64,000 nt of DNA from Micromonospora sp. NBC_01796. Lineage in GTDB: Bacteria > Actinomycetota > Actinomycetes > Mycobacteriales > Micromonosporaceae. The position numbers were made by a program, and so were the translations under genes. Shown here piece by piece: positions 1 to 64,000 of the stretch. The notes beneath the pieces are model-generated. The model saw only the letters and a list, made by a program, of their open reading frames with translations. It was not told the origin of the DNA and ran no database searches. The stretch is from assembly GCF_035917455.1 (NCBI RefSeq), contig NZ_CP109078.1, positions 7,176,001 to 7,240,000 of the forward strand, in the 5' to 3' direction. The first letter of the stretch is position 1. Each line of letters opens with the position of its first letter.

Positions 1-738
1 GTTGCTGAACATGCCCTGGATGTCGGTGGCGGCGGCCTTGTACTGCTGGGCGAGGTAGGTCGACCCGTACAGGTTCTGCTCCTCGCCGGCGACGGCGGCG
101 AAGACGACGGTCGCCTCCAGCGGCCGGGTGGACATCACCCGGGCCAGTTCCATCAGTACCGCCACCCCGGAGGCGTCGTCGTCCGCGCCCGGGGCGTCAC
201 TGGTGAAGTCCATGACGTCGGTGCACCGGGAGTCGTAGTGACCCGTGATCACGTACACCCGGTCCGGGGAGGTGGTGCCGCGCAGGGTCGCGACCACGTT
301 GGTGATCCGGGTCGGCACCGGGATCCGGGACGCCGGCTGCTGGATGTACGACTGCAACTCGACCGTCAGCCGGCCCCCGGAGCCCGCCACGTAGCTCTGC
401 AACTGCTGGTGGATCCAGTCCCGGGCGGCACCGATCCCACGCTGCGGATCATCCTGGCTCGACAGGGTGTGCCGGGTGCCGAACGCGGCCAGCCGACGCA
501 CGATCGCCTCGATCCGCCGCTGGTCGACCTCCTCCAGCAGCCGCCGCAACTCCCGGTCGGGGGACTGCGGCCGGACCGGTCGGCCGGGGCCGTCCTCCCC
601 GCCGTGACCGCCAGCGGCGGCGGGGTCGGCGACCAGTGGCACCGTCACCGCCGCGGCGGCGGTGACGGTGGCGGCGGAGAGGAAGGTACGGCGGGTCGGC
701 TTCGTGGGCTGTGGGCCGTGTGACTCGTCAGATGCCAT
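1..738 (-). CDS. M28 family zinc aminopeptidase, exported (C-terminus beyond window)
   Basis: The visible 246 residues start at ATG 738 and run off the left edge. A twin-arginine motif (RRTFLSAA, residues 16-23) followed by an Ala-rich stretch suggests Tat export. The M28 metal site is present: GHYDSR (H167), GADDDASG (D187) and AGEEQ (E219/E220, the general base and a zinc ligand in this family). Known members are secreted di-zinc aminopeptidases that trim peptides outside the cell. The divergent dehydrogenase begins 120 bp away. The fold and active site are clear; substrate preference cannot be told, and any C-terminal domain lies outside the window. Confidence 0.92.
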   Translation of the reverse strand, partial: MASDESHGPQPTKPTRRTFLSAATVTAAAAVTVPLVADPAAAGGHGGEDGPGRPVRPQSPDRELRRLLEEVDQRRIEAIVRRLAAFGTRHTLSSQDDPQRGIGAARDWIHQQLQSYVAGSGGRLTVELQSYIQQPASRIPVPTRITNVVATLRGTTSPDRVYVITGHYDSRCTDVMDFTSDAPGADDDASGVAVLMELARVMSTRPLEATVVFAAVAGEEQNLYGSTYLAQQYKAAATDIQGMFSN

Positions 739-857
739 GAGATCATCGTCATCAATCGACGTGATGGGTGTCAATGCCCGTGATCGTCCCGGACCGGCCG
801 TCCGAACCGGCCCACGGGCCGAGGTTTGTCCCGCTTGTGCCAGGGAACGGCAGCGGC

Positions 858-2165
858 ATGACCACACCGCGTGTCGTGATCGTCGGGGCCGGTTTCGCCG
901 GGTACCACGCGGCGAAACGGCTGTCCCGGCTCGCCCGGGGACGGGCCGACATCACCCTGATCAACTCGACCGACTACTTCCTCTACCTGCCCCTGCTGCC
1001 GGAGGTCGCGGCCGGTGTGCTGGAGCCGACCCGGATCACCGTCCCGCTGACCGGCACGCTGCCGGGCGTACGGGTGATCGTCGGCGAGGTGGACCGGGTG
1101 GACCTGCGCGGCCGGCGGGTGGGTTTCACCCCGCCCGAGGGGGACCACCAGGAGCTGGGCTACGACCGTCTGGTGCTGTCCGTCGGAAGCGTCAACAAGC
1201 TGCTGCCCATACCCGGCGTGACCGAGCACGCGCACGGCTTCCGGGGCATGCCCGAGGCGGTCTTCCTGCACGACCACGTGGTCCGCCAGATCGAGCTGGC
1301 GGATGCCACGGACGACGCACGGGAGCGGGTCGCGCGCAGTACGTTCGTGGTCGTCGGTGCCGGCTACACCGGGACCGAGGTGGCCGCGCACGGGCAGCTC
1401 TTCACCGACCGGCTGACCGCCCAGCGTCCCGGATTCGACGTCCGGCCCCGGTGGATGCTGCTCGACGTCGCCGACCGGGTGCTGCCCGAACTGGCCGAGC
1501 GGATGTCGGTGACCGCGCAGCGGGTCCTCGACAACCGTGGGATAGACGTACGGATGGGCACCTCGGTCAAGGAGGCGACCGCGGACGGGGTACGGCTCAG
1601 CGACGGCGAGTACGTACCGACCCGGTCGCTGATCTGGTGCGTCGGCGTACGCCCGGATCCGCTCGTCGCCGACCTGGGGCTCTCCACCGAGCGGGGCCGG
1701 CTGACCGTGGACGAGTTCCTCGGCGTACCCGGCTTCCCCGAGGTGTACGCCTGCGGCGACGCCGCCGCGGTGCCCGACCTGACCCGCCCCGGCCAGGTCA
1801 CCCCGATGACCGCCCAGCATGCCGAGCGGCAGGGCAAGCTCGTGGCGCACAACATCGCGGCCTCGTACGGGCGTGGTCGACGGCGCGCGTACAAGCACCA
1901 TGACCTCGGCTTCGTGGTGGACCTCGGCGGTAAGGACGCCGCTGCGAACCCGTTGCAGGTGCCGCTGTCCGGGCTGGTGGCGAAGGCGGTCACCCGTGGC
2001 TACCACCTGCTGGCCCTGCCGAGCAACCGGGCACGGGTGGGGGTGGACTGGCTGCTCGACGCGATCCTGTCCCGGCCATCGGTGCAACTCGGCCTGGTCG
2101 CCCCGAACGCCGTACCGCTGGAGAGTTCCTCACCGGAGATGCCCACCCGGGTCGGTTCCCGCTGA
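858..2165 (+). CDS. NAD(P)/FAD-dependent oxidoreductase, type II NADH dehydrogenase family
   Basis: 435 residues, the usual length for NDH-2 enzymes. An N-terminal FAD-binding GAGFAG (residues 10-15), a second Rossmann motif VVVGAGYTGTEVAA near residue 165 for NAD(P)H, and ACGDAA near residue 300 that contacts FAD are all visible. NDH-2 enzymes move electrons from NADH to quinone at the inner membrane face without pumping protons. The C-terminal ~60 residues carry hydrophobic patches that could bind membrane. ATG 858 is chosen because the Rossmann fold follows directly; an upstream in-frame ATG at 768 would add 30 residues unlike the family. Confidence 0.88.
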   Translation: MTTPRVVIVGAGFAGYHAAKRLSRLARGRADITLINSTDYFLYLPLLPEVAAGVLEPTRITVPLTGTLPGVRVIVGEVDRVDLRGRRVGFTPPEGDHQELGYDRLVLSVGSVNKLLPIPGVTEHAHGFRGMPEAVFLHDHVVRQIELADATDDARERVARSTFVVVGAGYTGTEVAAHGQLFTDRLTAQRPGFDVRPRWMLLDVADRVLPELAERMSVTAQRVLDNRGIDVRMGTSVKEATADGVRLSDGEYVPTRSLIWCVGVRPDPLVADLGLSTERGRLTVDEFLGVPGFPEVYACGDAAAVPDLTRPGQVTPMTAQHAERQGKLVAHNIAASYGRGRRRAYKHHDLGFVVDLGGKDAAANPLQVPLSGLVAKAVTRGYHLLALPSNRARVGVDWLLDAILSRPSVQLGLVAPNAVPLESSSPEMPTRVGSR

Positions 2166-2169
2166 CCGC

Positions 2170-2994
2170 TCAGGTCACGGCACGGTTGCCGGTCGCGTCG
2201 GTGGCGGGGCGGGTGCCGGCGACGAACCGGTCCAGCGACGCGCCGTGCAGGACACCGCCCGGCACCCGGTCCCGCGCCGCCAGGCTCACCAGCCGGGCCA
2301 CCGGCAGCCGGTCCGGCTCGCGGGCGGCGGCCAGCACCACGTTGCCGTAGCGGCGTCCGCGCAGCATCGCCCGGCTGGCGATGACGGCGACGTCGGCGAA
2401 GGCGACCCGCAGGGTGGACGCCTGGACCCGGGAGAACGCCAGCAGCGGCAGGTCGGTCAGGTTCACCAGGTAGATGCCGTCCGGGCGGAGCACCCGCGCG
2501 GCCTGTGCCGCGAACTCGGCGCTCGCCACGTGTTCGGGCATCTGCGCCGCCTGGTAGACGTCGGCGAGGACGAGGTCGAACCGGCCGTCGTCCTCGGCCT
2601 CCAGGGCGGCACGTGCGTCGGCAACCCGTACCCGTAGGTCACCGGCGGGCAGCGGCAGCTCGCGCCGGACCAGGTCGACCAGGGCGGCGTCGCGTTCCAC
2701 CACCACCTGGACCGAGTCCGGGCGGGTCGCCGCGACGTAACGCGGCAGAGTGAGGCCACCGCCACCGAGGTGGAGCACCCGCAGGGCGGCACCCCTGGCC
2801 GCTGCCGCGTCCACCACCGAGGCCATCCGCCGGACGTAGTCGAAGTGCAGGTACGTCGGATCGACCAGGTCGACGTACGACTGGGGTACGCCGTCGACGA
2901 GCAGAATCCGCCCGTTCGGGCGCACCCGGTCGATCAGGAGTTCCGTCGTCGCGGTCCGGGCCCCGGCGGCCGGTGTCCGCGGTTCGGTCGTCAC
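2170..2994 (-). CDS. Spermidine synthase-like methyltransferase-fold protein
   Basis: 274 residues with the class I Rossmann fold of the polyamine synthase family: LHLGGGGLTLPRYV (about residues 94-107) is motif I and FDLVLADVYQ (about 160) holds the catalytic-region aspartate. Polyamine synthases transfer an aminopropyl group from decarboxylated SAM. Short actinobacterial versions like this are usually named spermidine synthase-like or fused-MFS family members, and their true substrate is unproven. It ends 4 bp from the convergent dehydrogenase. No separate N-terminal beta-strand domain typical of full SpeE is obvious, so a generic SAM-binding enzyme is possible. Confidence 0.75.
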   Translation of the reverse strand: MTTEPRTPAAGARTATTELLIDRVRPNGRILLVDGVPQSYVDLVDPTYLHFDYVRRMASVVDAAAARGAALRVLHLGGGGLTLPRYVAATRPDSVQVVVERDAALVDLVRRELPLPAGDLRVRVADARAALEAEDDGRFDLVLADVYQAAQMPEHVASAEFAAQAARVLRPDGIYLVNLTDLPLLAFSRVQASTLRVAFADVAVIASRAMLRGRRYGNVVLAAAREPDRLPVARLVSLAARDRVPGGVLHGASLDRFVAGTRPATDATGNRAVT

Positions 2995-3130
2995 GGCGCC
3001 ACGCTAACCGCCGCCGGTCCACCCCTCGACGGCGATGTCGACCTTTCCCCCGGACGATGGGTTATCGGCAGGTTTCGAAATAGTTAGGAATCCATGACGG
3101 TCACCCCTTGATATCGATACGCATCGCATG

Positions 3131-3149
3131 GTTGGTTAGTCGGACCAAC
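3131..3149 (+). promoter_or_regulatory. Candidate operator, GTTGGT-N7-ACCAAC
   Basis: A perfect 6-bp inverted repeat with a 7-bp spacer lies 20 bp before the ROK regulator start. ROK repressors commonly bind such dyads near their own promoters, so autoregulation is likely. The match is seen directly; binding is inferred. Confidence 0.45.
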
Positions 3150-3168
3150 AGACGAATCAGGGGTCGCG

Positions 3169-4464
3169 ATGTCCACTGCACCGCGCTTCGGTCAGGTCCG
3201 ACCGGCGTACGCGCCCAGCGACCAGCTCTCGCTACGCCGCGCCAACCTGTCCCGGACGCTCGGTCATCTCCGGATCCACGGCCCCCGCTCGCGCGCCGCC
3301 ATCGCGGCCGGCACCGGTCTGCACAAGGCGACCGTGTCCAGCCTGGTCGACGAGCTGCTGGCCCGCCGGCTGGTACGGGAAACCGGGCTGGAGTACTCCG
3401 GCGCCGCCGGTCGACCCGGTCGGGCGGTCGCCCTCGACGGGGCCGGCGTCGGTGCCCTCGGAGTCGCGATCAACGTCGACTACCTCGGCGTACACGGCAC
3501 CGACCTGGCCGGTCGGCCGCTGGTCGAGCGCCGGATCCCGTTCGACGCCACCCGGGGCGGACCGGACCGGTGCGTGGCCGCACTCACCGAGGTCACCCGG
3601 GACGCGCTGCGCGACCTCGAACACCTCGGTGCCACACCGGTCGGCGTCACCGTGGCGGTACCGGGGCTGGTCGACGTCGGCCGGGGCACGGTCGTCCTCG
3701 CGCCCAACCTCGACTGGCACGACCTACCGCTGGCGGCGCGGCTGACCGCGGCCCTCCCGACCGGCCTGCGGGTGGTGGTCGACAACGACGCCAACCTCGC
3801 CGCGCTGGCCGAACACACCTACGGAGTGGCCGCCGGCAGCCGTGACCTGGTCTACCTGACCGGCGAGGTCGGCGTGGGCGGTGGCGTGATCTCCGACGGC
3901 CGGCTGCTGCGCGGCAACGACGGCTTTTCGGGGGAGGTGGGTCACCTGCCCGTGGATCCCGGCGGGCGTCGCTGTGGCTGCGGCCGGACCGGCTGTTGGG
4001 AGACCAAGGTCGGACTCGCCGAACTCGTCCGTGCGATCACCCCGGACCGGGCGTACGGGCTGGACCCGGGACCGCTGCGGGTGCCCGAGGAGCGGGTCGC
4101 CGAACTGCACCGGCGACTCGTCGCCGACGACCCGGTGGCGCTGTCCGCGGTGGCCGAGGTCGGCCGCTGGCTCGGGCTCGGCGGCGCGATCCTGGTCAAC
4201 CTGGTCAACCCGCGGGTGCTCGTGCTCGGCGGATACTTCGCCACGCTGGCCGACTGGCTGATCCCCGCCGCCCGCGCCGAACTCGACCGACTCGCCGTCG
4301 CCGGCCCGGCCGCGCACTGCCGGTTCGTCGCCTCCGACCTCGGCTTCACCGCCGCCGCGAGAGGCGCGGCCGGTGTGGTCGTCGACCGGGTGATTGCCGA
4401 CCCGACCTCGGTGGGTAATCCCCGAAGCGGCGTGCCCCGTGGCACACCGGCCCGTACCCCCTAG
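3169..4464 (+). CDS. ROK family transcriptional regulator
   Basis: 431 residues. A winged helix-turn-helix sits at about residues 35-90 (GPRSRAAIAAGTGLHKATVS), followed by the ROK kinase-like fold with a DNDANLAALAE phosphate/sugar loop, GEVGHLPV, and the zinc-binding cluster RRCGCGRTGCWE near residue 265. Family members (NagC, Mlc, XylR) are sugar-responsive repressors. An inverted repeat sits immediately upstream, and a secreted ThuA-CBM protein follows 168 bp downstream in the same direction, a likely target. The start at ATG 3169 lacks a strong Shine-Dalgarno; an effector sugar cannot be read from sequence. Confidence 0.9.
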   Translation: MSTAPRFGQVRPAYAPSDQLSLRRANLSRTLGHLRIHGPRSRAAIAAGTGLHKATVSSLVDELLARRLVRETGLEYSGAAGRPGRAVALDGAGVGALGVAINVDYLGVHGTDLAGRPLVERRIPFDATRGGPDRCVAALTEVTRDALRDLEHLGATPVGVTVAVPGLVDVGRGTVVLAPNLDWHDLPLAARLTAALPTGLRVVVDNDANLAALAEHTYGVAAGSRDLVYLTGEVGVGGGVISDGRLLRGNDGFSGEVGHLPVDPGGRRCGCGRTGCWETKVGLAELVRAITPDRAYGLDPGPLRVPEERVAELHRRLVADDPVALSAVAEVGRWLGLGGAILVNLVNPRVLVLGGYFATLADWLIPAARAELDRLAVAGPAAHCRFVASDLGFTAAARGAAGVVVDRVIADPTSVGNPRSGVPRGTPARTP

Positions 4465-4632
4465 TCCTTTCCCGACCCTCCACCGAGCCACCCGACCACC
4501 AACGCCGGCGGCCCATCGGCAGCCGACCGGCCCGACCCCACCACCCACGACCGGCAGACAGCGCGGCGGCGCGCGCCCGGCCCGGTCGTTTCCCCCACCC
4601 GGCTACCAACGTCCCGATCAGAAAGGCCGACC

Positions 4633-5814
4633 ATGAAACTCCCGATCCGTCGCGCGCTGGCGGTCGCCGCATCCGGCGTGCTGCTCGCCGGCACGGCCGT
4701 CGCCGCCACCGCCGGCCCGGCCCAGGCCGCCGACCCGGCGTACCAGGTCCTCGTCTTCTCCAAGACGGCCGGGTTCCGCCACGACGCCATCCCCGTCGGT
4801 ATCCAGGCCATCCGTGACCTCGGTGCGGCGAACAACTTCACCGTCACCGCCACCGAGGACGCCGCCCAGTTCACCACGTCGAGCCTGGCCCGGTTCCGTA
4901 CCGTGGTCTTCCTCAACACCACCGGGGACGTACTCAACGCCACCCAGCAGACCGCCTTCGAGTCGTACGTCAACGGCGGCGGTGGCTTCGTCGGTGTGCA
5001 CTCGGCCGCCGACACCGAGTACGACTGGCCGTACTACGGCCAACTCGTCGGCGCCTGGTTCGCCTCCCACCCGGCGATCCAGCAGGCGAACGTGAACGTG
5101 GAGGACCGCACCCACGCCGCCACCGCCCACCTGCCGCAGACCTGGACCCGCACCGACGAGTGGTACAACTACCGCACCAACCCCCGCGCCCAGGTGCGGG
5201 TGCTGGCCAGCCTGACGGAGTCCAGCTACTCCGGCGGGTCGATGGGCGACCACCCGATCGCCTGGTGCCACCCGCAGTCGAGCGGACGGGCGTTCTACAC
5301 CGGCTTCGGGCACACCCAGGCCTCGTACGCCGACAGCGCGTTCCGCGCGCACCTGCTCGGCGGCATCCGGTACGCGGCGGGCTGGGCCCCGGCCGCCTGT
5401 ACGCCCGGCGGTGGCGGTGGCGGCGGTTCGGTCACCGTGGAGGCCGAGGCGTTCAGCTCGCAGTCCGGTGTCCAGGTGGTCGGCAAGGGCGGGGCCAGTG
5501 GCGGCGCGACCGTCGGCTACATCGAGAACGGCGACTGGACCGGGTACGCGTCGGTGAGCACCGCCGGACGTACCGGTTTCTCGGCCCGGATCTCCTCGGC
5601 CGGCGCCGGTGGCACGCTCCAGGTCCGTTCCGGTTCGTCCACCGGCACCCTGCTCGGCTCGGTGGCGGTGCCGAACACCGGTGGTTGGGAGACCTTCCGT
5701 ACGGTCACCACCACCCTGACCGCGACGGCCAGCGGCCCGCTGTTCCTGCGTTTCACCGGCGGTTCCGGTTCCCTGTTCGACGTCGACTCGGTGACCCTCA
5801 CCGGCGGTAGCTGA
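4633..5814 (+). CDS. Secreted ThuA-domain protein with C-terminal carbohydrate-binding module
   Basis: 393 residues starting after a GAAAGG-type ribosome site. A Sec signal peptide (residues 1 to about 33, ending AQAAD) precedes a ThuA-like domain (about 36-255, VLVFSKTAGFRHDAI, then GGGGFVGVHSAADTEYDWPYY). A Gly-rich linker leads to a CBM6/CBM35-type beta-sandwich (about 268-393, VTVEAEAFSSQSGVQV). ThuA-like domains have a glutamine-amidotransferase-like fold and occur with sugar utilisation genes (trehalose in rhizobia); the CBM implies polysaccharide binding outside the cell. Sitting behind a ROK regulator supports a carbohydrate role. Exact activity unknown. Confidence 0.88.
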   Translation: MKLPIRRALAVAASGVLLAGTAVAATAGPAQAADPAYQVLVFSKTAGFRHDAIPVGIQAIRDLGAANNFTVTATEDAAQFTTSSLARFRTVVFLNTTGDVLNATQQTAFESYVNGGGGFVGVHSAADTEYDWPYYGQLVGAWFASHPAIQQANVNVEDRTHAATAHLPQTWTRTDEWYNYRTNPRAQVRVLASLTESSYSGGSMGDHPIAWCHPQSSGRAFYTGFGHTQASYADSAFRAHLLGGIRYAAGWAPAACTPGGGGGGGSVTVEAEAFSSQSGVQVVGKGGASGGATVGYIENGDWTGYASVSTAGRTGFSARISSAGAGGTLQVRSGSSTGTLLGSVAVPNTGGWETFRTVTTTLTATASGPLFLRFTGGSGSLFDVDSVTLTGGS

Positions 5815-5820
5815 TCGACC

Positions 5821-5856
5821 CGGTACCGGTCGGCGGGCTCCCGCCGACCGGTACCG
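5821..5856. terminator. Bidirectional hairpin between convergent genes
   Basis: A perfect 17-bp inverted repeat (CGGTACCGGTCGGCGGG and its complement) with a 2-nt loop lies 7 bp after the ThuA gene and 40 bp after the convergent DUF2267 gene. There is no T-tract, as is usual for actinobacterial terminators. Confidence 0.7.
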
Positions 5857-5896
5857 ACCGAATCGGAGACGAGCCCGGCCAGGGTCTGCGTCGGGA

Positions 5897-6877
5897 TCAA
5901 CTCAGCCCGGCGCCGGCCTCGTCGATGGCGTCGTCCACCTGCCGGGCGAGGTCGATGTCGAGCGCGGTCACCGCGTCGACCCGCGCGGTACGGACCACGA
6001 TGACCGCCGTGGACGGGCTCTCCCGGCCGATCCGCGGCCCCCGGCCGTTCTCCGGGCGCAGGGCGGCCAGCCGCCCCAGTACCCGATCGAGGTTCTCCGG
6101 CGGCAGCTCGATGGTCCGGGTCAGCGACCGCCGGTCACCCGACCAGTACGGCAGGGCGGCGAGGGCGGCGCGTAGCTCGTCGTCGGTGAGCGGGGCGGTC
6201 TGGCCGTGCGGGCTGACCACACCACCACCGGCCGGTGGCGGGCCGAGCAGGTCCCGCAGGTCGATCGGCAGGTCCAGGGACTCGACCAGCTCCCGGTCCC
6301 GGTCGGCCAACGCGCTCAACGTCGCCTGGGCCTGGTAGCGAGCCTGTTCCGGGGTCCGCTGGCTGAGCCGGGCCACCTCGGCCAGGAAGCCGCCCAGGTC
6401 GTGCCGGCGTGCGGCGGTGCCCGACAGTCCGTTGTGCAACTCGTTCGGCACCGCGGCCAGCAGCCGTTCCCGGTCCGCGTCACCCAGGGCCTCGGCCAAC
6501 GCCAGCACGGTCGCCTCCGCGGCGCTGCGGGCCTGGTCGAAGTCGACCCCCGCCCGACGGCCGACGTCGGTCACCAGGTCCCGGTACTGGATCACCGTGA
6601 CCTCGGCGCCGCCGGTGGGGCTGTCCGGGTCCGGCAGCGGCCACGCAGGTGGGGCGGTCGACGGCACCGAGGCGGGTTCGAGACCGGCCCGGTCCGCGGC
6701 CGGCTTACGGGAGCCGGCCTCCGGCGGACCGTCGCGGCGGGCCTGGTCCAGGCTCTCGAGCTGCTTCGACGAGCCGAGCGTGAATCCCGCGCCGCTCGGC
6801 CGCTGCCCGCGCTGACGTGCCTGTCGAGCGAGCGCGCGGCGCCGTTGGTTGTCGCCCTCCATCTGCTTTCCGCTCAT
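5897..6877 (-). CDS. DUF2267 protein with C-terminal pterin-carbinolamine-dehydratase-like domain
   Basis: 326 residues from ATG 6877, chosen for a GGAAGG site 7-8 bp upstream; an open frame continues to 7117 but that stretch overlaps the neighbouring promoter. Residues 1-45 are basic (QRRRALARQARQRG), as in small actinobacterial proteins. About 100-225 form a DUF2267 helical repeat (VTVIQYRDLVTDVGRRAGV, then HDLGGFLAEVARLSQRT). The C-terminal ~95 residues (LTDDELRAALAALPYWSGD to TALDIDLARQVD) resemble 4a-hydroxytetrahydrobiopterin dehydratases, but the conserved PHHP-type catalytic histidines are replaced by a GRGPRIG stretch, so enzyme activity is doubtful. Role unknown. Confidence 0.72.
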   Translation of the reverse strand: MSGKQMEGDNQRRRALARQARQRGQRPSGAGFTLGSSKQLESLDQARRDGPPEAGSRKPAADRAGLEPASVPSTAPPAWPLPDPDSPTGGAEVTVIQYRDLVTDVGRRAGVDFDQARSAAEATVLALAEALGDADRERLLAAVPNELHNGLSGTAARRHDLGGFLAEVARLSQRTPEQARYQAQATLSALADRDRELVESLDLPIDLRDLLGPPPAGGGVVSPHGQTAPLTDDELRAALAALPYWSGDRRSLTRTIELPPENLDRVLGRLAALRPENGRGPRIGRESPSTAVIVVRTARVDAVTALDIDLARQVDDAIDEAGAGLS

Positions 6878-7043
6878 GTCCTGCGCCTTCCCGCCGTACG
6901 GACGGCCGAAACGGCGGGGCGTGGCGGGCCGGGCGGTGGTCGGGTTCGGGTCATGCCGGCGGGGTGAGGGGACATCACCCGGCACGGGCCCATGATCGAG
7001 CTGGACCGGCAGACTTCCGAATGCTCGCGGAAGGAAGGTCGTC

Positions 7044-7364
7044 ATGAAGCGGATCATCGAGATCGTCCCCGCTCGTCCGGGATGGTATTCGCGCTGGCGT
7101 CTCGCACCGGATGCCACCCGTTCCTATCCCGTCACGGTCTGGGCACTGGTGGAGGATGCGGACGGAGCGAGCCGAGAGGTGATCGGTGTCGACTCGGTGG
7201 GCCAGTGGCCGGGTGCGGACGACAACGAGCCCGGTGCCGACTTCGTCCGTTACCTCTTCCAACCACCGGACACCGGCCATCCCGACGACGCCGACCAGGC
7301 CCGTGTCACCTCCGGCAGCGGGGTCCCCACCACGCTCCTCCAACCCGCTCCCTCCACCACCTGA
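7044..7364 (+). CDS. Conserved hypothetical protein, 106 aa
   Basis: A clear GGAAGG ribosome site lies 7 bp before ATG 7044. The protein opens MKRIIEIVPARPGWYSRW and continues VWALVEDADGASREVIGVDS, GADFVRYLFQPPD, then an acidic and Ser/Thr/Pro-rich tail. The order of strands suggests one small beta-rich domain of about 75 residues without signal peptide or membrane segment. I know of similar short proteins in Micromonosporaceae but no function. It is divergent from the DUF2267 gene, sharing a 166-bp promoter region, and convergent with the aldo/keto reductase. Confidence 0.7.
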   Translation: MKRIIEIVPARPGWYSRWRLAPDATRSYPVTVWALVEDADGASREVIGVDSVGQWPGADDNEPGADFVRYLFQPPDTGHPDDADQARVTSGSGVPTTLLQPAPSTT

Positions 7365-7394
7365 CCCCGTCCCGCTCCATCTGTTCGCGTACCG

Positions 7395-7427
7395 GGGCGG
7401 ACACGGGTCAGCCACCCGTGTCCGCCC
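7395..7427. terminator. Bidirectional hairpin
   Basis: A perfect 14-bp stem (GGGCGGACACGGGT and its complement) with a 5-nt loop lies between the convergent hypothetical and aldo/keto reductase genes, about 30-40 bp from each stop. Confidence 0.7.
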
Positions 7428-7466
7428 TGCCGGCGCCGGGGTGGCGGGCGTGGCAGCGGGGCTGGA

Positions 7467-8312
7467 TCAGGGGATCCGGAGGGGTTCGGGGCCGGTCGGC
7501 GGCGGGAAGGCCAGGTCCAGCTCGAGCAGGTCGTCGTCGGTGAGGAGCAGGTCCGCGGCGGCCCGGTTCTCGCGTACGTGATCCGGGGTGCTCGCCCTCG
7601 GGATCGTGCACAGCATGTCCTGGCGCAACAGCCAGGCCAGTCCCACCTGTGCAGCGGTGGCGCCGTGGCGCGCGGCCACCAGCGCCAGCGCCGGATGGTC
7701 GAGCATCCCGTCCGGCCCGAACGGTGCGTACGCCATCACCGGCACACCCGCCTCCCGGCAGAGGGGAAGCAGGTCCGCCTCGATCCCGCGCCGGCCCAGG
7801 TTGTACGGCACCTGGTTGGTCTCGATCGCCGTCCCACCGGCGATCGAGGTCAGTTCGACCAGATCCGGCAGGTCGAAGTTGCTGACCCCCCAGTGTCGGA
7901 TCAGCCCCTGGGTCATCAGCGAGGTGAAGGCCTGGACCGTCTCGTCCAGGGGCCCCGAGTCCCGCCAGTGCAGCAGGTACAGGTCGATCCGGTCGGTACC
8001 GAGCCGGTTGAGGCTCTGCTCGCAGGCGGCGAGGGTGTCGTTGCGGTCGTCGGACGCAGCCACCTTGCTGATCAGGAAGACGCTGTCGCGCCGGTCCGCG
8101 ATGGCCTCGGCGACCAGTTCCTCGGTGCCGCCGTCGCGGTAGGTGTCGGCGGTGTCGATCACGGTCAGGCCGAGGTCGATGCCGACCCGGAGCGCCTCGA
8201 TCTCCTCGTCGCGCCGGCTCGGGTCGCCGGCCAGTCCCCGGGTGCCCTGCCCGAGTGCCGAGATCACCTCGCCGGACGGAAGGGTGAGTGTCGGGATTCC
8301 CATGTCGGGCAC
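7467..8312 (-). CDS. Aldo/keto reductase
   Basis: 281 residues from GTG 8312, which has GGAGGAGG spaced 6 bp upstream; an ATG three codons later is also possible and longer readings lack support. The AKR catalytic tetrad is complete: D53 and Y58 (IDTADTY), K83 (ISKVAA), H115 (LLHW). The TIM-barrel family uses NADPH to reduce aldehydes and ketones in the cytoplasm. GVSNFDLPDL and the C-terminal IPRASTPDHVRENRAA nucleotide-binding segment are typical. The substrate cannot be predicted. It stands alone between a convergent gene and a divergent response regulator. Confidence 0.92.
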   Translation of the reverse strand: MPDMGIPTLTLPSGEVISALGQGTRGLAGDPSRRDEEIEALRVGIDLGLTVIDTADTYRDGGTEELVAEAIADRRDSVFLISKVAASDDRNDTLAACEQSLNRLGTDRIDLYLLHWRDSGPLDETVQAFTSLMTQGLIRHWGVSNFDLPDLVELTSIAGGTAIETNQVPYNLGRRGIEADLLPLCREAGVPVMAYAPFGPDGMLDHPALALVAARHGATAAQVGLAWLLRQDMLCTIPRASTPDHVRENRAAADLLLTDDDLLELDLAFPPPTGPEPLRIP

Positions 8313-8510
8313 TGTGTTCCTCCTCCCGGTCGGAGCCGGATCCGCCATCCTGGGCGCGTTCCCGCGCACCGGGGGCTAAAACCGGTACGGGGGACACGGG
8401 CATTCACGTGCTCGGCGCGTACGCTGTGGGCAAGGCATTCGTCCGGCGCTTCACTGGCGACCCGTGCGCACCTGTCAGGTCCCCTCCCCGCCAACCCGAG
8501 GCAGGTACGC

Positions 8511-8957
8511 ATGCACGCGGACACGTCGGTTCCGGTTCGGATCCTCGTCGTCGACGACGATCCCGGTGATGTTCTGATGATCGAGGAAGCGCTCGGCGAC
8601 TCCGATGTGCACAAGGCGATCGACGTGGTCAGCGACGGCCAGGAGGCGATGGAGTTCCTGCGCCGGCAGGGGCGGCATCTCACGGCGGTGCGTCCGGACG
8701 TGATCCTGTTGGACCTGAACATGCCCCGGATGGACGGCCGCCAGGTGCTCAGCGCGGTCAAGGGTGACGAGGACCTGCGGACGATCCCGGTGGTGGTGTT
8801 GACCACCTCGAACGCGGACACCGACATCATCGGCAGCTACACGTTGCAGGCCAACGCGTACGTCGCCAAGCCGATCGACCTGGACGAGTTCAACGACGCG
8901 GTGCGCCGGATCGACCAGTTCTTCGGCCGGGTCGCGGTCCTGCCCCGCCGGCACTGA
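8511..8957 (+). CDS. Single-domain response regulator (Rcp/CheY-like)
   Basis: 148 residues that are almost only a receiver domain: acidic pocket VVDDDPGD (residues 13-20), phospho-acceptor D68 in ILLDLNMP, the TTS switch threonine (VVVLTTSN) and K119-region AKPIDLDEF. There is no output domain, so it probably signals by protein contact, as Rcp-type partners of phytochrome-like kinases do. ATG 8511 follows a GAGGCAGG site; longer in-frame readings extend into the divergent gene. No cognate kinase is adjacent. The following gene begins 187 bp later. Confidence 0.88.
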   Translation: MHADTSVPVRILVVDDDPGDVLMIEEALGDSDVHKAIDVVSDGQEAMEFLRRQGRHLTAVRPDVILLDLNMPRMDGRQVLSAVKGDEDLRTIPVVVLTTSNADTDIIGSYTLQANAYVAKPIDLDEFNDAVRRIDQFFGRVAVLPRRH

Positions 8958-9144
8958 CCCGCCGCCCGCGCCCCGGTCGGCCCCGGTGCGGCATTGTGCC
9001 AGTTCATCGCGGTCTCTGAGTCGGTGACGGCATCTTGCCGGCGGCGCCGGTCGAATGATGAATAATTTTGCGATTTTGCCCCGACGGTCCGCGCCGCTGG
9101 CGAGGATTCAGGTGAAGGAAGACACGCTGCCTGGGGGGCAAAGC

Positions 9145-9690
9145 ATGGATTTCTCCATCGCGAAGATGGGCTATGACCAGGATCAGGTTGACTCGTGCCT
9201 GGCTGACCTGAGTGAGCGGTTGGCCAGGTTGGCGGCACCGGCGGACGTCGTCGCCGGACCCGGTGACGAGCTGATCCGGGTACGGCAGGAAGCGGCCCGG
9301 CTGCACGGCATGCTCACCGGGGGCTCGGCGGGGGATCGTGGCCCGGCGCGGATGCGCGAGCTGCTCGCCGTGGCCGAGCAGGAGGCCGCCCAGCTCCTGG
9401 CGCGAGCCCGGGGCGAGTTGACCGCGGCGCAGGAGGAGGCCCGCCAGCTCCGCGACCAGGTGTACGCGGAGGCGGTGCAGGCTCGCCGGGAGTTCGAGGC
9501 CGCGTTGCACGCCCGACGCCTGCGCGAGGAGCAGGTGGATCACATCCTCCGGGACGTGACCGTGGTCAGCGCCCCGGCGGACGACCCGGAGACCGCGCCG
9601 TCGGCCGTACCGGCCACCAGGGCGATGGCGGGGGAGGACCGGCCGGACACCGCACCGCAGGCGGAGACCCTGAACCGGGCCCAGGTGTGA
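9145..9690 (+). CDS. DivIVA-like coiled-coil protein
   Basis: 181 residues from ATG 9145, preceded by GGGGGG at good spacing; an upstream ATG at 9055 would add an atypical basic leader. The N-terminus MDFSIAKMGYDQDQVDSCL matches the DivIVA-domain start (FxxxxrGYdxxeVDxfl), followed by a long Ala/Glu/Arg-rich heptad region (residues 60-140, AEQEAAQLLARARGELTAAQEEA) and a disordered tail. DivIVA/Wag31-type proteins mark cell poles and septa and recruit wall synthesis enzymes; this short version is more likely an accessory coiled-coil. The 60 bp before it are noticeably AT-rich and probably hold the promoter. Confidence 0.72.
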   Translation: MDFSIAKMGYDQDQVDSCLADLSERLARLAAPADVVAGPGDELIRVRQEAARLHGMLTGGSAGDRGPARMRELLAVAEQEAAQLLARARGELTAAQEEARQLRDQVYAEAVQARREFEAALHARRLREEQVDHILRDVTVVSAPADDPETAPSAVPATRAMAGEDRPDTAPQAETLNRAQV

Positions 9691-9714
9691 GTCACCGCGT
9701 GGCGGCGCCGGTGC

Positions 9715-10626
9715 TCAGGCGAGTGCGGCGACGATCGTGGTCGCCCGGCTCTCGTGCTGGGCGTACGCGTCGGGGAAGGCGGAGACCTGGACCGCCTGGG
9801 CCGCGCCGCTGACACTCATCTGCTGCCAACCGGGGATCTGCAACAGGGCCTCGAAGAACGCCTGGGCCGCGTACGCCGGACGCATCAGGTCGGCGACGGC
9901 GCCCCAGCCGCTGCTGGTGCGCTGCTGGAACAGGCCCACCGAGTCGTAGTCGTACCCGGTGCCCTGGTTGGGGTAGTCCAGCGACTCCGGTAGCGCCGGG
10001 TTGGCCAGGTTGTAGAGGTTGCTCTCCTGCATCGCGGTGGCGATCGCGACGATCAGGCCCTGGCGGGGGATGCCGAGCTTGATTCCGACCTTGACGATGG
10101 CCGCGGCGTTGTCCATCTGTGCCTGGTCCAGACCGGCGACCGGCTTCGGCTTGGCCGGCTTGGTCGGCTTGCGGACCGGTGGTTTGGTCGGCGCCTTGCT
10201 CTTGGCCGGAGGGGTGGGTGTCGGTGTGGTCGCGGTCGGGCTCGGCGATAGGGGAGCCCGCTCGGCCCGGCTCGCCGCCTGCTTCTCGGCCGCCGCGGCG
10301 CGGTCGGCCAGTGCGGCGGTGTCGACCAGTGCCGCGTGCAGCGGTTGCGTCGGCGTGGTGGCCGCGCGCGACTCGGTGAACGCGACGAATCCGAGGCAGC
10401 AGGTGATCCCGGTGACCAGGGTCAGCCGTACCGGGGTGGAGGCGACGGCGGACCTGATCCGGGACGAGGACTTTTCCCCATCGCGAGCGGTGGAGCGCCG
10501 AAGCGGATTCCGTCGGGCGGGGGTGCGGTGCCGGCCAGTTAGCCGGTCGTCCGATGGCGGCTCGGCCGAACGGATGGGTTGGGCTTTGCTGGTCGACTCA
10601 CGCTTCACCTCGTCGTTGGGATGCAC
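9715..10626 (-). CDS. Membrane-anchored lysozyme-like cell-wall protein
   Basis: 303 residues. A basic cytoplasmic segment (1-65) precedes one membrane helix (about 67-87, LTLVTGITCCLGFVAF), an Ala-rich stretch, a Pro/Lys/Thr linker (about 125-165) and a C-terminal globular domain (about 170-303) with AIATAMQESNLYNL, DSVGLFQQRTSSGWG and VQVSAFPDAYAQHE. This domain is shared with the three secreted proteins at 38-45 kb. The Glu in MQES sits where SLT/goose-type lysozymes have their catalytic acid, so peptidoglycan cleavage is a reasonable inference. Its TM anchor and long linker would reach into the wall. Confidence 0.72.
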   Translation of the reverse strand: MHPNDEVKRESTSKAQPIRSAEPPSDDRLTGRHRTPARRNPLRRSTARDGEKSSSRIRSAVASTPVRLTLVTGITCCLGFVAFTESRAATTPTQPLHAALVDTAALADRAAAAEKQAASRAERAPLSPSPTATTPTPTPPAKSKAPTKPPVRKPTKPAKPKPVAGLDQAQMDNAAAIVKVGIKLGIPRQGLIVAIATAMQESNLYNLANPALPESLDYPNQGTGYDYDSVGLFQQRTSSGWGAVADLMRPAYAAQAFFEALLQIPGWQQMSVSGAAQAVQVSAFPDAYAQHESRATTIVAALA

Positions 10627-10912
10627 CCGCCGAGGCTAGGTAATGCCGTAGGCCCGTGGGAAGCCCGGTGCGGTGGCGTGCGCCACAGTTTTGCCTGGTC
10701 AGCCGGTCATCGGACGGCAGCCCAGGGCGGCCGGGCGCGAATGCCTCAAGACCGGCATATCCGTCGTGTCCGTTCTGGTGGGGTCACCCGACGCAATCGC
10801 CCACCGTGTCGTCGTGATCCACGCCGGGTTGGCGTACTCGCACGTTCGGCTGATGTCGAGATAGACCGAACGGGGTTGCCGTACCGATCCGGACGGCCGA
10901 TCGAAGGCTGCC
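10627..10912. other. Intergenic region, about 290 bp
   Basis: It carries the promoter side of the lysozyme-like gene to its left and the trailer of the MFS gene to its right. A 63-codon open frame at 10673-10864 has no ribosome site or protein-like composition. I see nothing else supportable. Confidence 0.4.
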
Positions 10913-10958
10913 GACCCCCTGACCGGTCGCCCGCGCGCGGGCGACCGGTCAGGGGGTC
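10913..10958. terminator. 46-bp perfect palindrome over the MFS stop codon
   Basis: An uninterrupted inverted repeat (half-site GACCCCCTGACCGGTCGCCC plus CGC) spans 46 bp and contains the TGA of the MFS gene (10949-10951). As RNA it would make a very stable hairpin ending transcription from the right; part of the stem is translated. Confidence 0.65.
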
Positions 10959-12241
10959 GCCGCGAGCGGCTCGTCCACCCGCGCACGCTCCGGACGCGTC
11001 CGGCGGATCGGCGTACGCAGTGCGCTCGCGACGACCGCGAGGCTGGCGCCCCCGGCGAGCAGGAACACCCAGGCCGTGCCCCAGCGGGCCGCCGCGACCG
11101 TCAGCAGTGCCGCGCCGAGCGGGCCGGGGGCGGTGTGGATGGTCCAGAAGGCCGAGGTGACCCGGCCGAGCAGCGGGTCCGGGGTGACCTCCTGCCGCAG
11201 CGACATCGAGCAGATGCCGGCCACGCTCGTACCGAACACCACCACGGTGACGAGGGCCGCCACCGTACGGGCGTCGCCGGGAAGCCCGAGCGCGGCGGCG
11301 CCCAGCCCCACGATCCCGAGCGCGGCGAGTGTGTACGAGCCGATCCAGCAGACCCCGAAGCCGAGCCGGCGCCGGGCCGGGGCAACCAGGAGCGCGGCGG
11401 CGATGGTGCCGAGCGCGGCCACCGCGAGCACGTAGCCCACCGTCCGGTCGGACCGGGCGAGGTCGTGTTTGAGGTGGTAGATGTACAGGTCGGTGAGGCC
11501 GAAGGTCAGGAAGGTGAGCAGCGCCAGCCGTCCGGTCAACGCCCGCAGCACCGGCTGGCGCCGGAGGAACCGGGCGCCGACCAGCAGGTCGTCCCAGCCC
11601 GGTCGGCTCCGGGTGCGGGTCGATCCGCCCTCGTCCGGCGTCGGTCCGGCGCGCCGGAAACGGACCAGGCACAGGCCGAGGGCGTTGACGGCGAAGGTGG
11701 CGGCGTCCACCCCGATCGCGGCGGTCGGCCCGAGCAGGGCGGAGAGGCCACCGGCGAGCATCGGGCCGACCACTCCGGCGGCGGCGTAGCTGGCGAAGAG
11801 CCGGCCGTTCGCCTCGGTGATCCGGGACGCCGGCACCAGGTTCGGCACCGCGCTGGCGTACCCGACCTGGAAGACCATCGCCACCGCACTGCCCAGCGGC
11901 ATCACCACGTACAGCAGCCACAGTTGCGGGGAGAACAACCACACCAGCGGGATCAGCGCGTAGAGCAGCGCGCGTACGGCGTCGCACCAGATCAGCAACG
12001 TACGGCGGTCGACCCGGTCGACCAGCACCCCGGCGCCGATCCCGGCGACGATCGCCGCCGCCCCGGCCACCCCGGTGAGCAGCCCCATCTGGGTGACCGA
12101 TCCGGTGGCGTCGAGTACCAGCAGCGGGATGGCGACGTACGAGAACGAGGCGCCGCCCACCGAGAGGGTCTGTACCACCCAGAAGATGGTGAAGTTGTGG
12201 TCGCGCCACAGTGGCCGGTCGTCCGGATCCGCCGCCGTCAC
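10949..12241 (-). CDS. MFS transporter, 12-TM
   Basis: 430 residues with about 12 hydrophobic helices and the MFS loop motif GVLVDRVDRRTLLIWCDAVRA between TM2 and TM3. The protein resembles the enterobactin-exporter/drug-efflux branch (WRDHNFTIFWVVQTLSVGG start). Its start codon overlaps the stop of the upstream ClpN-HTH regulator by 4 bp, so the two are co-translated and the pump is probably the regulated output. Substrate unknown; export of a small toxic molecule is the usual role. A long palindrome covers its stop. Confidence 0.88.
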   Translation of the reverse strand: MTAADPDDRPLWRDHNFTIFWVVQTLSVGGASFSYVAIPLLVLDATGSVTQMGLLTGVAGAAAIVAGIGAGVLVDRVDRRTLLIWCDAVRALLYALIPLVWLFSPQLWLLYVVMPLGSAVAMVFQVGYASAVPNLVPASRITEANGRLFASYAAAGVVGPMLAGGLSALLGPTAAIGVDAATFAVNALGLCLVRFRRAGPTPDEGGSTRTRSRPGWDDLLVGARFLRRQPVLRALTGRLALLTFLTFGLTDLYIYHLKHDLARSDRTVGYVLAVAALGTIAAALLVAPARRRLGFGVCWIGSYTLAALGIVGLGAAALGLPGDARTVAALVTVVVFGTSVAGICSMSLRQEVTPDPLLGRVTSAFWTIHTAPGPLGAALLTVAAARWGTAWVFLLAGGASLAVVASALRTPIRRTRPERARVDEPLAATP

Positions 12242-12972
12242 CCGCCCGACCCCCCGGCCTGCTCCCGGGCGTACGCCTCGATGACCCAGTTCTCCACCCG
12301 GTCGCGGGTGACGCCCAGTGCGACCAGGACCCGCGCACCCGGCTCGTCCGGGTCCCGGAGGAGCCCGAGCAGCAGGTGTTCCGTTCCGACATAGTTGTGT
12401 CCCAGGCGCAGCGCCTCCTGGAAGGTCAGGTCCCGTACCCGCCGGGCGCCGGGGGAGAGCACGGGTGGGGTGCGTCGGGGTGCGGTGGCCGGCTCCAGGG
12501 TCGCCCTGGTCGCCGCCCCGACGGTCTCCACCGGTACGCCCAACCCCACCAGCGCCCGTACGGCCAGGCCGTCCGGCTCGTGCAGCAGGCCGAGGAGCAG
12601 GTGCGCGCCGGTGATCTCCTCGTGGCCGATCCGGTGGGCCTCCGCCTCCGCCTGCCGCACCACGTGTTGCGCCCGATCGGTGAAACGGGCGTAGACGCCG
12701 GGTGGCAGGAGTTCCCCGCTGTCCGCCCGTTTGACCACGAACCTCTTCTGCGCCGCCTGTTTGCTCACCCCCATCCGTTCACCGATCTCGCTCCAGGACG
12801 CCCCGGACCGACGCGCCTCGTCGACGAAGTGGCCGATCAGGTGGTCCGCCACCTCGGCGAGATACTCGGCGACCAGGGTGGAGTCCGACAGGTGAACGAG
12901 TGCGGACGCGTCGGGACGCCGGCTGACCACGTACGCGATCAGTTCGTCGAGTCGCGCGGGCGGTTGGTTCAT
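12238..12972 (-). CDS. HTH regulator with double Clp-N domain
   Basis: 244 residues. Residues 1-80 contain an HTH (ASWSEIGERMGVSKQAAQKRF, about 57-77). Two Clp N-terminal repeats follow: about 90-150 (ARFTDRAQHVVRQAEAEAHR, THLLLGLL-like) and about 170-235 (EALRLGHNYVGTEHLLLGLL). In ClpA/ClpC this domain binds substrates or adaptors; here there is no AAA+ motor, so it may act as a ligand- or stress-sensing module. Two perfect dyads lie just upstream of its start, pointing to autoregulation, and an MFS pump is co-translated. A repressor of an efflux operon is the simplest reading. Confidence 0.8.
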   Translation of the reverse strand: MNQPPARLDELIAYVVSRRPDASALVHLSDSTLVAEYLAEVADHLIGHFVDEARRSGASWSEIGERMGVSKQAAQKRFVVKRADSGELLPPGVYARFTDRAQHVVRQAEAEAHRIGHEEITGAHLLLGLLHEPDGLAVRALVGLGVPVETVGAATRATLEPATAPRRTPPVLSPGARRVRDLTFQEALRLGHNYVGTEHLLLGLLRDPDEPGARVLVALGVTRDRVENWVIEAYAREQAGGSGG

Positions 12973-12974
12973 CG

Positions 12975-13020
12975 GTCAACCATAGGTTGACGCGGACCTC
13001 AGGGTCAACCACTGGTTGAC
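12975..13020. promoter_or_regulatory. Paired 17-bp operators GTCAACC-N3-GGTTGAC
   Basis: Two dyads, GTCAACCATAGGTTGAC at 12975-12991 and GTCAACCACTGGTTGAC at 13004-13020, share identical 7-bp arms with 3-bp spacers and lie 29 bp apart centre to centre. They begin 3 bp upstream of the ClpN-HTH start and lie just before the divergent gene, so they could control both. A homodimeric HTH protein, most likely the adjacent one, is the expected ligand. Confidence 0.65.
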
Positions 13021-13072
13021 GATTTACCCGGCGGGCGCGGGTGCCGGCTCGCGGACGGCGACCTCCGATACG

Positions 13073-14032
13073 ATGCCGGTGGTGACCGCGAGCGAGACGA
13101 ACCCGGCCGATCCGGCCCCGGCCCCACCTCCGCCACGGCGGCGTGGGCTGCTCCTCGCCCTGGCGGCGGTCGCCTTGGCCGCGCTCATCGCCGGTCATCG
13201 CCTGATCCCCAACATCGCCGGAGTCGGCAGTCTGGTCGACAGCGGCCTGCCCTTCCTCGGCCTCGGCATCCCGGTCCTGGCGCTCGCCGCCCTGCTGCGG
13301 CGATCCCGCACCGCCCTGCTGGCGGTGCTGGTGCCGCTGGTGGTCTGGGCGGTCATGTTCGGTACGGCCTGGTTGCCCGCAGGTGCCGGCGGGACGGTCG
13401 CGCTCCGGGTGGCCAGCCAGAACCTGAGGATCGGCAATCCCGACCCGGTGGCGACGGTGACCGCGCTCGCCGAAACCGAACCCGACCTGATCGGGCTTCA
13501 GGAGGTGGGCGGGGAGGTCCAGGGCTCGGCCGCCGGGGCACTGCGGGACCGCTATCCGTACCGGGCCGCCGAATCCACCGTCGCTCTCTGGAGCCGGTTC
13601 CCGATCCGGGACAATGCGGGCGTGGACACCGGAATGGGATGGAACAGGGCGCTGCGTGCCGTGGTGGAGGCCCCCCAGGGCGACGTCACCGTCTACGTCG
13701 TCCACCTCGGGTCCGCCCGCGCGGGGGACACCGCGACCCGTGACCACACCGTCGACATGCTGGCCACCGCGCTGCGACAGGACCCCGCGCAGCGGCTGAT
13801 CGTGCTGGGTGACTTCAACACGGCGAGCACGGACAGGGCCATCTCGCCCCTGACCGACCTGCTCGCCGACGCCCAGGCCGACGCCGGGCGCGGTCTGGGG
13901 TTCACCTGGCCGGCGGCGCTCCCGCTCACCCGACCCGACCATGTCCTCTACCGGGGCCTCACCGCCGCGTCGGCCGGCGTGGTCCGGACCCCGGCCAGCG
14001 ACCACCGCGCGGTCACCGCCGGTTTCCGCTGA
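13073..14032 (+). CDS. Membrane-anchored endonuclease/exonuclease/phosphatase family protein
   Basis: 319 residues from ATG 13073; a TTG at 13016 would place the start inside an operator and is unlikely. Residues 25-110 hold about three hydrophobic helices; the EEP catalytic domain follows (about 118-319) with SQNLRIGN, GLQEVGGE (metal-binding Glu), VVHLGSA, LGDFNTAS (Asp-x-Asn) and terminal SDHRAV (Asp-His). Members hydrolyse phosphodiesters in nucleic acids, lipids or inositol phosphates; the outward catalytic domain here would act at the cell surface. It is divergent from the ClpN-HTH gene and lies next to its operators. Confidence 0.82.
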   Translation: MPVVTASETNPADPAPAPPPPRRRGLLLALAAVALAALIAGHRLIPNIAGVGSLVDSGLPFLGLGIPVLALAALLRRSRTALLAVLVPLVVWAVMFGTAWLPAGAGGTVALRVASQNLRIGNPDPVATVTALAETEPDLIGLQEVGGEVQGSAAGALRDRYPYRAAESTVALWSRFPIRDNAGVDTGMGWNRALRAVVEAPQGDVTVYVVHLGSARAGDTATRDHTVDMLATALRQDPAQRLIVLGDFNTASTDRAISPLTDLLADAQADAGRGLGFTWPAALPLTRPDHVLYRGLTAASAGVVRTPASDHRAVTAGFR

Positions 14033-14097
14033 CCGCCGGCCCCGCACGCGGAGCGGTCACGGTGCCAGTGACGTCCGCCGCTGCGCCGCTCAGCGCT

Positions 14098-14149
14098 GGT
14101 GGTGTCCGGTCGCGGCGGTCGGCGGTGGTGTCCGGTCGCGGCGGTCAGC
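14098..14149. repeat. 26-bp tandem duplication
   Basis: Two consecutive 26-bp units starting GGTGGTGTCCGGTCGCGGCG differ by one base (GGC versus AGC at the end). The second unit contains the OsmC stop codon (14145-14147). It fills the space between the convergent phosphatase and OsmC genes. Confidence 0.8.
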
Positions 14150-14564
14150 GGTCGGCGGAGGTCGCCGGGGTCACGGTGAGGGTGTGCCGGCCGCCGCCGT
14201 TGCCGGAGAAGGGCCAAAGCCGGTCGGCGCGGTCGGCGAGCTTCGCCAACTGCTGCCGGGTCAGCCCCACCGCGGCGATGCTCGCCCGTACGTCGGCGTG
14301 GTAACAGCCGTCCGGGTCGCGGCCGAGTCGGGCCTGCGCCCGTACCTGGACCGTGTGCGCCTCGTCCGTGACCGACGTCGCCGCCTCGACGGCGGCGTGA
14401 TGCAGACAGGCGGCAAACGCCGCGGCGAGTAGTTCTTCCGGCGCCAGCCCGTTGCAGTGCGGGGCGAGCGGGGAGGCGAGCGCGGTCGACAGCTTCCCGT
14501 CGCCGGTACGCAACTGCCCGCCCGCCGCGGTCGCCGTGGCCTCGCGAACCCACGAATCCGACAT
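14145..14564 (-). CDS. OsmC/Ohr family protein lacking the resolving cysteine
   Basis: 139 residues from ATG 14564, which follows AGGGGG. The OsmC fold is recognisable: PEELLAAAFAACLHHA with peroxidatic-type C53, then the second motif LADRADRLWPFSGN. In Ohr/OsmC peroxidases that second motif normally reads CP with the resolving cysteine; here W117 replaces it. C37 and C87 are the only other cysteines. Family members reduce organic hydroperoxides using paired thiols and lipoyl or thioredoxin reductants, so this protein may be a one-cysteine variant or non-catalytic. Confidence 0.82.
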   Translation of the reverse strand: MSDSWVREATATAAGGQLRTGDGKLSTALASPLAPHCNGLAPEELLAAAFAACLHHAAVEAATSVTDEAHTVQVRAQARLGRDPDGCYHADVRASIAAVGLTRQQLAKLADRADRLWPFSGNGGGRHTLTVTPATSADR

Positions 14565-14715
14565 CGCGTACCCCCTGTCGCTCCCCGCCGGGCTACCCGG
14601 CCGACACGCCGTAAAACACGCTCCGGCGCACGGGCCGGTCGGCGTCGAGCTATCGGCGGTCCCGGGCGGATGCCGGCGCTGGCCCCGACATCGGTCGGTG
14701 ACTATGGTGTGGCGC

Positions 14716-15384
14716 ATGCGTACCACCGCGGGCCGTGTACTCGCCGCCCTCGCCGTGATCCTGTTCGGGCTGACCCTGCCCCTGCTCTCGGCGCAGTCCG
14801 CCGGGGCCGCGCAGGCGACCCTGCGGCAGAGCGATCCGTCGGCGGACCAGACCATCGCGCGGCTGCCCGAGGTGATCACGCTGGTGTTCGACGAGTCCCC
14901 GTCCGAGGTGAAGATCACCGTCGTCGGACCGGACGGGGTGGACGTGGTGTCGTCGCCGCCGAACATCCGGGGTGTCGGCGTACGTCAACCGGTCCGGGCG
15001 GGCGCCGCCGGGCGTTACACCGTGAGCTACGAGATGTCACCGGTCACCGGGCCGCCCGCCGTCGGCAGCTTCAGCTTCACCGTGACCGAGGGCGGTACCG
15101 CGCCCGCGCCCAGCGGTGCCGCCCCGCCGCCGCCCGCCGCGAACCCGCCGGCTCCCACCGCCACGGCCACTACCGGACCGGTGCCCACCGTCACCGGCAC
15201 CGCCCCGGCCGCCGAGCCTGCGGCCACCATCACCGGTACGCCACCGTCTGCCACCGCGATCCGCGACTCCGACGGGACCTCCTCGCGTCCCCTGGTCTTC
15301 GTGCTCGGCCTGCTGGGCGTGGCCATCGTCGTCACCGCGGTCGTGCTGGGCCTGCGGATCCGGGCCCGCCGCAGCGCCGGCTGA
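14716..15384 (+). CDS. Secreted, membrane-anchored CopC-like domain protein
   Basis: 222 residues from ATG 14716. Signal peptide (1 to about 33, ending SAGAAQA), a CopC/YobA-type beta-sandwich (about 34-125, ATLRQSDPSADQTI to FSFTVTEG), a Pro/Ala/Thr linker (126-185), and a C-terminal helix (about 193-215) with a basic stop-transfer tail. CopC domains bind periplasmic copper through an N-terminal histidine generated by signal cleavage; here the mature start is AQATL without that histidine, so copper binding is questionable. It is divergent from the OsmC gene with 150 bp between. Confidence 0.78.
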   Translation: MRTTAGRVLAALAVILFGLTLPLLSAQSAGAAQATLRQSDPSADQTIARLPEVITLVFDESPSEVKITVVGPDGVDVVSSPPNIRGVGVRQPVRAGAAGRYTVSYEMSPVTGPPAVGSFSFTVTEGGTAPAPSGAAPPPPAANPPAPTATATTGPVPTVTGTAPAAEPAATITGTPPSATAIRDSDGTSSRPLVFVLGLLGVAIVVTAVVLGLRIRARRSAG

Positions 15385-15741
15385 CCCGGGCGACCGCCCC
15401 GCGGTCCGTACCCGGTCCGGCGTGAGCGGGCGGGTGCCGGATCCGGGGCGAGGCACGACTGGCGGTGTTCGCCGCCGCCCTGCGATCGCCCCGCCCAGCG
15501 GCTGTCCACCCAGCGGTCACCCCGCCCTGCGGTTGCCCGCCCCGCGGTGTCGCGCCGCCGCACCCGTGGCTGCCGTAGTCGCTCGCGCCGCGCTCCCGTC
15601 CACCGAGGCGACCGGTGCCACCGGTGTCGAACCCCCGCCGGATACGTCCCGGCCCCGGTGCCGGCCGCGCACCGCCGTGCCCTCTCGATCCACTACCCGC
15701 ATGTCCCGACCCGCCACTCCCGTTCGCCGGATTCGCCGGTA
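15385..15741. other. Gene-free stretch before kdp, with degenerate repeats
   Basis: No credible gene is seen here on either strand. Around 15478-15553 about five imperfect units of roughly 15-17 bp (GCCCAGCGGC..., GCCCTGCGGT..., GCCCCGCGGT...) follow one another. The remainder has no feature I can support. Confidence 0.4.
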
Positions 15742-15758
15742 CGTCAAGGGAGCGTCAA
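15742..15758 (+). promoter_or_regulatory. Candidate KdpE operator: GTCAAG direct repeats
   Basis: GTCAAG at 15742-15747 and again at 15753-15758 gives an 11-bp period, the geometry bound by OmpR/PhoB-type regulators such as KdpE. It lies about 120 bp before the first kdp reading frame. Seen directly; assignment to KdpE is inferred from position and family. Confidence 0.45.
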
Positions 15759-15878
15759 GAAGGGGCGGCCCGGCGTAGCGGGATCGTCAGAACCGCCTCC
15801 CGCTTCGGTTGATCGCGCTTCCATGGTTCTGTGCGGTCACTCACGGCCGCGATGAACCCGCGATTGAGGAGACGTTCG

Positions 15879-15962
15879 GTGATCGACGTCGTGTTCGTGC
15901 TGCTGACAGTGGGACTGTTCGCGGCCCTTGCCCTGGTGGTCCGGGCGGTGGAGCGGCTGTGA
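15879..15962 (+). CDS. 27-aa membrane micro-protein at the head of kdp
   Basis: GTG 15879 has a GAGGAG site 8 bp upstream. The peptide is one hydrophobic helix (starting MIDVVFVLLTVGLF, ending RAVERL), and its stop overlaps the KdpF GTG by 4 bp, so the two are translationally coupled. It looks like a KdpF-type helix and may be a second small subunit or stabiliser of the Kdp complex. Similar tiny frames precede kdpF in other actinobacteria to my knowledge, but they are often left unannotated. No functional evidence exists in the sequence beyond this context. Confidence 0.65.
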   Translation: MIDVVFVLLTVGLFAALALVVRAVERL

Positions 15963-16048
15963 ACGTGATCAACCTCGTCGGTCTGATCGTATCGGCCGCG
16001 CTGGCTGTCTTCCTGGTGGTAGCCCTCCTGTTCCCGGAGCGTTTCTAG
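15959..16048 (+). CDS. kdpF: KdpF, small subunit of the Kdp potassium ATPase
   Basis: 29 residues from GTG 15959 to TAG, overlapping the preceding micro-frame by 4 bp and abutting kdpA with no gap. A single hydrophobic helix (NLVGLIVSAALAVFLVVALL) ends in the family signature FPERF. KdpF stabilises the KdpABC complex in the membrane. Both its position and its C-terminal PERF ending identify it, although it is too short for most gene finders. Confidence 0.88.
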   Translation: MNVINLVGLIVSAALAVFLVVALLFPERF

Positions 16049-17704
16049 ATGAGTACGACAACCGCGGGCGTGATCTTCATCGTCGTGCTCGCCGCCGCAC
16101 TGGTCGCGGCCTACCGCCCGTTCGGCGACTACATGTACAACGTGGTTGCCGGCACCCGGCACTCGCGGGTGGAGCGGGGCATCTACCGCCTCATCGGGGT
16201 GGACAAGAGGGGCGAGCAGTCCTGGGGCGTGTACGCCCGCAGCGTGCTCGCCTTCTCGCTGGTCTCGATCCTGTTCCTGTACGCGTTCCTGCGCCTGCAG
16301 GACAAGCTCTGGCTCTCCCTCGGCCTCGACCCGGTCACCAACCACATCGCGTGGAACACCGCCGTCTCGTTCGTCACGAACACCAACTGGCAGGCGTACT
16401 CCGGTGAGTCGACCATGGGGCACCTGGTGCAGATGGCCGGGCTCGCGGTGCAGAACTTCGTCTCCGCCTCGGTGGGCATCGCGGTGGCGGTCGCGCTGGT
16501 ACGCGGCTTCGCCCGCAGCCGGACCGACAAGCTGGGCAACTTCTGGGTCGACCTGACCCGGATCACCCTGCGGATCCTGCTCCCGATCGCGGTGGTCGGC
16601 ACCGTCGTGTTCATCGCCGCGGGCATGGTGCAGAACCTGCACGGCGGCACCGACGTGACCACCCTGACCGGCGGCACCCAGACGATCACCGGTGGACCGG
16701 TGGCCAGCCAAGAGGTGATCAAGGAACTCGGTACCAACGGTGGCGGCTTCTACAACACCAACAGCGCCCACCCGTTCGAGAACCCGACCACCTGGACGAA
16801 CTGGCTCCAGCTCTTCCTGATCTTCCTGATTCCGTTCAGCCTGCCCCGGGTCTTCGGTCGCCTGGTCGGGCAGAACCGGCAGGGTTACGCGATCGTCGCC
16901 GTGATGGCGATCCTGGCCATCGCCAGCATCGCCCTGACCAACGCGTTCGAACTGGGCGGTGGCGGCACGGTCCCGCACGCGGTCGGGGCCGCGATGGAGG
17001 GCAAGGACGTCCGATTCGGGGTGTCGAACTCGGCCACCTTCGCGGCGGCGACCACGCTCACCTCGACCGGCGCGGTGAACTCCTTCCACGACTCGTTCAC
17101 CCCGCTGGGCGGCATGATGCCGATGGTCAACATGATGCTCGGCGAGGTGGCACCGGGCGGTGTCGGCGCGGGCCTCTACGGTCTGCTGATCCTCGCCGTG
17201 ATCACGGTGTTCGTGGCCGGTCTGATGGTCGGCCGGACCCCGGAGTACCTGGGCAAGAAGATCGGTGCCCGGGAGATCAAGTTCGCCTCGCTCTACTTCC
17301 TGATCACACCGACCCTGGTGCTGGTCGGCACGGCGTTGGCGTTCGGCACCGGTAACAACGCCACCGCACTCAACGTCGGCCCGCACGGCCTCTCCGAAGT
17401 CCTGTACGCGTTCACCTCGGCCAGCAACAACAACGGGTCGGCGTTCGGCGGGATCACCGTCAACACCGGCTGGTGGGACACCGCGCTGGGGTTGGCGATG
17501 CTGCTCGGCCGCTTCCTGCCGATCATCTTCGTGCTCGGCCTGGCCGGGTCGCTCGCCCGGCAGAAACCCGTACCCGCGTCCGAGGGCACGCTGCCGACCC
17601 ACCGCCCGCTCTTCGTCGGCATGGTCGTCGGCGTGACGGTGATCCTCGTGGCGCTGACCTTCCTGCCCGCGCTCGCCCTCGGCCCGCTGGCCGAAGGCCT
17701 GTGA
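16049..17704 (+). CDS. kdpA: KdpA, potassium-binding channel-like subunit
   Basis: 551 residues, normal for KdpA, with about ten transmembrane helices and four selectivity-filter loops: NTNWQ (from N111), TNGGGF (about 229-234), SNSATF (about 325) and SNNNGSAF (about 458). KdpA belongs to the K+ transporter superfamily and passes K+ into the tunnel toward KdpB. ATG 16049 directly follows the kdpF stop, with GGAG inside kdpF as ribosome site. It is part of a kdpFABCDE operon in standard order, induced in enterobacteria by low K+ or osmotic stress. Confidence 0.97.
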
Positions 17705-17727
17705 CCGACATGCTGAGGAAAGAGAAC

Positions 17728-19913
<2,186 letters not shown>

Positions 19914-19914
<1 letters not shown>

Positions 19915-20795
19915 TGCGTCTACCTTCCTGGCTCGCCCAGCACCTCGCCGCGTTCCGCGCGGTGCTGGTCTTCACCGCCCTGCTCGGTCTGGCCTATCCA
20001 CTGGCCATGGTCGCGGTCGCGCAGATTCCCGGACTGCACAGCCGGGCCGAGGGCTCCCTGGTGCAGACCGCCGACGGTCGCACGGTCGGCAGCCGGCTGA
20101 TCGGCCAGCTCTTCACCGACGCGGACGGGAACGCCGTACCGCGCTACTTCCAGAGCCGTCCGTCGGCCGCCGGTGACGGTTACGACCCGACCTCGACCAG
20201 TGCCAGCAACCTCGGCCCGGAGAGTGTGGTCGACACCCTCGCCGCCAACCCGGACGACGCCTCGCAGAGCCTGCTCACCCAGGTCTGCGAGCGCAGCCGG
20301 GCGATCGGTGAGCTGGAGGGGGTCAGCGGCGCCCGACCGTACTGCACCCCCGACGGGATCGGCGCCGTGCTGTCGGTGTTCCACCGCGACGGACTGACCG
20401 GACCGGTGACCCGGGCGGTCAGCATCAACCAGGCCTGCCCGGCCACCCCGTTCGTCACCACCTACCAGGGGGTGACCGTGGAGTGCGCCGAGATCGGGCA
20501 GGACTACAGCCACGGGATCGTCACCCCGATCCGGGGCGACGCCCCGGCGGAGCCGGAGGTGCCCGCCGACGCGGTCACCGCCAGCGGCAGCGGCCTCGAC
20601 CCGAACATCAGCCAGGCGTACGCCCGGTTGCAGGCGCCGAGGGTGGCCCGGGAGCGGGGCACCGACGTGGCGACCGTACGGGGGCTGGTCGACCGGTACA
20701 CCACCGAGCGCGCACTGGGCTTCATGGGCGAGCCCGCGGTGAACGTACTGGAGCTCAACCTCGCCCTGGACCGACAGTTCCCCGGCAACAGCTGA
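19914..20795 (+). CDS. kdpC: KdpC, long actinobacterial form
   Basis: About 293 residues; ATG 19914 (or GTG 19911) overlaps the kdpB stop. One N-terminal membrane helix (about 12-35) is followed by an outer domain with GSRLIGQLF, YFQSRPSAAGDGYDPTSTSASNLGP and the C-terminal VPADAVTASGSGLDPNISQAYARLQAPRVA signature. KdpC assists K+ affinity in the KdpFABC complex. E. coli KdpC has about 190 residues; here an insertion of roughly 90 residues (about 110-210, including two to three cysteines) sits in the middle of the outer domain. Confidence 0.95.
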
Positions 20796-20817
20796 CCCCT
20801 ACCGGGGGTGGCTCCGA

Positions 20818-23385
20818 GTGCAGATGCGGCAGGATCGACTGGTGGCACGTGGACAACTGCGCATCCATCTCGGGGCCGCCCCCGGTGTGGGCAAGACGTA
20901 CGCGATGTTGGAGGAGGCGCACCGCCGCGCCGAGCGGGGCACCGACGTGGTGGTGGGATTCGCCGAGACCCACGGCCGCAAGCACACCGCGGCGATGCTC
21001 GGTGACCTGGAGATCGTGCCGCGCGCGACAATGAGCTACCGGGGCGCAGAGTTCACCGAGATGGATCTCGACGCGGTGCTCGCCCGGCGGCCCGAGATCG
21101 CCGTGGTGGACGAACTCGCCCACACCAACGTCCCCGGCTCCCGCAACGCCAAGCGCTGGCAGGACGTGCAGGAGCTGCTCGACGCCGGCATCGACGTGCT
21201 CTCCACGGTCAACATCCAGCACCTGGAGTCCCTCAACGACGTGGTCGAGCAGATCACCGGGGTCACCCAGCGGGAGACCCTGCCCGACGACGTCGTCCGC
21301 TCCGCGGAACAGGTCGAACTGGTCGACATGACCCCGGAGGCGCTGCGCCGGCGGATGGCGCACGGCAACATCTACCGGGCCGACAAGATCGACGCCGCCC
21401 TCGGCAACTACTTCCGGGTCGGCAACCTCACCGCGTTGCGCGAACTGGCCCTGCTCTGGCTCGCCGACAAGGTCGACGACCAGCTCGACCGCTACCGGGC
21501 CGAACACCACATCGGGGCCAAGTGGGAGGCACGGGAGCGGGTCGTGGTGGCCCTCACCGGTGGACCGGAGGGCGAGACCCTGATCCGCCGGGCGGCCCGG
21601 GTCGCGGCCCGTACGCCCACCGGTGCCGACCTGCTCGCCGTGCACGTCAGTCGCAGCGACGGGCTGACCGGTGTCGACCCCACCCAGCTCGCCCGGCAAC
21701 GGGTTCTGGTGGAGAGCCTCGGCGGGACCTACCACCAGGTGGTGGGCGGTGACATCGCGACCGCGTTGCTCGACTTCGCCCGTGGCGTGAACGCCAGCCA
21801 GATCGTGCTCGGCGCCAGTCGTCGTGGCCGGTTGGCCCAGATCTTCTCCCGCGGTGTCGGGGTCACCACGGTGGCGCTGTCCGGGTCGATCGACGTACAC
21901 CTGGTGACCCACGACCAGATGGGACACGGCCGGCGACCGCCGTCGGTGACCAGCGCGCTGTCCCGGCGCCGCCGGCTGAGCGGATTCGGTCTGGCCGCGA
22001 TCGGCCTGCCGGTGCTGACCGTGCTGCTCCGGCTGCTGGCCGACGACCTCTCACTGGCCAGCGACATCCTGCTCTTCCTCGGGGTGGTGATCGCGGTGGC
22101 CCTGGTCGGTGGGCTCTGGCCGGCGCTGTTGGCCGCGCTCGCCGCCTCCTTTGTGATCAACTTCTTCTTCACCCCGCCGCTGCACGCGTTCACCATCTCC
22201 CAGCGCGAGAACCTGCTCGCCCTGGTGGTGTTCCTGCTCGTCGCGGCGGCGGTCAGCATGGTCGTGGACCTCGCCGCCCGGCGTACCCGGGAGGCGGCAC
22301 GGGCCAGCGCGGACGCCCAGACCCTGGCGATGGTCGCCGGGAGCGTGCTGCGCGGCGCCCGCCCGCTGACCGCACTGCTGGAACGACTCCGGGAGACCTT
22401 CGGCCTGACCTCGGTCACCCTGCTGGAACGGGTCCCGGAGGTGGCCGCCGGCCCGGACCGGCAGCGCGACCCCAGGGCGTGGCAGGTGGCCGGCACCGTC
22501 GGGCCCGCGCCGTGCCTCACCCCGGCCGGCGGGGACGTGGAGGTACGGGCCGCCGAGAACCTTTCCCTGGTGCTCTGCGGCCGGGTGCTCGACGCCGCCG
22601 ACCGGCGGGTGGTGGAGGCGTTCGCCGCCCAGGCCGCGCTCGCCCTGCGCCAGGAGCGGCTGGCCGAGGAAGCGGCGACCGCCCGGCCGCTGGCCGAGGC
22701 CGACCGGATGCGTACGGCGCTGCTCGCCGCGGTCAGCCACGACCTGCGTACGCCACTGGCGTCGGCCAAGGCGGCGGTGACCAGCCTGCGCAGTGACGAG
22801 GTCGACTTCGACGAGTCCGATCGGGAGGAACTCCTGGCCACCGCGGACGAGTCGCTCGACCGGTTGACCCGGTTGGTGACGAACCTGCTTGACATGAGCC
22901 GGTTGCAGGCCGGCGTACTCGGGCTGTCGCTGGCCCCGATCGGTCTCGAGGACGCGGTCCCGCCGGTGCTCGACGAGATGGGGGAGCCGGCCCGGCGGGT
23001 ACGGGTGAGCCTGCCGGCGCACCTGCGGGCGGTGCTGGCCGACCCCGGCCTGCTGGAACGGGTGCTGGTGAACCTGGTCGCCAACGCCCTGCGGTTCAGC
23101 CCGCCGGACCGGCCGCCGTCCATCTCGGCCAGCGAGCACGGCGGGCTGGTCGAGCTCCGGGTGACCGACTACGGTCCTGGGCTGCCGCACGACCAGTGGG
23201 AACGGGCCTTCCTGCCGTTCCAGCGGCACGGCGACCGGGACAACCACGCCGGGGTCGGCCTCGGGTTGGCGCTGTCCCGTGGCCTCGCCGAGGCGATGGG
23301 CGGCACACTGGTGCCCGAGGACACCCCCGGTGGAGGGCTGACCATGGTGCTCAGCCTGCCTGCGGCCGAAGGAGACAACGCATGA
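20818..23385 (+). CDS. kdpD: KdpD sensor histidine kinase
   Basis: 855 residues from GTG 20818. The N-terminal KdpD domain carries a Walker A (GAAPGVGKT, about 19-27) and VVDELAHTNVPGSRN; a universal-stress-like domain (about 240-360), four membrane helices (about 390-490, DUF4118), a GAF-like region, HisKA with H641 (VSHDLRTPL), and HATPase boxes (NLVANALRF, DYGPGL, GVGLGLALS). It senses K+ or osmotic state and phosphorylates KdpE. It starts 22 bp after kdpC and is followed by kdpE, so the whole system is probably one transcription unit. Confidence 0.96.
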   Translation: MQMRQDRLVARGQLRIHLGAAPGVGKTYAMLEEAHRRAERGTDVVVGFAETHGRKHTAAMLGDLEIVPRATMSYRGAEFTEMDLDAVLARRPEIAVVDELAHTNVPGSRNAKRWQDVQELLDAGIDVLSTVNIQHLESLNDVVEQITGVTQRETLPDDVVRSAEQVELVDMTPEALRRRMAHGNIYRADKIDAALGNYFRVGNLTALRELALLWLADKVDDQLDRYRAEHHIGAKWEARERVVVALTGGPEGETLIRRAARVAARTPTGADLLAVHVSRSDGLTGVDPTQLARQRVLVESLGGTYHQVVGGDIATALLDFARGVNASQIVLGASRRGRLAQIFSRGVGVTTVALSGSIDVHLVTHDQMGHGRRPPSVTSALSRRRRLSGFGLAAIGLPVLTVLLRLLADDLSLASDILLFLGVVIAVALVGGLWPALLAALAASFVINFFFTPPLHAFTISQRENLLALVVFLLVAAAVSMVVDLAARRTREAARASADAQTLAMVAGSVLRGARPLTALLERLRETFGLTSVTLLERVPEVAAGPDRQRDPRAWQVAGTVGPAPCLTPAGGDVEVRAAENLSLVLCGRVLDAADRRVVEAFAAQAALALRQERLAEEAATARPLAEADRMRTALLAAVSHDLRTPLASAKAAVTSLRSDEVDFDESDREELLATADESLDRLTRLVTNLLDMSRLQAGVLGLSLAPIGLEDAVPPVLDEMGEPARRVRVSLPAHLRAVLADPGLLERVLVNLVANALRFSPPDRPPSISASEHGGLVELRVTDYGPGLPHDQWERAFLPFQRHGDRDNHAGVGLGLALSRGLAEAMGGTLVPEDTPGGGLTMVLSLPAAEGDNA

Positions 23386-23407
23386 GCGGACCAGCCGGAG
23401 GGCCGGC

Positions 23408-24091
23408 GTGACCCGGGTGCTCGTGGTCGACGACGAGCCGCAGATCCTCCGGGCGCTGCGGATCAACCTGCGGGCCCGGCGCTACGAGGTGGCGGTCGCC
23501 GCCGACGGTGCCGACGCGCTGCGGCTGGCCGCCAGCCAGCCCCCGGACCTGGTGGTGCTGGACCTGGGTCTGCCGGACATGGACGGGGTGGACGTGATCC
23601 GGGGCCTGCGCGGCTGGACCAACATCCCGATCATCGTCCTCTCCGGCCGGGCCGGCAGCCAGGACAAGGTCCTCGCCCTCGACGCCGGTGCCGACGACTA
23701 CGTCACCAAGCCGTTCGGGGTGGACGAACTCCTGGCCCGCGTGCGGGCGGTGACCCGGCGTACCGCCGGTGCCGGGGAGACCGTCGCCACCGTCACCGTC
23801 GGCCGCTTCACCGTCGACCTGGCGGCCCGTACGGTCCGGGCGGACGCCGGGCGGGAGGTGCGGCTCACCCCGACCGAGTGGCACCTGCTGGAGATCCTGA
23901 TCCGCAATCCGGGCCGGTTGGTCAGCCAGCGGCAGCTGCTGCACGACGTGTGGGGACCGCAGTACCAGTCCGAGACCAACTACCTGCGCCAGTACATGGC
24001 CCAGCTGCGCCGCAAGCTGGAGGACGACCCGGCCCGGCCGCGCCACCTGCTGACCGAACCGGGCATGGGCTACCGGTTCCAACCCGAGTAG
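23408..24091 (+). CDS. kdpE: KdpE response regulator
   Basis: 227 residues from GTG 23408, 22 bp after kdpD. An N-terminal receiver domain has VVDDEP, D52 (VVLDLGLPD), and KPF; the C-terminal OmpR/PhoB winged helix ends LRRKLEDDPARPRHLLTEPGMGYRF, typical of KdpE. Phosphorylated KdpE activates kdpFABC. The GTCAAG direct repeat at 15742 is a plausible target. Convergent with the Asp23 operon, whose last gene ends 27 bp away. Confidence 0.96.
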   Translation: MTRVLVVDDEPQILRALRINLRARRYEVAVAADGADALRLAASQPPDLVVLDLGLPDMDGVDVIRGLRGWTNIPIIVLSGRAGSQDKVLALDAGADDYVTKPFGVDELLARVRAVTRRTAGAGETVATVTVGRFTVDLAARTVRADAGREVRLTPTEWHLLEILIRNPGRLVSQRQLLHDVWGPQYQSETNYLRQYMAQLRRKLEDDPARPRHLLTEPGMGYRFQPE

Positions 24092-24118
24092 CCGGTCGCG
24101 GGCAGGGCCGGCGCCGGC

Positions 24119-24721
24119 TCAGAGCACCCGGGCGGTGCCGCCGGCGTCGACCCGGGCGGTGATGTCCAGGTGCCGGGGGCGTAGCCCGGAGGTGGCGGCG
24201 AACCGGTCCACCGCCGCCTGCACGTACTCGCGCAGGGCGCTCAACGGGGCCTGTGGGCTCACGTAGAGCTTGATCCTGACCTCCGGGCTCGGCGGGTCCC
24301 CGGTCAGCCAGACCGAGGCCCGACGGATCTGCGGGTCGCGGGTGAGGTCGCGTTCGAGGCCGTCGGCCAGGGACGAACCCTGGACGACGGTGATCCCCGG
24401 CCCGCTACCGTCCGCCGCCGCCCGGTCGCCGGTGACCGCCCGCAGGTCGTACTCGTCCATGGCGGGGTCGGACGCCGGACGCAGTTGCCGGCGCAGCAGC
24501 GTCCAGCCGAGGTACGCCAGGATCAACCCCAGGGCGATGGTGACGATCGGACCCCACGGGGAGATGTCCCGGAACACGCCCCGGAACGCCGTCCAGATCA
24601 GCGGTGCGCGTTCGTCGATTCCGGGCAGGTGGCCCAGGTTCGCCACCGCGGCCGCCGCGCCCAGGGCGGTCAGCAGCAGGCCGATCACGGTCCAGAGGAC
24701 CCGGTTGCCGGCGTGGCTCAT
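24119..24721 (-). CDS. AmaP-like alkaline shock membrane anchor, 200 aa
   Basis: Two N-terminal membrane helices (about 7-28 VLWTVIGLLLTALGAAAAV and 60-82 IVTIALGLILAYLGWTLL) form a hairpin, followed by a cytoplasmic domain with ITVVQGSSLADGLERDL, EVRIKLYVSPQAPL and HLDITARV. The layout matches AmaP, which tethers Asp23 to the membrane in firmicutes; actinobacterial versions are fused or split across two genes as here. It is the last gene of a five-gene operon and overlaps the previous gene by 4 bp. Confidence 0.75.
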   Translation of the reverse strand: MSHAGNRVLWTVIGLLLTALGAAAAVANLGHLPGIDERAPLIWTAFRGVFRDISPWGPIVTIALGLILAYLGWTLLRRQLRPASDPAMDEYDLRAVTGDRAAADGSGPGITVVQGSSLADGLERDLTRDPQIRRASVWLTGDPPSPEVRIKLYVSPQAPLSALREYVQAAVDRFAATSGLRPRHLDITARVDAGGTARVL

Positions 24722-25248
24722 ACCGTCCTCCGTTCCCGGGCCAGCTCGACGTCGAGCCGGTCGGCCGGTGGCGCGGCCAGCCGGTCGAGTTCCTGCCGGA
24801 CGGCGTGCTCGACCTGCGGGCGGGCGGAGGGGTCACCCACCGCCCGGATCCGGGACGACCAGGAGTCGCCGTGCCGGCGTACGCGGGCCCGCGCGTCCCG
24901 TACGCCGGTGACCCGTTCGGCGGCGGCGGCGAGCCGGTGCTCGACCGACCTGCGATGCAGGTGCCAGCCGTCGGCCAGCGGTACGGCGAGCCGGTTCGGC
25001 GTCCACCGGCGCAGTTGGGTGAGCAGGATCAGCAGGCCCAGGACGCCGACCGCGATCGCGACCGCGAAGAACACCGGGTCGTCGACCCGGGTGGTGGTCA
25101 ACGTGTCGAACCAGCTCGTCCGGTCGACCACCAGCGAGGGCAGGTCCAGTGCGACCGCCGCCGCCTCGGCCGCGAGCAGGAGACCGCCGCCGAGCAGGAT
25201 GATGGCCAGCAGTAGGGACGCCAGCCGGTTGACCACCCGCATGCTCAC
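24718..25248 (-). CDS. DUF6286-type membrane protein, AmaP-related
   Basis: 176 residues. Two hydrophobic helices (about 8-33 ASLLLAIILLGGGLLLAAEAAAVAL and 58-78 FFAVAIAVGVLGLLILL) are followed by a basic cytoplasmic domain with LAAAAERVTGVRDARARVRR, the helix-strand pattern of Asp23-interacting domains. It overlaps genes on both sides by 4 bp (ATGA). With its neighbour it probably forms a membrane platform for the Asp23 proteins. Exact function is untested. Confidence 0.7.
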   Translation of the reverse strand: MSMRVVNRLASLLLAIILLGGGLLLAAEAAAVALDLPSLVVDRTSWFDTLTTTRVDDPVFFAVAIAVGVLGLLILLTQLRRWTPNRLAVPLADGWHLHRRSVEHRLAAAAERVTGVRDARARVRRHGDSWSSRIRAVGDPSARPQVEHAVRQELDRLAAPPADRLDVELARERRTV

Positions 25249-25577
25249 CTCCGGGGTTCGGCGGTCAGCGCCGCCAGGTCGACGTCGTCGACGACAACCT
25301 CCACCGGCCGGTCCGCGCCGGCCCGTTCGAGTACGGCCCGTACGGCGGTGTGGATCCGCTCGCCCAACGGCCCGATCGGCACCGCCTCGACGGTGACGTG
25401 CACCTCGACCCCCGCGTCGCCCAGCCGTACGCCGGCGATCCTGCCCCCGGCGTACAGGGTGGCCACCTCGACCGGTCCGCCGGTACTCAGCCCGCTCACC
25501 CCGTCCACCCCGAGTACGGCGTCGCGTACGGCGGTGGCCAGGGCGACCGGGTCGGTGCGGGTCCGTTGGTCGGTCAT
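25245..25577 (-). CDS. Small Asp23/Gls24-like protein, 110 aa
   Basis: The order of elements (ALATAVRDAVLGVDGVSGL, VEVATLYAGGRIAGVRLGDAGVEVHVTVEAVPIGPLGERIHTAVRAVLE) is that of the Asp23 alpha/beta fold, but shorter and without its C-terminal extension. It overlaps the flanking genes by 4 bp. It may assemble with the full-length Asp23 protein encoded upstream. No signal peptide or membrane segment. Confidence 0.72.
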   Translation of the reverse strand: MTDQRTRTDPVALATAVRDAVLGVDGVSGLSTGGPVEVATLYAGGRIAGVRLGDAGVEVHVTVEAVPIGPLGERIHTAVRAVLERAGADRPVEVVVDDVDLAALTAEPRR

Positions 25578-26068
25578 TGGGTACGCGTCCCCGGGCCGCC
25601 GCCGGTGCCGTTCTGCTCGCCGTCCACGACCACGTCGTCGACGTTGATGTTCACCTCGATCACGTTCAGTCCGGTCATCGCCTGCACCCGGTCGATGACG
25701 TTGCGCCGTACCGCGCTGGTGACGTCGACGATGCTCTGGCCGTACCAGGTCACGATGTCCAGGTCGATCGCGGCCTCGCGCTCGCCGACCTCGACCGAGA
25801 CGCCCTGGTTCGACGCCTCCGACCCACCCGGTACGAGGTTGCGCAACTGCCCCACCCGCCGGGCCATGCCGGAGCCCATCGACTGCACGCCGGGAATCTC
25901 CCGGGCGGCGAATCCGGCGATCTTCGCGACCACGCCCTCGGCGATCCGGGTCTTGCCGGAATCGGTGGTGATCTGGGCACGGGCGGGTTGCCCGCCACCG
26001 GGCTGGATGAGCTGGCTCGGAGACTTGATCTTCTCTCGGCCATCGGTCCGGGTGTCGGTGTCAGCCAT
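25574..26068 (-). CDS. Asp23/Gls24 family envelope stress protein
   Basis: 164 residues. Conserved Asp23 segments: GKTRIAEGVVAKIAGFAAREIPGVQSM (about 48-75), GVSVEVGEREAAIDLDIVTWYGQSIVDVTSAVRRNVIDRVQAMTGLNVIEVNINVDDV (about 103-157). Asp23 in firmicutes is an abundant membrane-associated protein induced by alkaline and cell-envelope stress. It is the second gene of the operon, after a small membrane protein 63 bp upstream. Confidence 0.9.
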   Translation of the reverse strand: MADTDTRTDGREKIKSPSQLIQPGGGQPARAQITTDSGKTRIAEGVVAKIAGFAAREIPGVQSMGSGMARRVGQLRNLVPGGSEASNQGVSVEVGEREAAIDLDIVTWYGQSIVDVTSAVRRNVIDRVQAMTGLNVIEVNINVDDVVVDGEQNGTGGGPGTRTQ

Positions 26069-26131
26069 TGCTGCCTCCTGAACTCGTTCCTGGTCCGGTC
26101 CTGGCTCGGCGCCCCGCCCGGACGCGGACGC

Positions 26132-26332
26132 TTACGAGGTGGGCGAGCGGCGCCGGTTTGCGCCGGCCCGGTCGGCGAGTCCGGCCACCGACAGGTCACC
26201 GTCGATCACCCGTACGGCGATCCAGCCGACGAGGCCGGCCAGGACGGCGCCGGCTGCCGCGCCGAAACCGGCAACGGCCCAGACCGCCGCGATGAGGAAG
26301 CCGATCACGAAACCGAACTGCTGGCGGGACAT
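26132..26332 (-). CDS. DUF2273-like small membrane protein
   Basis: 66 residues with two glycine-rich helices ([18 protein letters not shown] and [16 protein letters not shown]) and a charged tail ending RRRSPTS. DUF2273 proteins accompany Asp23 genes in both firmicutes and actinobacteria. ATG 26332 follows GGGGAGG at about 5 bp. It heads the envelope-stress operon running left to 24119. Confidence 0.8.
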
Positions 26333-26463
26333 TGGTTACCTCCCCGGTGGCGGACGCACGGTTCGCCCGTTGCATACACCGGTGGCGCCGATCCGAACCC
26401 GATCGCCTCCGACAATCGAGTGAGCCAGATCACACCGGGGCCCGCCCCGGACGGGTTTGGCCG

Positions 26464-27924
26464 TCAACCGGCGCCGCCGGTCGCCGCCGCATCCGAACGA
26501 TGGGCGGCACGCCGACCGGCGACGATGTCGACCAGGGCGGCGATGAGGGCGATGACGACAAAACCGAGCGCGATGAGCAGCGCGTCCCGAAACGCCCTCG
26601 ACCAGCCGTTGTGGGTGGCCGCGAGGGCGTTGAAGAACACCGTACCGACACCGGCGATCCCGGCCGCAGAACCGATCCGCTGCCCGGTCTGCAGCATGCC
26701 GGCCGCGGCGCCGCCCCGTTCCACCGGCACCTCGGCGAGGGTGAGGGTCTGGTTCGGGGTGATCACGAACCCGCTGCCGAGGCCAGCGATGAGCAGCGGC
26801 ACGGCGGTCGCGTACGGGGCACCGCGTCCCGGTACGAAGTGCAGCGCCACCATCGTCCCGGCGAGCCCGATCGCGACCAGGGTCAGCCCGATCGCCACCA
26901 GCGGTCGGCCGTACCGGTTGACCAGCCGTCCGCCGAGGATCGCCGTACCGGCGGAGCCCAACGCGAACGGGGTCACCGCCAGGCCGGCGGCCAGCGCGCT
27001 GTAGCGCAGTCCGTTCTGCAGGAACAGGGTGAAGATGAAAAAGAGCGCGGTGAACCCGGCGAAGTAGAGCAGGGCGATCAGACTGCCCAGGGTGTAGGAG
27101 CGGTGTCGGAACAGGGCGAGGTCGAACAGCGGCTCGCCCCGGCGCTCGTAGCGGCGCTCCCAGTAGACGAACCCCGCCAGCACCAGCGCGGCCGCGGGTA
27201 CCAGCAGCCACTTGAGGAAGCCCTGCCACTGCCGTTCCTCGATCAACGGAAGCAGCAGCAGGGTCACGCCGAGGCCGAGCAGCAGCACCGCGACCGGATC
27301 GAGGCTCTTGCGTGGGCCGGGGTGGTGCGGCGGCAGCACCCGCCAGCCGAAGATGATGGCGGCGATGCCGACCGGTACGTTGACGAAGAAGACCAGCCGC
27401 CAGCCCTCGTGCGTACCGACGAGTGCGATCAGCAGCCCACCCAGCAGCGGCCCGATCGCGGTCGAGAGGCCGATGACCGAGCCGAGCAGACCGAATGGCC
27501 GGCCTCGCTCCGACCCCTGGAACATCTGCTGGATCATGCCGACGACCTGCGGGTTCACGACCCCGGCAGCGGCGCCCTGGATCAGGCGCGCGATGATCAG
27601 CCACTCCGGTGAGGTGGCCAGGCCCGCAGCCGCACTGGACACGGTGAACAGGGCCAGTCCGGCGATGAACACGTTGCGCCGGCCCCGGATGTCGCCGAAC
27701 CGGCCGGCCGCGACGAGGACCAGGCCGAAGGTGAGCGCGTAGCCGGAGAGAACCCACTGCAGTTCACTCGGGGACGCCTTCAGCGCCCGCTCGATCGACG
27801 GCACCGCCACGTTGACGATGCTCACGTCGAGCAGCGTCATGAACGTCGCGATCAGGCCCACCGCCAGCGCGAGGTTGCGCTGGCGGTTCGACCCGCCCTG
27901 GCTGCTATGCGGCTTGATGCGCAC
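26464..27924 (-). CDS. DHA2-family (14-TM) drug efflux MFS transporter
   Basis: 486 residues with about 14 helices. Motif A is GRFGDIRGRRNVFIAGLALFT; motif C is the GLSTAIGPLLGGLL region; DVSIVNVAVPSIERAL in TM1 is the DHA2 signature. Family members (EmrB, QacA) export cationic drugs and other toxic compounds with protons. The GTG start at 27924 overlaps the end of the small upstream gene by 20 bp, suggesting coupling. Substrate not predictable. Confidence 0.9.
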   Translation of the reverse strand: MRIKPHSSQGGSNRQRNLALAVGLIATFMTLLDVSIVNVAVPSIERALKASPSELQWVLSGYALTFGLVLVAAGRFGDIRGRRNVFIAGLALFTVSSAAAGLATSPEWLIIARLIQGAAAGVVNPQVVGMIQQMFQGSERGRPFGLLGSVIGLSTAIGPLLGGLLIALVGTHEGWRLVFFVNVPVGIAAIIFGWRVLPPHHPGPRKSLDPVAVLLLGLGVTLLLLPLIEERQWQGFLKWLLVPAAALVLAGFVYWERRYERRGEPLFDLALFRHRSYTLGSLIALLYFAGFTALFFIFTLFLQNGLRYSALAAGLAVTPFALGSAGTAILGGRLVNRYGRPLVAIGLTLVAIGLAGTMVALHFVPGRGAPYATAVPLLIAGLGSGFVITPNQTLTLAEVPVERGGAAAGMLQTGQRIGSAAGIAGVGTVFFNALAATHNGWSRAFRDALLIALGFVVIALIAALVDIVAGRRAAHRSDAAATGGAG

Positions 27925-28141
27925 ACCACCGGGGACCGAAGTCGAGGCCGGCCAGCGGAGAGTCCTCCCGGTGCAGCAGGTTCTTCACCGAGAGGTTGTG
28001 CAGCGGCGCGGTCAACTGCTCCTCGGCCAACCCGGATTCAGTCGCGATGGCGGCCGGATAGGGCACCTGCCCCTTCGCCTCGAGCGCGGTCACCGCCGCG
28101 TACACCCGCTCCTCGACGTCGGATAGTTGTACTTGTCGCAT
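27905..28141 (-). CDS. Small winged-helix-like protein upstream of the efflux pump
   Basis: 78 residues from ATG 28141, with GGAG 6 bp upstream. LSDVEERVYAAVTALEAKGQVPYPAAIATESGLAEEQLTAPLHNLSVKNLLHRED reads as a helix-turn-helix with a short wing (a MarR-like half), ending CAHQAA. It overlaps the pump start, so it may regulate it or be a small partner. No DNA-binding proof; the shortness argues for a minimal wHTH domain. Confidence 0.65.
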   Translation of the reverse strand: MRQVQLSDVEERVYAAVTALEAKGQVPYPAAIATESGLAEEQLTAPLHNLSVKNLLHREDSPLAGLDFGPRWCAHQAA

Positions 28142-28290
28142 GGAAAGCTCCTCCGCTCGACCACACTGTCGGGCACCTCACGACCGGGCGGATACCCCGC
28201 CCCCAGCCGATGATTCCCGACCGGCGGGACGTACATGCGAGGTTTGCCGTCCTTGCCCCTCGCCGGCCCCGTGCCGCCGTGGTCGACGGG

Positions 28291-28321
28291 CCGGAGCCCC
28301 GGCGTGGCGCCGGGGCTCCGG
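28291..28321. terminator. Hairpin after the subtilase gene
   Basis: A perfect 14-bp stem (CCGGAGCCCCGGCG) with a 3-nt loop lies 34 bp past the stop of the leftward protease gene. No T-tract. Confidence 0.7.
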
Positions 28322-28354
28322 TGGTTTCCGATCCGATGCGACCGGACGGTGGCG

Positions 28355-30229
28355 TCAGAGCGCCAGGGTCCAGGTGTTGATGTAGCCGGTGTCGATGGTC
28401 GCCGCGTCCTGGACGCGGAGCCTCCAGGTGCCGTTGGCGGGTTCGCTGGAGAGGTTGACGGTGTAGGTCGTGTTGATGTTGTCGGTGCTGCCGCCGGTGC
28501 GGTTGTGCAGTACGTAGGCGCTGCCGTCCGGGGCGACCAGGCTGACCACAAGGTCACCCTGGTACGTGTGCACGATGTTCACCGCGACCGTGGCGTTGGT
28601 ACGGCCGTTGCGCGCACAGCCGGAGACGGTGATCGTGCTCTCCACCGTGGTGTTGTCCGGGATCGCCACGTCGTTGCCGTTGGTCTGGGTGCAACCGGGT
28701 GCCCCGTTGACCGTCAGCGAGTACGAGGTCGCCTGGGTGGTGACCGGGCCGGTGCCGGTGATGCTCACCGTGTAGGTGCCCGACGGGGTGGCCGAGGTGG
28801 TGCTGATGGTGAGGGTGGACGAGCCGCCCGAGGTGATCGAGGCCGGGCTGAACGTCGCCGTCGCCCCGCTGGGCAGGCCGCTCGCGGTCAGCGCGACCGA
28901 CTGCGGACTGCCGACCGTGGTGGCGGTGCTGACCGTGGCGGTCACCGACTGCCCCGGGTTGACCGTGCCGGCACCGGGCGCCACCGAGATCGAGAAGTCC
29001 TGGGTCGGCGGGACCACGTTTCCGATGTAGAGCAGCTTGTTCGGCGAACCGGTGCCCGCACCGGTCACCACGCCGTTGGTGGCGTCGTTGACGAGCTTGT
29101 CGCGTACCTGCTGCGGGGTGTAGCTGGGGCTGGCCGACAGCACCAGGGCAGCCGCGCCGACCACGTGCGGGGTGGCCATCGAGGTGCCGCTGATGGTGTT
29201 GGTCGCGGTGTTGCTGGTGCTCCAGGCCGAGGTGATCGCGCTGCCGGGGGCGAAGATGTCCAGGCAGGTGCCGATGTTGGAGTAGGACGCCTTGGCGTCG
29301 TTCGACTCCGTCGCCCCGACCGTGATCCCGTTCGGGGTGCTGGCGGGGGAGACGTTGCAGGCGTTGGAGCTGTACTCGTTACCGGCCGCGAGACCGTACA
29401 CCACGCCGTCCGCGATCGACCGGGTCACGGCGTCGTTCACGCCCTGGTCGAAACCGCCGCCGAGGCTCATGTTGGCGACCGCCCGCTCACCCGGGTCGTG
29501 GTCGCCGGTGACCCAGTCGATGCCGGCGATGACGCCGGCGTACGAGCCACTGCCGCCGTTGTCGAGGACCCGTACGCCGACCAGGGTGACGCCCTTGGCC
29601 ACGCCGTACGCGGTGCCGCCGACGGTGCCGGCGACGTGCGTACCGTGCCCGTTGCCGTCGTCGGCGCTACCGCCGTCGACCGCGTCGAACCCGGTGACCG
29701 CCCGCCCGCCGAAGTCGTTGTGGGCGAACCGGATCCCGGTGTCGATGATGTACGCCCGCACACCCGCACCGTTGTTCGGGTAGGTGTAGGAGTTGTTCAA
29801 CGGCAGGTTGCGCTGGTCGATCCGGTCCAGTCCCCAGGAGGGGGTCGGGGACTGGGTGGCGGCGAGGCGCACGGTGTGGTTCTGCTGGACGTACTTCACC
29901 GACGGGTCGGCGGCGAGCCGCTTGGCCGCCGCCTCGGACAGCCGTACCTCGAAGCCGCGCAGGGCGTGCTGGTAGGTGCGGGCGACGCTGCCGCCGTGCC
30001 GTTTGGCCAGGCTCGCCGCGGTGTCGGTGACGTTGGTCTGGGCGACCGAGGCGTCCTTGAACACCACGACGTACGAGCCGGCCACCGCCGTGACGCCGCC
30101 GGCCTGCAGGATCTGCCCTTCGGCGGGTGCGGCGGCGACTGGACTGGCGAACGCGACCGCGGCGGTGGCCGCGGCCGTGACGGCTGCTCCGATGCGCCAG
30201 CGGCGCCCCGGTGACCCTGAGAGTGTCAT
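28355..30229 (-). CDS. Secreted S8 subtilisin-like protease with P-domain
   Basis: 624 residues from ATG 30229, next to a GAGGG site; in-frame codons further upstream have no export signal. Signal peptide (1-34), inhibitor I9 propeptide (about 48-122, YVVVFKDASV to VKYVQQNHTV), catalytic domain with D163 (IIDTGI), H195 (NGHGTHVAG), oxyanion N284 and S350 (SGTSMATPHV), an Ig-like region (about 410-500), and a C-terminal proprotein-convertase P-domain (about 520-624, NGNDVAIPDNTTVESTI to YINTWTLAL). Secreted broad-specificity protease matured by propeptide removal. A long, relatively AT-rich upstream region and a downstream hairpin make it monocistronic. Confidence 0.95.
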   Translation of the reverse strand: MTLSGSPGRRWRIGAAVTAAATAAVAFASPVAAAPAEGQILQAGGVTAVAGSYVVVFKDASVAQTNVTDTAASLAKRHGGSVARTYQHALRGFEVRLSEAAAKRLAADPSVKYVQQNHTVRLAATQSPTPSWGLDRIDQRNLPLNNSYTYPNNGAGVRAYIIDTGIRFAHNDFGGRAVTGFDAVDGGSADDGNGHGTHVAGTVGGTAYGVAKGVTLVGVRVLDNGGSGSYAGVIAGIDWVTGDHDPGERAVANMSLGGGFDQGVNDAVTRSIADGVVYGLAAGNEYSSNACNVSPASTPNGITVGATESNDAKASYSNIGTCLDIFAPGSAITSAWSTSNTATNTISGTSMATPHVVGAAALVLSASPSYTPQQVRDKLVNDATNGVVTGAGTGSPNKLLYIGNVVPPTQDFSISVAPGAGTVNPGQSVTATVSTATTVGSPQSVALTASGLPSGATATFSPASITSGGSSTLTISTTSATPSGTYTVSITGTGPVTTQATSYSLTVNGAPGCTQTNGNDVAIPDNTTVESTITVSGCARNGRTNATVAVNIVHTYQGDLVVSLVAPDGSAYVLHNRTGGSTDNINTTYTVNLSSEPANGTWRLRVQDAATIDTGYINTWTLAL

Positions 30230-30701
30230 CCCTCGTGCTCCCCTTCCGATGCTCGACCGGTGGACTCGTGGTCCACCGATCGATGGTTCCCGGTAACTGA
30301 TTGGGGGAAATGCTAGGGGCAATTCATTGAAATGTAGAGATGTATGATTTGGTTGGCGAGTCGCGTATCCTGTGGTGTTCCGGCCACGCCCGTTCGTGGC
30401 GCGTCCGACGACGTCCGAGGTCGGACCGCATCTCCTCCCTTCTGGAATAAACCTGAGTGGACTCGGTTTGCGATTCATGTTTTGGTGTACGAATGCAGCG
30501 CCGAGCGGCACATCGGGCACAGGATCCGAAACAGGGATCGGCGCAAACAAATGGAACCGGCAATCGCGCCGAAACATAAACGTGCTTACGCCGGCCATCC
30601 GTCGCCGTTGCTACAAGAAAGAAGTGGGCGGGATTCGGGCCGGACATGGGCGGGGTCGGGGCGTACGGTCAGCACGATCGAGCGCCCGACGGCCGTTCCT
30701 C
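30230..30701. other. Divergent promoter region, relatively AT-rich
   Basis: The ~480 bp between the subtilase and the FAD oxidoreductase are visibly less GC-rich than the genes, especially 30290-30370 and 30465-30590. They must contain the protease promoter. The open frames here look non-coding in composition. No tRNA or clear dyad was found. Confidence 0.45.
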
Positions 30702-30707
30702 TAGGCT
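30702..30707 (+). promoter_or_regulatory. Possible -10 (TAGGCT) for leaderless transcription
   Basis: TAGGCT ends 6 bp before GTG 30714, the spacing of actinobacterial leaderless promoters, and no Shine-Dalgarno is visible. No -35 match. Confidence 0.35.
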
Positions 30708-30713
30708 GCTCCC

Positions 30714-31829
30714 GTGACCGCATGTGACGTCGCCGTCGTCGGCGCCGGGCCGGCCGGCCTCTCCGCCGCCTACGCCGCCGCCCGGACCGGAGCCCGTACG
30801 ATCGTGCTGGAGCGGGCCGAACATCCCCGCTACAAGACCTGTGGGGGCGGGTTGATCGGCACCTCCCTGGCCGCCCTCGACGGGCGGATCGAGGTGCCCG
30901 CCGACGACCGGGTGCACAACGTCACGTTCACCCACGACGGCCGGCGCGAGTTCAGCCGCGACCACGGCTCACCGCTGGTCCTCATGGTCCGCCGCCCCGA
31001 GTTCGACGACCGGCTGCGCCGGGCCGCCGCCGACGCCGGAGCCGAGATCCGCGAGCGGGTCGCGGTACGCGCGATCGACCAGGACACCACCGGCGTACGC
31101 ATCCGCCTCGCCGACGGCACCGAGCTGACCGCGGGTGTGGTGATCGGCGCGGACGGCTCCTCCGGGATCACCGCCCGTCACGTCGGCGTCGAGTACGACC
31201 AGGTGGACCTCGGGCTCGAGGTGGAGCTGCCGGTCGCGGGTCCGATCCGGGAGCACTGGCAGGGCCGGCTCCTGCTCGACTGGGGCCCGATTCCCGGCTC
31301 GTACGCCTGGGTCTTCCCGAAGGGCGACGTGCTCACCGTCGGTGTCATCGCCGAGCGGGGCCAGGGTGAGGCGACCCGGCGTTACCTGCGCGACTTCGTC
31401 GACCGGCTCGGGCTCGCCGGGATCGAGCCGATCCACGACTCCGGACACCTGACCCGCTGCCGCAGCGAATCCTCGCCGCTGCGCCGGGACCGGGTCCTGG
31501 TCGCCGGTGACGCCGCCGGTCTGCTGGAGCCGTGGACCCGGGAGGGGATCAGCTTCGCCCTGCGCTCCGGAGCACTCGCCGGAGCCGCCGCGGCCTCCGG
31601 TGACCTCGACGGTTACGTCACCGCCGTACACCGGGAGTTGGTGCCGCCGATGGCCGCCGGGCGCCGGCTGCTGGGCGCGTTCACCCGGCACCCCGGCGTC
31701 TTCCACGCCGTGGTCGCCACCCGGCCCGGCTGGCGGATGTTCGCCCGGTTCTGCCAGGGGGAGGCGTCGTTCCAGCGCACCCTGACCCGGATGCCGGTCC
31801 GCGCGGCGCTCGCCCTGCTCCGGTCCTGA
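30714..31829 (+). CDS. Geranylgeranyl reductase family FAD oxidoreductase
   Basis: 371 residues from GTG 30714. DVAVVGAGPAGLSAAYAAARTG binds FAD; KTCGGGLIG (about 40-48) is the family motif after the first helix; VIGADGSSG and GDAAGLLEPWTREGISFALRSG (near 270) are the second FAD signature. Family members reduce prenyl chains of lipids or menaquinone (MenJ-type) or hydroxylate aromatics. In actinobacteria a single copy is often linked to menaquinone saturation, but no men genes are nearby, so substrate remains open. Confidence 0.87.
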   Translation: MTACDVAVVGAGPAGLSAAYAAARTGARTIVLERAEHPRYKTCGGGLIGTSLAALDGRIEVPADDRVHNVTFTHDGRREFSRDHGSPLVLMVRRPEFDDRLRRAAADAGAEIRERVAVRAIDQDTTGVRIRLADGTELTAGVVIGADGSSGITARHVGVEYDQVDLGLEVELPVAGPIREHWQGRLLLDWGPIPGSYAWVFPKGDVLTVGVIAERGQGEATRRYLRDFVDRLGLAGIEPIHDSGHLTRCRSESSPLRRDRVLVAGDAAGLLEPWTREGISFALRSGALAGAAAASGDLDGYVTAVHRELVPPMAAGRRLLGAFTRHPGVFHAVVATRPGWRMFARFCQGEASFQRTLTRMPVRAALALLRS

Positions 31830-31863
31830 CCGGCGGTCGAACCCGGCCGGCAACCCGCCGGTG

Positions 31864-32577
31864 TCAGTTCAGCCGGGGCAGCATCGCCGCCACCCGGGTC
31901 AGCGGCTCGGCCAGCGCCGGAATCCGGTCCACCTGGTCCAGCCGGCCCGGCAGGTAGGTCATCAGCTCGCCCTGGTGCAGGATCCACGGCGGCACCGACC
32001 CGGCCACATGCGCGGCGACGAGAGCGGGGGAGAGCACCCACCGCACCGCCACCGGGTCGCCCTCGACCCGGAACGCCCGGTCGAAGTCCCGGTCACCGGT
32101 GACCGCGCCCCCACCGCCGGCCAGGGCGCGCCCGACCTGCGCCGCCGGGCCGCGCGGCGACACCTCCACCGAGGGGTACGCGTGCCCCAGGTGCACCACC
32201 ACGACCACGTACGGATGGCTGTGGCTGGACGTCGTGCTGGTGGTGCCACCCATGCCGTCGGAACCCGTGCCGGTGTACGTCTCGGTGTGGTTGTACTCGG
32301 CAACACTGACCCGTTGACCGGCGACCACCCCGGACACGACAACCGCGACACCGGCCCGGTTGCCGCCCGGCAGCCTCGTTCCCCAGTCCACGGTGGGCAG
32401 TGGCACGTACACCCAACCGTTGCGGCCGGCCCACCGCCGTAGCGTGTCCCGGCGTTGCCCGTTGCGCCGCCGGCCGAGCAGGACGAGGACGACCAGCAGC
32501 GCCAGCACCGCGACCGCGGCCAGACAACCGAAACCGAGCAGACCCGCCAGCAGCCCGTCGGACTCGGCCGGTGTCAT
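31864..32577 (-). CDS. Membrane protein, last gene of the WXG100 cluster
   Basis: 237 residues from ATG 32577, overlapping the preceding gene by 4 bp. One N-terminal helix (about 10-36, LGFGCLAAVAVLALLVVLVLL), basic stop-transfer, then a soluble domain with RWAGRNGWVYVPLP, VAEYNHTETYTGTGSDGMGGT, HPYVVVVVHLGHAYPSVEVSPR. I do not recognise the domain; similar RWAxxxGW...NVLxGxxxG proteins are widespread single-TM actinobacterial hypotheticals. Its operon position ties it to the WXG100-like proteins. Confidence 0.72.
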   Translation of the reverse strand: MTPAESDGLLAGLLGFGCLAAVAVLALLVVLVLLGRRRNGQRRDTLRRWAGRNGWVYVPLPTVDWGTRLPGGNRAGVAVVVSGVVAGQRVSVAEYNHTETYTGTGSDGMGGTTSTTSSHSHPYVVVVVHLGHAYPSVEVSPRGPAAQVGRALAGGGGAVTGDRDFDRAFRVEGDPVAVRWVLSPALVAAHVAGSVPPWILHQGELMTYLPGRLDQVDRIPALAEPLTRVAAMLPRLN

Positions 32578-32993
32578 CGGCGGTCCGTCGCGGAGAACGA
32601 CAGGGCCGCCGGCACCAGCGGGCCGAGCACCAGCACGATCGCCCCGCTCGCGATCCCCCCGACCGCCGCATCCCCGGCGATCAGTTCGAACGCGCCCAGC
32701 ACGAACAGCCCGCCGACGGCGAGCCCGGTCAACAGGAACGTGCTCCAGAGCAGCCACCGACCACCGATCGCCCCCGCCGCCAGGCGGAGGTTCGCGACGA
32801 GCACCGGCACGCACCCCAGTACGCCCACACCGAGCGCCACCGCGACCGGGATCAGCACCCCGACCGCGTCGATGCCGAGCAGGTAGCCGACAAAGGCCAG
32901 CAGCACCGCGTACCCGATGAGCAGCGCGCCCGCGACGGCGGCCCGCTGCCGGGCGGCGCGCCGACGGCCGTCCGCGCCGGTCTGCCCGGTCAT
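32574..32993 (-). CDS. Four-helix membrane protein
   Basis: 139 residues from ATG 32993, with 4-bp overlaps on both sides. A short basic N-terminus (RRRAARQR) precedes four hydrophobic helices (about 18-38, 43-65, 78-100, 108-130). No recognised family. It lies between the large WXG-like protein and the single-TM protein and is co-translated with both. Confidence 0.7.
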   Translation of the reverse strand: MTGQTGADGRRRAARQRAAVAGALLIGYAVLLAFVGYLLGIDAVGVLIPVAVALGVGVLGCVPVLVANLRLAAGAIGGRWLLWSTFLLTGLAVGGLFVLGAFELIAGDAAVGGIASGAIVLVLGPLVPAALSFSATDRR

Positions 32994-33793
32994 GGCTCCA
33001 GGCGCCAGTCCGTGCCGTCCGCGACCGCCGGAGCCTTGTCCCGCAGAGTGCCGTCGGAGATCTTGTCGGCAGCGGAGACCGGCCACCGGTGCCCGTCGAA
33101 GGCCAACCACTCGTTGATCCGGTCCCGGAGATTGCCCTCCTGCACCGCGGTCACCCCGTAGAGGGTGCCGGTTCCCGCGGTCAGGGCGGTCAGGAACACC
33201 AGACACGCCGCGATCGCGATGAACGGTCCGGCCGGCGCACCGAACACCGAGGCGGTGGACGCGGCGGCCCCGATCAGGCCGCCCACCAGGGCCGTGATCG
33301 CGACGAGGATCGAACCCCACCAGACCACGATCGCCGCCGCGGTGGCGGTCAGCGCACCGTGGATGGCGTCGGTGAAGTCCTTCTTGATCGAGGTGATGGC
33401 CTTGAGCTGCGCGCCCAGCATCCGCTTGTACGCGTCCGCCGCCGGTCCCTTCCACTCGTCCAGGATCGCCGACTTGTCCGGGTCCGCCGCCCCGGCGAGC
33501 GCGCTGACCGGAGACCCGACGTCGTCCGCCCACGCGTTGCCAACCCGCAGCAGCGTCGGGGGCCACCCCGGCTTGAGCATGTACCTGTTCAGCTCCGCGT
33601 AGATCTTGTTGATCAGGGAGACGAAGCGTTCGGTCGACTCGCGGATCCCGTCGCCGACGAAGCCGGGCACCTTCGACAGCACCCGGTTGACGTTGTCGAC
33701 GATCTCCTCGGTCTTCTGCTGTACGCGTTTCAGCGCGGTTTCGAACTCCTCGATCAGTTCGCGGAACTCCTGCTCACCAGGGCTCGGAGCCAT
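32990..33793 (-). CDS. WXG100-like protein with C-terminal membrane segments
   Basis: 267 residues. Residues 1-160 are helical with a WxG turn (EWKGPAADAYKRML, about 114-127), the hallmark of WXG100/LXG-type type VII substrates. Two to three hydrophobic helices follow (about 143-215, AAAIVVWWGSILVAITALVGGLIGAA and FIAIAACLVFLTALTAG), then a ~45-residue soluble tail (RDRINEWLAFDGHRWPVSAADK). The combination of a secretion-type helical hairpin and membrane segments is uncommon. Overlaps the next gene by 4 bp. It may be a membrane-inserting effector or a structural partner. Confidence 0.72.
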   Translation of the reverse strand: MAPSPGEQEFRELIEEFETALKRVQQKTEEIVDNVNRVLSKVPGFVGDGIRESTERFVSLINKIYAELNRYMLKPGWPPTLLRVGNAWADDVGSPVSALAGAADPDKSAILDEWKGPAADAYKRMLGAQLKAITSIKKDFTDAIHGALTATAAAIVVWWGSILVAITALVGGLIGAAASTASVFGAPAGPFIAIAACLVFLTALTAGTGTLYGVTAVQEGNLRDRINEWLAFDGHRWPVSAADKISDGTLRDKAPAVADGTDWRLEP

Positions 33794-33839
33794 CACACAC
33801 CGTCCTTTTCCGCAGCTGGGTCGCCCATGGCGCGGTCCA

Positions 33840-34160
33840 CTAGTAGATGCCGCGCATCCGGTGCACCGCGTCCCGCTCGTCGGCCTCGTACCCGTCGGCT
33901 GCCGTACGCAACGCCGAACCGATCGCGTCGAAGTTGGCCGCGCCCTCGCGCAGCAGCCGCGCCAGCTTCTCCTGCAACTCGCCGTACGTCTCCACCAGAC
34001 CGGTGAGCGACGCCAGGCTGGACAGCTCGAACGGGCCCAGGCTCTGCGCCGAGGCAGACTTCGACGCGGCGTCCATGGTGTCGGCGTGCCGGCCCCAGGA
34101 CCGGGCACCCTCGTGCAGGGCCGCGATCGACGCCTCGATCTGCTCTTTGCTCGGTGGCAC
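33840..34160 (-). CDS. EspC/WXG100-like type VII secretion substrate
   Basis: 106 residues from GTG 34160 (GAGGAAAG upstream). All-helical, two long helices separated near residue 45 (SLGPFELSSL), with the C-terminal helix carrying YEADE (near 93-97), which fits the YxxxD/E export signal of ESX substrates. No WxG turn, so it is closer to the EspC/DUF2580 group. Probably dimerises with itself or the neighbouring 267-aa protein. No EccC motor is in the window. Confidence 0.75.
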   Translation of the reverse strand: MPPSKEQIEASIAALHEGARSWGRHADTMDAASKSASAQSLGPFELSSLASLTGLVETYGELQEKLARLLREGAANFDAIGSALRTAADGYEADERDAVHRMRGIY

Positions 34161-34232
34161 GCTCTTTCCTCACAATCGCTGGCTGGCCGGGTGACCCCGG
34201 CCGGACCCGGGCGGACGTTCGGTCGGCGCCGG

Positions 34233-35018
34233 TCACGGTCGGCGGTACAGTCCCAACTGGCGGGCGAGTTCCAGTGGGTCGCCGGCCAGCCGGCCCAACG
34301 CACCGACCCGGCTGTCGGCGACCAGCCCCTGCACGGTCTCCCGACCGGCCACCAGGTACGCCTCCTCGAACGCCTCCAGGGTCGCCCGGCCGATGTTGAC
34401 CTCGTGGGTGTCGTAGAGCCACTGCGAGTGGTACTCGACGCCGACCGGAGCGCCGTCCCCGGTGATCCGTACGGTCACGTGCCGGCCCGCGTCCCGCCCG
34501 TCGTACGACCGGGTCTGCCGGTCGGCGACCTGCCGCGACAACACGTCGAGATCGGCGTCGAGGTCGTGCAGCATCCGCACCATCTCCCGCATCGCCTCGA
34601 CCGTCGCCGCCGCATCCGGCCGCTCCGACAACGCCGCGACCAGCTCGTCCACCGACCGGTCCCGGGAAGCGGACGCCGACGGCGGAGTTGGTGCCGGCTG
34701 CGGCGGGTCCGGTGTCACGAGCCCCTCGGAGAGCCTGGCGTCCAGCTCACGCAGCCGGTCCAGCGCCGCCGACTCGATCGCGGCCCGTACGGCCGAGCCG
34801 AGCCCGACCGCGCCACCGACCCGGCGCCAGCCCTGGTCCACCCGTACGTGACGGAGCCGGCCGTCGCCGTCCACCTGAACGGTCACCACGTCGTCCGGAT
34901 CGCTGCCCCGGTAGCGGGCCGCCGGATCGCTCGCCGCGCCCACCCGCCGGGCGAGGTCGTCGGCCTCGGCCCACAGTCGTCCGAAATCCGGATCGGTGTC
35001 CCCGCTCAACCCGTGCAC
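34233..35018 (-). CDS. YbaB/EbfC-like protein, first gene of the WXG100 cluster
   Basis: 261 residues from GTG 35018. Residues 40-100 (DDVVTVQVDGDGRLRHVRVDQGWRRVGGAVGLGSAVRAAIESAALDRLREL) show the YbaB strand-helix pattern, and a second related half follows a Pro-rich linker (VTVRITGDGAPVGVEYHSQWLYDTHEVNIGRATLEAFEEAY, about 178-220). YbaB-like proteins often lead T7SS-substrate operons in actinobacteria and may act as chaperones or regulators. Ends 72 bp before the EspC-like gene. Confidence 0.72.
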   Translation of the reverse strand: MHGLSGDTDPDFGRLWAEADDLARRVGAASDPAARYRGSDPDDVVTVQVDGDGRLRHVRVDQGWRRVGGAVGLGSAVRAAIESAALDRLRELDARLSEGLVTPDPPQPAPTPPSASASRDRSVDELVAALSERPDAAATVEAMREMVRMLHDLDADLDVLSRQVADRQTRSYDGRDAGRHVTVRITGDGAPVGVEYHSQWLYDTHEVNIGRATLEAFEEAYLVAGRETVQGLVADSRVGALGRLAGDPLELARQLGLYRRP

Positions 35019-35187
35019 CTTCCGTTTCCGCCCCCTGGCACCTGATGCACCCTAACGGCACACCCGGTTCGCGCACTGCCCGTGACCGGTGGCGTTTTCG
35101 ACTCCTCCACCCGGTGACGCGAATCAGTCACCGGATGGTCGCCGACGGTCGTTGCGGTGGACACTGGACAGGAGCGAGGAGGCCGTT

Positions 35188-35385
35188 ATGGCGACCGAAC
35201 AGGAACCCGAGGGACGCTCCACCGACGAGGAACTGGCCCACCTGCGGCAGGTGCGGTTCGGCCGGCTACCCGCCCGGGTACGGCCCGAGGACCACGTCCA
35301 ACTGGTCGAGACCGGCCAGCGCCCGGACCGGGCGGCACCAGCCGGCGGCGAAGACGACTGGATGCTGCGCAACGCCGCAGGGTAG
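35188..35385 (+). CDS. Small acidic hypothetical protein, 65 aa
   Basis: ATG 35188 has a strong GAGGAGG site 5 bp upstream. The protein is hydrophilic: EPEGRSTDEELAHLRQVRFGRLPARVRPEDHVQL, ending EDDWMLRNAAG. No membrane segment or cysteine. The ribosome site and composition support a real gene; function unknown. It is divergent from the WXG100 cluster. Confidence 0.6.
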   Translation: MATEQEPEGRSTDEELAHLRQVRFGRLPARVRPEDHVQLVETGQRPDRAAPAGGEDDWMLRNAAG

Positions 35386-35489
35386 GGGAAGTCACCTGGT
35401 CGGGACGCATCGATGATGCCCCGGATACCGCGACGGCGGTGGTTCTCATCCGACCGGGCGAGGACCACCGCCGTGCACGTCGAAGCAGG

Positions 35490-37292
35490 TCAGCTCGGGA
35501 ACTCGACCGGGACGCCCTCGCGTACCAGGCGCCAGTTCGGTACGAAGAAGTCGGCCGGGTCGATGGTCCCCTTCTCCTGCGCCCAGTCGATCAGCAGCTG
35601 GCGGATCTCCTGCTGCTGGTTGTAGATCTGGGTCTTCACGATGCCGGGGAAGTTGCCGCCGCCGCTGCGCCGGTAGTTGTTCACCGCGATCACGAACTGG
35701 TCACCGTCGGCGACCGGGGTGCCCGTACCGGGATGGGCCAGGCGGGTGATCCGCTGCCCGACCGGGCGGCTGATGTCGATGTCGTAGTCGACGCCGGAGA
35801 TGGTGTCGTAGTTGTAGTCCGGCACCGACGGATCGTTGATCGTCGCCGGGTCCACCGGGGCACCCGGGCCGAGCGTCCGGAAGTACTTCGCCGAGTACTC
35901 CAGGTACGCCTTCACCTCCGCGCCGCTGATCAGTACGGCCTCGAGGGTGTTGTCGTAGATGTAGAGCCCGGCCACGTCCTTGATCTTCACGTCACCGGCC
36001 GGGAAGACCGCCGTACGGCTGAACGGTGCGGCGATCGACAGCACCGGCAGGCTCGCGTACGCGGTACCCACCAGGGCGGCGCCGACGACGTCGGTCTGCA
36101 CCTTGTTGATGTAGTCGAGGATCGGGGTGTCCTTGTAGCGGGACTCCGTCGCGGGCAGTTCGACCGCGGAGGTGGCCACCACCTGGTTCACGTACGCGAC
36201 CGTCTTGTTGTGCTGCGCGCGTACGGCCGCGAGGACCTTCGGGTCCTCGACCACCGTGTTCGTGTTCAGCATGGTGGCGTGCTTGCTGGTGATCTTCCAG
36301 CAGTTGTGCTCCCGGGTGAGGGTGAAGTCCATCCGGGTCAGTCGCTGGCCCCACCGCGACGGCTCCGACGTCAGCACCTGCACACCGGTGGCGGTGTTGG
36401 TGACGAACCGCTCGACCACCTCGTTGTGCGCGTGGCCGAAGAGGATCGCGTCGATGCCGGGAACCTGCTGGGCGATCAGCGCGACCGGGTTCTCGTTCGG
36501 CAGTTCCGGACCGTAGCTCGACGTACCGTTGTCGCCACCGTGCGCGGAGATCAGCACGATGTCGGCGCCGCGCTGGCGCATCACCGGCACCCACTTCGCG
36601 GCGGTCGCGATCATGTCCTCGAACCTGAGCTTGCCCTCGACGTTGCCCTTGTCCCAGATGGCCACGCCGGGGTTCGTCAGACCGAGGATGCCGACCCGCA
36701 GGGTCGGTGCGCCCGCGCCGAGGTCGACCTTCTTGATGATGTACGGCGTGTACGCCGGCTTCCCGGTGCGCGCGTTGACCGCGTTCGCGGCCAGGGCGGG
36801 GAAACCGAGCTGCCGGATCCAGAGGTCGAGCAGAGGCAGGCCGTAGTTGAACTCGTGGTTGCCCAGCGTCACCGCGTCGTAGTCGAGTACGTTCATCGCC
36901 CGCGCCATCGGGTGCTTCTCACCCGTCGACGTGATCGGCTCCTGCTTGGCGTAGTACGTCGCCAGCGACGTGCCCTGGATCGTGTCGCCGGCGTCCAGCA
37001 CCAGGGTCGCCTTGCCCCGCCGCTCCTTGCGGATCTGCTTGACCAGGGTGGTCAGCTTCGCCACGCCGATATCGTTGTGGGCGCTGTCGTCGTACTCGGC
37101 GTCCTTGTAGTAGTCCCAGTTGTAGACGTTACCGTGAGTGTCCGAAGTGCCCAGGACGGTGAGGTCCCAGCTTTTCGGCTTCGTGGGCCGGTGCGCCTGG
37201 GCCGGAGCGGCGGCGACCAGCGGTGCTGCCGCGGCGGCAGCCGCCGCGGTGACCAGAAGCTGGCGTCGGGACGGGCCGGAGGGAGAGGTCAT
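35490..37292 (-). CDS. Secreted 5'-nucleotidase / metallophosphoesterase
   Basis: 600 residues from ATG 37292; a longer in-frame reading from 37400 lacks an export signal. Signal with SRRQLLVTAAAAAAAAPLVAAAPAQA (Tat-like double Arg). The calcineurin-like domain has GTSDTHGNVYNW, LDAGDTIQG, LGNHEFNYG, ISAHGGDN and FGHAHNE, a complete di-metal site; the C-terminal 5_nucleotid_C domain spans about 355-585 (DTPILDYINKV, YIYDNTLEAVLISGAEVKAYLEYSA, NNYRRSGGGNFPG). Enzymes of this type (UshA, CpdB) release phosphate and nucleosides from external nucleotides. 2',3'-cyclic nucleotide activity is possible. Monocistronic. Confidence 0.93.
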   Translation of the reverse strand: MTSPSGPSRRQLLVTAAAAAAAAPLVAAAPAQAHRPTKPKSWDLTVLGTSDTHGNVYNWDYYKDAEYDDSAHNDIGVAKLTTLVKQIRKERRGKATLVLDAGDTIQGTSLATYYAKQEPITSTGEKHPMARAMNVLDYDAVTLGNHEFNYGLPLLDLWIRQLGFPALAANAVNARTGKPAYTPYIIKKVDLGAGAPTLRVGILGLTNPGVAIWDKGNVEGKLRFEDMIATAAKWVPVMRQRGADIVLISAHGGDNGTSSYGPELPNENPVALIAQQVPGIDAILFGHAHNEVVERFVTNTATGVQVLTSEPSRWGQRLTRMDFTLTREHNCWKITSKHATMLNTNTVVEDPKVLAAVRAQHNKTVAYVNQVVATSAVELPATESRYKDTPILDYINKVQTDVVGAALVGTAYASLPVLSIAAPFSRTAVFPAGDVKIKDVAGLYIYDNTLEAVLISGAEVKAYLEYSAKYFRTLGPGAPVDPATINDPSVPDYNYDTISGVDYDIDISRPVGQRITRLAHPGTGTPVADGDQFVIAVNNYRRSGGGNFPGIVKTQIYNQQQEIRQLLIDWAQEKGTIDPADFFVPNWRLVREGVPVEFPS

Positions 37293-37438
37293 TACGCGCC
37301 TTCCAATGACGGTGGGTGGGGCCTCGTGGGCGTCGTCGGCACGATAACCATCCGCTCGGGACGGCGCCAGTGCAGACCGAAGACGACACGTCCCGGCCAC
37401 TCACCGCATACCCGGCCGAAACCCGGTGCGGTGGAGCA

Positions 37439-38026
37439 TTGACGTCACGTCCTACGTTGCTGATCGTGTCGGATGTCGTCGCTCTCGTCGTGACCGCCGT
37501 ACTCGCGGCGAACCTCACCCTCCGCCGGCCGCTCCGGCCTCGACGACCGACCCTTCCGGTGAGCTGGTCCGAGGGCGTCAGGCGATGGTGGTTCTGGCTG
37601 GTGATGCCGTGCGTGGTGGTTGACGTTGTCGCGCACGAACACCTGCGTCTCCGGACCCTGCTCGTCATGTGCGGGTTGCTGTCCGCTGCGGCGGCAGTCT
37701 CCCTCCTGCGTGGCGCGCTCGGCCGACCTCCCGCGCCCGCACGACCGGCCGTCCCCGCGGTTCAGCCCGCCTCCGGCAGCGAGTCCGAAACCGTGGCCGT
37801 TGTGATGCCGTGGCTCGGGGAGTCGATGGGAACCGCTACCGTCACGTCGGTGCACAAATCAACCGGTGAAGCCGTACGCGCCGGTGAGGCGGTGTGCGAG
37901 GTGTCCACCGACAAGGTCGATACCGAGGTCCCCGCCGAGATCTCCGGCACGGTCGTCGCCGTGCTCGTCCAACCACCGGTCGACATCGCCGTGGGTGCGC
38001 CGATAATGCTCATCCGACCCGCCTGA
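37439..38026 (+). CDS. Membrane-anchored lipoyl/biotinyl carrier-domain protein
   Basis: 195 residues if TTG 37439 is the start (upstream in-frame codons to 37316 are possible; no start has an ideal ribosome site). Three hydrophobic helices (about 6-25, 50-66, 74-90), an Ala/Pro linker, then a lipoyl domain (about 118-193: VVMPWLGESMGTATVTSVHKSTGEAVRAGEAV, K159 in STDKVDTEV). K159 is the expected lipoylation site as in 2-oxoacid dehydrogenase E2 proteins, yet there is no E2 catalytic or subunit-binding domain and no dehydrogenase gene nearby. A carrier domain fixed to the membrane is unusual; its partner is unknown. Confidence 0.72.
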   Translation: MTSRPTLLIVSDVVALVVTAVLAANLTLRRPLRPRRPTLPVSWSEGVRRWWFWLVMPCVVVDVVAHEHLRLRTLLVMCGLLSAAAAVSLLRGALGRPPAPARPAVPAVQPASGSESETVAVVMPWLGESMGTATVTSVHKSTGEAVRAGEAVCEVSTDKVDTEVPAEISGTVVAVLVQPPVDIAVGAPIMLIRPA

Positions 38027-38135
38027 CCGCAATGACGCCGGGTCCGACAACGGCTGTCAGGTGACCGGTGTCCCGGGCCCGCGAAATGTGCGAGGTTTTT
38101 GGGCTTGATCAACTCTCGTCGGGGGGTGGGTTCGC

Positions 38136-38161
38136 GGAATGCCTGCGGGCCCGGGGCGGTT
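38136..38161 (+). promoter_or_regulatory. ECF/SigR-like promoter GGAAT-N18-GTT (copy A)
   Basis: GGAAT at 38136-38140, exactly 18 bp, then GTT (in GTTATACATC). The same spacing occurs upstream of both paralogues. GGAAT-N18-GTT is the described Streptomyces SigR consensus. TATACAT could alternatively serve a housekeeping sigma. Start of transcription would give a leader of about 135 nt. Confidence 0.6.
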
Positions 38162-38304
38162 ATACATCTCGTACGACCGGAGCAGCGCCGGGGCAATGAT
38201 CGCCTCGCCTCGTGTGTGCTGTGGCCTCGTACTTCTTTCCCCGAGCGCCAGCGCCTCCCCCTGTAGGCGCGCGTCGGGTACCCCCGATTGGAAGGTGAAC
38301 CATC

Positions 38305-38931
38305 GTGAAGACGACTTTCACCGCTGTTACTGAGACTTCGTTTGTTCGTAGGACCGCTCTGGGTGTTGCCAGTCTGGCGTTTGTTGGTGGCGCTGTCGCG
38401 GGTCCTGTGGGTCACGCGTTTGCGTCCCCGGCCGAGCACGCGGCTCCGGCGATGACCACGGTCGCGCAGGTCACGGCTGACAAGCCGGCCATGGATAAGC
38501 TGGTCCCGCACGGTACTCAGGGTGCGCAGTCGAGCATCAAGCTCGACAAGGACCAGCTTGCTAACGCCAGGGCCATTACGGAGACGGCGAAGAAGTTGGG
38601 TATGGGTGAGCGTGGTGCCGTGATCGCGGTTGCTACCTCGATGCAGGAGTCGAAGCTGGAGAACCTGGGTCATCTGGGTGACATGAACGACCACGACTCG
38701 CTGGGTCTGTTCCAGCAGCGCCCGTCGTCGGGTTGGGGTTCTCCTGAGCAGATCACGGACCCGACCTACGCTTCGACCGCCTTCCTGAAGAACTTGAAGC
38801 AGGTTGGTGGTTGGCAGGACATGCCGTTGACGGATGCGGCGCAGAAGGTTCAGGTGTCGGCGTTCCCGGATGCGTACGCGCAGTGGGAGAACCAGGCCGC
38901 GCACATCGTGCAGGACGTCTGGACCAAGTAA
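38305..38931 (+). CDS. Secreted lysozyme-like protein, copy A
   Basis: 208 residues from GTG 38305, with GGAAGG upstream. Signal peptide (1 to about 40, ending HAFASPAEH), a short spacer, and a ~110-residue globular domain: AVIAVATSMQESKLENLGHLGDMNDHDSLGLFQQRPSSGWG, then YASTAFLKNLKQVGGWQDMPLTDAAQKVQVSAFPDAYAQWE. The Glu in MQES is placed like the catalytic acid of SLT/goose lysozymes, so wall cleavage or remodelling is inferred. Identical to the copy at 42513. It uses many T-ending codons (GCT, GTT, GGT, CGT) unlike its neighbours, suggesting transfer or expression-related selection. A strong terminator follows. Confidence 0.82.
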   Translation: MKTTFTAVTETSFVRRTALGVASLAFVGGAVAGPVGHAFASPAEHAAPAMTTVAQVTADKPAMDKLVPHGTQGAQSSIKLDKDQLANARAITETAKKLGMGERGAVIAVATSMQESKLENLGHLGDMNDHDSLGLFQQRPSSGWGSPEQITDPTYASTAFLKNLKQVGGWQDMPLTDAAQKVQVSAFPDAYAQWENQAAHIVQDVWTK

Positions 38932-38952
38932 GCAACAAGCTTGAAGAATCTC

Positions 38953-38995
38953 GGCCCTGTCCGGGTCCCCAGCGGGACCCGGACAGGGCCTTTTT
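38953..38995 (+). terminator. Intrinsic terminator after copy A
   Basis: A perfect 17-bp stem (GGCCCTGTCCGGGTCCC), a 4-nt CAGC loop and TTTTT directly after the stem: the most classical rho-independent terminator in the window. Confidence 0.92.
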
Positions 38996-39043
38996 CTGTG
39001 CCTCGGTACGGGCCCGCTGACAGAGCTCGTACCCGTGGCGTGT

Positions 39044-39571
39044 TCAGTTGTCCTTCTGGGCCTTCTCCTTGCGCTCTTTCTCCTCGCGCTCCTTCTCGGC
39101 GCGGGACTGCGCGAGATCCAGTGCGAGGACGCCGGCCAGGATGAGCAGGTGGTTCTCGTCCCCGGGGATCTTCACCGCGTACGTGTCACGGATCGTGAAC
39201 CACTTCTTCGACACCGAGGCGACCTCATGCCCGTCCTGCTCGACCGTGTACTCATGGTCGAGCAGGTCACCACGCATCTCGAGGTCGTGCGGCCCCGGTA
39301 TGTCGATCGTGTACTTGTCGCGGAACGGGGTGAAGAGTTTCTTGCGTACCTCGGCGGCCTTCTCCCCGCCGATCTTGATCGTGTACGTGCGACGCAGCGC
39401 GACGAGCTGCCGATGCACCGAGGCGACCTCTTCACCGGTCGCGTCTTCGATGACGAGCTTGTCGCGCAGGGTCAGCACCTTGCCGTCGACGTGGAAGACC
39501 TTCCGGCCGGAGTCGTCGGTGATGTCGAAGTCGTCGCCGATGTCGAAAAGGCGCTCACGGATGAGGTACAT
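39044..39571 (-). CDS. LURP-one-related (LOR/DUF567) family protein
   Basis: 175 residues from ATG 39571. MYLIRERLFDIGDDFDITDDSGRKVFHVDGKVLTLRDKLVIEDATGEEVASVHRQL matches the tubby-like LOR beta-barrel start; DLLDHEYTVEQDGHEVASVSKKWFTIRDTYAVKI continues the barrel. A central hydrophobic helix (HLLILAGVLALDLAQ) and a charged Glu/Lys tail end the protein. LOR proteins are widespread and of uncertain function; a tubby-like phospholipid-scramblase relation has been noted. It lies in the module between the direct repeats. Confidence 0.87.
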   Translation of the reverse strand: MYLIRERLFDIGDDFDITDDSGRKVFHVDGKVLTLRDKLVIEDATGEEVASVHRQLVALRRTYTIKIGGEKAAEVRKKLFTPFRDKYTIDIPGPHDLEMRGDLLDHEYTVEQDGHEVASVSKKWFTIRDTYAVKIPGDENHLLILAGVLALDLAQSRAEKEREEKERKEKAQKDN

Positions 39572-39642
39572 GGCTGCATCCTCGCACCAGGCCGGGGCGG
39601 TGGCATCCCGAGGACCCGCTCGCCGTCGCCACCACGGAGGGC

Positions 39643-40827
39643 TCAGATCTCCTTGACGAAGACGATGGCGTCGACCTGGTCGACGGTGGTCGGATCGAGC
39701 GCGAAGTACGTGTGGTCGGCCGGGACCCGGGGCGTCAGCTTCCGGTCCAGAGCCGAGACGAGCCGGCCGGGGTCGACGACGGCGCGGGCGTGCGGAAGAG
39801 TCGACAGGAGCCCTTCGAGGGTGTCGGGGTGCGGGACGTCGGAGCCGCGAGCGCCGAAGGTGGTCGCGGCGAAGCTGTACTGGTCGCCCAGGTGGGTGCC
39901 GATGATGGCGCCCGTGCTCCACCATTCGAGCGGGTGGTCGCCGAGCTGCATCTGACTCTTGTCACGCTGCAGGTGGCGGTTGTGGGCGAAGGCGAGGGTC
40001 GGGCCGCGGCGGGCCTCGCGGCGGAGGATGGCGTCGAGGTTGTCGGCCATCATCACCCCGCGCAGGCAGATGAGTGCCCGGAGACGGGTGGGCGCGGTGT
40101 CGGCCATGGCGGCGTGGTAACGCAGGAGCCCGGCGGCGGTGCGGCCGTACAGGTCGGCGCGCCACCAGTCCTCGGGGGTGGTCATGGCCGTCAGGTGGGG
40201 GACGTACGCGGTGAGCAGCGCGCGCAGGTCGTCGGTGATCAGGCGCAGTTCCCTGGCCTCGGCAGTACGGCCGACGGACTGGGTGGGATCCATCATGGTG
40301 GCCTGGTTGGTCCAGCGGTCGTCGGTTCCGAGCAGTTCGTCGAGGGTGTCGCGACTCCAGGCCAGGTCCAGGTGGGCGGCGAGGTAGTCGTGCAGTGCGA
40401 TCAGGGCCGGACGGGGGCTGGCGGCTCCGGTGATCTCCAGGGGGCCGTCGAAGCCGTAGAAGCGGAGCCGTTCGTGCGGGGCGCGCTGCTCGTTGTGGGC
40501 GCGCATCCAGCGCAGGAGCTCCCGGTTGGCGGTCGAGGCGCCGAAGCCGTGGCTGAAACCGTGGGTCATCACGTCGTCGAGCTCCCCGACCCCGTCCGTG
40601 ACGTACGCGTCCGCGGCCAGGGCCGACAGGCAGTCGCTCTCGATGGTGATCGAGCGGTAGCCCTCGTGGTCGACGAGGTGGCGGAACAACTCGTTGCGCA
40701 GTTCGAGGAAGGCTTCGACGCCGTGGGTGGGCTCGCCGAGGCCGAGCAGGCGGGTGGCGGGGGACAGGAGCGGGGTGAGATCGCCGCCGGTGAAGGGACG
40801 GACGGCGTCCCCGATCAGGTTCGTCAT
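39643..40827 (-). CDS. Erythromycin esterase family protein
   Basis: 394 residues. The esterase core has LLGLGEPTHGVEAF (catalytic Glu and His region near 30-36), ESDCLSALAADAYV, GFSHGFGASTANRELLRWMRAHNEQ, LRFYGFDGP and FAHNRHLQRDKSQMQLGDHP. Ere enzymes hydrolyse macrolide lactones, but most family members in soil actinobacteria have other or unknown substrates, so resistance should not be assumed. The ATG may be used leaderless: TAGGGT lies 7 bp upstream. It is divergent from a MerR regulator with a dyad between them. Confidence 0.85.
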   Translation of the reverse strand: MTNLIGDAVRPFTGGDLTPLLSPATRLLGLGEPTHGVEAFLELRNELFRHLVDHEGYRSITIESDCLSALAADAYVTDGVGELDDVMTHGFSHGFGASTANRELLRWMRAHNEQRAPHERLRFYGFDGPLEITGAASPRPALIALHDYLAAHLDLAWSRDTLDELLGTDDRWTNQATMMDPTQSVGRTAEARELRLITDDLRALLTAYVPHLTAMTTPEDWWRADLYGRTAAGLLRYHAAMADTAPTRLRALICLRGVMMADNLDAILRREARRGPTLAFAHNRHLQRDKSQMQLGDHPLEWWSTGAIIGTHLGDQYSFAATTFGARGSDVPHPDTLEGLLSTLPHARAVVDPGRLVSALDRKLTPRVPADHTYFALDPTTVDQVDAIVFVKEI

Positions 40828-40831
40828 TCCC

Positions 40832-40847
40832 TCAACCCTATCGTTGA
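40832..40847. promoter_or_regulatory. Dyad TCAAC-N6-GTTGA in the ere-merR intergenic region
   Basis: A perfect 5-bp inverted repeat starts 5 bp upstream of the esterase ATG and overlaps its probable -10 (TAGGGT on the minus strand). The divergent MerR-type protein is the likely ligand. Confidence 0.45.
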
Positions 40848-40904
40848 ACCCTCGGTGTAAACTTTGCTGCTGTTTCCGGCTGGCGACAAGGACATACCTT
40901 CAAA

Positions 40905-41591
40905 ATGTGGTTGCGGCCCATCGACCTGGCGCGCGAGCACGGCCTGTCCACGCAGGCGGTGCGCAACTATGAGGAGGCGGGGATCCTGCCGCCGGCCGAA
41001 CGCTCGCCGCACGGCTACCGCGCCTACGCTGCGCGCCACGCGGCGGCGTTGCGGACGTTCCTGGCGCTGATACCCGCGCACGGCCACTCGACCGCGGGGG
41101 CGATCATGCGGTCGGTGAACGGCGGCGAGGTCGAGGAGGCGCTGCGGTTGGTCGACGAGAGCCATGCGCAGTTGGCCGTCGACCGGGGCACGCTCGAGGC
41201 CGTGCAGCGGGCGCTCCGGGACCTGGTACCGCCGTCCGAGGTGGAACCCGGTGTGACCTTCATCGGACCGTTGGCCCGCAGGCTCGGCATCCGACCGGCG
41301 ACCTTGCGCAAATGGCAGCGAGCCGGGCTGCTCGTGCCCAGCCGCGATCCGCGTACCGGCTACCGCGTCTACACCGAGGCCGACGTACGCGACGTGCTCC
41401 TGGCCCACCAGTTGCGACGTGGCGGGCACGGGCTGGAGCAGATCGCGCAGGTGCTGGAGCAGGTACGGGCTGCCGGCGGACCGGAGCCGTTGCAGGCGAC
41501 CATGCGGGAGTGGCGGGACCGGCTGACGGCGCGCGGTCTGGCGATGCTGGCGGGCGCGGCCGCGCTCGACACCTATCTCCGGGTTCCGTGA
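40905..41591 (+). CDS. MerR-family regulator with two HTH domains
   Basis: 228 residues. The first MerR-type domain is at 1-70 (LRPIDLAREHGLSTQAVRNYEEAGILPPAERSPHGYRAY); the second at about 120-185 (FIGPLARRLGIRPATLRKWQRAGLLVPSRDPRTGYRVYTEADVRDVLLAHQLRR). Each has the wing RxxxGYRxY. Classical MerR proteins carry one such domain; tandem forms form a small actinobacterial group. No cysteine-rich metal site is present. It faces the esterase gene across 77 bp and probably controls it. Confidence 0.88.
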   Translation: MWLRPIDLAREHGLSTQAVRNYEEAGILPPAERSPHGYRAYAARHAAALRTFLALIPAHGHSTAGAIMRSVNGGEVEEALRLVDESHAQLAVDRGTLEAVQRALRDLVPPSEVEPGVTFIGPLARRLGIRPATLRKWQRAGLLVPSRDPRTGYRVYTEADVRDVLLAHQLRRGGHGLEQIAQVLEQVRAAGGPEPLQATMREWRDRLTARGLAMLAGAAALDTYLRVP

Positions 41592-41734
41592 CACAAACGG
41601 AATCGGTGGCAGGACCTCCGCCACAAGCCATCAAACGATGGGCATCGCGCTGTTGCGGGTTGGCACACTGTGTTTCCTGTCAATGGTCGGCTTGGGTCAC
41701 GGGTGGGTGACCCTCGTCAGAATGGGGAGCGGCA

Positions 41735-42163
41735 ATGGATCCCGTGTCGATCGGCATCGCCACCTACAAGGCAACCGTCGCAGTCGGCGGCTTCCTGCTG
41801 TACCGGGACGCTGTCCTCACGGTCATCAACGATTCCAAGCACGCGGTGAGCGCCGCAGTTTGTCTCGGTAACCGGGGAAGTTCGTACGCGTTCGGTTGGA
41901 TCAACATCGACGCCGGGCACAGATTCGGCATGGAGTTCCCCGTGCTGCGATCGGGTCAGGACCTCGTGATCCATGCCCGAGCCCAGAACGGCAGGTACAC
42001 GTGGCAAGGTGACACGTACTTCTACGTGCTGCATCCGGCCAAGTTCGGGGTCAAGAACGCTCGATTGGAGAGTGCGCAGTTGGTCTCCGGCGTCGGCCGG
42101 ATGACAACCGTCGGAGGCGACCTCCATCGCATGTCGGACGACTTCACCTATCGCTTGACCTAA
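41735..42163 (+). CDS. Orphan protein of unknown function, 142 aa
   Basis: ATG 41735 with GGGGAG 5 bp upstream. The sequence (GIATYKATVAVGGFLLYRDAVLTVINDSKHAVSAAV, SYAFGWINIDAGHRFGMEFPVL, GRYTWQGDTYFYVLHPAKFGVKN) looks beta-rich, with a weakly hydrophobic start but no clean signal peptide. I do not recognise it. Base composition is visibly lower in GC than neighbours, and it lies immediately before repeat copy B, both signs of a transferred gene. Confidence 0.65.
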   Translation: MDPVSIGIATYKATVAVGGFLLYRDAVLTVINDSKHAVSAAVCLGNRGSSYAFGWINIDAGHRFGMEFPVLRSGQDLVIHARAQNGRYTWQGDTYFYVLHPAKFGVKNARLESAQLVSGVGRMTTVGGDLHRMSDDFTYRLT

Positions 42164-42299
42164 CAGCTTCAAATGCGACGATCCTCGCGGCGGCCGGATT
42201 CGGCGCAGGGCACCCCTGGCCCATCAATCCGCCTGTCAGGGCTCAGACGGTCGCGGGTTCCCGGGACTCGGTTCGAGCCTGCGACGTGTGTCGCGTTCG
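42164..42299. other. Spacer before repeat copy B
   Basis: About 135 bp without a gene. A GGTTCGAG string at 42270 resembles a tRNA T-loop but no cloverleaf can be built around it. Confidence 0.4.
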
Positions 42300-42343
42300 C
42301 GAGGTTTTTGGGCTTGATCAACTCTCGTCGGGGGGCCGTTCGC

Positions 42344-42369
42344 GGAATGCCGGCGGGCCCGGGGTGGTT
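42344..42369 (+). promoter_or_regulatory. ECF/SigR-like promoter GGAAT-N18-GTT (copy B)
   Basis: GGAAT 42344-42348, 18 bp, GTT 42367-42369 followed by ATACATC. The spacer differs from copy A by two bases, yet both boxes and the spacing are kept. Confidence 0.6.
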
Positions 42370-42512
42370 ATACATCGCGTACGACCGGAGCAGCGCCGGG
42401 GCAATGATCGCCTCGCCTCGTGTGTGCTGTGGCCTCGTACTTCTTCCCGAGTGCAGCGCCGTTTCCCCCTGTGTGCGCGTGCTCGGAACCCCCGATTGGA
42501 AGGTGAACCATC

Positions 42513-43139
42513 GTGAAGACGACTTTCACCGCTGTTACTGAGACTTCGTTTGTTCGTAGGACCGCTCTGGGTGTTGCCAGTCTGGCGTTTGTTGGTGGCG
42601 CTGTCGCGGGTCCTGTGGGTCACGCGTTTGCGTCCCCGGCCGAGCACGCGGCTCCGGCGATGACCACGGTCGCGCAGGTCACGGCTGACAAGCCGGCCAT
42701 GGATAAGCTGGTCCCGCACGGTACTCAGGGTGCGCAGTCGAGCATCAAGCTCGACAAGGACCAGCTTGCTAACGCCAGGGCCATTACGGAGACGGCGAAG
42801 AAGTTGGGTATGGGTGAGCGTGGTGCCGTGATCGCGGTTGCTACCTCGATGCAGGAGTCGAAGCTGGAGAACCTGGGTCATCTGGGTGACATGAACGACC
42901 ACGACTCGCTGGGTCTGTTCCAGCAGCGCCCGTCGTCGGGTTGGGGTTCTCCTGAGCAGATCACGGACCCGACCTACGCTTCGACCGCCTTCCTGAAGAA
43001 CTTGAAGCAGGTTGGTGGTTGGCAGGACATGCCGTTGACGGATGCGGCGCAGAAGGTTCAGGTGTCGGCGTTCCCGGATGCGTACGCGCAGTGGGAGAAC
43101 CAGGCCGCGCACATCGTGCAGGACGTCTGGACCAAGTAA
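42513..43139 (+). CDS. Secreted lysozyme-like protein, copy B
   Basis: 208 residues, identical to copy A at 38305 in protein and, as far as I can read, in every base. Same GTG start, GGAAGG site, signal peptide and MQES/DSLGLFQQRPSSGWG domain. Because its leader has drifted while the gene has not, recent gene conversion, not merely recent duplication, is suggested. The terminator downstream is a different sequence from that of copy A. Confidence 0.82.
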   Translation: MKTTFTAVTETSFVRRTALGVASLAFVGGAVAGPVGHAFASPAEHAAPAMTTVAQVTADKPAMDKLVPHGTQGAQSSIKLDKDQLANARAITETAKKLGMGERGAVIAVATSMQESKLENLGHLGDMNDHDSLGLFQQRPSSGWGSPEQITDPTYASTAFLKNLKQVGGWQDMPLTDAAQKVQVSAFPDAYAQWENQAAHIVQDVWTK

Positions 43140-43151
43140 GCAACAAGCCAG

Positions 43152-43182
43152 TGGCCGGGTTCCCACCACGGGGACCCGGCCA
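43152..43182 (+). terminator. Hairpin after copy B
   Basis: An imperfect stem TGGCCGGGT-TCCC/GGGG-ACCCGGCCA with a short loop, 13 bp past the stop. No T-tract. Confidence 0.65.
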
Positions 43183-43204
43183 ACGGCGTACGGTCCCCAC
43201 CGGG

Positions 43205-43864
43205 TCAGCGTGGCCAGTCGGCCAGGCGCTGGTGGACGATCCGTACCTCGTCCGGGGTGAGGCCGTAGCGGGCGAACCGCCGGTCGGGTAGCCGGTCCAG
43301 GTAGTGACCGGCTGCCCGGATGTCCTCGGGGTCGAGTGCCGGGTCGTAGTCGTGTGCCAACGCCAACAGCTCGTCGAGGCGGTAGACGTCCAACGCGGCG
43401 GCGATGTCGATGTAGTCGCGCACCTCGCGGCGGGTGATCAGAGCTACGGTCTTGCTCGCGACCAGATCCTGGACGTGCATGACCGGACCCAGGTCCATCA
43501 CCACCGGGCTGCGGTGCCGGTCGAGCCGACCCAGGGTCAACCGGAGCTGGCGCCCACCGCGGCTCACGACAAAGTCCTTCATGTCCTGGTCGAACCCGTC
43601 GAAGAGGCTGGCCAGGTCACCGGCCGGGTCCTCGTCGCGTACGTCGAAACCGGCCGCTTGCAGCACGGTGCGGACCTCGGTGGCGGCCGCGCCCGCGGCT
43701 CCGTCCACGTCCGCGAACAGGTCGAGATCCTCGGTCGGACGGTTGACCAGGCCATGGGCGGCCCAGGCCACGCCACCGCCGAGGACGAACCCGTAGCGGT
43801 CGGCAACGGACAGCGCGACCCGGGCCACCTCCCGATAGAAGTCGCCCAGGTGGGCGGTGCTCAC
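43205..43864 (-). CDS. Nucleotidyltransferase, AbiEii-like toxin family
   Basis: 219 residues from GTG 43864, overlapping the upstream gene by 4 bp. YGFVLGGGVAWAAHGLVNRPTEDLDLFADV (about 24-53) is the GG-x-DxD nucleotidyltransferase core; MHVQDLVASKTVALITRREVRDYIDIAAAL is the AbiEii/DUF1814 downstream helix with RDYID. AbiEii enzymes of type IV toxin-antitoxin pairs transfer nucleotides to tRNA; others act in resistance. Paired with a small upstream gene it fits a two-gene module, though the partner is not a recognisable AbiEi. Confidence 0.78.
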   Translation of the reverse strand: MSTAHLGDFYREVARVALSVADRYGFVLGGGVAWAAHGLVNRPTEDLDLFADVDGAAGAAATEVRTVLQAAGFDVRDEDPAGDLASLFDGFDQDMKDFVVSRGGRQLRLTLGRLDRHRSPVVMDLGPVMHVQDLVASKTVALITRREVRDYIDIAAALDVYRLDELLALAHDYDPALDPEDIRAAGHYLDRLPDRRFARYGLTPDEVRIVHQRLADWPR

Positions 43865-44205
43865 CCGATGCGGTGGAGCGTACGGTGCCGGGCCTCCCAC
43901 GCCCGCCGGACACCGTGCGGCAGGTTGAGGTCCGGCCACACCCGCCGCAGCAGGGTTCCGTTGACCAGTCGACGCAGGTCGTCGGCGCGGGTGGCCTCGC
44001 GCAGGACGTTCTCGTACATCCAGAGCAGTTGATCCGGGTCGGCCAGCTCGAAGGTCCGGTCGCTGCACCACATGAGCCGCAGTGGCAGCTCCACCGCTCC
44101 GCGAACCGGCCCGGTCAGCTCGGTGAGCGTACGGGTCACCACGGCGGGACGCCCCGGACGAGCCAGGAAGGCGACGCCGGACGGAGTCGATTGGGTGCCG
44201 AGCAT
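43861..44205 (-). CDS. Small partner gene of the nucleotidyltransferase, 114 aa
   Basis: From ATG 44205, ending inside the start of the nucleotidyltransferase. Sequence: MLGTQSTPSGVAFLARPGRP, AVELPLRLMWCSDRTFELADPDQLLWMYENVLREATRADDLRRLVN, WPDLNLPHGVRRAWEARH. Helical, soluble, Arg-rich C-terminus; no classical HTH is evident. Position and 4-bp overlap suggest an antitoxin or regulatory role, but similar pairs in soil actinobacteria are only annotated as hypothetical plus nucleotidyltransferase. Confidence 0.68.
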   Translation of the reverse strand: MLGTQSTPSGVAFLARPGRPAVVTRTLTELTGPVRGAVELPLRLMWCSDRTFELADPDQLLWMYENVLREATRADDLRRLVNGTLLRRVWPDLNLPHGVRRAWEARHRTLHRIG

Positions 44206-44369
44206 GGGGAGAGCGTAGCCCGTACTCGGCTTGATCCGAGCCAGGCGTGTCCTTCGTGTCCGTTTTGCCGGAAGCAGTGGATCGGTCGGCCATCGAGGCG
44301 TTCGCTCCACCGACCCCGAGCCGACCCGGTACCGCCCGCCCAATCAATCGCCATGAGCCGGGCATTTCT
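44206..44369. other. Divergent promoter region
   Basis: It separates the toxin-antitoxin-like pair from the third lysozyme-like paralogue. No gene is supported; the promoter for the left pair must lie here. Confidence 0.4.
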
Positions 44370-44395
44370 GGAATGTCGGATGGGTCGGGCTCGTT
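44370..44395 (+). promoter_or_regulatory. ECF/SigR-like promoter GGAAT-N18-GTT (paralogue 3)
   Basis: GGAAT 44370-44374, 18 bp, GTT 44393-44395 followed by ACACC. Downstream GTACGCCCGAGCAGC resembles GTACGACCGGAGCAGC at the same place in copies A and B, so promoter and early leader are conserved while the rest is not. Confidence 0.6.
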
Positions 44396-44524
44396 ACACC
44401 TTGCGTACGCCCGAGCAGCATCTGCCGGGCGTGTTGTTTTGCCCCGGACTGCTCCTCCCGGAGTGCGTCATCCTCCCGGATCGCTCCTGCCGGAGCGTCA
44501 ACCCCCAACGGAAGGGCTCCCATC

Positions 44525-45466
44525 GTGAAGGACCGCTTCACTCGATGGCTCCCGGCCATCGCGCAGACCGACTTCCGCCAGTACGCCCAGACCAAGATCG
44601 AGCAGGCTGACCTCGGTCGGCGACTCGAGCAGGCCAAGGCGCTCCAAGCCGACCTGCGTGGTCTGACGCAGTACCAGATCCGCCGGCTCGACCTGGGTCG
44701 GCTGGCAGAGGGCAACCGCCGCAAGGCCGTGCTCACCCTCGCCGGTGTCGCGGTCGTGGGCGGACTGGCCGCCGGCCCCGCGCTGGCCGCCGACAACTCG
44801 ACCTCGCCGAACGTGAACCCGGCCGCCGCGGCACAACTGCGTCAGGCCGCGGAGGCGAGCAAGACCGAGCCGAAGCCGCTCGTCGTCGCCCAGCCCGGCC
44901 CGGACGGCCAGGCGAGCCAGCAGCCGGCCGAGGCGTCCTCGGCGGCCCCACAGGTTGTCGACCGCTCGGCCGACTCGTCGGCGCACAAGCGCGTCGAGCG
45001 CAAGCAGGCCGACAAGCCGAACCTGTCCGACCTGATGCCGTTCGGCACCCAGGGACAGCAGGTCTCCACGCCGCTTTCCGACGAACAGCTCGACAACGCG
45101 AAGGCGATCGTGCAGACCGCCAAGCGCGAAGGCGTCGGCGAGCGGGGTGCCGTGATCGGTGTGGCTACCTCGCTGCAGGAGTCGAAGCTCAACAACTTCG
45201 GTCACCTCGGCTACCTCAACGACCACGACTCGCTGGGCCTGTTCCAGCAGCGTCCGTCGTCGGGCTGGGGCACCCCGGCACAGGTCACCGACCCCGACTA
45301 CGCCGCCTCGGCCTTCTTCAACGGGCTCAAGCGGGTGGACGGGTGGCAGCACATGCCGCTGACCGACGCCGCGCAGACCGTGCAGGTCTCGGCCTTCCCG
45401 TTCGCGTACGCGCAGTGGGAGAACCAGGCCGCGCACATCGTGCAGGATCTGTGGAACAACCGGTAA
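44525..45466 (+). CDS. Secreted lysozyme-like protein, long paralogue
   Basis: 313 residues from GTG 44525 after GGAAGGG. It opens with MKDRFTRWLPAIAQTDFRQY and a helical cytoplasmic-type stretch to about 75, then a hydrophobic export segment (about 80-100, LTLAGVAVVGGLAAGPALAAD), a low-complexity spacer and the shared domain (VIGVATSLQESKLNNFGHLGYLNDHDSLGLFQQRPSSGWG). The long N-terminal extension before the signal is unusual. Codons are typical of the host (C/G-ending), unlike copies A and B. Same promoter type, so co-regulation is expected. Confidence 0.8.
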   Translation: MKDRFTRWLPAIAQTDFRQYAQTKIEQADLGRRLEQAKALQADLRGLTQYQIRRLDLGRLAEGNRRKAVLTLAGVAVVGGLAAGPALAADNSTSPNVNPAAAAQLRQAAEASKTEPKPLVVAQPGPDGQASQQPAEASSAAPQVVDRSADSSAHKRVERKQADKPNLSDLMPFGTQGQQVSTPLSDEQLDNAKAIVQTAKREGVGERGAVIGVATSLQESKLNNFGHLGYLNDHDSLGLFQQRPSSGWGTPAQVTDPDYAASAFFNGLKRVDGWQHMPLTDAAQTVQVSAFPFAYAQWENQAAHIVQDLWNNR

Positions 45467-45492
45467 GTCGTCAACGAACCACAGCACAGCAC

Positions 45493-45528
45493 GCTGGCCG
45501 GGCCCCGGAGGGAGGGGACCCGGCCAGC
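45493..45528 (+). terminator. Hairpin after the long paralogue
   Basis: GCTGGCCGGG...CCCGGCCAGC forms a stem with a single-base bulge on each arm, 26 bp past the stop. Confidence 0.65.
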
Positions 45529-45559
45529 GGTGTCTGTGCCGGTGCGAGCGGGCCGCCGG

Positions 45560-46726
45560 TCAGGGCGAGGTGAGCAGGGTGAGGCCGAGCGCGGCGAGCG
45601 GTTCGTTCACCGGCTGGAAGTACGTGGTGCCGCCGGCGGTGCAGTTGCCCGTACCGGCGACGAGCATGCCCTGTGCCTGGTCGCCGGAGACGAACGGGCC
45701 GGCGGAATCGCCCGCCTCGGCGCATACGGTCGTCCGGGTCAGGCCGGAGATGACCTCACCCGAGGCGAAGTTCAGCGTCTGGTTGCGGCCCTGGACCACA
45801 CCGCACCGCCAGCCGGTGGTGGAGCCGTACCGGCAGACCGGTGCGCCGATCGGTGCCTCCACCGAACCCCGGATCGGTGCCGCCGTCGACCGGCCGGTCC
45901 GGATCTCGCCGCGCGGCGTCCAGCCAGGGTTCAGGCGTACCCAGGCGTAGTCGTTGCCCGGGAACGACGAACTCGCGAACACCCCCATCACCTGCCCGTT
46001 CGGCGCGTACGCGGAATCACCGGTCCGGCCGCAGTGCCCGGCGGTGAGGAACCCGCCCCGTACGGTGAAGCCGACCGAGCAGCGCATGCTCTGCGACGTC
46101 AGGAAGGGGTCACCGCCGCGTACGTCCGCCAGGGTGCGGGGCCGCTCGGTGCCCTCGACGACCCGGACGACACCGGGCGACGCACCGGCCTCGCTGACGA
46201 ACGCGTTGGCAGCGGCAGCCCCGCCCGGTGCGGTCCGTACGACGACGGCGTTGCCCACGACGTCGACGTACCAGCCCGAGACCGCACCGGGCGCGTGACC
46301 GGCCGCGCGGTCGAGTAGGGCCGCTGTCGCGGCGAGGGTGGTCTCGGCGTGCGGCACCAGACGCACCCGCGTACCGGTGCGTCGGGCGGTGTGCACCGCG
46401 GCCGGGTCGGTCACCGCGACCACCGGGTTTCCGTGCCCGTCGAGCCAGACGCCGCCGAACGCGGCGCCGAGGGTCGCGCGCAGGTCCCGCTCCGTCGCGG
46501 CGGCGGCGGTCGCGACGGCCAGTCGGGCCGCGGCCCGGTCGGGGGTGAGTCCGAGGTCGCGCCGCAACGCGGCGACGACCTCCGCGGGGTCCGGACGCGG
46601 GTCCACCGCCGCGGCGCCCGGCTGTGCGCCGGTGACGGTCGGCGCGGCGCCGGCCGGGGTGGCTGCTGCGGTGATGAGCGCGGTCGTCAGCAGGATCGCG
46701 ACCGGGACGGCAAGTCTGCGCGACAT
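45560..46726 (-). CDS. Secreted S1 serine protease, streptogrisin type
   Basis: 388 residues from ATG 46726. Signal peptide (1-28), alpha-lytic-type prodomain (about 45-195), mature chymotrypsin-fold domain with H231 (TAGHCG), D259 (GNDYAW) and S341 (AGDSAGP). The mature part ends TYFQPVNEPLAALGL. Cysteine pairs around H231 and S341 match streptogrisins. Secreted, self-activated by cleavage of the prodomain, which also acts as folding catalyst. Convergent with the lysozyme-like gene. Confidence 0.95.
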   Translation of the reverse strand: MSRRLAVPVAILLTTALITAAATPAGAAPTVTGAQPGAAAVDPRPDPAEVVAALRRDLGLTPDRAAARLAVATAAAATERDLRATLGAAFGGVWLDGHGNPVVAVTDPAAVHTARRTGTRVRLVPHAETTLAATAALLDRAAGHAPGAVSGWYVDVVGNAVVVRTAPGGAAAANAFVSEAGASPGVVRVVEGTERPRTLADVRGGDPFLTSQSMRCSVGFTVRGGFLTAGHCGRTGDSAYAPNGQVMGVFASSSFPGNDYAWVRLNPGWTPRGEIRTGRSTAAPIRGSVEAPIGAPVCRYGSTTGWRCGVVQGRNQTLNFASGEVISGLTRTTVCAEAGDSAGPFVSGDQAQGMLVAGTGNCTAGGTTYFQPVNEPLAALGLTLLTSP

Positions 46727-46830
46727 ACGCTCAGGGTACGACCGGGACATCGGCAACCGTGCATACGTTTGGTGTCATACCGACGTGGCGAACCATGCCT
46801 ACGGATGTTCCGGCCCACCCCCGGCGACGG

Positions 46831-47808
46831 TCAGATCCACTGCCGGCGCTTGAACTCGATGAACAGCCCGACCGCGATCCCGATGGTCACGATGGTCGAC
46901 ACAATGAACTCGGTCAGCGTGTGCTCCCACGGAAACGCCACGTTCTGCCCGAAGAACCCGGTGATCGCGGTCGGCACCGCGATGATCGCGGCCCAGCTCG
47001 TCACCTGCTTGACGATCTGGTTCATCGTGTTGTTCTGCAGCATCAGGTTCGTCTCGAGCATGGCGTTGTTCAGGTCCCGCAGCGACTCGGTCCACTCGAC
47101 CACCCGCAGCACATGGTCGTAGACGTCCTGGAAGTACGGCAGCATCGGCGCGCTGACCAGGTGCATGGTCGGGCGCATCATCGAGTTGACCACCTCCCGC
47201 ATCGGCAGTGCCACCTGGCGCAGCCGGACCAGGTTGCGACGGGCCAGGAAGGTCCTCTCCTGCAACTGGGCGTACGACTCGGGGTGCGGGCGGAACATCG
47301 TGTTCTGCAGCTCCACCAGGGACTGGTCGAGCTGCTGGACCGCCTCGAAGTGACCGTCCACCAGCGCGTCCACCAGGCCGTAGATCAGGAAGGACACGCC
47401 GTACTTCGCCATCTCGATGTTCTCGTCCCAGCGGATCAGCAACTGGCTGATGTCGAACCGCTCGTCGTAGCGGACCGTGATCAGCACCCGCTGGTTGATG
47501 AACGCGGCCACCTCGGCCGTGTTCAACGACCCGTCCGGATGCAACTCGGCCATGTACGTGTTCAGGAACAGGTGCGAGTCGTACCGGTCCAGCTTGGCCC
47601 GCTGCGCCTGCTGGACCGCGTCCTCGACGGCGAGCGGATGCATCCCGAACTCCTCGGTCAGCAGGGCGATCTGCTGCGCCGTCGGGCCGCACAGGTCCAG
47701 CCAGGCGAAGGACCGTTCGGTGTCGTTGAGCCGGCCGGCGACCTCGGTCGCGGGGAAGTTCTCCGCGATCAGCTCGCCGTCTCGGTAGAGCCGGCTGCGT
47801 ACGCTCAT
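46831..47808 (-). CDS. CorA-family divalent cation transporter with GQN motif
   Basis: 325 residues from ATG 47808; start overlaps the previous gene's stop by 4 bp. Cytoplasmic alpha/beta funnel followed by two C-terminal helices; the loop after TM1 reads TAITGFFGQNVAFPWE, so the canonical GMN is GQN, and the protein ends KRRQWI with basic residues as in CorA. GMN mutations in model CorA abolish Mg2+ transport, but natural GxN variants (GIN in ZntB) carry other ions; Mg2+, Co2+ or Zn2+ cannot be decided. Confidence 0.87.
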   Translation of the reverse strand: MSVRSRLYRDGELIAENFPATEVAGRLNDTERSFAWLDLCGPTAQQIALLTEEFGMHPLAVEDAVQQAQRAKLDRYDSHLFLNTYMAELHPDGSLNTAEVAAFINQRVLITVRYDERFDISQLLIRWDENIEMAKYGVSFLIYGLVDALVDGHFEAVQQLDQSLVELQNTMFRPHPESYAQLQERTFLARRNLVRLRQVALPMREVVNSMMRPTMHLVSAPMLPYFQDVYDHVLRVVEWTESLRDLNNAMLETNLMLQNNTMNQIVKQVTSWAAIIAVPTAITGFFGQNVAFPWEHTLTEFIVSTIVTIGIAVGLFIEFKRRQWI

Positions 47809-48263
47809 CGCCCACCCGCCTCGGAGGCGTCCGGTCGCCGCCGACGTTGGGCCACCGCAGCGACGTACCCGGCGGTCGCACCGAGCAACAACACCCAGAA
47901 CACCGCGAGGTACAGCAGGAGGCCGGGTAGGTAGTCCCGGTCGTCCAGCCCCGGATTCGGGGCCGCCGGCATCGGCCGGGTCAGCAGCGGGATCCCGACC
48001 AGCAGCAGCACCCCGGTCGTGACCAGACCGGCGACCACCGTCGTACGCCAGGGTCGGGGCAGCGTACGGGCGAGCAGCAGGCCGCCGAGCGTCGTCAACG
48101 GGGTCAGCACCCAGTCGTGCAGGATCGGTCCGGCGACCAGCCAGCCGCCGAGCGGGAGCACGAAGTCCGCCTCCCAGGTGACCTGGGCCCAGAGCAGCCA
48201 GGCGCCGTACCCGAGCACGCCCGCGCCGACCGCACCGAGCAGTACCCGCACCGGGAGCATCAT
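47805..48263 (-). CDS. Four-helix membrane protein between sulfite-oxidase-like gene and corA
   Basis: 152 residues from ATG 48263, overlapping genes on both sides by 4 bp. Four hydrophobic helices (about 5-28, 38-60, 72-92, 115-138) and a charged tail. WEADFVLPLGGWLVAGPILHD hints at a conserved loop. No recognised family. Position suggests a membrane partner of the adjacent molybdopterin oxidoreductase. Confidence 0.72.
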   Translation of the reverse strand: MMLPVRVLLGAVGAGVLGYGAWLLWAQVTWEADFVLPLGGWLVAGPILHDWVLTPLTTLGGLLLARTLPRPWRTTVVAGLVTTGVLLLVGIPLLTRPMPAAPNPGLDDRDYLPGLLLYLAVFWVLLLGATAGYVAAVAQRRRRPDASEAGGR

Positions 48264-49372
48264 GGCCGTACCCGAAGCGCGGTGACCCACTTGGTCTGCA
48301 GCACACCCGGTCGGGTCGGCGCGATGATCCGGCACGGGTAACCGTGGTCCAGGGTCAGTTCCTCGCCGTTGATCCGCAGCGCCAGCAGGGTGAGCGGATC
48401 CCGGACGTGGTCCGGCAGCAGCACGCTCGTCCGGTACGGCCCGGAGCGTTCGAGGGACTCGACCTCGACCCGTCCGGTCGGGGCGCCTACCGCGCCGAGC
48501 AGGTCGACGATCGTCACCCCGGTCCAGGTCGCGCTGGCGCTCCAGCCCTCGACGCAGGCGATCGGGAGCCGGGCGGTGTGTTGCGGCAGGTTGGCGAGTT
48601 CGACCCGGTCCAGGGCCCGTGACCCGCCCGGCCAGCGGACCGTCAACCGCCAGTCCGCGCCGACCCGGCTCACCCGCGCGGCGTTCGCGGTCCGGTTGAT
48701 CGGCACACCCTGTGGCCCCTTCGCCGCCCGCCAGCTCAGCGGGGAGACCCGGTAGAGCCACGGCACCGTCGCGCCCGCGGTGGCCACCAGGGCCGCCACG
48801 GCGGCGAGCCCGGTGGTGGTGAGGAAACCACGCCGGCTCATCCCGGACCGGCCCGGTTGCGTCGGTCCGACCGGCCGGCTCAGCCCGTCGTGGATCAGCG
48901 GCAGCTTGGTGGCGATGTGGATGCCGATCGCGCCGATCGCCACCCACGCCACCGCGTAGTGGGTGGGTACGAACTGGAACGGCCACGGGTACGACTGGGC
49001 GCTGTTGAACAGGCCGGTGGCGAGTTGGAAGAACGCGGCGGCGAGCAGTACGAGCAGCGCCACGCGTTCCAGCGCGTGCGGAAGCGACCGGATCACCGGC
49101 CGGGCGAACAGCCGGGGGTAGACGCTCCACAGCTTGGCCAACAGGAGGGGCACCGCGACGATCCCGGAGAGCACGTGCACGCCCTGCGTGATCCGGTAGA
49201 AGTCGACCGGTCGGGTCGGCCACCACGACCCGTGCTGGCCGATGTGGGAGAGCAGACCCGTGGCGAAACAGAGCCCGAACGTCACACCGAGGGCCAGCCC
49301 CAGGCGGGCGGCGACCCGTACGTCGTGTGCGGGGGCGGTGAAGTCCGACTCGCGTGGCACCCGGAGTTTCAC
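48260..49372 (-). CDS. Membrane-bound molybdopterin oxidoreductase, sulfite-oxidase family
   Basis: 370 residues from GTG 49372. N-terminal part: four helices (about 25-165) with histidines (GVHVLSGIVA, PTHYAVAWVAIGAIGIHIATK), a cytochrome b561-like layout. A Tat-like motif SRRGFLTTTGLAAVAAL (about 178-195) then leads to the sulfite-oxidase fold (about 215-370) with IACVEGWSASATWTGVTIVDLL holding the Mo-ligand cysteine. Likely an outward-facing molybdoenzyme delivering electrons to the membrane; substrate not known to be sulfite. Part of a five-gene operon. Confidence 0.85.
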   Translation of the reverse strand: MKLRVPRESDFTAPAHDVRVAARLGLALGVTFGLCFATGLLSHIGQHGSWWPTRPVDFYRITQGVHVLSGIVAVPLLLAKLWSVYPRLFARPVIRSLPHALERVALLVLLAAAFFQLATGLFNSAQSYPWPFQFVPTHYAVAWVAIGAIGIHIATKLPLIHDGLSRPVGPTQPGRSGMSRRGFLTTTGLAAVAALVATAGATVPWLYRVSPLSWRAAKGPQGVPINRTANAARVSRVGADWRLTVRWPGGSRALDRVELANLPQHTARLPIACVEGWSASATWTGVTIVDLLGAVGAPTGRVEVESLERSGPYRTSVLLPDHVRDPLTLLALRINGEELTLDHGYPCRIIAPTRPGVLQTKWVTALRVRP

Positions 49373-49406
49373 GGTCGACCCGGCCCGGAGGCCACCACGG
49401 CCACGG

Positions 49407-50108
49407 TCATCGCTGCTCCCGTACCGGCACCAGCCAGGAGTCGCGCAAGTCGAACACGGCCGCGGCGAACCGCCCGCCGGGCACCGTGGCGGCGACCGTG
49501 ACCGCGTCGGCCATGGTGTCGACGTCGGACATCGACGGCAGTGCGTCGACCAGCAGACCCCACTCGCCCAGCGCCCTGCGCGTACGGGCACCGGTGTCCG
49601 GACGCGACGTCGGCACCGTACGCAGTGCCTGGGCGTCGACCGGGTCGTGCAGTCCCAGCGCCCACCAGCCGCCGTCCAGGGCGGCACCGAGCAACGCCTG
49701 CGTGCCGCCGTCGAGCCGGCGTGCGGCGGCGTCCAGCAGGGTCCAGTGCAGGTGCGGGGTGTCCATCCCGATCTGGAGCACCGGCTGTCCCGGGAACCGG
49801 GCGGCGACGTCCAGGTGGGCGTTGCACAACCGGTCGGCGAAGGTCGCCCCGTGCTGGTCCAGCACCGTCCAGCCGGACAGGGCCTGCCGGATCTGCCCGC
49901 CCCTGGTCGCCCGGGACAGGTCGCCGGCCAGGGCGATCACCGGGGTCACCGCAGGGGTCGCCGCCACCGCGTCGAGCGTGTCCAGCAGGGCGCAGGCGGC
50001 GATCTCCGCTGCCTGCGCGGGGCTGGCCGGGGGAGTCAGCCGGGTCTTCACCGCCCCGGCAACCGGCGCCTTCGCGAGCACCAGCAGCACCGGGTGCGGG
50101 GGCGTCAT
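49407..50108 (-). CDS. DUF2064 / TIGR04282-type glycosyltransferase
   Basis: 233 residues from ATG 50108, overlapping the GT2 gene by 4 bp. VLLVLAKAPVAGAVKTRLTPP is the family start (GT-A fold, nucleotide-binding Lys/Arg), with IGMDTPHL (DxD-equivalent) and LGAALDGGWWALGL. Proteins of this family pair with GT2 enzymes and were first noted in arsenosugar clusters, but occur widely without them. With its neighbour it probably builds a surface or lipid-linked sugar. Confidence 0.85.
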   Translation of the reverse strand: MTPPHPVLLVLAKAPVAGAVKTRLTPPASPAQAAEIAACALLDTLDAVAATPAVTPVIALAGDLSRATRGGQIRQALSGWTVLDQHGATFADRLCNAHLDVAARFPGQPVLQIGMDTPHLHWTLLDAAARRLDGGTQALLGAALDGGWWALGLHDPVDAQALRTVPTSRPDTGARTRRALGEWGLLVDALPSMSDVDTMADAVTVAATVPGGRFAAAVFDLRDSWLVPVREQR

Positions 50109-50767
50109 GCCAGCACCCGGGCCATGTCACGGGCCGCCCGCAGGCTGCCGCGTACGGAACCGGAGACCTTGGAGGAGGTGCCGGCGGCACGCGGGCGGTA
50201 GACCACCGGGCGTTCGACGATCCGCCACCCGTCCGCCGCCGCCCGGGCCAGCAACTCCAACGGGTAGCCGAACGCCCGGTCGCGTACGTCCAGGCGGAGC
50301 AGGTCTTCGCGGCGTACCGCCCGGACCGGGGCGATGTCGTGCACCGGTGCACCGCGTCGCCTGATCATGGCCGCCAGGGCCAGGTTCCCGGCCCGCGCGT
50401 GCCACGGCCAGGCGCCCCGCCCGACCGGGACCCGCCGGCCCACGGCGAGATCCGCCGCGCCCCGCTCGACCAGGGCGACCAGCGCCGGCAGGTCGGCCGG
50501 ATCGAGTGAACCGTCCGCGTCGAGCACACACACGATCTCGGCGGTGGCGGCGCGCAGCCCGGTGTCGACGGCCGCGCCGTACCCACGGCGGGCCTCGGCC
50601 ACCACCAGCGCGCCGTGCCGGGCGGCCACCTCCGGCGACCCGTCCCGGGAGCCGTTGTCGACCACGATCGCCCGGTAGCCGGCCGGCAACCGGCGCAGCA
50701 GACCGGGCAGGGCCGCCGCCTCGTCGAGGCATGGCAGCACCACGTCCACCCGGGGTGATTCGGTCAC
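50105..50767 (-). CDS. Family 2 glycosyltransferase (dolichyl-phosphate-sugar type)
   Basis: 220 residues from GTG 50767, with GAGGAG 7 bp upstream. VDVVLPCLDEAAALPGLL, IVVDNGSRDGS, CVLDADGSLDPADL (DxD) and the C-terminal VVYRPRAAGTSSKVSGSV motif identify GT2. No C-terminal membrane anchor. First gene of the operon GT2, DUF2064, molybdopterin oxidoreductase, membrane protein, corA. Likely uses a nucleotide sugar and a polyprenyl phosphate acceptor. Confidence 0.9.
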   Translation of the reverse strand: MTESPRVDVVLPCLDEAAALPGLLRRLPAGYRAIVVDNGSRDGSPEVAARHGALVVAEARRGYGAAVDTGLRAATAEIVCVLDADGSLDPADLPALVALVERGAADLAVGRRVPVGRGAWPWHARAGNLALAAMIRRRGAPVHDIAPVRAVRREDLLRLDVRDRAFGYPLELLARAAADGWRIVERPVVYRPRAAGTSSKVSGSVRGSLRAARDMARVLA

Positions 50768-50930
50768 GGACACTCCTCGCGCTGCGTAGGTCGAGCCGCA
50801 GTTAGCCATTGTGCGGAGGTTTAAACGCCGTCCCGATGGGTTCACCGGACCGGGCCGGCGCGCCGTCGGCGCGTACGACCCGCTCCTGCGTTCCGGCCCG
50901 GCCGCCGGCGGCCGCCGGTAGCGTGACCGC

Positions 50931-52319
50931 GTGCAGCAGGCGCCGGCCCGGGCCCGCGCCGGGCGCCGGCGCGGCGCCGACGCCGCGGCGGCCGGGGTCG
51001 CGCTGGCCCTGGTCGGACTCGCCGTGGTCGTCGGGTGGTGGCTCGACCGGTCCGGGGCGCCGGTGCACGCCGGCACCGCGCCGCTGTTCGCCACCTGGGG
51101 CCCGCACGTCGGGCCCGGCACGCCGCCGGCCCTGCTGGTCGCGGCGGCCACCATCGGGTACGGGCCCCGGCTCGCCGCCCGGCTGCGGTGGCCGGCACTG
51201 CTGGCCGCCGGGTACGCGACCGCCGTCGCCTGGATCGTCTCGCTGGCCCTGGTCGACGGCTGGCGAACCGGACTCGCGACCCGGCTCACCCTCGACGCCG
51301 AGTACCTCACCGAGGTCCCCGGCGTGACCGACATCCCCGCGATGGTGCGCGGTTTCGCCGACCGGATCCTCGACCTCCAGCCGGACTCCTGGACCACCCA
51401 CGTGTCCGGGCACCCACCCGGAGCCCTGCTGGTCTTCGTCGGGCTCGACCGGGTCGGCCTGTCCGGCGGCGGCTGGGCGGCGCTGGTCTGCGTCGCGGCC
51501 GGGGCGGCCACCGCGGTCGCGGTGCCGGTGACCGTCCGCGCCCTCGGCGACGAGGGAGCCGCCCGCCGGGTGCTGCCGTTCGTGGTGCTGTTCCCGGGCG
51601 CGGTGTGGTGGGGGGCCTCCGCCGACGCGATCTTCGCCGGGGTGACCGCCTCCGGGCTGGCGCTGCTCGCGATCGCCGCCCGGCGACCAGCCGGGCCCGG
51701 TCGCCTTCGGGGTGGCCCCGGCACGGCGACCCTGGCCGCGTTCGCCGGCGGGGTGCTGCTCGGCTTCGGCGTCTACCTCTCCTACGGGCTGGTGCTGATC
51801 GCCCCGCTGGTGCTGGCGGTGGTACTGGTCAGCCGCCGAGGCTGGCCGCTGCTGCCGGCGGCGATCGGGGCGGCGGCCGTGGTCGCCGGCTTCACCGTCG
51901 CCGGGTTCCGGTGGTACGACGGTTACCACCTCGTGGTCGAGCGCTACTACCAGGGCATCGCCCGGGAACGCCCGTACGCGTACTGGGTCTGGGCGAACCT
52001 GGCCAGCCTGGTGCTCGCCGCCGGGCCGGCCTGCGTTCCGGCGCTGCGCCGGGCGGTGCTCGTACTCCGGCCGCTCGGCGGGGTGGCCCGCCGGGCGTCG
52101 ACCGGCCCGGTCGCCCTGTCCCTCGCCGCCGCGTTCGCGATCGTCGTCGCGGACCTGTCGGGGATGAGCAAGGCTGAGGTGGAGCGGATCTGGCTGCCGT
52201 TCGCGGTCTGGCTGACCGCCGCCACCGCGCTACTGCCGCAGTCGCACCCGCGCCGGTGGCTCGCCGTCCAGGCGGTGACCGCGCTCGCGGTCAACCACCT
52301 GGTCTGGACCGTCTGGTAG
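50931..52319 (+). CDS. GT-C-like integral membrane protein
   Basis: 462 residues from GTG 50931 with about 11-12 hydrophobic helices. The first outer loop region and TTHVSGHPPGALLVFVGLDR, plus WWGASADAIFAGVTASGLALLAIAARR, recall polyprenol-phosphate-dependent mannosyltransferases, though no clean DxD/ExD is visible in the first loop. It diverges from the GT2 gene across 163 bp, consistent with a polyprenyl-sugar producer and a user. Could instead be an unclassified transporter-like protein. Confidence 0.72.
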   Translation: MQQAPARARAGRRRGADAAAAGVALALVGLAVVVGWWLDRSGAPVHAGTAPLFATWGPHVGPGTPPALLVAAATIGYGPRLAARLRWPALLAAGYATAVAWIVSLALVDGWRTGLATRLTLDAEYLTEVPGVTDIPAMVRGFADRILDLQPDSWTTHVSGHPPGALLVFVGLDRVGLSGGGWAALVCVAAGAATAVAVPVTVRALGDEGAARRVLPFVVLFPGAVWWGASADAIFAGVTASGLALLAIAARRPAGPGRLRGGPGTATLAAFAGGVLLGFGVYLSYGLVLIAPLVLAVVLVSRRGWPLLPAAIGAAAVVAGFTVAGFRWYDGYHLVVERYYQGIARERPYAYWVWANLASLVLAAGPACVPALRRAVLVLRPLGGVARRASTGPVALSLAAAFAIVVADLSGMSKAEVERIWLPFAVWLTAATALLPQSHPRRWLAVQAVTALAVNHLVWTVW

Positions 52320-52537
52320 GCGGCGAGCCGGCGGTGCCGCCGCGCGAACCGTTCGACACGCGGGGAACCACCCTGCCGGCTGCCCGACGACACGCGGATG
52401 GTGTTGCGCCCGCCACCATGAACCCTCACCTACGCCGGTTTCGCCCTGCTCACGAGTACGGTGTGCGGGGCGACTCCGGCCGGTCATCCACGGCACGTGT
52501 TGGTCCCCAGTAACCCGGCCGGCGGTGGGAGTGACGG

Positions 52538-53164
52538 ATGTTGGAGACGGGTCTGCAGTGGCCGGCGAGCCCGGCGGCGGCGTTGGAGTTGCTCCTGGAG
52601 GGCAACAAGCGTTTCATCAGCGGGAATCGCCTTCATCCGCACCAGGACGCCGACCGTCGGACGGCCCTGGCGCCGGCTCAGCGGCCGTTCGCGGTGCTGT
52701 TCGGCTGTTCCGACTCCCGGCTGGCCGCCGAGATCATCTTCGATCGTGGCCTGGGTGACCTGTTCGTGGTCCGTACGGCGGGACACGTGGTCGGGGCGGA
52801 GGTGCTGGGCAGCATCGAGTACGCCGTCGCGGCACTGGACACGCCGCTGATCGCGGTGCTCGGGCACGACTCCTGCGGCGCCATCGCCGCCACCCTGGCC
52901 GCCATCGAACGGGGCATCACCCCGGCCGGGTTCATGCGGGACGTGGTCGAGCGGGTGATGCTGAGCGTGCTCCCGGTACGCGAACAGGCGATCACCAACC
53001 CGGACATCGCGGTCGAGGAACACGTCCGATACACCGTGGACATGCTGGCGCACCGGTCGGCTGTGATCGCCGAGCGGTTGGCCGACGGCAGGGTCGGGGT
53101 GGTCGGTCTGTCGTACCGGCTGGCCGAGGGCAGCGTGCGCCGAGTGGGCGCCTTCGGGGTGTAA
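52538..53164 (+). CDS. Beta-class carbonic anhydrase
   Basis: 208 residues from ATG 52538. Zinc ligands C57, H110 and C113 and catalytic dyad D59-R61 (CSDSR) are all present; HDSCGAI and YAVAALDTPLIAVLGH are typical. The enzyme interconverts CO2 and bicarbonate in the cytoplasm, supporting carboxylases and pH control. About 218 bp separate it from the upstream membrane protein; a small frame follows 7 bp after its stop. Confidence 0.95.
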   Translation: MLETGLQWPASPAAALELLLEGNKRFISGNRLHPHQDADRRTALAPAQRPFAVLFGCSDSRLAAEIIFDRGLGDLFVVRTAGHVVGAEVLGSIEYAVAALDTPLIAVLGHDSCGAIAATLAAIERGITPAGFMRDVVERVMLSVLPVREQAITNPDIAVEEHVRYTVDMLAHRSAVIAERLADGRVGVVGLSYRLAEGSVRRVGAFGV

Positions 53165-53171
53165 CGGCCTC

Positions 53172-53369
53172 ATGGACCCGGTGACGACCTGGCGGGACCG
53201 CAACCACCGGTGGCGGATCGAGGCGATCCGTGCACCGGACCTGAGGTTCGCCATCTACGCCACCAACGGCACCACCGAGTCGGCGCCGCTCTGGCTGTTC
53301 GGCCTGGCGGGACTCGCCCGCTGGTTGATGATCCAGGGTCTCGAACTCGACGACCTGGAGGAGTTGTGA
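53172..53369 (+). CDS. Small hypothetical protein, 65 aa
   Basis: ATG 53172 lies 7 bp after the carbonic anhydrase stop. Sequence TWRDRNHRWRIEAIRAPDLRFAIYATNGTTESAPLWLFGLAGLARWLMIQGLELDDLEEL has a hydrophobic middle and an acidic end. Composition and tight spacing suggest co-transcription. Function unknown. Confidence 0.6.
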   Translation: MDPVTTWRDRNHRWRIEAIRAPDLRFAIYATNGTTESAPLWLFGLAGLARWLMIQGLELDDLEEL

Positions 53370-53411
53370 CCGTCGGTGGCACCGCGCCACCGACTCCCGG
53401 CCCGACCGGTG

Positions 53412-54563
53412 TCACACCCCGGCGCAGGCGCGATCACCCACCCGGCAGCTCTCCGGCTGACGTTCGCTGAGTGCCGCGTTCACCTGGAAGGTGAACCGGG
53501 CCGAGCCGCCCGCGGGTACGGCCGAACCGGTGAACGTGACGGTGCGCCCCTTCTGGTCGTGGTTCGCACCGGAGGCGTCGACCACCGTGGCGCCGCCGTG
53601 CAGGACAACGGTGACCGACCACTGGGCCGCCTCGGCCGTACCGGAGTTGGTCAGCACGATCTCGCCGGTGTAGCCGAGCAGTTCGTTGGAGGCGCGGTTG
53701 TACCGCGCGTCGAGGTTGGGTTGGCCGGGTGGCGGGGCGTTGCCGGCGGCCGGCGCACCGGCGGTGGGCGGGGCCGGGGTTGTCGCGGGGGTCGGCGTCG
53801 CGGAGGGGCTCGCTGGTGCCGATCCCGTCGGGGTCGCCCGGGGTGCGCCGGCCATGGACGCGACGGCGCCCGGCTCGGATGGGGGTGCCGGGCTGGCGCC
53901 GGGGGAGCCGGACGCGGTCCCGGTCGACGCCTGCGGGGCGGCGGTGGTGGTCGAGGCGTTCGGCCGCAGGACCGCGAACACCACCATCACGCCGCCGAGC
54001 AGGATCGCGGCGGCGATCAGCCCGGCGGTCAGCCGCCGTCGGCGTCGCTCCGGGTCGGCACCGGTGGGCGTGCCGGCCCACCGGTCAGCGTCGTCCGCCG
54101 TGTCGTCCGGTACGTCGGTCATGTCGGTCTCGGAGGTGAAGTCGACCTCGCGGAACGCGAGCCAGTCGAGTACGGCCGGCAGCGGGCCGGCGAGCAGTTG
54201 CTGGAAGCCCTGCTGGCGCTGCTCGTCCTGCTCGGCGGTCCAGTGCCCGTCCGTGCCGGACTGCCGTACGGTCAGCCGGGACCCCTGTTCGGTCTCGGCC
54301 AACTCGAACGTGACCAGCACCCGTACGCCGTTCTCCCGCCAGCGCAGGACCAGCCGGCGGGGCTCGTCGACCTCGACCACCGCGCCGTTGACCTCCCCGT
54401 CGAGTCCGGGTAGCCCGATCGGTCGCAGTTCGAACGGGGCGCCGTTCTCGGGCAGCAGGTCGGTGGCGCCGAGCCACTTCTCGAGGAACTGTTGGTCGGT
54501 CAGCGAGCGCCAGACCCGGTCCACCGGGTGGCGCAGTTCGACCTCTGTCCGGATATCGGTCAC
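53412..54563 (-). CDS. SRPBCC/AHSA1 domain fused through a TM helix to a CBM2-like module
   Basis: 383 residues from GTG 54563. Residues 1-145 form an AHSA1/SRPBCC hydrophobic-ligand barrel (VELRHPVDRVWRSLTDQQFLEKWLG to QQLLAGPLPAVLDWL). Helix 178-199 (LTAGLIAAAILLGGVMVVFAVL) crosses the membrane, preceded by a stop-transfer cluster RRRRRL. A Ser/Thr/Pro/Ala linker (200-280) leads to a CBM2-like beta-sandwich (about 285-383, EIVLTNSGTAEAAQWSVTVVLHGGATV, ending with a Cys pair). This joins a cytosolic ligand-binding domain to an extracellular carbohydrate-binding one, an uncommon layout. Role unknown. Confidence 0.8.
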   Translation of the reverse strand: MTDIRTEVELRHPVDRVWRSLTDQQFLEKWLGATDLLPENGAPFELRPIGLPGLDGEVNGAVVEVDEPRRLVLRWRENGVRVLVTFELAETEQGSRLTVRQSGTDGHWTAEQDEQRQQGFQQLLAGPLPAVLDWLAFREVDFTSETDMTDVPDDTADDADRWAGTPTGADPERRRRRLTAGLIAAAILLGGVMVVFAVLRPNASTTTAAPQASTGTASGSPGASPAPPSEPGAVASMAGAPRATPTGSAPASPSATPTPATTPAPPTAGAPAAGNAPPPGQPNLDARYNRASNELLGYTGEIVLTNSGTAEAAQWSVTVVLHGGATVVDASGANHDQKGRTVTFTGSAVPAGGSARFTFQVNAALSERQPESCRVGDRACAGV

Positions 54564-54661
54564 CGCGTGACTGTACCGACCCACTTGTCCGGGCAAAGCG
54601 CCCCGCCGGTCGTACCGCTGCGGTTAGGTGACCTCAGGGGCGGAGGGGGGCGACGGGGGTC

Positions 54662-55963
54662 GTGGGCGGACACGCCACGGAGTTGGCACTGGTGCTGCTG
54701 CTGGTCCTGATCAACGCGGCCTTCGCCGGCAGTGAGATGGCGCTGGTGTCGTTGCGGGAGGGCCAGTTGCGTACGTTGGCACGGGGTTCGCGCGGTGGGC
54801 GGATCCTGGCCCGGCTGGCCCGCGATCCGAACCGGTTCCTGGCCACCACCCAGATCGGCATCACCCTGGCCGGGTTCCTCGCCTCCGCGGCGGCGGCGGT
54901 CTCGCTCGCCCAGCCGTTGATCGGCCCGTTGGGCTTTCTCGGCGGCGCCGCCCGACCGGTCGCGGTGGTGCTGGTGACCGCCATCCTGACCTTCGTCACG
55001 CTGGTGCTCGGCGAACTGGCCCCCAAGCGGATCGCGATGCAGCGGGCCGAGCGGTGGGGTCTGCTGGTCGCCCGGCCGCTGGACCTGTTCGCGACCCTGG
55101 TACGGCCGGTGGTCTGGCTGCTCAGCGTCACCACGAACCTGGTGGTCCGGGTCTTCGGCGCCGACCCGCACGCGACCCGGGAGGACATCAACCCCGAGGA
55201 ACTGCGTGAGCTGGTGGTCAGCCAGCGGGGGGTGTCGCCGCAGCAGCGGGAGATTCTCACCGGGGCGTTCGAGATCGCCGATCGGACCCTGCGGGAGATC
55301 CTGGTACCCCGGGGCGAGGTCACCAGCCTGCCCGCGACGATGCCGATCGAGCAGGCCCTGCACCGGATGGCGGAGACGGGCAGGTCCCGGGCGCCGGTGA
55401 CCGGCCCGTCCGGGCTGGACGACGTGATCGGGGTGGTGCACATCCGCGACCTGGTCGGTGGTCCCTGCCGGGTCGACGAGCGGGCCCGGACGGCGGTGTT
55501 CCTGCCCGAGACGCTGCGGGTCGCCGACGCGATGCGTCAGCTGCGCCAGCAACGCCACCAGCTCGCCCTGGTGGTGGACGAACGGGGTGCCATCGACGGG
55601 CTGGTCACGATGGAGGACCTGCTCGCGGAGGTGGTCGGCGAGTTGTACGACGAAACCGACCGGGACGTCGAGGCGGTGGTTCGGGAGGCGGACGGGGCGC
55701 TGCTGGTGCCGGGAACCTTCCCCCTGCACGATCTGCCCGATCTCGGCATCACCCTGCGGGTTCCGCTCACCGGGGAGTACACCACCCTGGCCGGTCTGAT
55801 GCTGGCCCGGCTGGGGCACCTGCCCACGGCCCCCGGCGAGACGTTGCGGCTACCGGGACTGACCGCGCAGGTGGTCGAGGTCGGCGGTCACGCCATCCGC
55901 ACCGTACGGCTGCGTACCGGCGACGATCGTGGGCCGGCTGACGGGTCGGACGACAAGCGGTGA
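54662..55963 (+). CDS. CNNM/CorC-HlyC family protein with CBS pair
   Basis: 433 residues from GTG 54662. DUF21 (CNNM) membrane domain with four helices (about 5-140, ELALVLLLVLINAAFAGSEMALVSL and LGELAPKRIA), two CBS repeats (about 205-325), and a CorC/HlyC-type C-terminal domain. Such proteins transport or regulate Mg2+/Co2+ efflux, often called hemolysin-like though not hemolytic. Stands alone, divergent from the SRPBCC-CBM gene. Confidence 0.93.
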   Translation: MGGHATELALVLLLVLINAAFAGSEMALVSLREGQLRTLARGSRGGRILARLARDPNRFLATTQIGITLAGFLASAAAAVSLAQPLIGPLGFLGGAARPVAVVLVTAILTFVTLVLGELAPKRIAMQRAERWGLLVARPLDLFATLVRPVVWLLSVTTNLVVRVFGADPHATREDINPEELRELVVSQRGVSPQQREILTGAFEIADRTLREILVPRGEVTSLPATMPIEQALHRMAETGRSRAPVTGPSGLDDVIGVVHIRDLVGGPCRVDERARTAVFLPETLRVADAMRQLRQQRHQLALVVDERGAIDGLVTMEDLLAEVVGELYDETDRDVEAVVREADGALLVPGTFPLHDLPDLGITLRVPLTGEYTTLAGLMLARLGHLPTAPGETLRLPGLTAQVVEVGGHAIRTVRLRTGDDRGPADGSDDKR

Positions 55964-56082
55964 CCGCGACGTCCGGACGTCCGGGAACGGGCGCGGCGGG
56001 TCGGCGGCGACCCGCCGACCCGTACGGGGATGGTCCGCCCGACCGCCGGACGCCCCACATTCTCGTCGTTACGGTGAATCCC

Positions 56083-56253
56083 GTGAAAAATAACGGATTG
56101 CGGACTTTCCTGTCGGTCCTGGCGGGACTGGCGGTGATCTTCTTCGGCACCAGCGAGGGTCAGGGCGTGTCCACCGCCATCCTGGTGCTGGCGGCGGTCG
56201 CCGGGCTGATCGTCTGGCACCTCACCAAACCGGGCAACACCTCGACGAGCTGA
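56083..56253 (+). CDS. Small membrane protein, 56 aa
   Basis: GTG 56083 or the in-frame GTG 56074 starts a peptide with two hydrophobic helices (LRTFLSVLAGLAVIFFG and VSTAILVLAAVAGLIVWHL) and tail TKPGNTSTS. The frame reads back to 55960 but that part is Arg/Pro-rich and unlike protein. Function unknown. It is convergent with the endonuclease-III-like gene, 3 bp apart. Confidence 0.6.
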   Translation: MKNNGLRTFLSVLAGLAVIFFGTSEGQGVSTAILVLAAVAGLIVWHLTKPGNTSTS

Positions 56254-56256
56254 CCC

Positions 56257-56928
56257 TCAGCGGGCCGCCACCGCGCGGGCCAGGTCCCCGGAAAGCTCAC
56301 GGTCGTCGATCGGCTGCTCGCCGAGGGAGACCCGGACCAGGGCCGACGCCAGCCGGGCGAAGTCCGCGCCACCGGTCAGGTCGCCGAGCTTGTCCGCCGA
56401 GGCGGGCAGGCCGAGCCGCTGTGCCCCGGTGCCCACCCGACGGTCGGTGTACGGGCGCAGTTCCGGCCAGACCGCCTGAACCTCGCGCAGGAAGATCTCC
56501 GACCCGGTCGGTCCGATACCGGGGAACTCGACGATCAGGCGACGCAGCGCCGGCGGATCGTCGCCCGCCTCGGCATGCAGCTTGCGCAGGTCACCGTGCC
56601 AGCGCTCCTGGCAGAGACGGGCACCGTCGGCCAGCATGGTGGCGGTCCGTTCGTCGTAGCGCCGGTAGTGCCCCCGGCCGAGCGCGGCCAGCAGGCTGCG
56701 CCGGTTCGCCTCCGCCATCTGCTGCGGTGAGCGGTAGCCGGCGGCGAAAAGCTCCCGGGCGGCAGCGATCGCCACGCTTGCCCGGATCCGGGTGCTCAAC
56801 AGCGTGGTGAGCACCAGTAGCTGGTACAGCGGGGCAGGCCGGTCGGCCAGCTCGATCCCGGCCTGCTGGGCGTACGTCTGCCCGTACCGGTCGAGCAGGG
56901 CCCTGACCACCTCACGATCGTTGCTCAT
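56257..56928 (-). CDS. Endonuclease III-like HhH protein lacking the catalytic lysine
   Basis: 223 residues. The HhH-GPD fold is clear (LYQLLVLTTLLSTRIRASVAI at 34-55 and the hairpin EFPGIGPTGSEIFL at 134-147). In Nth the hairpin reads GVGRKTA with the essential lysine; here the position is T141. D162 in YTDRRVG fits the conserved catalytic aspartate. The C-terminal four-cysteine iron-sulfur loop is absent. It may be a monofunctional glycosylase or a non-catalytic DNA-binding relative. Confidence 0.82.
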   Translation of the reverse strand: MSNDREVVRALLDRYGQTYAQQAGIELADRPAPLYQLLVLTTLLSTRIRASVAIAAARELFAAGYRSPQQMAEANRRSLLAALGRGHYRRYDERTATMLADGARLCQERWHGDLRKLHAEAGDDPPALRRLIVEFPGIGPTGSEIFLREVQAVWPELRPYTDRRVGTGAQRLGLPASADKLGDLTGGADFARLASALVRVSLGEQPIDDRELSGDLARAVAAR

Positions 56929-57061
56929 GCTCCCTGCCTACCCGCTGGCGCCGCCGCTAGCCCGACCGGAGCACCCGCATGGCCGACCGGCGGCCGGGTA
57001 ACCGACGGGGTGCGGGTCGGTGCGACCAGGCACCGGCGCCGAGCACGGAAGGAGACAGAAA

Positions 57062-57262
57062 ATGACGAACGTGCAGCAACCGGAGATGCGACGCAACGAG
57101 AACAACCCGACCGTGCAGGACAGCAAGGGTCCCCGACCCGGAGACCGGCGCCAGTCCTCCGGTGGCGCCGCCAGACCTGTCCCGCCGGACCAGGTCTCCC
57201 CGTACGGACCGTCGTCCCGACCGGTCGCGCAGGCCGGCGAGCACGACCACCGGTCCGAGTAA
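57062..57262 (+). CDS. Small disordered hydrophilic protein, 66 aa
   Basis: ATG 57062 follows GGAAGGAG at good spacing. The sequence is low in hydrophobics and rich in Pro, Arg, Gln and Asp (NVQQPEMRRNENNPTVQDSKGPRPGDRR). No domain. The ribosome site is the main evidence that it is real. Confidence 0.58.
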   Translation: MTNVQQPEMRRNENNPTVQDSKGPRPGDRRQSSGGAARPVPPDQVSPYGPSSRPVAQAGEHDHRSE

Positions 57263-57301
57263 CCCCGTCGGCACCGGCGGCTGGAACGTCGGCGTGCACG
57301 G

Positions 57302-57802
57302 TCATCGGGACCGGCGCGACCGACCCAGCCGGTACCAGGTGGCCGCCGCCGCGAGGCCGTACACCAGGTGCGGGACGGCGTCGGACACCCAGTCGGAGCG
57401 ACTCCACCGGCGCGGATCACTGACGCCGAAAACGGCGAACGTCGTGTCAGTCGCGAACATCGCGGCCGCACCCATCGCGATCCCGGTGACCGGCAGCGGC
57501 AACCGTCGTCCCGCCGTGAGCAGGGTGACCAGCACCGCGGTACCGACTCCGGTGCCGTAGCCGAGCAGGGGCCCGAGGCCCGAGCGGCGGTTCGCCGCCC
57601 GATCCTCGGGTCCCAGATCCAGGTGTACGGTCCGGGCGAACCGTCCTGCGGTCTCCTCCGGCGTACTGCTCGCCGGTCGAGCCCGGATGATCATGTCCAG
57701 GTAGGTGACCGCGTTCAGTGCCAGCGTGCCCACCGTGCCGGCGATCGCACCGTCGATGGCGGCACCGCCCCGGTCGACACCCGATTCCCCGTACGCCCGC
57801 AT
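57302..57802 (-). CDS. Four-helix membrane protein, 166 aa
   Basis: ATG 57802, preceded closely by the small gene at 57805-58014 (2 bp gap). Hydrophobic segments at about 17-38, 83-102, 105-125 and 140-158, with HLDLGPEDRAANRRSGLGPLLGYGTGVGTA between. Similar short membrane proteins occur in actinobacteria without assigned role. Probably co-transcribed with its upstream neighbour. Confidence 0.68.
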   Translation of the reverse strand: MRAYGESGVDRGGAAIDGAIAGTVGTLALNAVTYLDMIIRARPASSTPEETAGRFARTVHLDLGPEDRAANRRSGLGPLLGYGTGVGTAVLVTLLTAGRRLPLPVTGIAMGAAAMFATDTTFAVFGVSDPRRWSRSDWVSDAVPHLVYGLAAAATWYRLGRSRRSR

Positions 57803-57804
57803 GC

Positions 57805-58014
57805 TCAGCTCCGCTCGCCGCGTCCGCGTTCGCCCTTGGGACCGCGCCCGCGTTCACTGCGCAGCACACCCCGTTGGCCCCGGTCGTCCTGTAGGACCTG
57901 GTTCGCGACGGTGTTGGCGCCCTTGTCGACGGCGCGTCCGGAATCCTCGATCAGTTTGCGCAGCCGCGCCCGTTCAACGTCGTACGCGTTGCTGCCCGGT
58001 CGTGGTCCTGGCAT
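57805..58014 (-). CDS. Small basic protein, 69 aa
   Basis: ATG 58014. MPGPRPGSNAYDVERARLRKLIEDSGRAVDKGANTVANQVLQDD is helical; the tail is Arg/Gly-rich (RSERGRGPKGERGRGERS), suggestive of nucleic-acid binding or disorder. It is tightly followed by the membrane protein gene. Unknown function. Confidence 0.62.
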   Translation of the reverse strand: MPGPRPGSNAYDVERARLRKLIEDSGRAVDKGANTVANQVLQDDRGQRGVLRSERGRGPKGERGRGERS

Positions 58015-58095
58015 TGGTTTGTCCCCGTTCCGTTGTGTCCGACGGCGTACCCGGGGTGTCTACCCGCCCAGGTGGGGGCCATTCGCGCCGCCCGG

Positions 58096-59037
58096 TCAGA
58101 GGTCGGCGTCGCGCCTGGCGTCGGTGACCGTCTGGGCGTGCGGCTCCGGTTGCGCCGGCTCGGTCTCGCGTACGACCATCACCGGGCTGTCCGCGTGGTG
58201 CAGGACGTGCTGGCTGACCGAACCGAGCAGCAGGGCACCGAGCGGACCCCGACCGTGGCCGCCGACCACCACCAGTTGGGCGTACCGCGAGAGTTCCACC
58301 AGGGCGGGCGCCGCCCGTCCCGGTATCAGTTGCCGGTTGATCTCCACCTGGGGATAGCGCTCACGCCACCCGGCGACCGACTCGGCGAGTACCCGGCCCT
58401 CGTCGTCGCGCAGCGCGTCCCGGTCGTGCACGGTCGGCAGGACGTCCCCGGCCTGGGTGGAGACCGGGTGGCGGTAGGCGTGCACCGCCACCACATGGGT
58501 TCCCCGCATCGCGGCCTCGTCGACGGCGAAGGCCAGCGCGGCGGTCGACCGGTGGGAGCCGTCGATCCCGACCACGACCGGACCGCTCGGGTCGGGCCGG
58601 CCCCGGGCGACCAGGACCGGGCTGGCCGCGTGGGCGGTGACCTGGACCGCGACCGAGCCGATGATCAGGCTGGTGAGGCCACCGAGGCCGTGGTCGCCGA
58701 TGACCACCAGGGCGGCGGCGGTCGACTCACCGACCAGCACGGCGGTGGCGAAACCGGCCACCACCTCGCCGGTGACCCGGAGATCCGGCGCGGCGGCACG
58801 GGCCTCGTCGACCGCCTCGGCCACCACCCGCTCGGCCTGTCGGCGCAGCCCGCCCTCGGCCGGTCCGGCCGGTGACGGCTTGCCGGAGACCTTGAGTTTC
58901 GGCCAGACGAAGGCGTGCACCACCCGCAGCGGGCAGGATCGGCGCAGCGCCTCGTCCACGCCCAGCCGGACCGCGTTCAGACCGGTCGGCGAGCCGTCCA
59001 CGCCGACCACCACCGGCGCTCCGCTCGGTACGTCCAC
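58096..59037 (-). CDS. Universal stress protein, two UspA domains
   Basis: 313 residues. Tandem UspA domains (about 8-150 and 160-300), each starting VVVGVDGSPTGLNAV or VVVGIDGSHRSTAAL and carrying the ATP-binding G-2x-G-9x-G-S/T pattern (GDHGLGGLTSLIIGSVAV, GGHGRGPLGALLLGSVSQ). Two-domain Usp proteins are abundant in actinobacteria and respond to hypoxia and stress. Stands alone. Confidence 0.94.
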   Translation of the reverse strand: MDVPSGAPVVVGVDGSPTGLNAVRLGVDEALRRSCPLRVVHAFVWPKLKVSGKPSPAGPAEGGLRRQAERVVAEAVDEARAAAPDLRVTGEVVAGFATAVLVGESTAAALVVIGDHGLGGLTSLIIGSVAVQVTAHAASPVLVARGRPDPSGPVVVGIDGSHRSTAALAFAVDEAAMRGTHVVAVHAYRHPVSTQAGDVLPTVHDRDALRDDEGRVLAESVAGWRERYPQVEINRQLIPGRAAPALVELSRYAQLVVVGGHGRGPLGALLLGSVSQHVLHHADSPVMVVRETEPAQPEPHAQTVTDARRDADL

Positions 59038-59145
59038 GGGCCGCCCCTCCTCCGGTCTACGTGGGGGTACGGGGTCACCCTCAGTATGGGCAGGTCGACG
59101 GGCCGGGGGAGCCGATAGCCGGGTACCGCCCCACCCGGCGCCCGG

Positions 59146-60033
59146 TCACGACAGCCGGGGATGGGCGGCGAAGAACTCCCAGAGGAGGTCGGTCGCGACC
59201 AGTCCCGCCTCCGGTGCCGCGATCGAGCCGGTCTTCGCACCGGGCCAGGAGTGGCCCATCCGGTCGAGCACGTACACGTCGACGTCGCTGCCGTCGGCGC
59301 ACCGGGTGCGGGTCAGGGTGATCGCCTCGGCCACCGGTGCGGGCGGGGGTGTCGCCGGTACGCAGCGCAGCCGCTCCCGCCACGCGGCGACCCCGGTCCG
59401 GAACCGTTCGGCGTAGCGGTCCTGGCCACCGATGAAGGTGATCACCGAGACCGGGCTGCGCGGGACGTAGTCGGTCTTCGCGGCGGACGCCCCGATGTAC
59501 CCGCCGCTGACCGCGCCGATCGCGGCGAACACGCCGGTCGCCTCGACCGCGGCCCGGAAGCTCAGGTCGCCGCCGTTGGAGATGCCGGTGAGGTACACCC
59601 GGTCCGGATCCACCCCCCAGGCATCGACGAGGTGTTCGGTGAGGGCCCTGAGGAAACCCACGTCGTCGGCGCTGCCGCAGCAGACCAGGGCGTTGAACCC
59701 GCCGTTGACCCCGTCCGGGTACGCGACCAGGAAGTTCTCCCGTTCGGCCTTGTCGTCCAGGCCGATCATCTGACTCAGGCCCAGCCCCTCCCCGGGATAC
59801 GGGTGCAGAGCGATCACCAGCGGGACGGGGGTTGCCCGGTCGTAACCCGTGGGCGCGTGCACCCGGTACCTGCGGGTGACCCCGTCGTGGTCGAGCGTCA
59901 ACCGGTGTTTGCCGGGTGCGGGTTGTACGGCGGGGGAGGAGGCGACCGGGGGTGCCGACGGCTCCCCGGTGTCGCAGGACGCGAGGCCGAACAGGAGGCA
60001 CAACGCCGTCACCCAGAGCATGATCCGTCGCAC
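59146..60033 (-). CDS. Lipoprotein esterase of the PHB-depolymerase/LpqC family
   Basis: 295 residues from ATG 60033. A lipobox LASC (C20) follows a short hydrophobic signal. The alpha/beta-hydrolase has HPYPGEGLGLS (oxyanion side), GISNGGDLSF (nucleophile Ser), FIGGQDRY (Asp) and DRMGHSWPG (His). Family includes polyhydroxybutyrate depolymerase-like and feruloyl-esterase-like enzymes; extracellular, membrane-tethered. Substrate not determinable. Confidence 0.9.
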   Translation of the reverse strand: MRRIMLWVTALCLLFGLASCDTGEPSAPPVASSPAVQPAPGKHRLTLDHDGVTRRYRVHAPTGYDRATPVPLVIALHPYPGEGLGLSQMIGLDDKAERENFLVAYPDGVNGGFNALVCCGSADDVGFLRALTEHLVDAWGVDPDRVYLTGISNGGDLSFRAAVEATGVFAAIGAVSGGYIGASAAKTDYVPRSPVSVITFIGGQDRYAERFRTGVAAWRERLRCVPATPPPAPVAEAITLTRTRCADGSDVDVYVLDRMGHSWPGAKTGSIAAPEAGLVATDLLWEFFAAHPRLS

Positions 60034-60192
60034 GACAGTTCCCCTCCCCGTCCCCGTTGGCCCATACCCTGGGTTCGCGGGTCGGTGGGGGTCAACCCTT
60101 TCGGCGTACGCCGAAACCCGGTTCCACCGGGAAGCTGCCGATAATCTGCCTTTGTTCGCGGCCCGACCACCGCGATCACCATGGGGGCGACG

Positions 60193-60489
60193 ATGGTTAC
60201 CGTAGAACTCACCCGGTTCCGGGTGGCATCGCGGCGAGCCGAGGAGCTGCTTGCCGCGCGGCCGGCGATGTTGCGCGACTTCGAGGCCGACCGGGTGGGG
60301 TTTCTCGACGCCCGGCTGGTGCAGTTGCCCGACGACGAGTGGGTCGACATCGTGTTCTGGCGGTCGCCCGAGGATCTTGCCGCGTCCCGCGCCAAGGGCG
60401 GGAACCTGCCCTACATCCAGGCGTTCTTCGAGCTGATCGACGAACTCGTCAGCTCCGAGGAGGGCAAGATGCTCGACGGCCAGCTCTAG
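60193..60489 (+). CDS. Antibiotic-biosynthesis-monooxygenase-like (dimeric alpha/beta barrel) protein
   Basis: 98 residues from ATG 60193, preceded by GGGGGCGA; an ATG at 60181 is also in frame. VTVELTRFRVASRRAEELLAARPAML, EWVDIVFWRSPEDLAASRAK and the C-terminal helix match a small ferredoxin-like barrel. Such proteins may oxidise aromatics or act as small-molecule binding domains. Alone in its neighbourhood. Confidence 0.78.
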   Translation: MVTVELTRFRVASRRAEELLAARPAMLRDFEADRVGFLDARLVQLPDDEWVDIVFWRSPEDLAASRAKGGNLPYIQAFFELIDELVSSEEGKMLDGQL

Positions 60490-60513
60490 GGTGCGCCGTG
60501 CCGGCCGTTCCGC

Positions 60514-61023
60514 TCAGGCCAGGTCGGTGGCGGGGTCGATCACCCAGTGGTGGGACCGGAGGATCCGGCCGGCGAAGGAAACCTCCTCCTCCCCGGCCAG
60601 GGTGAAGCCGAGGGAGCGGCAGATGCCGTTCGACGGTCCGTTGGTGACCGCGGGGTAGGCGTGCACGAGCCCCCAGCGCCGATCGTCGCGGGCGCGCTCG
60701 AGCACCTCGCGGGTGGCCCACTTGGCGAGCCCTCGGCCCTGGAACTCGGGCAGCACCATCCAGCCGATCTCGGACGCGACCTCGCCGTCGGTCTCGTGCG
60801 ACCACAGCGTCACCGTGCCGGCGACCTGGTCCGGGTTGGTCTCGTCGGGCACGATCATCTTGATCCAGTCGCTGTCCGCCGCGGCCCGCTCGACGTCGCG
60901 CGCGACCTTCGCCTCGATGCCCGTACGCGGCAGCGGGCCGCCGAGCTCGTCCATCATCACCGGATCGCAGCGCATCCGGACGTAGGCCTCGACGTCGCCC
61001 AACCGCACATTCCGCAACAGCAC
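60514..61023 (-). CDS. GNAT family N-acetyltransferase
   Basis: 169 residues from GTG 61023, next to GGGGGCAA. VLLRNVRLGDVEAYVRMRCD is the N-terminal strand/helix; EIGWMVLPEFQGRGLAKWATREVLERA holds the acetyl-CoA binding Q/RxxGxG/A. TNGPSNGICRSLGFTLAGEE ends the fold. Acetyl-acceptor unknown; small-molecule or ribosomal-protein acetylation are common. Confidence 0.9.
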   Translation of the reverse strand: MLLRNVRLGDVEAYVRMRCDPVMMDELGGPLPRTGIEAKVARDVERAAADSDWIKMIVPDETNPDQVAGTVTLWSHETDGEVASEIGWMVLPEFQGRGLAKWATREVLERARDDRRWGLVHAYPAVTNGPSNGICRSLGFTLAGEEEVSFAGRILRSHHWVIDPATDLA

Positions 61024-61171
61024 CGTTGCCCCCGTCCACCCGCCGTTTCGTTTCCCGTCCGCAGTCCACCACACCGGTACGACAACCGGCGCCGCGCCAC
61101 CCGGCGACCCCGTGGTCCACTCTGTACGCTGAGCCGTCGACCGATCGAGAGCAGCAGCAGAGGACTCCGCG

Positions 61172-61912
61172 ATGACCGAGACACCCGTCGCCCCGAGTAC
61201 CGCCCGCATGATCGACTACTGGCTCGGCGGCCGGCACCACTATCCGATCGACGTTGCCGCCGCGTCCGCGTTCGAGGGCGCGTACGGCCCCTGCGCGGAG
61301 ATCTTCCGCTCGCTGCGGGCCTTCCTCGGCCGCTCCGTGGCGTACGTGGCCGGCCAGGGGATCGAGAACTTCCTGGTCTTCGGCGCCGGTGTGCCCACCC
61401 GGGGCAACGTGCACGAGGTGGCCGCCGACGCACACGTCCTCTACACCGACATCGATCCGGTCACCATCGCCCTCGGGCAGGAGGTCCTGGCCGGGCACGA
61501 CCGCGCCGGTTACGCCTTCGGCGACGCGACCGATCCCGCCGGCATCGATCCGGAGGCGCTGGCGCGGTTCCTGCCGGGCTGGGGGCGGGAGCCGATCGGG
61601 GTGGTCTTCCTCGGGCTGGCCGCCTTCCTCGACGACCCGACCCTGGCCCGTACGCTCGACCAGCTTCACCGTGCCGTCGCGCCGGGCAGCATGCTGGCGT
61701 TCGACTTCGACGGGGAGGAACTGACCGGCTATCCGGAGGCGTTGGCGATGATGGGGGAGGGCTTCCACATGCGCGACCCCGCCACCCTCCCGGCCCTGCT
61801 CGGGAAGTGGCAGCCCACCTCCGACGGGATCGTCCCGGTGGCTCGGTGGCGTCCCGAGGGCGGACCGGTCGAGGTGCCGGACGCCTTCCACGGCGGCATC
61901 GCGCTGCACTGA
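61172..61912 (+). CDS. SAM-dependent methyltransferase, DUF574 (PF04672) family
   Basis: 246 residues. ARMIDYWLGGRHHYPIDVAAASAF is the family start; the methyltransferase core includes FLVFGAGVPTRGNVHEVA and VLYTDIDPVTI (acidic ribose-binding residue). This family is expanded in actinomycetes; function mostly unproven. Slightly shorter than the usual ~270 residues. Confidence 0.87.
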   Translation: MTETPVAPSTARMIDYWLGGRHHYPIDVAAASAFEGAYGPCAEIFRSLRAFLGRSVAYVAGQGIENFLVFGAGVPTRGNVHEVAADAHVLYTDIDPVTIALGQEVLAGHDRAGYAFGDATDPAGIDPEALARFLPGWGREPIGVVFLGLAAFLDDPTLARTLDQLHRAVAPGSMLAFDFDGEELTGYPEALAMMGEGFHMRDPATLPALLGKWQPTSDGIVPVARWRPEGGPVEVPDAFHGGIALH

Positions 61913-61953
61913 CCGACCACCCCGTCGCGGCGACATCGAGGGCGGGCCCAATT

Positions 61954-61988
61954 CCTATTAATCCCGTAGAACATACTGGGAAAATAGG
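61954..61988. promoter_or_regulatory. AT-rich imperfect dyad before the leader peptide
   Basis: CCTATTAATCCC, 12 bp, then GGGAAAATAGG forms an imperfect inverted repeat in an otherwise GC-rich setting, about 57 bp before the leader-peptide ATG. It could be a regulator site or carry -35/-10 elements of an upstream promoter. Confidence 0.4.
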
Positions 61989-62032
61989 TGAGCCAGGTCA
62001 CAATGATCTAGACCTTGTGCTCGTCGGCCGGC

Positions 62033-62038
62033 TACCTT
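62033..62038 (+). promoter_or_regulatory. Probable -10 (TACCTT) for a leaderless start
   Basis: TACCTT ends 7 bp before ATG 62046, the spacing expected if transcription begins on the A of the start codon. No Shine-Dalgarno precedes the ATG. Confidence 0.5.
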
Positions 62039-62045
62039 CGGCGCC

Positions 62046-62117
62046 ATGAATCGGAGCATCCGCCTGGTCCGGCGCCGCTTCGTCGACTACCAGCGGGTCT
62101 GCAGCAGCAGCTGTTGA
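62046..62117 (+). CDS. Cysteine-ending leader peptide, 23 aa (putative attenuator)
   Basis: ATG 62046 to TGA 62115-62117. The peptide is Arg-rich in the middle (SIRLVRRRFVDYQRV) and ends CSSSC, with the two Cys codons and three Ser codons just before the stop. Actinobacterial leader peptides of this RxxDxxRVCSxxC type precede sulfur-metabolism genes and, in mycobacteria, polycysteine leaderless frames are shown to attenuate downstream genes in response to cysteine. Here a DszC/SfnB-type gene follows 297 bp downstream, matching that role. Confidence 0.78.
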   Translation: MNRSIRLVRRRFVDYQRVCSSSC

Positions 62118-62414
62118 CGCCGCTGGCGACGTGGCCGACACCCCGGCCCCCGTCCCATCCCGGTTGATCGGCCCGCCCGGCCGTCCCGTTCGGACGGCGT
62201 CGCGGTCACCCTCGCTCCCGAACCTTCCCCGCCTGGCGGTGCCGGCGTGCCGCAGCGTCGCGCACGCGCACCACCGCCGCCGTATCCGGTGCACCGCGAC
62301 GACGCGGGCCACCGTGTCCGGGATTCCCGATCGAACCGCCGGGTGCCACCGGCGGTTGCCGCCCGCGCGGAAGCCGTACCGCCCCGCCGCGATCGATCCT
62401 CGAAAGGACCGACC
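62118..62414. promoter_or_regulatory. Leader region between attenuator peptide and first structural gene
   Basis: It contains two perfect hairpins: a 7-bp stem at 62180-62198 (GCCGTCC, 5-nt loop) and a 9-bp stem at 62334-62357 (AACCGCCGG, 6-nt loop). Neither has a T-tract. No gene is supported. It is the natural place for coupling leader translation to downstream expression. Confidence 0.45.
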
Positions 62415-63662
62415 GTGCCAAGTCTGCTGCCCATCGCCCCACCCTCCGGCGCCGGCCCGCTCGCCGGCCCCCGACCGTCCGACGACGACCCGGCGCGACA
62501 CTGGCTCCGGATCACCCGTCGCGTCGCCACCGAACTCGCCACCGACGCCAACGCCCGCGACCACGCCAACCAGCCACCGTTCACCGAGGTCAAGCTGCTG
62601 CGCGAGGCCGGACTGCTGACCCTGCTGATCGCCGCCGACCGGGGCGGCGGCGGGCAGGGCTGGCCGACGGCGTACGCGGTGGTCCGGGAACTTGCCCGCG
62701 CGGACGGCTCGATCGCCCAGTTGCTCGGCTACCACTACTGGAAGTTCGGTCGGCGCCCGCTCGCCGACGATCCGGAGGTGACCGAGCGGCTGGAGCGCGA
62801 AACCGTCACGCACGGCTGGTTCTGGGGCGGCACCGGGACTCCGCTCGACGCCGACCTGGAGGTCCGCCCGGACGGGTCCGGCTACTGGCTCAACGGTCGC
62901 AAGACCTTCGCCACCGGAGCCCGGGTGGCGGACCGGATCGCCGCCTTCGCCACGCACGCCGAAACCGGCGAGCGGCTGCGGATCGTGGTGGATCCACGGT
63001 GGCCGGGGGTGGTCCGGCCGGACGACTGGGATAGCCTGGGTCAGCGCCTCTCGGCCAGCGGCAGCGTCGAGTTCCGGGACGTGCCGATCACCGCCCGGGA
63101 CGTGGTGGGCACCCTGCCGCCCACGGGCGTCGAACTGCCCCCGCACCAGACCCTGACCATCCCGTCCAACCAGGTGCTGTTCCAGAACCTCTACCTCGGG
63201 GTGGCCGAGGGCGCCCTGCTGGCGGCCCGCGACTACACCCGTACCCGGAGTCGGGCCTGGACCAACAGCGGGCTGGACAGCGCCACCGAGGACCCCTACG
63301 TGCTGGCCACCTACGGCGAACTGGTGGCCCGGCTGCAGGCCGCATCGGCCCTGGTGGACCAGGCGGTGACGGCGATCGAGTGGGCCCACGCCAGGGGCGG
63401 GGACCTGACCGCGCGGGAACGCGGCGAGGTGGCCGCCCTGATCTCCGCCGGCAAGATCGTCTCGACCCGGGTGGCACTGGACGCCACCGCGCGGGTCTTC
63501 GACCTCACCGGCGCCCGATCCACCGCCCGGTCGGTCGGGCTGGACCGGTTCTGGCGCGACGTGCGCACGCACACCCTGCACGACCCGGTCGCCTACAAGC
63601 AGCGCGAACTCGGCGACTTCTTCCTCAACGACACCGTCGTCACGCCGACGGCGTACTCCTGA
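62415..63662 (+). CDS. Acyl-CoA-dehydrogenase-fold monooxygenase, SfnB/DszC type
   Basis: 415 residues from GTG 62415, with AAAGGA at 7 bp; upstream in-frame codons to 62247 lack protein character. The fold is that of flavin acyl-CoA dehydrogenases (LREAGLLTLLIAADRGGGGQGWPTAYAVVRELARADGSIAQLLGYHYW, then NGRKTFATGA, and TARSVGLDRFWRDVRTHTLHDPVAYKQRELG), matching the SfnB/DszC/DmoA group that uses reduced FMN to oxidise organosulfur compounds. The cysteine leader upstream and a solute-binding protein downstream support sulfur scavenging. Confidence 0.86.
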   Translation: MPSLLPIAPPSGAGPLAGPRPSDDDPARHWLRITRRVATELATDANARDHANQPPFTEVKLLREAGLLTLLIAADRGGGGQGWPTAYAVVRELARADGSIAQLLGYHYWKFGRRPLADDPEVTERLERETVTHGWFWGGTGTPLDADLEVRPDGSGYWLNGRKTFATGARVADRIAAFATHAETGERLRIVVDPRWPGVVRPDDWDSLGQRLSASGSVEFRDVPITARDVVGTLPPTGVELPPHQTLTIPSNQVLFQNLYLGVAEGALLAARDYTRTRSRAWTNSGLDSATEDPYVLATYGELVARLQAASALVDQAVTAIEWAHARGGDLTARERGEVAALISAGKIVSTRVALDATARVFDLTGARSTARSVGLDRFWRDVRTHTLHDPVAYKQRELGDFFLNDTVVTPTAYS

Positions 63663-63697
63663 TCGGACAACCCCCAGTGAACAGCCAAGGAGCCTCC

Positions 63698-64000
63698 GTG
63701 CGCGTACGACGCAAGATGCAAAGCCTGGCCGGTGTGGCCGTACTCGCCCTGCTCGCCGGGTGCGGGGCGGGCGGTGGTGCGACCGCCGGGCCGGGCACGG
63801 CCAACGAGCCGGCCAGAGGTGCCGCGCTCAACGCCGAGGGGACCCCGGTCTCCGGCGGGACGCTGCGACTGTCGATGAACACCGACCCGCTCTGCCTGGA
63901 CCCGCACGCCATCTCCTCCGACGTGGAGCAGATCTTCGGCCACATCCTCACCGACAACCTGATCTACCTGGACGAGCAGGGGCAGCCCGGCCCGTACCTG
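63698..64000 (+). CDS. ABC transporter solute-binding lipoprotein, family 5 (partial)
   Basis: 101 residues visible from GTG 63698, with AAGGAG 6 bp upstream; it runs off the right edge in frame. Signal with lipobox LLAGC (C20 or nearby), Gly/Ala-rich spacer, then GGTLRLSMNTDPLCLDPHAISSDVEQIFGHILTDNLIYLD, the start of a dipeptide/nickel-type (SBP_bac_5) fold. Lies 35 bp after the DszC/SfnB-type gene; permease and ATPase genes probably follow. A sulfur-containing ligand is inferred from context only. Confidence 0.9.
   Translation, partial: MRVRRKMQSLAGVAVLALLAGCGAGGGATAGPGTANEPARGAALNAEGTPVSGGTLRLSMNTDPLCLDPHAISSDVEQIFGHILTDNLIYLDEQGQPGPYL

Follow-up and report, generated by a model that had tools for sequence, protein, structure and literature searches.

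How can two genes that lie as direct repeats 4.2 kb apart be base-for-base identical when the leaders in front of them have diverged? This question is raised by a pair of lysozyme-like genes in the window, the 64,000-nucleotide stretch of Micromonospora sp. NBC_01796 DNA that was analysed as a whole. We consider it probable that the pair belongs to a family of small secreted GH184-like muramidases whose seven copies are dispersed over the genome and evolve in concert, each copy having its own promoter and leader hairpin, and that the copies would be under common control by an ECF sigma factor.

The identical pair and its dispersed family

In the alignment of the two copies, A1 and A2 (Table 1), the identical run extends from 25 bp 5' of the start codon through 9 bp 3' of the stop codon, while the leaders differ at 7/141 columns in their distal part and at 17/75 columns in their proximal part, and the flanks beyond the homologous unit show no relatedness. 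The preliminary description of this locus had noted identical genes, with some 10 bp past the stop codon, behind diverged leaders and between unrelated flanks, and all three features were borne out by the alignment. It had missed five further genomic copies and the diverged paralog at 44525.

Seven copies, every one behind a leader of about 215 bp, are distributed over four loci of the chromosome (genome G000), and two congeners have seven (G001) and twelve (G002). The four loci are common to all three species, with flanks that match on both sides. The 5' end of the unit is constant in an alignment of 26 leaders, and the 3' ends vary between copies. It had been suggested that recombination between the repeats could delete the module between A1 and A2; such loss was not seen, as both congeners keep copies on either side of the same LOR module. 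In G002 the esterase and MerR genes are missing from the stretch between the copies, and the LOR gene is kept along with both copies. Because the fetched loci offer no counterpart for four of the G002 copies, and a search for clean empty sites for two of these four found no intact matching site, it is likely that copies have also been gained or lost.

Table 1. Positions in the window of the features of the two copies and of the diverged paralog.
Feature	Position	Strand	Remarks
Upstream box, A1	38090..38114	+	GCGAGGTTTTTGGGCTTGATCAACT; conserved; leader and homologous unit start here
Promoter, A1	38136..38165	+	SigR/SigH-type, GGAAT-N18-GTTATAC; motif match
Stem-loop domain, A1	38171..38232	+	predicted, 5'-UTR; GTACGA/TCGTAC closing; fold
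C-rich-loop hairpin, A1	38240..38278	+	allele I, followed by ACCCCCGA and Shine-Dalgarno; fold
661-bp tract	38280..38940	+	identical to 42488-43148; read as latest conversion tract
Copy A1	38305..38931	+	predicted GH184-like secreted muramidase gene, 208 aa
Inverted repeat with T run	38953..38995	+	terminator-like, 3' of A1; by reading of the sequence
Upstream box, A2	42299..42323	+	conserved; leader starts here; from the repeat and the 26-leader alignment
Promoter, A2	42344..42373	+	SigR/SigH-type; motif match
Stem-loop domain, A2	42379..42440	+	predicted, 5'-UTR; fold
C-rich-loop hairpin, A2	42447..42486	+	allele II; fold
Copy A2	42513..43139	+	predicted GH184-like secreted muramidase gene, identical to A1
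Promoter, paralog	44370..44399	+	same class, 5' of diverged paralog; motif match
Diverged paralog	44525..45466	+	GH184-like, 313 aa; 69% identity across query residues 49-207; not homogenised

Species-wise grouping at orthologous loci

Since the loci are orthologous in three species and yet the genes group by species, the family appears to evolve in concert through gene conversion. Species-wise grouping in the gene tree has support of 100/97 or better, and locus-wise clades were rejected for all four loci (AU p <= 1.5e-7). The mean dS between paralogs of this genome is 0.164 (largest value 0.232), and the mean dS to the two congeners is 0.295 and 0.449; nine flanking orthologues compared with G001 gave dS values of 0.20-0.45. 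The run test was positive (p <= 0.01) for 18/21, 15/21 and 46/66 pairs. The leaders are mosaic, with breakpoints that fall within them: the proximal leader of A1 is identical to that of three remote copies, yet 17/75 columns away from its neighbour A2, whose leader is one column away from a fourth remote copy. Both marks of a concertedly evolving multigene family, species-wise grouping of paralogs at orthologous loci and mosaicism, were therefore found. These data strongly support the view that the dispersed copies, which occupy four loci that predate the three species, are homogenised in each genome by gene conversion, including conversion between loci that are megabases apart. As read from the alignment, the last conversion on A1 and A2 was no shorter than 661 bp and had one end within the leader.

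Species-wise clusters could also arise without conversion if the family had expanded independently in each species by birth and death. The unequal copy numbers (7, 7 and 12) and the unmatched G002 copies speak for this, as does the clustering of copies by species in four of the Micromonospora species, although not in all of them. We nevertheless regard it as unlikely, given the matching flanks at four loci, the strong mosaicism within genomes and the finding that G000 and G001 share hairpin alleles I and II though the genes group by species. If leader and gene instead formed a mobile cassette able to insert copies of itself elsewhere, the constant 5' end, the unrelated flanks and the extra G002 copies, two of which sit where synteny with G000 breaks, would be accounted for. 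This too is quite unlikely, as the four loci are stable across species and the 3' ends vary by copy, and neither a recombinase gene nor a terminal repeat was seen beside the window copies on casual inspection.

Direct repeats with 661 identical bp at so short a distance might suggest a simple recent duplication, after which selection or chance altered the leaders. However, the copies of G001 and G002 flank the same LOR module, so that the positions are older than the species, and the two leaders have their nearest relatives in different remote copies; the shared positions refute a recent duplication unless the copies of G001 and G002 were acquired independently, and we judge it very improbable. 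Strong purifying selection on nucleotides, whether on codons or on RNA structure, has in its favour that A-ending codons are almost missing from the family (23/5382 third positions) and that silent sites are therefore constrained. Yet silent sites diverge between species (mean dS 0.30-0.45), and up to 0.30 between some copies of one genome, so that selection, which had been named as an alternative cause of the identity, is insufficient and highly improbable as the explanation. That one copy was doubled by an assembly artefact is scarcely credible: the assembly is one 8.56-Mb contig in which every copy has its own flanks, the leaders are distinct and matching copies occur in two other genomes. 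Gene conversion, the other cause initially suggested, is strongly supported by the tree, the run test and the mosaic leaders, but it is not confined to this pair and acts genome-wide among the seven copies. We propose that it persists because uniform, interchangeable copies would be favoured; many equal copies could give a higher enzyme output.

To our knowledge, most known cases of concerted evolution involve core-machinery genes in two or three copies. In the part of the study covered here, long-lasting concerted evolution is listed for 26 prokaryotic genes, such as tuf, psbA and amoCAB, and is called rare in prokaryotes for protein genes (PMC6053082). Those genes, as described there, resemble the present family in that paralogs are closer within a genome than orthologs and flanks are conserved. 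The present family stands apart in encoding a putative secreted hydrolase in 7-12 copies and in that homogenisation spares the hairpin part of the leader, and the portion of the gene tables covered names no such secreted hydrolase. Our literature search did not find the gene family, the regulon or the RNA element described. Such a predicted wall-degrading enzyme, encoded in seven to twelve dispersed copies that are homogenised per species, offers a natural system in which ectopic gene conversion could be measured on a bacterial chromosome.

Promoters and leader RNA

The upstream box has a near-invariant core (GCGAGG.TTT and TTGATC.ACT) in the 26 aligned leaders, and GGAAT-N18-GTTAYAC is found in 26/26 leaders of the three species. 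The SigR/SigH promoter consensus of actinobacteria, as given in the parts covered of two papers, is GGAAT-N18-GTT (PMC2375139, PMC10012870). The motif described here matches it exactly in consensus and spacing, but is extended to GTTAYAC, precedes only one enzyme set in this genome and, in relatives, is repeated in tandem with as many as six exact sites per array. Its nine sites in this genome belong to the seven copies, the paralog at 44525 and one C39-like peptidase, and a reversed-pattern control gave 0 sites genome-wide; in the same genome, four GH184-like genes that are more distantly related (L009-L012) lack the site. Two or more tandem sites were present in 34/36 Micromonospora and Phytohabitans loci and in 0/341 background windows. 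Among 27 loci of relatives that have the promoter, 9 are followed by a gene that is neither GH184-like nor C39-like. Sites of the form GGAAT-N18-GTTG number 18 in this genome.

A SigR orthologue, with an RsrA-like gene adjoining, is encoded in the genome. According to our model an ECF sigma factor, most likely this orthologue, would turn on all copies jointly, and the trigger may be thiol-oxidative or envelope stress; both the identity of the sigma factor and the expression of the copies are what we infer from sequence. Another ECF factor could act instead, because the sigR orthologue and one of the two rbpA genes carry GGAAT-N19-GTT rather than the N18 form (the other rbpA has neither) and a sigma family model finds 36 matches genome-wide.

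From the inferred start the leader is about 135 nt long, and the last hairpin predicted in it, which adjoins the Shine-Dalgarno sequence, has a C-rich loop. This hairpin was predicted in 42/44 distinct leaders (L101 and L103 fail) as against 12% of shuffles, in a set partly picked by eye, 33 loci outside the genus having been selected after viewing 45 leaders. After duplicate removal the set comprised 16 leaders from this genus and 28 from other genera. The 12 viewed loci that were not selected are L070, L083, L085, L086 and L087 of Phytohabitans, in which no ACCCCCG form precedes the start; L035, L052, L109 and L110, with coding DNA at that place (at least partly for L052); and L031, L033 and L034, of which L031 and L033 have a CCCCC tract. 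L045, L072 and L073 left the set later, because the motif is missing in the piece cut. RNAalifold on MAFFT alignments misplaced the variable hairpin arms, and the resulting model R1 was set aside; it contains another structure of 13 pairs, in which the CCCCC tract seemingly pairs with upstream G residues and which could possibly compete with the hairpin. On visual inspection, the loop of allele I in this genome does not pair with the Shine-Dalgarno sequence.

The leaders resemble the riboswitches and leaders of Rfam in being structured 5' UTRs that precede cell-wall enzyme genes, but they match no family: Rfam 15 (4227 models) gave none at gathering threshold in the window, and at E <= 10 the only matches in the region 37900-45600 were weak ones to two microRNA models, outside the leaders. 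The hairpin might tune translation or mRNA stability. A broader proposal, to which we give slightly less than even weight, is a Micromonosporaceae envelope-lysis regulon in which multi-copy secreted GH184-like muramidases and C39-like peptidases would be expressed from extended SigR-type promoters, single or in tandem. A new leader RNA class, with a C-rich-loop hairpin and a CCCCC tract by the Shine-Dalgarno sequence, would exert a second control; the coding parts would be homogenised and the two hairpin alleles would persist across species as exchangeable modules. Promoter arrays and leader hairpin together suggest both a regulon and an RNA element, and lead to testable predictions on the timing of high muramidase release.

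Enzyme identity and codon choice

None of the Pfam and NCBIfam models matched the protein. Its PDB relatives are 8b2h (E 4e-15) and 8b2e (E 2.9e-13), which we take as GH184 enzymes from their residue numbering and from one mention of 8b2h in the part of PMC10394673 covered, and homology to the GH184 catalytic domain spans about 130 residues. Glu115 aligns with residue 125 of 8b2h and 41 of 8b2e, and Asp129 with residue 150 of 8b2h; in the same part of that paper the catalytic Glu of GH184 muramidases is Glu41 Ks/Glu125 Tt and a second Asp, near the substrate, is Asp66 Ks/Asp150 Tt (PMC10394673). Both residues are invariant across 29 aligned sequences, query included. The product resembles a GH184 muramidase, and would share with the fungal enzymes, as they are described there, a homologous catalytic domain with its catalytic Glu and second Asp; it differs from them in being a small secreted stand-alone bacterial enzyme in many copies, with no SH3-like domain by Pfam. 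Phage endolysin and tape-measure families also match the product.

Codon choice in the pair had been called T-rich and unlike the rest of the window, and the counts agree: each copy has T at 50/207 third positions and A at 0, as against 5.6% T and 4.6% A in 46 other window genes (simple gene call). The codon adaptation index, whose computation had been proposed, confirmed an unusual choice (0.542, with lower values in only 3/48 window genes) but not the high-expression bias of the ribosomal genes of this genome, and ribosomal-type adaptation was rejected on this value. A low index together with T-ending codons does not fit plain selection for translation. The scarcity of A-ending codons, combined with the low index, is a separate puzzle.

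An identical gene pair within a larger muramidase-like family

The two lysozyme-like genes A1 and A2, described earlier as an identical pair, are indeed the same base for base, within a run of identity of 661 bp (38280-38940 against 42488-43148) that begins 25 bp 5' of the start codon, and five more copies are present in the genome (G000; single contig, 8.56 Mb). A protein search of the whole genome gave seven close copies of 92-100% identity (two in the window, a cluster of three at 4350-4358 kb and single copies at 981 kb and 4246 kb) together with six weaker matches. All seven carry the leader of about 215 bp, at 89-100% identity to that of A1. Two congeners, G001 and G002, hold 7 and 12 close copies, respectively, as well as one diverged paralog each. 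The best named relatives are from Phytohabitans and Micromonospora (at most 69% identity), which places G000 probably in the Micromonosporaceae, and matches at E <= 1e-60 were found in 8 of the 61 genomes searched. One family member, at G005:C1:789291-789791 as given by the search, has an in-frame TGA.

Features of the gene pair and its surroundings (window positions)
Feature	Position	Strand	Remarks
A1	38305-38931		muramidase-like gene
A2	42513-43139		muramidase-like gene
Box upstream of promoter	38090-38114, 42299-42323		GCGAGG.TTT ... TTGATC.ACT
Orphan ORF	41735-42163		between MerR gene and A2
AbiEii-like nucleotidyltransferase gene	43205-44365	-	Pfam PF08843; between A2 and paralog; kept in both congeners
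Diverged paralog	from 44525		downstream of A2
Distant GH184-like gene	9730-10260 (G000 7185730-7186260)	-	49% identity over residues 37-202; without the promoter

The encoded protein, whose N-terminus looks signal-like by eye, has no match in Pfam or NCBIfam. Among solved structures its closest relatives are 8b2h and 8b2e; their residue numbering identifies them as the GH184 enzymes described in PMC10394673. Glu115 aligns with the residue reported there as catalytic, Glu125 of one relative and Glu41 of the other, and Asp129 aligns with Asp150; both residues are invariant in 29 of 29 aligned sequences. Related domains occur in phage proteins, including tape-measure proteins and endolysin families, and plasmid genes with an M23 or C40 peptidase annotation also encode them.

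Homogenisation of the genes within species

The DNA around the copies in the three genomes was compared after masking of the units, each comprising gene and leader. Both flanks match in all three species at four loci, namely the window (A), the 4350-kb cluster (B), 981 kb (C) and 4246 kb (D); for four G002 copies the fetched loci contain no counterpart. Despite these orthologous flanks, the tree of 26 genes resolves into three species clades (support 100/97, 100/99 and 100/100), and trees constrained to hold one locus together were rejected (p-AU 1.5e-7 for A, 7.5e-37 for B, 1.4e-8 for C and 6.1e-13 for D). The gene conversion proposed in the preliminary description for the pair is thus right, on a larger scale than the pair, as concerted evolution of the dispersed copies. 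Mean dS within genomes is 0.164 (G000), 0.113 (G001) and 0.208 (G002), against 0.295 (G000-G001), 0.449 (G000-G002) and 0.434 (G001-G002) between them; of 15 comparisons, same-locus pairs were closer than different-locus pairs in 5 and not closer in the other 10. Nine flanking orthologues of G000 and G001 gave dS of 0.20-0.45. In a run-length permutation test, 18/21, 15/21 and 46/66 within-genome pairs of G000, G001 and G002 reached p <= 0.01, some of the G001 runs extending into upstream columns of doubtful alignment. In a comparison of the copies themselves, Micromonospora copies also cluster by species in arborensis (3/3), sp. RHAY321 (3/3), alfalfae (3/4) and sp. BL4 (4/5), while for noduli, foliorum and tarensis the copies fail to make up one group.

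Recombination between the repeats had been suggested as a route to deletion of the module between A1 and A2, and neither congener provides a case of it. G001 retains the LOR, esterase and MerR genes between copies. In the G002 stretch LOR is retained and still flanked by copies, and the esterase and MerR genes are absent; repeat recombination would have taken out LOR and one copy too. The orphan ORF has no counterpart in the fetched stretches of either congener. Two of the extra copies in G002, where copy number is higher, sit at breaks in synteny with G000: the flanks of the copy at 219240 (L065) match different places in G000, and the copy at 1439499 (L066) has a strong G000 match for one flank only.

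The T-rich codon choice noted earlier as unlike the rest of the window holds across the three genomes, T occupying 1008 and A 23 of 5382 third positions over 26 copies, against 5.6% T and 4.6% A in 46 other window genes; 20 ribosomal and elongation-factor genes have 7.6% T and 2.6% A. An AT-rich foreign origin was rejected because A would be expected to rise too. Ordinary translational selection was likewise rejected, as the CAI of the seven copies, with those 20 genes as the reference set, is 0.54-0.66, against a median of 0.66 for window genes (5-95% range 0.50-0.78). The coding-strand excess of G and T would fit transcription-associated mutation; in several copies of G002 the excess of G is weak. 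At 19 counted Micromonospora and Phytohabitans loci A is also low (0-2.9%) and T is lower (6-14%).

Predicted hairpin alleles in the leader

A1 matches three remote copies at every one of the last 75 columns that precede the start codon and differs from A2 at 17 of them, and A2 is one column different from a fourth remote copy. The two sequences represent two hairpin alleles. On this sequence evidence, the 5' end of the latest conversion tract on A1 and A2 is placed inside the leader. One supported branch (95/96) in the tree of this stretch parts allele I (five G000 and five G001 copies) from allele II (two G000, two G001 and all 12 G002 copies). The hairpin alleles thus seem older than the split between G000 and G001, while the genes behind them have been homogenised within each species, so that homogenisation has been stronger on the coding part than on the hairpin.

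When folded from the inferred start, all 26 leaders are predicted to form a domain closed by GTACGA/TCGTAC. A second predicted hairpin, when cut out, has a C-rich loop and is followed by CCCCC and the Shine-Dalgarno sequence; in whole-leader folds it rearranges in some G001 copies and one G002 copy. Among 44 distinct leaders, a set partly chosen by eye that comprises 16 from this genus and 28 from others, 42 are predicted to hold CCCC in the apical loop; dinucleotide shuffles do so in 12% of cases, and the median z is -3.5. The stems vary widely in sequence, as conserved pairing would predict. Phytohabitans leaders lack this hairpin form. The sequence ACCCCCGA beside GGAAGG has ten sites in G000, at the seven copies and at three places in apparent coding DNA. 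By eye, the C39-like genes of G000 and G002 have a similar hairpin.

An extended promoter and its candidate sigma factor

Each of the 26 leaders contains GGAAT-N18-GTTAYAC, 168-177 bp 5' of the start codon. PMC2375139 gives the SigR consensus as GGAAT-N18-GTT, and PMC10012870 gives GGAAT-N18-19-GTT for SigH of C. glutamicum. In the window, the short form GGAAT-N18-GTT was observed three times against 0.36 expected. The long form has nine sites in G000 (the reversed pattern has none), which precede the seven copies, the paralog and one gene for a secreted-looking protein. We take the last to be C39-like; it has an N-terminal region in common with the muramidases in a protein search. G001 has nine long-form sites and G002 fourteen, with close copies, paralog and C39-like gene represented in each. 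Among 27 promoter-bearing loci of relatives, ten sites precede GH184-like genes, six precede C39-like genes (two of these in the congeners), two loci end at a contig edge and nine sites precede other genes, of which two are presumably rbpA and two presumably near a release-factor gene.

At least one exact short site lies within 700 bp of 11 of 11 further GH184-like loci of other genera, and none lies within that distance of four of four more distant GH184-like genes of G000. Exact sites number two to six at 34 of the 36 Micromonospora and Phytohabitans loci that have at least 450 bp of upstream sequence, with spacings of 67-93 bp in 73 of 85 intervals; among 341 background windows none has two sites and four have one. 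At 24 loci, mostly of Streptomyces (L114-L137), no exact N18 site lies 700 bp or less from the matched stretch; that stretch starts inside the protein, so that a promoter may lie farther upstream.

A single clear SigR orthologue is encoded in G000 (348.6 bits, against a cut-off of 251.55); the gene downstream of it we presume to be RsrA-like from its His-Cys-Cys motif. The N19 form lies upstream of this orthologue (367 bp) and of one of two rbpA genes (79 bp), as measured from the matched stretch. Taken from sequence, SigR is the leading candidate for the sigma factor of the promoter, short of proof.

It is in their combination that these features go beyond what has been described: numerous copies of a predicted wall hydrolase dispersed over the genome, an extended promoter class almost confined to them, arrays of promoter sites in relatives, and a leader hairpin of a kind not described before, whose alleles are common to different species. 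Searches of open-licence papers did not turn up the same combination.

The box upstream of the promoter is near-invariant in the 26 leaders. In Phytohabitans flavus, three arrays of four to six exact tandem promoter-like sites, mostly at 67-69 bp per unit (L085, L086 and L087), each lie upstream of one muramidase gene, and in G000 the C39-like peptidase gene with the secreted-looking product follows several tandem GGAAT-N18-GTT units (L219, 5472000-5475500).
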